Below are positions 1-14,802 of a DNA stretch of 14,802 nt, one piece after another. The translations under genes and the position numbers were made by a program. The notes below the pieces were generated by a model. It ran no database searches. It saw only the letters and a list, made by a program, of their open reading frames with translations, and was not told where the DNA came from. How positions within the stretch are numbered: the stretch's first letter is position 1; every line of letters starts with the position of its first letter. This DNA is from an uncultured Actinomycetes bacterium. GTDB lineage: Bacteria > Actinomycetota > Actinomycetes > Nanopelagicales > Nanopelagicaceae. The stretch is taken from positions 1 to 14,802 of the forward strand of contig CAIUSQ010000230.1 in NCBI GenBank assembly GCA_903901905.1, read 5' to 3'.

Positions 1-211
1 CTAGGAAGGCCGATGGTTGCACGGGTGTAGTAGCCAAGCCTGTGGAGCGCATATCAAATGTGACATTAATACTCTGGCCGGTACTCATGGAAGTTTTATC
101 AATAGTCACATTTGAGTATGAGATTGTTATTGGGTTTGCAGATTGAGCGGTTGAAGGCACAGCAATTAAAGGGACGGTGACCGCCAGTAAAATCGCTAGA
201 AGCCTTTTCAC
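1..211 (-). CDS. Secreted protein of unknown function, N-terminal fragment (runs off the window)
   Basis: A minus-strand reading frame is open from a GTG at 211 to the window edge, giving 70 codons with the C-terminus outside. An in-frame TAA lies only four codons upstream of the GTG, so this is effectively the only initiation site near the N-terminus. The product begins MKRLLAILLAVTVPLIAVPS, a classic signal peptide with a K-R n-region and a hydrophobic core, and probable cleavage after AQSA around residue 25. The mature part (NPITISYSNVTIDKTSMSTG...) is rich in Ser, Thr, Val and Ile with alternating hydrophobic residues, as in beta-sandwich or Ig-like extracellular domains. That reading is inference and no family is recognised. 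It lies beyond the tRNA remnant at 334-369, so it was probably the neighbour of tRNA-Leu before the insertion. Confidence 0.75.
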   Translation of the reverse strand, partial: MKRLLAILLAVTVPLIAVPSTAQSANPITISYSNVTIDKTSMSTGQSINVTFDMRSTGLATTPVQPSAFL

Positions 212-333
212 GTCTTCACTTTACTGGAAAGATCCACAAGAAAAGCTACAAGATAGGTTTCTCAATCAACTGATAAAAAAGTTATACCCCCCACGGGCAG
301 ATGGGTGTAGTCCCTGTTACTTTACCCACGAAA

Positions 334-369
334 TGGTGTCCCGAATGGGATTGAACCCGCACTGGGAGG
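334..369 (-). pseudogene. Remnant of the 3' end of tRNA-Leu (putative attR)
   Basis: On the minus strand this stretch reads as the 3' side of a tRNA: CCTCCCAGT (end of anticodon stem plus variable loop), a T arm with TTCAATC, and a terminal ACACCA. It aligns with the corresponding part of the intact tRNA-Leu at 2510-2546 with five transitions and one deleted base over 37 columns (about 84% identity). The flanking bases CGAA just outside the CCA end also match. Similarity stops at the anticodon stem, and no acceptor 5' half or anticodon loop follows, so it is not a functional tRNA. The deletion and mismatches disrupt the T stem, indicating decay without selection. Sharing of the variable-loop sequence ties it to this tRNA-Leu rather than to tRNAs in general. 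Confidence 0.75.
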
Positions 370-390
370 CTGGGAGCAAAAGGATCTATA

Positions 391-1788
391 TCAATCTTTT
401 TTCAGTGGGCCCTCTATCGCACTTTCTAAAATATTTTTAGTGACAGATCTTGTAAACATTCCAATGTCACTATTTTCTCTTGAACTTAACCCTTGTACTA
501 CCCAACCCATTGTTCCACTAGAAAATAATCCACCTTCGCCATTTATCCCAAAGCCAAGGATCATATTCATAGTTCCATATCTCGGGAAATACCACTTATC
601 ACCACATCGAACTCTTGATTCAGCTAGATTGATGATCTCCCCCCTAAAATTATTGTCATCTTTAAATGTATCGACCTCAACCCCAACAATTTCGCGTAAG
701 TCCAAATTATCTAGATTCTTAATCCCTCGGAAAATCGATGAATCAGGCGTTCTAATTTCTAGTTCACCTTTTGCTGGAAAACATTTGTACTCCAACCCAG
801 TTAGTTCACTTTCAGGCTGATTAATCTCTCTGAATTTAACTGTCGGGTTGAATTTATTTGGATCCTCCTTGGCAGACTTATAAATCTCCATTGTTATTGA
901 TTTATCAAGACTTGATTTAACAAGTCTGGTATTCCAATATCCAGCGTTTGCACCAAAAAATAATGTATTCATCCCAGATTTCCTAGCACTCAAAACACTA
1001 TTTCTTTCTTGAAGAGTCCAATACTCGTCGTGTCCAGCACTTATTAAAACTGTTCGATTAGCAAGTAAATCCTTTTCAAAGTGTAGATCGGTATCTGCAA
1101 CATATGCCACATCAAGATTCAGTTTTTCAATATATACAACTAAAGGATGGACATATTTTAAGTACTTACCAGTTCCGAAATTCTTGTCATACGGCTTTCG
1201 AAAATCAACAATTCTCAGTCTTTTGTCAAAATCTCCAGCGGCTCCATATGTATCTGCTCCACTCCAGGTGTTATAGGCCTGCATAGTCATTATGGGAATT
1301 GAGAAAATCGCCTTTGCGGTGGAGTTTTTTTCTCTTAAAACAATAGGAACAAAACTGGAAAACTTTTGATCGTCCTCAATCTGAAACAAATACATCCCGT
1401 GGGGGAAATTATTGGTACTAATTGATGTAGTCACACTCCATTTAGATGGAGTTTTATCCATCTGATCTTTACAACTGAAACTTTTAGATCTCTGGATTAC
1501 CTTGCCTTCTTTACCTTCATAAGAACCAATTCTTATGGCTTTTATTTGAAATGATTTAGTCGGGCAAGTTATCTTGAAATCAATTACATCTCCTACAAAA
1601 TTAGAGGCACTGTTCGTGAAGCCAGCTGTGCTTTTTCGGAAGTTGTCATTCTTAATTAGAAGGAAAGGATCTATAGCCCCTGACGCGTTTGGAATATTGA
1701 GTAAGGTAAAACTTATAAAGAAGAGGAGATAGGTATGGAGCTTCATCAAGATTTTATTTGACTTTGTATACAAAGGAATTCTTTTCAC
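391..1788 (-). CDS. Secreted N,N-dimethylformamidase beta-subunit-like protein
   Basis: About 465 aa. An SD-like AGGA at 1797-1800 precedes two tandem GTGs (1791 and 1788). I choose 1788 (8-nt spacing); 1791, a TTG at 1803 or an ATG at 1746 are alternatives. The ATG at 1746 would give the shortest signal peptide (MKLHTYLLFFISFTLL). With the longer start the hydrophobic segment is residues 20-32, probably cleaved near ASGA (~39). Motifs recall the C-terminal domain of the DMFase large-subunit family: MTMQAYNTWSGADTYG (168-183), VDFRKPY (195-201), SAGHDEYW (251-258) and FFGANAGYW (278-286). In characterised DMFase an iron centre is held by Tyr and Glu ligands. Glu256 of HDEYW may correspond to the Glu ligand, but this is inference. 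Substrate is unknown and amidase activity should not be assumed. C76 and C107 could form a disulfide. It follows the small secreted gene by ~45 nt, so an operon is likely. Confidence 0.8.
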   Translation of the reverse strand: MKRIPLYTKSNKILMKLHTYLLFFISFTLLNIPNASGAIDPFLLIKNDNFRKSTAGFTNSASNFVGDVIDFKITCPTKSFQIKAIRIGSYEGKEGKVIQRSKSFSCKDQMDKTPSKWSVTTSISTNNFPHGMYLFQIEDDQKFSSFVPIVLREKNSTAKAIFSIPIMTMQAYNTWSGADTYGAAGDFDKRLRIVDFRKPYDKNFGTGKYLKYVHPLVVYIEKLNLDVAYVADTDLHFEKDLLANRTVLISAGHDEYWTLQERNSVLSARKSGMNTLFFGANAGYWNTRLVKSSLDKSITMEIYKSAKEDPNKFNPTVKFREINQPESELTGLEYKCFPAKGELEIRTPDSSIFRGIKNLDNLDLREIVGVEVDTFKDDNNFRGEIINLAESRVRCGDKWYFPRYGTMNMILGFGINGEGGLFSSGTMGWVVQGLSSRENSDIGMFTRSVTKNILESAIEGPLKKD

Positions 1789-1832
1789 CACTTCTTTCCT
1801 CAACTGTTAGGGGTAATTGACCGCATTGCAGG

Positions 1833-2219
1833 CTACTTAACTTTAAATCTTGGAGGGCATTTTTGAAAAGGACCAACAACTCTTTTCGTGGTCCGCCCTT
1901 TTGTGCAAATCAGCGGTAGTCTCTCTAAACTTAGGACTTGAACTTCTACCAAACTATAGGCGGTTCGAAATGGGACCACAGGATCGTTTGGCTTAATTTG
2001 TAGCCAGTTGGATTTGGTAACGTTTATCTGGCGACTTAAGTTAGGTCTCAATTTTTCAAGATGGTCAATTCTCTTTTTTATCTCACTTGTTAATATTTTT
2101 TGATCTGATATTTCAGCCTCAGTTGGATTTGGTTGGGTTACTGCATCCACCGCAAAGCTTGCACTTATTCCAATGCCTAACAGGGAAACAAGTATTACCG
2201 AGACAATTCGAACTTTCAC
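1833..2219 (-). CDS. Small secreted protein with C-terminal two-cysteine basic tail
   Basis: About 128 aa. The GTG at 2219 gives MKVRIVSVILVSLLGIGISA, a clean signal peptide with likely cleavage after SFA; a TTG at 2237 would add six residues (MLNNYI) and is less attractive. No strong Shine-Dalgarno sequence is visible. The mature protein starts with a Pro/Glu-rich stretch, then a probably helical charged segment (EIKKRIDHLEKLRPNLSRQI, around residues 45-65). It ends with ICTKGRTTKRVVGPFQKCPP and a basic terminus. Tails of the type C-x-KG-x-T-x-K...CP are, from memory, common on secreted proteins of freshwater Actinobacteria, which suggests a shared surface-anchoring or disulfide-closed module; that is inference. 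It is the first gene of a likely two-gene operon with the DMFase-like protein. No enzymatic family is recognised. Confidence 0.65.
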   Translation of the reverse strand: MKVRIVSVILVSLLGIGISASFAVDAVTQPNPTEAEISDQKILTSEIKKRIDHLEKLRPNLSRQINVTKSNWLQIKPNDPVVPFRTAYSLVEVQVLSLERLPLICTKGRTTKRVVGPFQKCPPRFKVK

Positions 2220-2303
2220 GATGTAATTATTTAGCAAAAATTCATATTTGGGTAGTACTCAGCGCTGTGAACGCAAAATTAAACACCCAGGGTCATAGTT
2301 TTT

Positions 2304-2331
2304 CCGATAACCCAATGGCAGAGGTAAAGGA
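2304..2331 (+). pseudogene. Inverted fragment resembling the 5' half of tRNA-Leu (tRNA-like segment)
   Basis: On the plus strand these 28 bases match nucleotides 4-31 of tRNA-Leu (minus strand, 2582-2555) at 25 positions, in inverted orientation. The shared core is CCCAATGGCAGAGG (D arm). Two of the three differences fall at the paired D-stem positions 10 and 25 (G-C in the tRNA, A-T here), a compensatory change. Beyond it no anticodon loop can be drawn, because the U33 position is wrong. A separate hairpin follows at about 2341-2375, with arms TTTGCTC/GAGGAAA and GTGC/GCAC around a 12-nt loop. TTTCC (2301-2305) could pair with GGAAA (2371-2375) like an acceptor stem. The segment is not a complete tRNA by eye. 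It lies in the 290-base gap between the small secreted gene and the tRNA, which otherwise shows no gene; the operon promoter must lie here but I cannot assign it. Confidence 0.5.
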
Positions 2332-2509
2332 GCGAAAGCTTTGCTCAAGTGCAGCTGATTTGGAGCACGAGGAAACGAGCACCTGATCATTGCCTTGAAA
2401 TTCTGCATGAAAATGTATGCACTTGTGTATGAATTGTCATTTAGTGACCAAAAAATAACTGCAATGTGCAAGATGATTTATGCACGAAGGCAACTTAATA
2501 CGCGCGAAT

Positions 2510-2585
2510 TGGTGCCCCGAGTGGGGGTCGAACCCACACTGGGAGGATTTTAAGTCCTCTGCCTCTGCCATTGGGCTATCGGGGC
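2510..2585 (-). tRNA. tRNA-Leu (anticodon UAA), short variable arm
   Basis: Full cloverleaf on the minus strand with encoded CCA, 76 nt. Acceptor GCCCCGA pairs perfectly with TCGGGGC, followed by discriminator A and CCA. The D arm is GCC/GGC with a GG in its loop. Anticodon stem GAGGA/TCCTC closes the loop CTTAAAA, giving anticodon TAA (codon UUA). The variable loop is only CCAGT. The T arm is GTGGG/CCCAC with loop TTCGACC. The anticodon assigns leucine, but bacterial tRNA-Leu normally has a long (class II) variable arm and this one has five nucleotides, which is unusual. It sits downstream of ppx, a position where other Actinobacteria also carry a tRNA-Leu. Its 3' end appears to have served as an integration site. 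Confidence 0.93.
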
Positions 2586-2625
2586 GTTACCTAGTTAGTT
2601 ACAAGCGGAGGTAAATCTACACTTA

Positions 2626-2641
2626 ATTTCCTAATGGAAAT
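2626..2641. other. Small inverted repeat between ppx and tRNA-Leu
   Basis: A perfect 6-bp inverted repeat, ATTTCC and GGAAAT around the loop TAAT, sits in the 97-base gap between ppx and the tRNA. It could be a weak transcription end for the ppx operon or part of the tRNA leader. There is no T-tract after it on the minus strand, so it is not a classical intrinsic terminator. Confidence 0.25.
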
Positions 2642-2682
2642 CCCATTATTGTCTCGATCAAAATCCTCGATCTAATCTTTAC

Positions 2683-3600
2683 TTAACTGCCACTGGCAAT
2701 CGAGAGGGCTATTCCATCCAGAATATCTGTTTCGGAGGCAATAAATTCAGTTGCTTTGGTCGCTTTCATTACCTCCGAAAGAACCAAAGAACCAGCCGTA
2801 ATTACATCTACTCGACCAGGATGCATGTAACCAAGATTCTTTCGGTCATCTCTATTTGTTTTCTTAAACATGTCAGATACTTCATGAACTTGTACTGCCG
2901 AGATGCGTGATAAGTGGATTGTATAACGATCATAGATATCTAATTTAAGAGCTGCTGCTGCAACTGTTGTTGCAGTTCCAGCTACGGCTACAAGAGTTTT
3001 TGCTTGAGTAATAGGAACTTCGGTCCCTGCAAGTGCAATGGCCTCTTGAATATCCGCTCTTGCTAATTCGATTTGATTATGCGTTGGAGGATCGTCCTTA
3101 AAGTGGCGCTCACTCATTCGCACACATCCGATATTTACACTCTTTGCAGATTCAACTTCGTTATTACCAAAGACAAATTCTGTTGAGCCCCCACCAATGT
3201 CAACAACTAAAAATGGTCCAAGTTTTGGATCCAACTCTTGAATGGCTCCTATAAATGATAGTTCGGCTTCTTCAGCGCCGGTTATAACTTCTACCTCGAT
3301 GCCTAAGCGCTCACGAACCCCATCAATAAACAAGGCCCGATTAGTTGCATCTCTGGTTGCACTTGTTGCACAGAAGCGAATCTTTTGAACACCTCGGCGA
3401 GCAATCTCGGCAGCAAATTTATCAACAGCCGCAAGTGTTCGCTTGATGGCATCTGGGTGAAATTCTCCGGTTTGATCAACACCTTGACCAAGACGAACTA
3501 TCTCCATGTCTCGCACAACTTCGCGAAGTTTATTTGACTCTACATCTGCAATCAAGAGGCGAATTGAATTGGTACCGCAGTCAATTGCTGCTACTCGCAT
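2683..3600 (-). CDS. ppx: Exopolyphosphatase / guanosine pentaphosphate phosphatase (Ppx/GppA family)
   Basis: 305 aa. Cytoplasmic ASKHA-fold phosphatase that releases phosphate from polyphosphate chain ends and/or converts pppGpp to ppGpp. The sequence shows the phosphate-1 loop AIDCGTNSIRLL (residues 5-16), the conserved ATSATRDATN (78-87), the candidate catalytic Glu in GAEEAE (around 110-111) and the second ATP/phosphate loop DIGGGST (134-140). The length is that of the short actinobacterial two-domain form without the C-terminal HD domain, so it could be either a true exopolyphosphatase or a shorter-chain/pppGpp-type homologue; the sequence alone does not decide. The ATG at 3600 is chosen because GGAAGAG lies just upstream; a GTG at 3618 is the alternative. 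The start overlaps the DUF501 stop by 10 bases, so translation is probably coupled. Confidence 0.93.
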   Translation of the reverse strand: MRVAAIDCGTNSIRLLIADVESNKLREVVRDMEIVRLGQGVDQTGEFHPDAIKRTLAAVDKFAAEIARRGVQKIRFCATSATRDATNRALFIDGVRERLGIEVEVITGAEEAELSFIGAIQELDPKLGPFLVVDIGGGSTEFVFGNNEVESAKSVNIGCVRMSERHFKDDPPTHNQIELARADIQEAIALAGTEVPITQAKTLVAVAGTATTVAAAALKLDIYDRYTIHLSRISAVQVHEVSDMFKKTNRDDRKNLGYMHPGRVDVITAGSLVLSEVMKATKATEFIASETDILDGIALSIASGS

Positions 3601-4079
3601 GGGTTGCTCTTCCACCACTCTGGTAGTTGTTCAAGGGCTTCATCACCTAAAGGGTTTACATCTGGGCCAGCCGCCAATGAATGGGCAACAAGTGAATGCA
3701 AACACTTAACACGATGTGGCATTCCTCCTGCTGAAACATTTTCCACCTCTGGTACATCCATTTGCAGTGCAGAACGTGCTGCGATGTAATCATCGTGGGC
3801 AGCTGCATATGCACCTGATAACTGCGCATCTGTTTCAAGGCGATCATTCATCTGCCCCATTAATCCAGTTGTTTCAAGCGTTGAAATAACCGCAGTTAAA
3901 CGAGGGCAGGTTGCATAATAAAAAGTGGGAAACGGTGTTCCATCTTCAAGTCGTGGTGGTGTCTCAACAACGGCTGGCTTGCCACATGGACATCGATAGG
4001 CAATTGCATGAACATCGCGAGGTGTACGACCAAGCTGAACTTCAATACAATCAAGATCTGCTTGTGTAACTTCTCTCAC
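3591..4079 (-). CDS. DUF501 family protein
   Basis: 162 aa. Conserved actinobacterial protein of unknown function, found next to eno, divIC and ppx. Recognisable blocks are QLGRTPRDVHAIAYRCPCG (15-33), PRLEDGTPFPTFYYATCPRL (42-61) and GGMPHRVKCLHSLVAHSLA (118-136). Cys30, Cys32, Cys58, Cys126 and His128 are positioned as possible metal ligands or a redox cluster; this is inference from the residue pattern. Near the C-terminus, AGPDVNPLGDEAL is also family-typical. The start is a GTG whose last two bases fall in the divIC stop (GTGA overlap), indicating translational coupling. The stop overlaps the ppx start. Confidence 0.9.
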   Translation of the reverse strand: MREVTQADLDCIEVQLGRTPRDVHAIAYRCPCGKPAVVETPPRLEDGTPFPTFYYATCPRLTAVISTLETTGLMGQMNDRLETDAQLSGAYAAAHDDYIAARSALQMDVPEVENVSAGGMPHRVKCLHSLVAHSLAAGPDVNPLGDEALEQLPEWWKSNPCE

Positions 4080-4477
4080 TGATTACCGGCCTCACTAATC
4101 GAGGCAATCAATCTGGAATACCAAGGTTGGCCATCGGTAAGTGCGCTTGCAATCTCAGTTGTGTTCTCCTGTGGAGGTGGCGTAGACCCGTCCACAACAA
4201 TATATTGCCGCTCACCCGGTAAAACGAAATGTAAGCGTTCACGGGCTTGTGACTTTATGTATTCAGGATCCTGCCAGCGCAATAACTCTTCTCGTGCTTT
4301 TTGTAGAGCAACATTATCTGCAGAAAGTTGAGACTCGAGTGCGTTAATTTGAGCGCGTTGTGTGAAGTAATGTTTTACAGGCGGTGCAATTGCTAAGGTC
4401 AATACAAAAAGAATCACAATAAATGCCAACGCACGATTGTTGGTACGACGACGAAAGTTTAATTGTCGACGCGCCAT
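4076..4477 (-). CDS. divIC: Septum formation initiator, DivIC/FtsB family
   Basis: 133 aa. Single-pass membrane protein of the divisome that, in the family, forms a coiled-coil complex with FtsL and FtsQ-type proteins at the septum. A basic cytoplasmic N-terminus (RRQLNFRRR) precedes a membrane helix at about 16-32. A coiled coil runs over about 38-66. The family signature then follows as W-Q-DPEYI..QARERLHFV.PGE (68-89). The Pro/Thr/Glu-rich C-terminal tail is low-complexity extracytoplasmic sequence. The ATG lies 9 nt after the eno stop, and the end overlaps the DUF501 GTG by four bases. The order eno-divIC-DUF501-ppx is the standard actinobacterial arrangement. Confidence 0.93.
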   Translation of the reverse strand: MARRQLNFRRRTNNRALAFIVILFVLTLAIAPPVKHYFTQRAQINALESQLSADNVALQKAREELLRWQDPEYIKSQARERLHFVLPGERQYIVVDGSTPPPQENTTEIASALTDGQPWYSRLIASISEAGNQ

Positions 4478-4486
4478 GGCTAATTC

Positions 4487-5800
<1,314 letters not shown>

Positions 5801-5840
5801 TCAACTCTGAAATCGCACTGGGTCAAATGTTTTTTCTAAA

Positions 5841-5869
5841 GTTATAGGGCCAATACTACCGTGAGTTAA
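5841..5869 (-). promoter_or_regulatory. Putative sigma70/SigA promoter of eno
   Basis: On the minus strand TTAACT (5869-5864) is followed after exactly 17 bases by TATAAC (5846-5841), both close to the TTGACA/TATAAT consensus. The -35 box overlaps the mazG stop codon. Transcription would begin near 5834 and leave a leader of roughly 70 bases before the eno GTG. Similar CTCAGAG words occur at 5869-5875, 5773-5779 and (as TCAGAG) between them, but I see no defined operator. Confidence 0.55.
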
Positions 5870-6513
5870 CTCTGAGTTTTTGAACTAATCTGATTACCAA
5901 CTCGCAACGCTTCCTTGCGAAGGGCCGCCTCAGCATCAATTCCATTGGCATGAGCCCATGCAATAACAGCATGCAGGGCTTGACCCACTGCGCTTTCATC
6001 TGCAACAGCCTCTAATGAATTCGCCGAAGGGCTGTCCACTTGTACTTGATATTTCTCTGCGCGATGCAAGAGCTTTTCAAGTAGCGGTAGCGCTGGCTGT
6101 GAAAGAGCAACCCCATCTACCGGTGAAGTTCTACCTTTTTCCTTCTTTTTAATCTCTTCCCAATTTTCAAGTACTTCTTCAGAATCTTTAACTTCAAGGC
6201 CTGCAAAGACATGAGGGTGCCTGCGAATTAACTTCTCGGCGATTCCCTGTGCAACTTCTTCAATCGTAAATGGATCTGTTGGATGATCCTCTGCCATACG
6301 AGCATGGAAATAAACTTGAAGTAAAACATCTCCCAACTCTTCTCGCATATCAATGCGGTTCCCATTTTCAACCGCTTCGATAAATTCGTAAGACTCTTCA
6401 AGAAGATACTTCAGTAAGGACTCATGGGTCTGCTCAGCATCCCACGGGCATCCCCCAGGAGAGCGCAACGTATCCATAACTTCAACTAAACGTTGAAGCT
6501 GAGATCCCTGCAT
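5866..6513 (-). CDS. mazG: Nucleoside triphosphate pyrophosphohydrolase MazG
   Basis: 215 aa. Hydrolyses (d)NTPs, including non-canonical ones, to NMP and pyrophosphate in the cytosol, limiting mutagenic nucleotides and affecting ppGpp-related stress responses. The N-terminal MazG domain has the hallmark CPWDAEQTHESLLKYLLEE (22-40). Its all-alpha NTP-PPase metal motif is Glu39-Glu40-x-x-Glu43 ... Glu59-x-x-Asp62 (EELGD). The C-terminal part, with LLEKLLHRAEKYQ, resembles a degenerate second MazG repeat. This is shorter than the E. coli two-domain enzyme (~260 aa) but in the range of actinobacterial ones. The ATG is 6 nt after the stop of the SurA-like lipoprotein gene, so they are cotranscribed. 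The neighbourhood with mfd fits a genome-integrity role. Confidence 0.95.
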   Translation of the reverse strand: MQGSQLQRLVEVMDTLRSPGGCPWDAEQTHESLLKYLLEESYEFIEAVENGNRIDMREELGDVLLQVYFHARMAEDHPTDPFTIEEVAQGIAEKLIRRHPHVFAGLEVKDSEEVLENWEEIKKKEKGRTSPVDGVALSQPALPLLEKLLHRAEKYQVQVDSPSANSLEAVADESAVGQALHAVIAWAHANGIDAEAALRKEALRVGNQISSKTQS

Positions 6514-6519
6514 TGTTCT

Positions 6520-7125
6520 TTAGTTTCCTGATGGAGTAACTGCGGAACCTGCTGCATCATTTGCAACAACATCTGCACTCTCTGGATCCCAAGTACCGTA
6601 TCTAGGATTGACAGTTATGCCAAGTTCTTTTGCTTTTGCAGTCATTAATCTCTGAATCTCTGTTCCAATTTGTTCTTCAGGAACTCCACTTGCTGTAATG
6701 AGATTACCAATTTTGTCTGAGAAAGTTATTGCTTCGATATATAAATCTAAATCTTGTGGGGCAATACCTGCAGCAACGAGTGCAATAGGAAGCTGATCAG
6801 CTCCTCCTACTTGTTGCAAAATTGCTGCTCTCTGACTATCAATCTCAGCCTTTGAAACTGTGATTTTTAATTCTGCCCCTACTTCGCGAAGAAGCGTTCC
6901 AAACAAATGAAAACGCAGTTGTGATCGGTTAAGTGTTTCGCCTGTTTCAAGTTGCATCTGTGATGTATCAGTTCCACTGCGTTCGGCCAGAATTGAATCA
7001 ATACTTCCTTGAACAGTAGCTTGTGAGATACGAACTCCGCCAACTGTTGCTGCTGCACCAACTTGGGCACATCCTGTAAGTACCACTGCAATCGAAGCAA
7101 CTACAACTGTAAGGAGTTTTTTCAC
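6520..7125 (-). CDS. SurA N-terminal-like lipoprotein (putative chaperone)
   Basis: 201 aa. The N-terminus MKKLLTVVVASIAVVLTGCA is a lipoprotein signal with lipobox LTGC and modified Cys19, so the protein should be anchored on the outer face of the cytoplasmic membrane. The region after it (VGGVRISQATVQGSIDSILAE, then predicted helices with SKAEIDSQRAAILQQVGG) resembles the helical SurA/PrsA-type peptide-binding domain. No parvulin PPIase domain follows. The C-terminus has NPRYGTWDPES, typical of the actinobacterial lipoproteins encoded next to mfd and mazG. The start is GTG with a modest GAAGG upstream, 21 nt after the mfd stop. A role in extracytoplasmic protein folding is inferred from the family and not proven. 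Confidence 0.82.
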   Translation of the reverse strand: MKKLLTVVVASIAVVLTGCAQVGAAATVGGVRISQATVQGSIDSILAERSGTDTSQMQLETGETLNRSQLRFHLFGTLLREVGAELKITVSKAEIDSQRAAILQQVGGADQLPIALVAAGIAPQDLDLYIEAITFSDKIGNLITASGVPEEQIGTEIQRLMTAKAKELGITVNPRYGTWDPESADVVANDAAGSAVTPSGN

Positions 7126-7146
7126 GACTATCTCGCCTTCTCTTGC

Positions 7147-10100
7147 TTAGCCAAGTTGATTAAGGGCCTCAACGACCCAGGCCAGAAGAGAAGTATCCAC
7201 TATTTCTGGAGCGTTCGCAGACGGGTTCCAGACCGCTGCTTTGGGTAAGGCAACCAATACGGTGTTTGTGGTGGCCTTATAAATAGATCCGGGATACATA
7301 CGTGCCAATCGAAGCTGCTTTGATTCCGGTAAAACTAAAGGGGAAAGCCGCAAAAGTTTTCCTTGCACAACAACTTCAGTTAACTTCAAAACTTTGGCCT
7401 GTGCCCGCAAAGATGCAACGCCAAGTAAAGACTTTGCTTCCTCTGGAAGTGCTCCAAAGCGATCTAGGAGTTCAGATTCGATTGAATTTACATCCTCTGC
7501 AGATTTAACGTCAGCCAATCTTCTATAGAGATCTAACCGCAAACGCTCACCAGGCACATACTGCGTTGAAAGATGTGCATTTATTGGCAGTTCAACTTTG
7601 CACTCTAAAATTTTCTCCTCAGTTTCGATAATTCCAGATTTGTATTCTTGAACGGCTTCTCCGACCATTCTCATGTATAAATCGAAACCAACATCTGCAA
7701 TATGGCCAGACTGTTCACCACCTAAAAGATTTCCTGCTCCCCGAATCTCTAAATCCTTTAATGCAACCCGCATTCCCGAACCTAAGTCAGTGTTTGTTGC
7801 AATTGTTGTTAAACGATCGTGCGCTAACTCTGAAAGTGGCTCTTCGGCAGAGTATAAAAAATATGCATAGGCTCTTTCTCGGCCTCTACCAACCCGACCT
7901 CGAATTTGATGAAGCTGTGAAAGTCCAAATCGATCAGCTCTTTCAACAATTAAAGTATTTGCATTCTGAATATCCAAGCCACTCTCCACAATTGTTGTAC
8001 AAACTAAAAGATCGAAATCACGGTTCCAAAACGCCAGAATGACATCTTCTAACTCACCTTCTGACATTTGGCCATGAGCCACACGAATACGCGCTTCAGG
8101 TACCAACTCTTTTAAGTGAACCGCAGTTCGATCGATACTTTCAACACGATTATGTAGATAAAAAATCTGACCATCTCGTAAGAGTTCACGATGAATAGCC
8201 GCAGCAATCTGAGCATCCTCTGCTGGACCAACGTAAGTCAAAATAGGATGACGCTCTTCAGGAGGTGTTGTTATCGTAGACATCTCGCGAATTCCAGTTA
8301 CTGCCATCTCTAATGTGCGCGGAATAGGTGTGGCTGACATGGCTAAAACATCGACTGTAGTCCGTAGTTTTTTTAAAGACTCTTTTTGTTCAACACCGAA
8401 GCGTTGTTCTTCATCAACGACTACAAGTCCAAGATCTTTAAACTGCACATCATTTGAGAGAATTCGATGAGTTCCAATGACAACATCAACACTGCCTGCT
8501 GCTAACGCCGTGAGTATCTCTTTACTTTCTTTGACTGAATTAAAGCGTGATAAACCTGCTACTTTTATTGGAAATCCAGAGTATCTTTCTGCAAAAGTTT
8601 TACTGTGTTGTTGAACTAGAAGAGTTGTTGGAACCAATATTGCAACTTGTTTTCCATCTTGTACTGCTTTGAATGCAGCACGGATTGCTATCTCAGTTTT
8701 TCCATATCCCACATCACCACAGATAATGCGATCCATCGGATATGGCCGCTCCATATCAGCTTTGACTTCATCGATAGTTGAAAGTTGATCTGGAGTTTCA
8801 ATATAGGAAAATGAATCTTCTAACTCTCTCTGCCACGGTGTATCTGGTGAGAATGCGAATCCAGGTGAACTTGTTCGCGCTGCATACAGTCTTATTAATT
8901 CTCCCGCAATTTGGCGAACGGCTTTGCGTGCTCGGCCCTTTGCTTTTTGCCATTCACCACTTCCGATTCGGTGGACAGTTGGAGCCTCGCCACCGACATA
9001 TTTCGAGACTTGCTCCAAAGTATCTGTTGGAACAAATATTCGGTCACCAGGATGACCCCGTTTTGCTGAGGCGTATTCAATTATTAAATACTCACGGGTT
9101 ATTCCGGCAACAGTTCGTTGCATCAATTCAACATAGCGACCAATTCCATGTTGTTCATGGACAATAAAATCGCCAGCTTTAAGTTCTAGAGGATCAATTG
9201 CTTTCTTTCGCTTCGTTGGTAATCGCTCGCTATCTTTTACGCTGCCTTTACTCCCAGTTAAATCTCTTTCGGTCATGAAAAAGATCTGATCGGATTCACT
9301 TTCAAAACCATGAGTAATGACAGAAGTAGTGAGGTTAATACTTCCTTTAAGGGGCATATCATCTAGTTTTTCGATGATTTTTACAGGTAGATCAGCTCCT
9401 CGAAATATTCCGGCATAACGCTCTAACATTCCATGGCCATGGGTGGCAAAAACAACTCTTTGATTCTTCTCAATAGCCTGTCGAAGTACCTCTATTGTTC
9501 TTTCGATATCACCACGCATCGGATCAATCGGGCTGTAGTCAAGAAAATCTGTTCCTTCAACTAAATCACTTCCATATGAGCTGAGTTCTGCTCGAGTTAA
9601 TTTCTTGTTAGTGATCTCTTCCTCTAACTCTTCCCAAGATATATATGTTTCTAATCCATGATGAATTGGAGCCATAGCTCCTAGTGCAGCATTAGACCAA
9701 GATGCATTGAGAAATTCTTCATTTGTTGCCAACAAATCATTTGCTCTAGATGCAATCCGTTGCTGGTCGATAAAGACTATCTCGGTATCGGCAGTAACCC
9801 TCGATAACAATGTTTCAGTCTTTTCAATAAGTAAAGGTATGAGGGATTCCATGCCTTCAAAAGTGATTCCTTCACTTATTTTGTCCAGCATCTCTTCTGC
9901 GCCCGGATATTTACTCTTGGCTTTTAATGCACGCTTTTTTACATCATCTGTCAGTAAAAGTTCCCGGCAGGCAAATATGGCGATGCTGCCCTCTACCGGC
10001 TTTAATGTTCGTTGATCAGAGGTTTCAAAATAACTGAGATCTTCTATCTCATCACCAAAAAAATCTATTCGGATTGGGTAATTGCTCAGTGGTAAAAAGA

Positions 10101-10599
10101 GATCAACAATTCCACCACGGACTGCAAACTCCCCGCGACGCTCCACTAAATCAGTTCTTGTATATGCAAGTGAGGATAAATGTCGGATCAGTTCTTCTAG
10201 GCTTTGTTCTTGTCCTACTTGAAGTTTTAAAACTGGACTTGAACCTAAATCGCTGATGATCCGATGTATGACACCTCTGACCGGAGTCACAATAATTGGA
10301 TGCACTTTTTGTTTTTCCTTGAGTGCATATAGAGATTGAATTCTCAATGCCACAGTGTCACTGCGTGGACTCAATCTCTCATGAGGCAAAGTCTCCCAGG
10401 CAGGAAACTCAATAACATTGTCATGTATCTCTCGAAGTTCATTTACTAAATCTTCACTGCTTCGGCTTGAACTTGTAACCACTAGTAATGGATGTGTCTT
10501 TGCACGTGCCGCTAAAAGAAATGCAAATGTAGATGAAGGACCAACAACATGCTGCGCACTGCTTGGTTGTAGCGAAAGCATGGGAATTAGTCCGCGCAC
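7147..10599 (-). CDS. mfd: Transcription-repair coupling factor Mfd
   Basis: 1150 aa, full length. ATP-driven translocase that pushes RNA polymerase stalled at DNA lesions off the template and recruits UvrA for nucleotide excision repair. Domains in order: UvrB-like N-terminal modules (1-~300, including [17 protein letters not shown]), the RNA-polymerase-interacting CarD-like domain beginning [14 protein letters not shown] at residue 476, and the helicase/translocase core. The core has Walker A GDVGYGKT (628-635), Walker B DEEQ (729-732), motif [11 protein letters not shown] and motif [11 protein letters not shown] (from Gln898). A C-terminal UvrA-binding/regulatory domain ends the protein. 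The start is a GTG preceded by GGAGG at a 6-nt spacing; a downstream ATG six codons in is less supported. It is first in the leftward gene string and divergent from ppc. Confidence 0.97.
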
Positions 10600-10634
10600 T
10601 TGCTGCCTCCAATGCCATAAGGCCCCAACTTCTA

Positions 10635-10654
10635 ACTACCCAGGGTTGGGTAGT
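10635..10654. promoter_or_regulatory. Perfect palindrome in the mfd-ppc divergent intergenic region
   Basis: Arms ACTACCCA and TGGGTAGT (8 bp, perfect) flank the 4-base centre GGGT. The palindrome lies 35 bases upstream of the mfd GTG and 69 bases upstream of the ppc ATG. It is a plausible operator for a dimeric regulator or a hairpin in the mfd leader. There is no T-tract, so a terminator is unlikely. I cannot assign convincing -35/-10 boxes for either gene here. Confidence 0.45.
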
Positions 10655-10723
10655 AAAAAGGGGGCTAACAAGGCAGATTCTATTTGTTTTGAGCCCTGAA
10701 GACATACCTGAGATGATTCGGTA

Positions 10724-13432
10724 ATGAGCCACAGCAAAATTGCCGATGATGATGCTGGATTGCGTAGTGATGTACGGCAGTTGGCAGATCTTTTGGGGCA
10801 AACATTGGTTCGTCAAGAAGGTCCAGCACTCTTCGAACTTGTTGAAGCAGTTCGCAAATCTGTGCGTGAGGGCTCTAGCCAAGAGGTTTTAGCAAACATA
10901 ACTGATGTGGAGTCAGTACAACTAGCGAGAGCTTTTAGTACCTACTTTAATTTAGCAAATGTTGCTGAACAGATTCACCGTGCACGAGTTCTTTCTCTTT
11001 CTCGCGCAACAGGAGGTTCCTGGCTTGTGCGGGCAGTTGATCGAATTGAAGAGGCGCTCTCACAACAGGTCCCTGGACATCAACTCAATAAAGAAGAGAT
11101 AACACGGTGGGTAAGTGAAATGTCCGTACGTCCAGTTTTTACTGCCCATCCAACAGAGGCAGCGCGCCGTTCGGTACTTAAAAAACTAGGAGCGATTGCA
11201 GATTTATTAAATGTCCCGGAAAGTCCATCGCAGCAAGATCGGCTTGCAGAAAACATTGATTTACTGTGGCAGACAGATGAGCTTCGTTTAGGACAGCCTG
11301 AGCCTTTAGATGAGGCATTAAACGCTCTGTACTATCTTGATGACTTATTTACTCAAACTGTTCCAGAGGTTTTGAATGATTTAGCGAAAGAGCTAAAGCG
11401 AATTGATGTCGTTTTACCTGTAACTGCTCGGCCACTATCTTTTGGCAACTGGATCGGTGGGGATCGAGACGGTAATCCAAACATTACTGCTGAAATAACA
11501 ACTAAGGCCATGGTTTTACAAGTTGGCCATTCCATACGAGTAACAATCGCTGCAATGAACGAGCTTCGCCAAATGTTGTCTGTTTCAACCAACATAGTTG
11601 GTGCAACTCCAGAGCTTTCAGCATCAGTTGAAAAAGACATCAGAAATATTCCAGAGTTTGAACCTAGGTTTTTGCGTCTAAATGCTGAAGAACCATATCG
11701 ACTGAAGGCAACGGCAATTGTGCATCGTTTAGCATTTACCCGCGATCGACATACAGTAGGAGCTCCTCATGTTCCAAATCGTGATTATGAAAACACAGCT
11801 GAACTACTTGCTGACTTAGTCTTGATGCGAGATTCATTATTGGCACATCGCGGAGAGCTGATAGCCACGGGCTTACTTGAGCGAACAATTCGCACGGTCG
11901 CAGCCTTTGGAATAACCCATGCAACTATGGACATTCGCGAGCACTCCGATGCTCATCACAACCTTTTAAATCAGGTATTAGGAATACAGGGATACCTCGG
12001 TAAATCTCATGACGAAAAATATGAACTTCTAACTAAAATGATTGCAGAAAACACTTCCTTTGATATTTCAACTCTAGATGCTTCAGGAAAAAGAGTTTTT
12101 GATACCTTCGTTGCAATAAACGATTTAATCGACCGATTTGGTCCTGAATCGATTGAAACTTACATCGTCTCAATGACTAAAGGAGCCGATGATTTAATCG
12201 CACCAATCGTTATCGCACAACAAGCAGGCTTAGTCTCACTCAAAGACAAAAAGGTAAGAATTGGATTTGCACCACTATTAGAAACTGTTGCTGAGCTTCG
12301 ATCATCAGGTGAGATCTTAGATAAACTTTTAAGTAATCCGACATACCGTCAACTGGTTGCATTACGGGGAGACAAGCAAGAAGTAATGCTCGGCTACTCG
12401 GACTCAAACAAAGATGCAGGAATTGCAACAAGCCAGTGGGAGATCCATCGCGCACAACGATCTCTGCGAGATGTAGCTAAAAAGCACGGAGTAAGACTTT
12501 GTTTATTCCATGGTCGTGGTGGCTCGGTTGGTCGAGGTGGCGGACCAACTTATGACGCGCTCATTGCACTGCCTTGGGGATCTGTTGATGGTGCAATAAA
12601 AATGACCGAGCAAGGTGAAGTAATCAGCGATAAATATGCTCTTGCATCACTTGCTAGAGAGAACATTGAATTAACTCTTGCCGCATCATTAGAAGCAACA
12701 GTTTTAAATCGTGGTCCAAGGCAGAGCAAAGATGAGTTAACTGCGTGGGGAGATTGCATGCAGTTAGTCAGTGATGCATCCTTTAAGCAGTACCGAACTT
12801 TGATTGAAAAACCAGATCTTCCAGCATATTTTTATGCTTCCACCCCAGTTGAGCAGTTAGGGGAAATGTTCTTGGGTTCAAGGCCATCACGTCGCCCAGA
12901 TGCTTCAAGTGGTTTAGATTCTTTGCGAGCTATCCCGTGGGTCTTTGGATGGACTCAGTCACGTCAGATTGTTCCGGGCTGGTTTGGTGTTGGAACAGGG
13001 TTAAAGGCTGCGCGAGAGGCTGGTCACTCAAAACTATTAAAGAAAATGCTCAAAGAGTGGCACTTCTTTACTACTTTCATAAGTAATGTTGAGATGACGC
13101 TAGCAAAAACTGATTTGGAACTCGCTCAGCGATATGTAGATGCATTAGTTCCAAAAGAACTTCATCACTTCTTGGATGAGATCAAAAGTGAGTTCGATCT
13201 AACCGTTTTAGAGATTCTGAAGTTAACGGGAGAAAAGACACTGCTTGGAGATCAAGAGATTTTGGCGCGAACTTTACAAGTGCGTGATGCTTATCTTTCT
13301 CCCATTCATCTGCTTCAGATCAATCTTTTAAAGCGTGTGCGCGAAGCAGATAGCGCTGTGGATCCAGTTTTGCGCCGAGCATTACTACTCACAATTAACG
13401 GTGTGGCAGCAGGCCTTCGTAATACTGGCTGA
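10724..13432 (+). CDS. ppc: Phosphoenolpyruvate carboxylase
   Basis: 902 aa, normal for bacterial PEPC. Carboxylates PEP with bicarbonate to oxaloacetate, an anaplerotic feed of the TCA cycle. All signatures are present: VFTAHPTEAARR with catalytic His142, GNWIGGDRDGNPNIT, the substrate-site MLGYSDSNKDAGIATS with Lys563, the FHGRGGSVGRGGGP loop (595-608) containing catalytic Arg, AIPWVFGWTQSR, and the canonical C-terminal ...NTG. The ATG at 10724 is preceded only by a weak purine stretch (GAGATG). It is the only long plus-strand gene in the window, divergent from mfd and convergent with pth. It competes with pyruvate kinase for the PEP produced by enolase. Allosteric control by aspartate or acetyl-CoA is usual in the family but not readable here. 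Confidence 0.98.
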   Translation: MSHSKIADDDAGLRSDVRQLADLLGQTLVRQEGPALFELVEAVRKSVREGSSQEVLANITDVESVQLARAFSTYFNLANVAEQIHRARVLSLSRATGGSWLVRAVDRIEEALSQQVPGHQLNKEEITRWVSEMSVRPVFTAHPTEAARRSVLKKLGAIADLLNVPESPSQQDRLAENIDLLWQTDELRLGQPEPLDEALNALYYLDDLFTQTVPEVLNDLAKELKRIDVVLPVTARPLSFGNWIGGDRDGNPNITAEITTKAMVLQVGHSIRVTIAAMNELRQMLSVSTNIVGATPELSASVEKDIRNIPEFEPRFLRLNAEEPYRLKATAIVHRLAFTRDRHTVGAPHVPNRDYENTAELLADLVLMRDSLLAHRGELIATGLLERTIRTVAAFGITHATMDIREHSDAHHNLLNQVLGIQGYLGKSHDEKYELLTKMIAENTSFDISTLDASGKRVFDTFVAINDLIDRFGPESIETYIVSMTKGADDLIAPIVIAQQAGLVSLKDKKVRIGFAPLLETVAELRSSGEILDKLLSNPTYRQLVALRGDKQEVMLGYSDSNKDAGIATSQWEIHRAQRSLRDVAKKHGVRLCLFHGRGGSVGRGGGPTYDALIALPWGSVDGAIKMTEQGEVISDKYALASLARENIELTLAASLEATVLNRGPRQSKDELTAWGDCMQLVSDASFKQYRTLIEKPDLPAYFYASTPVEQLGEMFLGSRPSRRPDASSGLDSLRAIPWVFGWTQSRQIVPGWFGVGTGLKAAREAGHSKLLKKMLKEWHFFTTFISNVEMTLAKTDLELAQRYVDALVPKELHHFLDEIKSEFDLTVLEILKLTGEKTLLGDQEILARTLQVRDAYLSPIHLLQINLLKRVREADSAVDPVLRRALLLTINGVAAGLRNTG

Positions 13433-13436
13433 TGAG

Positions 13437-13458
13437 TTAAGAGTAGGAAACTCTTTAA
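13437..13458. terminator. Possible bidirectional terminator between ppc and pth
   Basis: Inverted repeat AAGAGT (13439-13444) / ACTCTT (13450-13455) with the 5-base loop AGGAA, extended outward by TTA/TAA with one unpaired base. It lies in the 22-base gap of two convergent genes and overlaps the pth stop. The stem is AT-rich and lacks a clear T-tract on either side, so efficiency is doubtful. Confidence 0.4.
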
Positions 13459-14030
13459 ATATTGAAATTTTGCTGAGTTAATTCAAGCCCGTCATTTATA
13501 AGTGATTCAACAGCATCGGCTGAGCGAGAAATAAATTCGCCAAGCTCTTTTTGCTCAACTTTTGAGAATGCCTTAAGTACAAAATCTGCCGGGTCTTGTT
13601 CGCCCATGGGACGTCCAATACCGAGGCGAATTCGGTAGTACTCGGCTGTACCAAAAGCTGATGTCATTGACTTTAAACCGTTATGGCCATTGTCTCCGCC
13701 TGCAATCTTGGTACGGATTGCAGCAAAAGGAATATCTAACTCATCATGCAAGGCGATAATATTATTTGGTTCAACTGAGTAGAAGTTTGCAAGGGCCTTG
13801 ATTGGTCCACCAGTTTCATTCATGTAACTCTTTGATTTTCCAAGAATTATTGAATGAGAATCTGCGCCAACTCCCAATTTATAGGCAGCAATTTCAGTGC
13901 GAGATTTGTGTGAAGAAAGTTTGACGGAATGCCGCTTGGCTAATTCGTCGATAACCATTTGCCCAATGTTGTGACGGGTGGCAGCGTATTGATCTCCTGG
14001 ATTTCCCAGTCCAACTACCAACCACGTCAT
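13455..14030 (-). CDS. pth: Peptidyl-tRNA hydrolase
   Basis: 191 aa. Cleaves peptidyl-tRNA released by stalled or aborted ribosomes, recycling tRNA; cytosolic and essential in most bacteria. Catalytic residues are intact: Asn10 in GLGNPG, His20 in RHNIG, Asn71 in SYMNETG, Asp96 in HDELD and Asn117 in GHNGL. The family signature RLGIGRP follows. The ATG at 14030 begins MTWLVVGLGNPG directly. It lies 27 bases after the rplY stop, with a 12-bp palindrome (AGGCTTAAGCCT, 14045-14056) in the gap. The pairing rplY-pth is widely conserved and suggests cotranscription. Confidence 0.97.
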   Translation of the reverse strand: MTWLVVGLGNPGDQYAATRHNIGQMVIDELAKRHSVKLSSHKSRTEIAAYKLGVGADSHSIILGKSKSYMNETGGPIKALANFYSVEPNNIIALHDELDIPFAAIRTKIAGGDNGHNGLKSMTSAFGTAEYYRIRLGIGRPMGEQDPADFVLKAFSKVEQKELGEFISRSADAVESLINDGLELTQQNFNI

Positions 14031-14057
14031 AACAAGAAAGTCTAAGGCTTAAGCCTG

Positions 14058-14681
14058 TTACTTATCGGTCTTTTCTGCTTCTGGTGTCTCTGCAGGTGCT
14101 GCTCCATCTGCTGCAGGTGCTGCTACAACTTCTTCAACAACGGCAGTTGACTTCTCAGATACGTGAATGACGATCATCTTAGGATCAGAAGCAAGTTCAA
14201 CACCAGCTGGCAACTTCACATCTGCTGCATACTTTGAAGATCCAGATGCAAGTCCTTCGATGTTGATTTCAAGGAAGTTTGGAATTGAAGCTGCATCAAC
14301 TCGAACATCGATTGTGTTGTGAACATGCTCAAGAATTCCATCACGATCGTGCTCACCAATTGAGTGAACTGGAACAGATACAACAACTTTTTCACCACGA
14401 CGTACCAGTACAAGGTCGATGTGCTCAAGGATCTGCTTTAGCGGATCGCGAACAATTGCTTTTGGAAGAGTTAGTTCGCTCTTTCCATCAATAGAGATAT
14501 CAAGAAGAACGTTTGCTTGCTTTAGGGCAACGCCAATTTCTTTTGCTGGAAGTGTGATGTGTTGTGGCTTCTCACCGTGACCGTAGATAACTGCAGGAAC
14601 TAAACCATCGCGACGTGCGCGACGTGATGCACCTTTACCGAATTCGGTACGTAGGGTGCCGTTGATCTTAATTTCTGCCAT
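14058..14681 (-). CDS. rplY: 50S ribosomal protein L25/general stress protein Ctc
   Basis: 207 aa, the long CTC/TL5 form. The N-terminal L25 domain binds 5S rRNA; its basic stretch GKGASRRARRDGLVPAVIYG (16-35) is the family signature. A C-terminal beta-rich domain of the TL5/CTC type follows, with SIPNFLEINIEGLASGSS and KLPAGVELASDPKMIVIHV. The protein ends in an acidic Ala/Pro/Glu-rich low-complexity tail from about residue 180 (AAPAADGAAPAETPEAEKTDK region), a feature of many actinobacterial L25 proteins. A strong GAGGAG ribosome binding site precedes the ATG at 14681 by ~9 nt, as expected of a highly expressed gene. The 121 bases upstream to the window end show no gene and presumably hold its leader and promoter. 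Confidence 0.96.
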   Translation of the reverse strand: MAEIKINGTLRTEFGKGASRRARRDGLVPAVIYGHGEKPQHITLPAKEIGVALKQANVLLDISIDGKSELTLPKAIVRDPLKQILEHIDLVLVRRGEKVVVSVPVHSIGEHDRDGILEHVHNTIDVRVDAASIPNFLEINIEGLASGSSKYAADVKLPAGVELASDPKMIVIHVSEKSTAVVEEVVAAPAADGAAPAETPEAEKTDK

Positions 14682-14802
14682 TTTTACTTCTCCTCATTAC
14701 TCCGGTTACTTCGGTTTGAACACAAAGTTCCAGCAGGAGAAAAATCTCTTACCCGTCGATCACGGAAAGCTATTCGCTACCCTCGCCGGAACAGAGCAAA
14801 CA

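Follow-up and report, generated by a model that had tools for sequence, protein, structure and literature searches.

A tRNA-Leu(UAA) gene as insertion hotspot of a Nanopelagicaceae genus and probable attachment site of integrase elements and small cassettes

Layout of the locus

The window (the whole stretch of DNA that was analysed, 14,802 nucleotides) contains a tRNA-Leu(TAA) gene and, downstream of it, a leader, two genes for putative exported proteins and a displaced copy of the tRNA 3' half. The features are listed by position and strand, with their basis in brackets.

1..211, minus: start of a further gene for a putative exported protein, cut by the window edge (read by eye)
334..369, minus: displaced tRNA-Leu 3' half, nt 40–76 (sequence match to tRNA-Leu)
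391..1803, minus: cassette gene 2, 470 aa, putative exported protein (by eye) with a DMFA2_C domain (PF20254, E 5.8e-64)
1833..2237, minus: cassette gene 1, 134 aa, putative exported protein (by eye, the N-terminus resembles a signal sequence), without a Pfam family
2240..2303, minus: leader box 6, a conserved stretch leading up to cassette gene 1, presumably a promoter or 5' UTR
2304..2331, plus: leader box 5, inverted copy of tRNA-Leu nt 4–31 (5' half), 89% identity
2332..2346, minus: leader box 4, small palindrome (alignment, RNAalifold)
2352..2391, minus: leader box 3, a hairpin in which relatives show compensatory changes (RNAalifold on the 16-locus alignment)
2413..2435, minus: leader box 2, direct repeats that may be arm-type integrase sites (alignment)
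2476..2489, minus: leader box 1 (CTTCGTGC-TAAAT type), conserved shortly behind the tRNA (16-locus alignment)
2510..2585, minus: tRNA-Leu(TAA), 76 nt (ARAGORN; Rfam RF00005, 58.9 bits)
2683..3618, minus: ppx, the core gene that marks the fixed flank of the hotspot (ORF list, comparison with relatives)

Read from the tRNA leftwards, the leader (2509–2240) is followed by the two cassette genes (2237–1833 and 1803–391), the displaced half (369–334) and the gene that starts at position 211. The core gene of the other flank, which codes for a Bax-inhibitor-like protein, lies outside the window, the stretch left of position 1 being unseen. Between the two tRNA copies the insert holds two ORFs of at least 100 aa, both on the minus strand and neither of them an integrase according to the ORF list and Pfam, just as an earlier note on this DNA had described it.

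The tRNA itself has a short variable loop. Its nucleotides 40–76 are repeated at 369–334 in the same orientation, with 83.8% identity over 37 columns and one gap. This bears out the earlier note, which had reported a direct recurrence of the 3' 37 nt at about 84%. The repeat has a local score of 24, a value reached by none of 1000 dinucleotide-preserving shuffles of window positions 1–2480 (mean 9.7, maximum 15). The same note had described one deletion, which corresponds to the gap, and substitutions that were all transitions; this second part depends on where the gap is placed, as the five substitutions include one transversion in the printed alignment and become all transitions once the gap is moved by two columns. 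With the intact tRNA (2510–2585) at one end and the displaced fragment (334–369) at the other, the window has the geometry of an integrated element. The inverted copy of the 5' half at 2304–2331, which the earlier note had missed, scores 22 against a shuffle maximum of 15 (0/1000) and terminates at the anticodon stem.

In the complete relative G157, a single TAA tRNA is present among 38 Rfam tRNA matches, and it is located at the hotspot. ARAGORN alone adds an 89-nt tRNA-Leu(taa) across the displaced half of this genome, which we consider spurious. The possibility of a long-armed tRNA-Leu(TAA) at another place was set aside: none was recognised with two patterns in 13 complete genomes, and the Rfam set of G157 has the one TAA tRNA.

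Empty and filled sites in the genus

The gene order in the genus is ppx, tRNA-Leu, a variable gap and the Bax-inhibitor-like gene. The tRNA was matched in at least 106 of 135 genus genomes and the Bax-inhibitor-like gene in 107 of 135, and the 69 genomes with both markers listed on one contig form the scorable set. The site is empty in 37 of these 69, with 29–160 nt from the tRNA to the Bax-inhibitor-like gene, and filled in 32, with gaps of 830–19,064 nt (median 3,184); among the matches listed, 8 of 13 single-contig genomes are filled. The nearest genome compared, G001 (90% identical over ppx and tRNA), has an empty site, as does the other closest relative, G074. The earlier note had looked to relatives in which the tRNA would directly abut the 1–211 gene; a close junction does exist in the 37 listed genomes (G001, G074 and 35 others), its neighbour being the Bax-inhibitor-like gene and not the 1–211 gene. 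Genomes with the markers on different contigs were left unscored, as were G024, G095 and G101, in which the gap can be seen to be filled from a partial Bax-inhibitor-like gene at the end of a contig. The two empty copies of G154 were scored as one, and G036 was scored empty, though a second tRNA contig in its assembly has a different downstream sequence. In G017 and G079 the contig runs on for 28 and 274 nt past the tRNA, and this downstream stretch begins as it does in the window.

The contents of the gap vary among relatives, so that the same two genes at fixed positions everywhere, which the earlier note had named as the outcome that would speak against an island, were not what was found. 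ORFs behind the tRNA were listed for 24 loci; in 18 of them the first ORF is co-directional with the tRNA, and about 14 of these 18 have signal- or anchor-like N-termini (by eye). Exceptions in the cargo include a lone FAD oxidoreductase in L041 and L042, which is plainly metabolic, and a regulator in L048. Few Pfam matches were obtained for the exported-type cargo proteins tested. The tRNA-Leu(UAA) site is accordingly an insertion hotspot of this Nanopelagicaceae genus, and many of its inserts are small gene sets, often for exported proteins, oriented in the tRNA direction and without an integrase. A cargo common to the site across relatives was considered and rejected, the 470-aa gene not being found at tRNA-Leu in any of them. 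Its three nearest homologues in the genus (59, 45 and 42% identity) lie on other contigs or on a stretch without a tRNA-Leu copy. Homologues in G083 and G105 have a tRNA-Ser and a tRNA-Met, respectively, within about 0.75 kb, and that of G101 has no tRNA nearby.

Displaced 3' halves and arrays

Besides the one in the window, blastn searches with the tRNA in the loci examined gave 26 displaced 3' copies in 20 relatives, a count which omits one copy at a contig end and may be too low for the early loci, where one tRNA variant was used as query (the G022 copy was found only with a second variant). The copies of three of the 20 relatives (G011, G031 and G023) sit on contigs without either marker, and their placement at the hotspot is putative. 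The copies start at tRNA nt 26–40, i.e. in the anticodon arm, in 20 of 26 cases; three longer ones start at nt 7, 8 and 17, and three shorter ones at nt 43, 46 and 48. This corrects the earlier reading by placing the crossover at the anticodon arm. In the two tightest copies of G008 the repeat begins inside the stop codon of the preceding gene. Halves 97–100% identical to a tRNA variant are found in G008, G011, G095, G121 and G094, and two or three successive copies per locus in G008, G090, G121, G095 and G097. Eighteen filled gaps were covered from the tRNA to the Bax-inhibitor-like gene; a displaced copy is present in 10 and absent from 8, so some gaps may have been filled by other routes, or the boundary marks may have been lost with time. 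Where marks remain, their anatomy gives good support to site-specific insertion at the anticodon arm.

In the window, the earlier note had taken 334–369 for the far end of the island. The displaced half is there, and it most likely marks an internal boundary between two cassettes of an array, the 1–211 gene probably opening the next one. Beyond position 334, a short TTTCGTG-GTA alone resembles a leader start, that of G079.

The leader behind the tRNA

A leader of about 250 nt behind a tRNA copy could be aligned in 16 loci, including the window and three loci that carry an integrase; all 16 were picked for carrying it, and in G090 it follows the second tRNA copy. It consists, in this order, of box 1, arm-like direct repeats, a hairpin, a palindrome, the tRNA 5' half in inverted form and a final conserved stretch that leads up to the first gene. 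The strict motif TACACAATTNATACAC was found in 3 of the 61 genus genomes covered, every time at this locus, and has no exact match in the window. RNAalifold predicts 17 pairs for the leader, four of which are changed on both sides in 5–7 of the 16 sequences (kinship ignored), with a modest consensus energy of -8.5 kcal/mol. In the window copy of the box 3 hairpin, 4 of 8 pairs are broken (by eye). Considering this together with the 84% identity of its displaced half, the window copy looks like an older, partly decayed insertion, and its present mobility is doubtful.

Among the 18 filled gaps, leader matches lie within 300 nt of the tRNA in seven (one of them, in G096, of about 38 nt only) and elsewhere in the gap only in G008 and G090; the other nine have none anywhere. 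In G094 the leader restarts directly behind the displaced half, with 88% identity over 121 nt. Parts of it recur ahead of other genes in G090, G096 and G155. Away from this tRNA, G096 has a tRNA 5' half whose anticodon stem is fused to the last part of a cassette gene, and in one of two copies in G155 a 5' half is fused to a remnant resembling such a gene end. These junctions may be products of recombination in inverse orientation, which the near-palindromic core would allow.

Integrases at the site

ORFs of 381–401 aa with Phage_integrase and SAM-like domains are present at three filled sites, those of G157, G124 and G090 (the domain test of the last covers the part within L251 only). The integrases of G157 and G124 adjoin a displaced half, and that of G090 adjoins a second full tRNA copy. 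Homologues were found in 13 of 135 genomes, with at least 43% identity in 6 of 135. Four of these six (G157, G124, G125 and G090) have the integrase beside a tRNA-Leu copy; G063 shows a weak tRNA match only, and the G027 sequence is a fragment near a tRNA-Tyr. The G125 integrase is interrupted by two stops; on one side it has a displaced half, beyond which lies the Bax-inhibitor-like gene, and on the other the contig end. Over the 19 homologue loci, ARAGORN detected a tRNA, of various kinds, in 11. Of the 8 loci without one, two hold displaced halves. The residues R, K, H, R, H and Y, which we take to be the catalytic set of these integrases, are invariant in 13 aligned sequences. Three of the 120 listed integrase homologues are named Candidatus Nanopelagicaceae.

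Larger islands in the same gap, which the earlier note had proposed to look for, were also found; in a few of them an integrase gene adjoins the tRNA or its displaced half. In G157 and G124 the element codes for an HTH protein similar to replication initiators and for an endonuclease-like protein of the DUF4379 type, and that of G090 for a type IIG restriction enzyme, an SNF2/PLD helicase and an excisionase-like HTH protein. Among the tested ORFs of these three elements, which are a subset, there were no virion, packaging or phage-hijacking genes. The site and its leader are shared by a few fuller elements, which have an integrase and genes like those of replication initiators or, in other cases, a restriction system.

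The Phage_integrase model had 52 matches in 30 whole genomes, none of them at the hotspot; 48 fall into two groups taken for XerC/XerD on account of their length and number. These recombinases, which are probably present nearly everywhere, were set aside as candidates for moving the cassettes. At the sites of G008 and G011 no integrase was found with the Pfam model, nor at those of G008, G011, G095, G121 and G094 in a search with the G157 integrase. Short integrases (about 250 aa, in 11 of 135 genomes) were considered as helpers and dropped in favour of the 380–400-aa family: in 13 loci they adjoin a tRNA-Lys or tRNA-Arg in 4 and no tRNA in 9, and only in G015, a single-contig genome, does one share a contig with tRNA-Leu, at a distance of about 182 kb. 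A phage source was likewise set aside. Scans of IMG/VR for the tRNA core with two patterns gave 106 loci without an isolated attP-type half (by eye), nearly all of them a complete tRNA gene around the pattern; the exceptions are L162, cut at its left end, L182, cut at its right end, and L202, an unrelated match. The G157 integrase as single query had no relative on viral contigs, and the integrase alignment as query had 261, the best among the 80 listed (IMG/VR) being 34% identical.

Proposed mechanism and alternatives

The reading which we favour, and which we think probable, is that tRNA-Leu(UAA) is the attachment site of tyrosine-integrase elements, where small cassettes moved in trans stack as an array. 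Strand exchange would take place in the anticodon loop (GAGGA-CTTAAAA-TCCTC), and the insert would supply its own tRNA 3' half, so that the gene is restored and the old 3' half is pushed to the far side; where displaced halves remain, a restored tRNA with the old half displaced is what their anatomy shows. The window tRNA would then be the intact target, with a 3' half that came from the element. The integrase of the fuller elements would bind the direct repeats of the leader and could also mobilise the small cassettes in trans, as we infer from the leader common to integrase-bearing and integrase-less loci, and repeated insertions would build the array. The window would most likely hold a two-gene cassette between the leader and the decayed half at 334–369, with a further cassette beyond. 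The tyrosine-recombinase geometry, which the earlier note had recognised, gains support from the empty and filled sites, the 26 further copies and the integrases of four genomes. Against the favoured reading stand the 8 of 18 filled gaps in which a displaced copy is lacking, the 9 of 18 without a leader match, the plainly metabolic content of some gaps (L041 and L042, for instance), the decay of half and hairpin in the window and the rarity of integrases of this clade. No circular form, excision or transfer of cassettes was seen in the sequence data.

An insert of this kind could also be a relic, i.e. an autonomous element integrated by its own integrase, which later lost this gene and its other mobility genes by deletion. 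The leader of the integrase-bearing elements, the broken integrase beside the displaced half in G125 and the decayed half and hairpin of the window all agree with such a history. The near-identical halves of the five genomes without a detected integrase at the site argue against it, as do the successive copies, which fit repeated insertion better than one decaying element, and we regard the relic as a real though minority possibility. Another route would be homologous recombination following DNA uptake, with the tRNA copies and flanks as regions of exchange and with no need for a site-specific recombinase at this step; repeats of 27–59 nt are available for it, and it would be in line with the lack of Phage_integrase matches at the hotspot in the 30 whole genomes and with the many filled gaps that have no displaced copy. 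It appears unlikely, however, since the homology begins at nt 26–40 in 20 of 26 copies, which is the pattern predicted by strand exchange, the arm-like motif was confined to this locus among 61 genomes and integrases occupy the same site in four. That 334–369 is a chance match or a decayed tRNA pseudogene unrelated to insertion would be in keeping with its mere 84% identity over 37 columns, but with no shuffle reaching its score and the same part of the tRNA recurring in 20 relatives, this is extremely improbable.

Integrons are built of small cassettes stacked one way behind a fixed leader, with attC sites between the cassettes, an attI site and the integrase IntI. The inserts described here share with them the small size of the cassettes, the single direction and the fixed leader; they differ in that the boundaries are tRNA 3' halves and not attC, and in that the integrase belongs to fuller elements at the site. 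A more far-reaching and rather doubtful proposal is that the tRNA is the fixed platform of an integron-like system, with the structured leader, common to helper elements and integrase-less cassettes, as platform for recombination and expression, a helper integrase and a near-palindromic anticodon core that recombines in both orientations. New exported-protein cassettes would then be placed first behind the leader by the helper's integrase, and recombination in both orientations would have left the inverted 5' half and would allow inversion around the tRNA.

Relation to known systems

Additive flexible genomic islands with tRNA repeats are described for 'Ca. Methylopumilus' (fGI-2, PMC10872708) and for the cassettes of 'Ca. 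Actinomarinales' (fGI1, PMC7771536). As far as the available parts of these papers go, the likeness extends to the variable content and small size of the gene sets, their place next to a tRNA of which a part is directly repeated, the streamlined aquatic hosts and the additive growth. The genus studied here shows the features expected of such islands, with tRNA 3' repeats between variable blocks and a site that is varied or empty in relatives. It differs in that a crossover region, an integrase family at the site (four genomes) and a structured leader could be identified, along with empty sites in 37 of the 69 scorable relatives; the available parts of the fGI-2 and fGI1 descriptions (PMC10872708, PMC7771536) contain no such leader or link to an integrase. 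The tRNA-targeting integrases of actinobacteriophages and mycobacteriophages use common cores of 30–45 bp which cover the tRNA 3' half, according to the part available of PMC10865867, and the same source shows further parallels in the restored tRNA, the exchange in the anticodon loop and the arm-type repeats near the core. Unlike these phages, many inserts here have no integrase, the tested ORFs include no virion genes, the copies stack in arrays and the leader has an inverted tRNA 5' half. Tycheposons, in what PMC10872708 relates of them, are elements of 4–200 kb characterised by their own recombinase; they resemble the present case as tRNA-anchored cargo with a tyrosine recombinase system, whereas the window insert is about 2 kb long and without a recombinase.

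In kind, these inserts belong to the additive tRNA islands already known, and the new part is the integrase family together with the leader. The literature searched, as far as its texts were available, held no description of this locus, leader or integrase, and a prior description is possible.

Streamlined freshwater actinobacteria are regarded as genetically lean, and in this group genes are often gained and lost at a single tRNA gene. As candidate enzymes and sites can now be named by sequence, the growth of recombinase-less additive islands becomes testable, and the test reduces to one integrase and one core sequence.

Short-armed tRNA-Leu genes and related insertions

Bacterial tRNA-Leu is usually long-armed, unlike the tRNA-Leu genes reading UUA and UUG found here, which have short variable loops and a length of 74–76 nt (positions 2510–2585 of the window, and 115–188 of locus L415 in the related genome G157). 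The Leu(gag) and Leu(tag) genes of G157 are longer (82–85 nt), and only one TAA gene is present among the 38 Rfam tRNA matches of this genome. On viral contigs from IMG/VR, too, genes like this short-armed tRNA-Leu(TAA) are common in complete form, and the core pattern is present in 106 IMG/VR stretches (L108–L213).

In the relative G090 (L251 and L252), two full tRNA-Leu copies bracket an insert of about 13 kb, whose genes code for a type IIG restriction enzyme, a SNF2/PLD helicase, an excisionase-like protein and a tyrosine integrase of the 380–400-aa family. Six relatives of the 380–400-aa integrase are found on six contigs of G125 (L288, L299 and L301–L304), and the stretch retrieved around each of them contains a tRNA gene or else half of a tRNA-Leu.

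Two modules resembling the leader, the conserved stretch of about 250 nt behind tRNA-Leu, precede small genes with lipoprotein-like starts in G155 (L267, 10682–11508). Both modules carry tRNA 5' halves, and there is no tRNA-Leu call in this stretch. In G083 (L306), a tRNA-Ser gene lies beside the second-best homologue within the genus of the 470-aa cargo protein (PF20254) encoded in the window.

Four genomes (L273, L275, L276 and L277) each have a member of a family of tyrosine recombinases of about 250 aa immediately after a tRNA gene, which is tRNA-Lys(ctt) or tRNA-Arg(acg). Nine further loci of this family show no tRNA. The occurrence of these recombinases at the tRNA-Lys(ctt) and tRNA-Arg(acg) sites suggests that the latter are sister hotspots.
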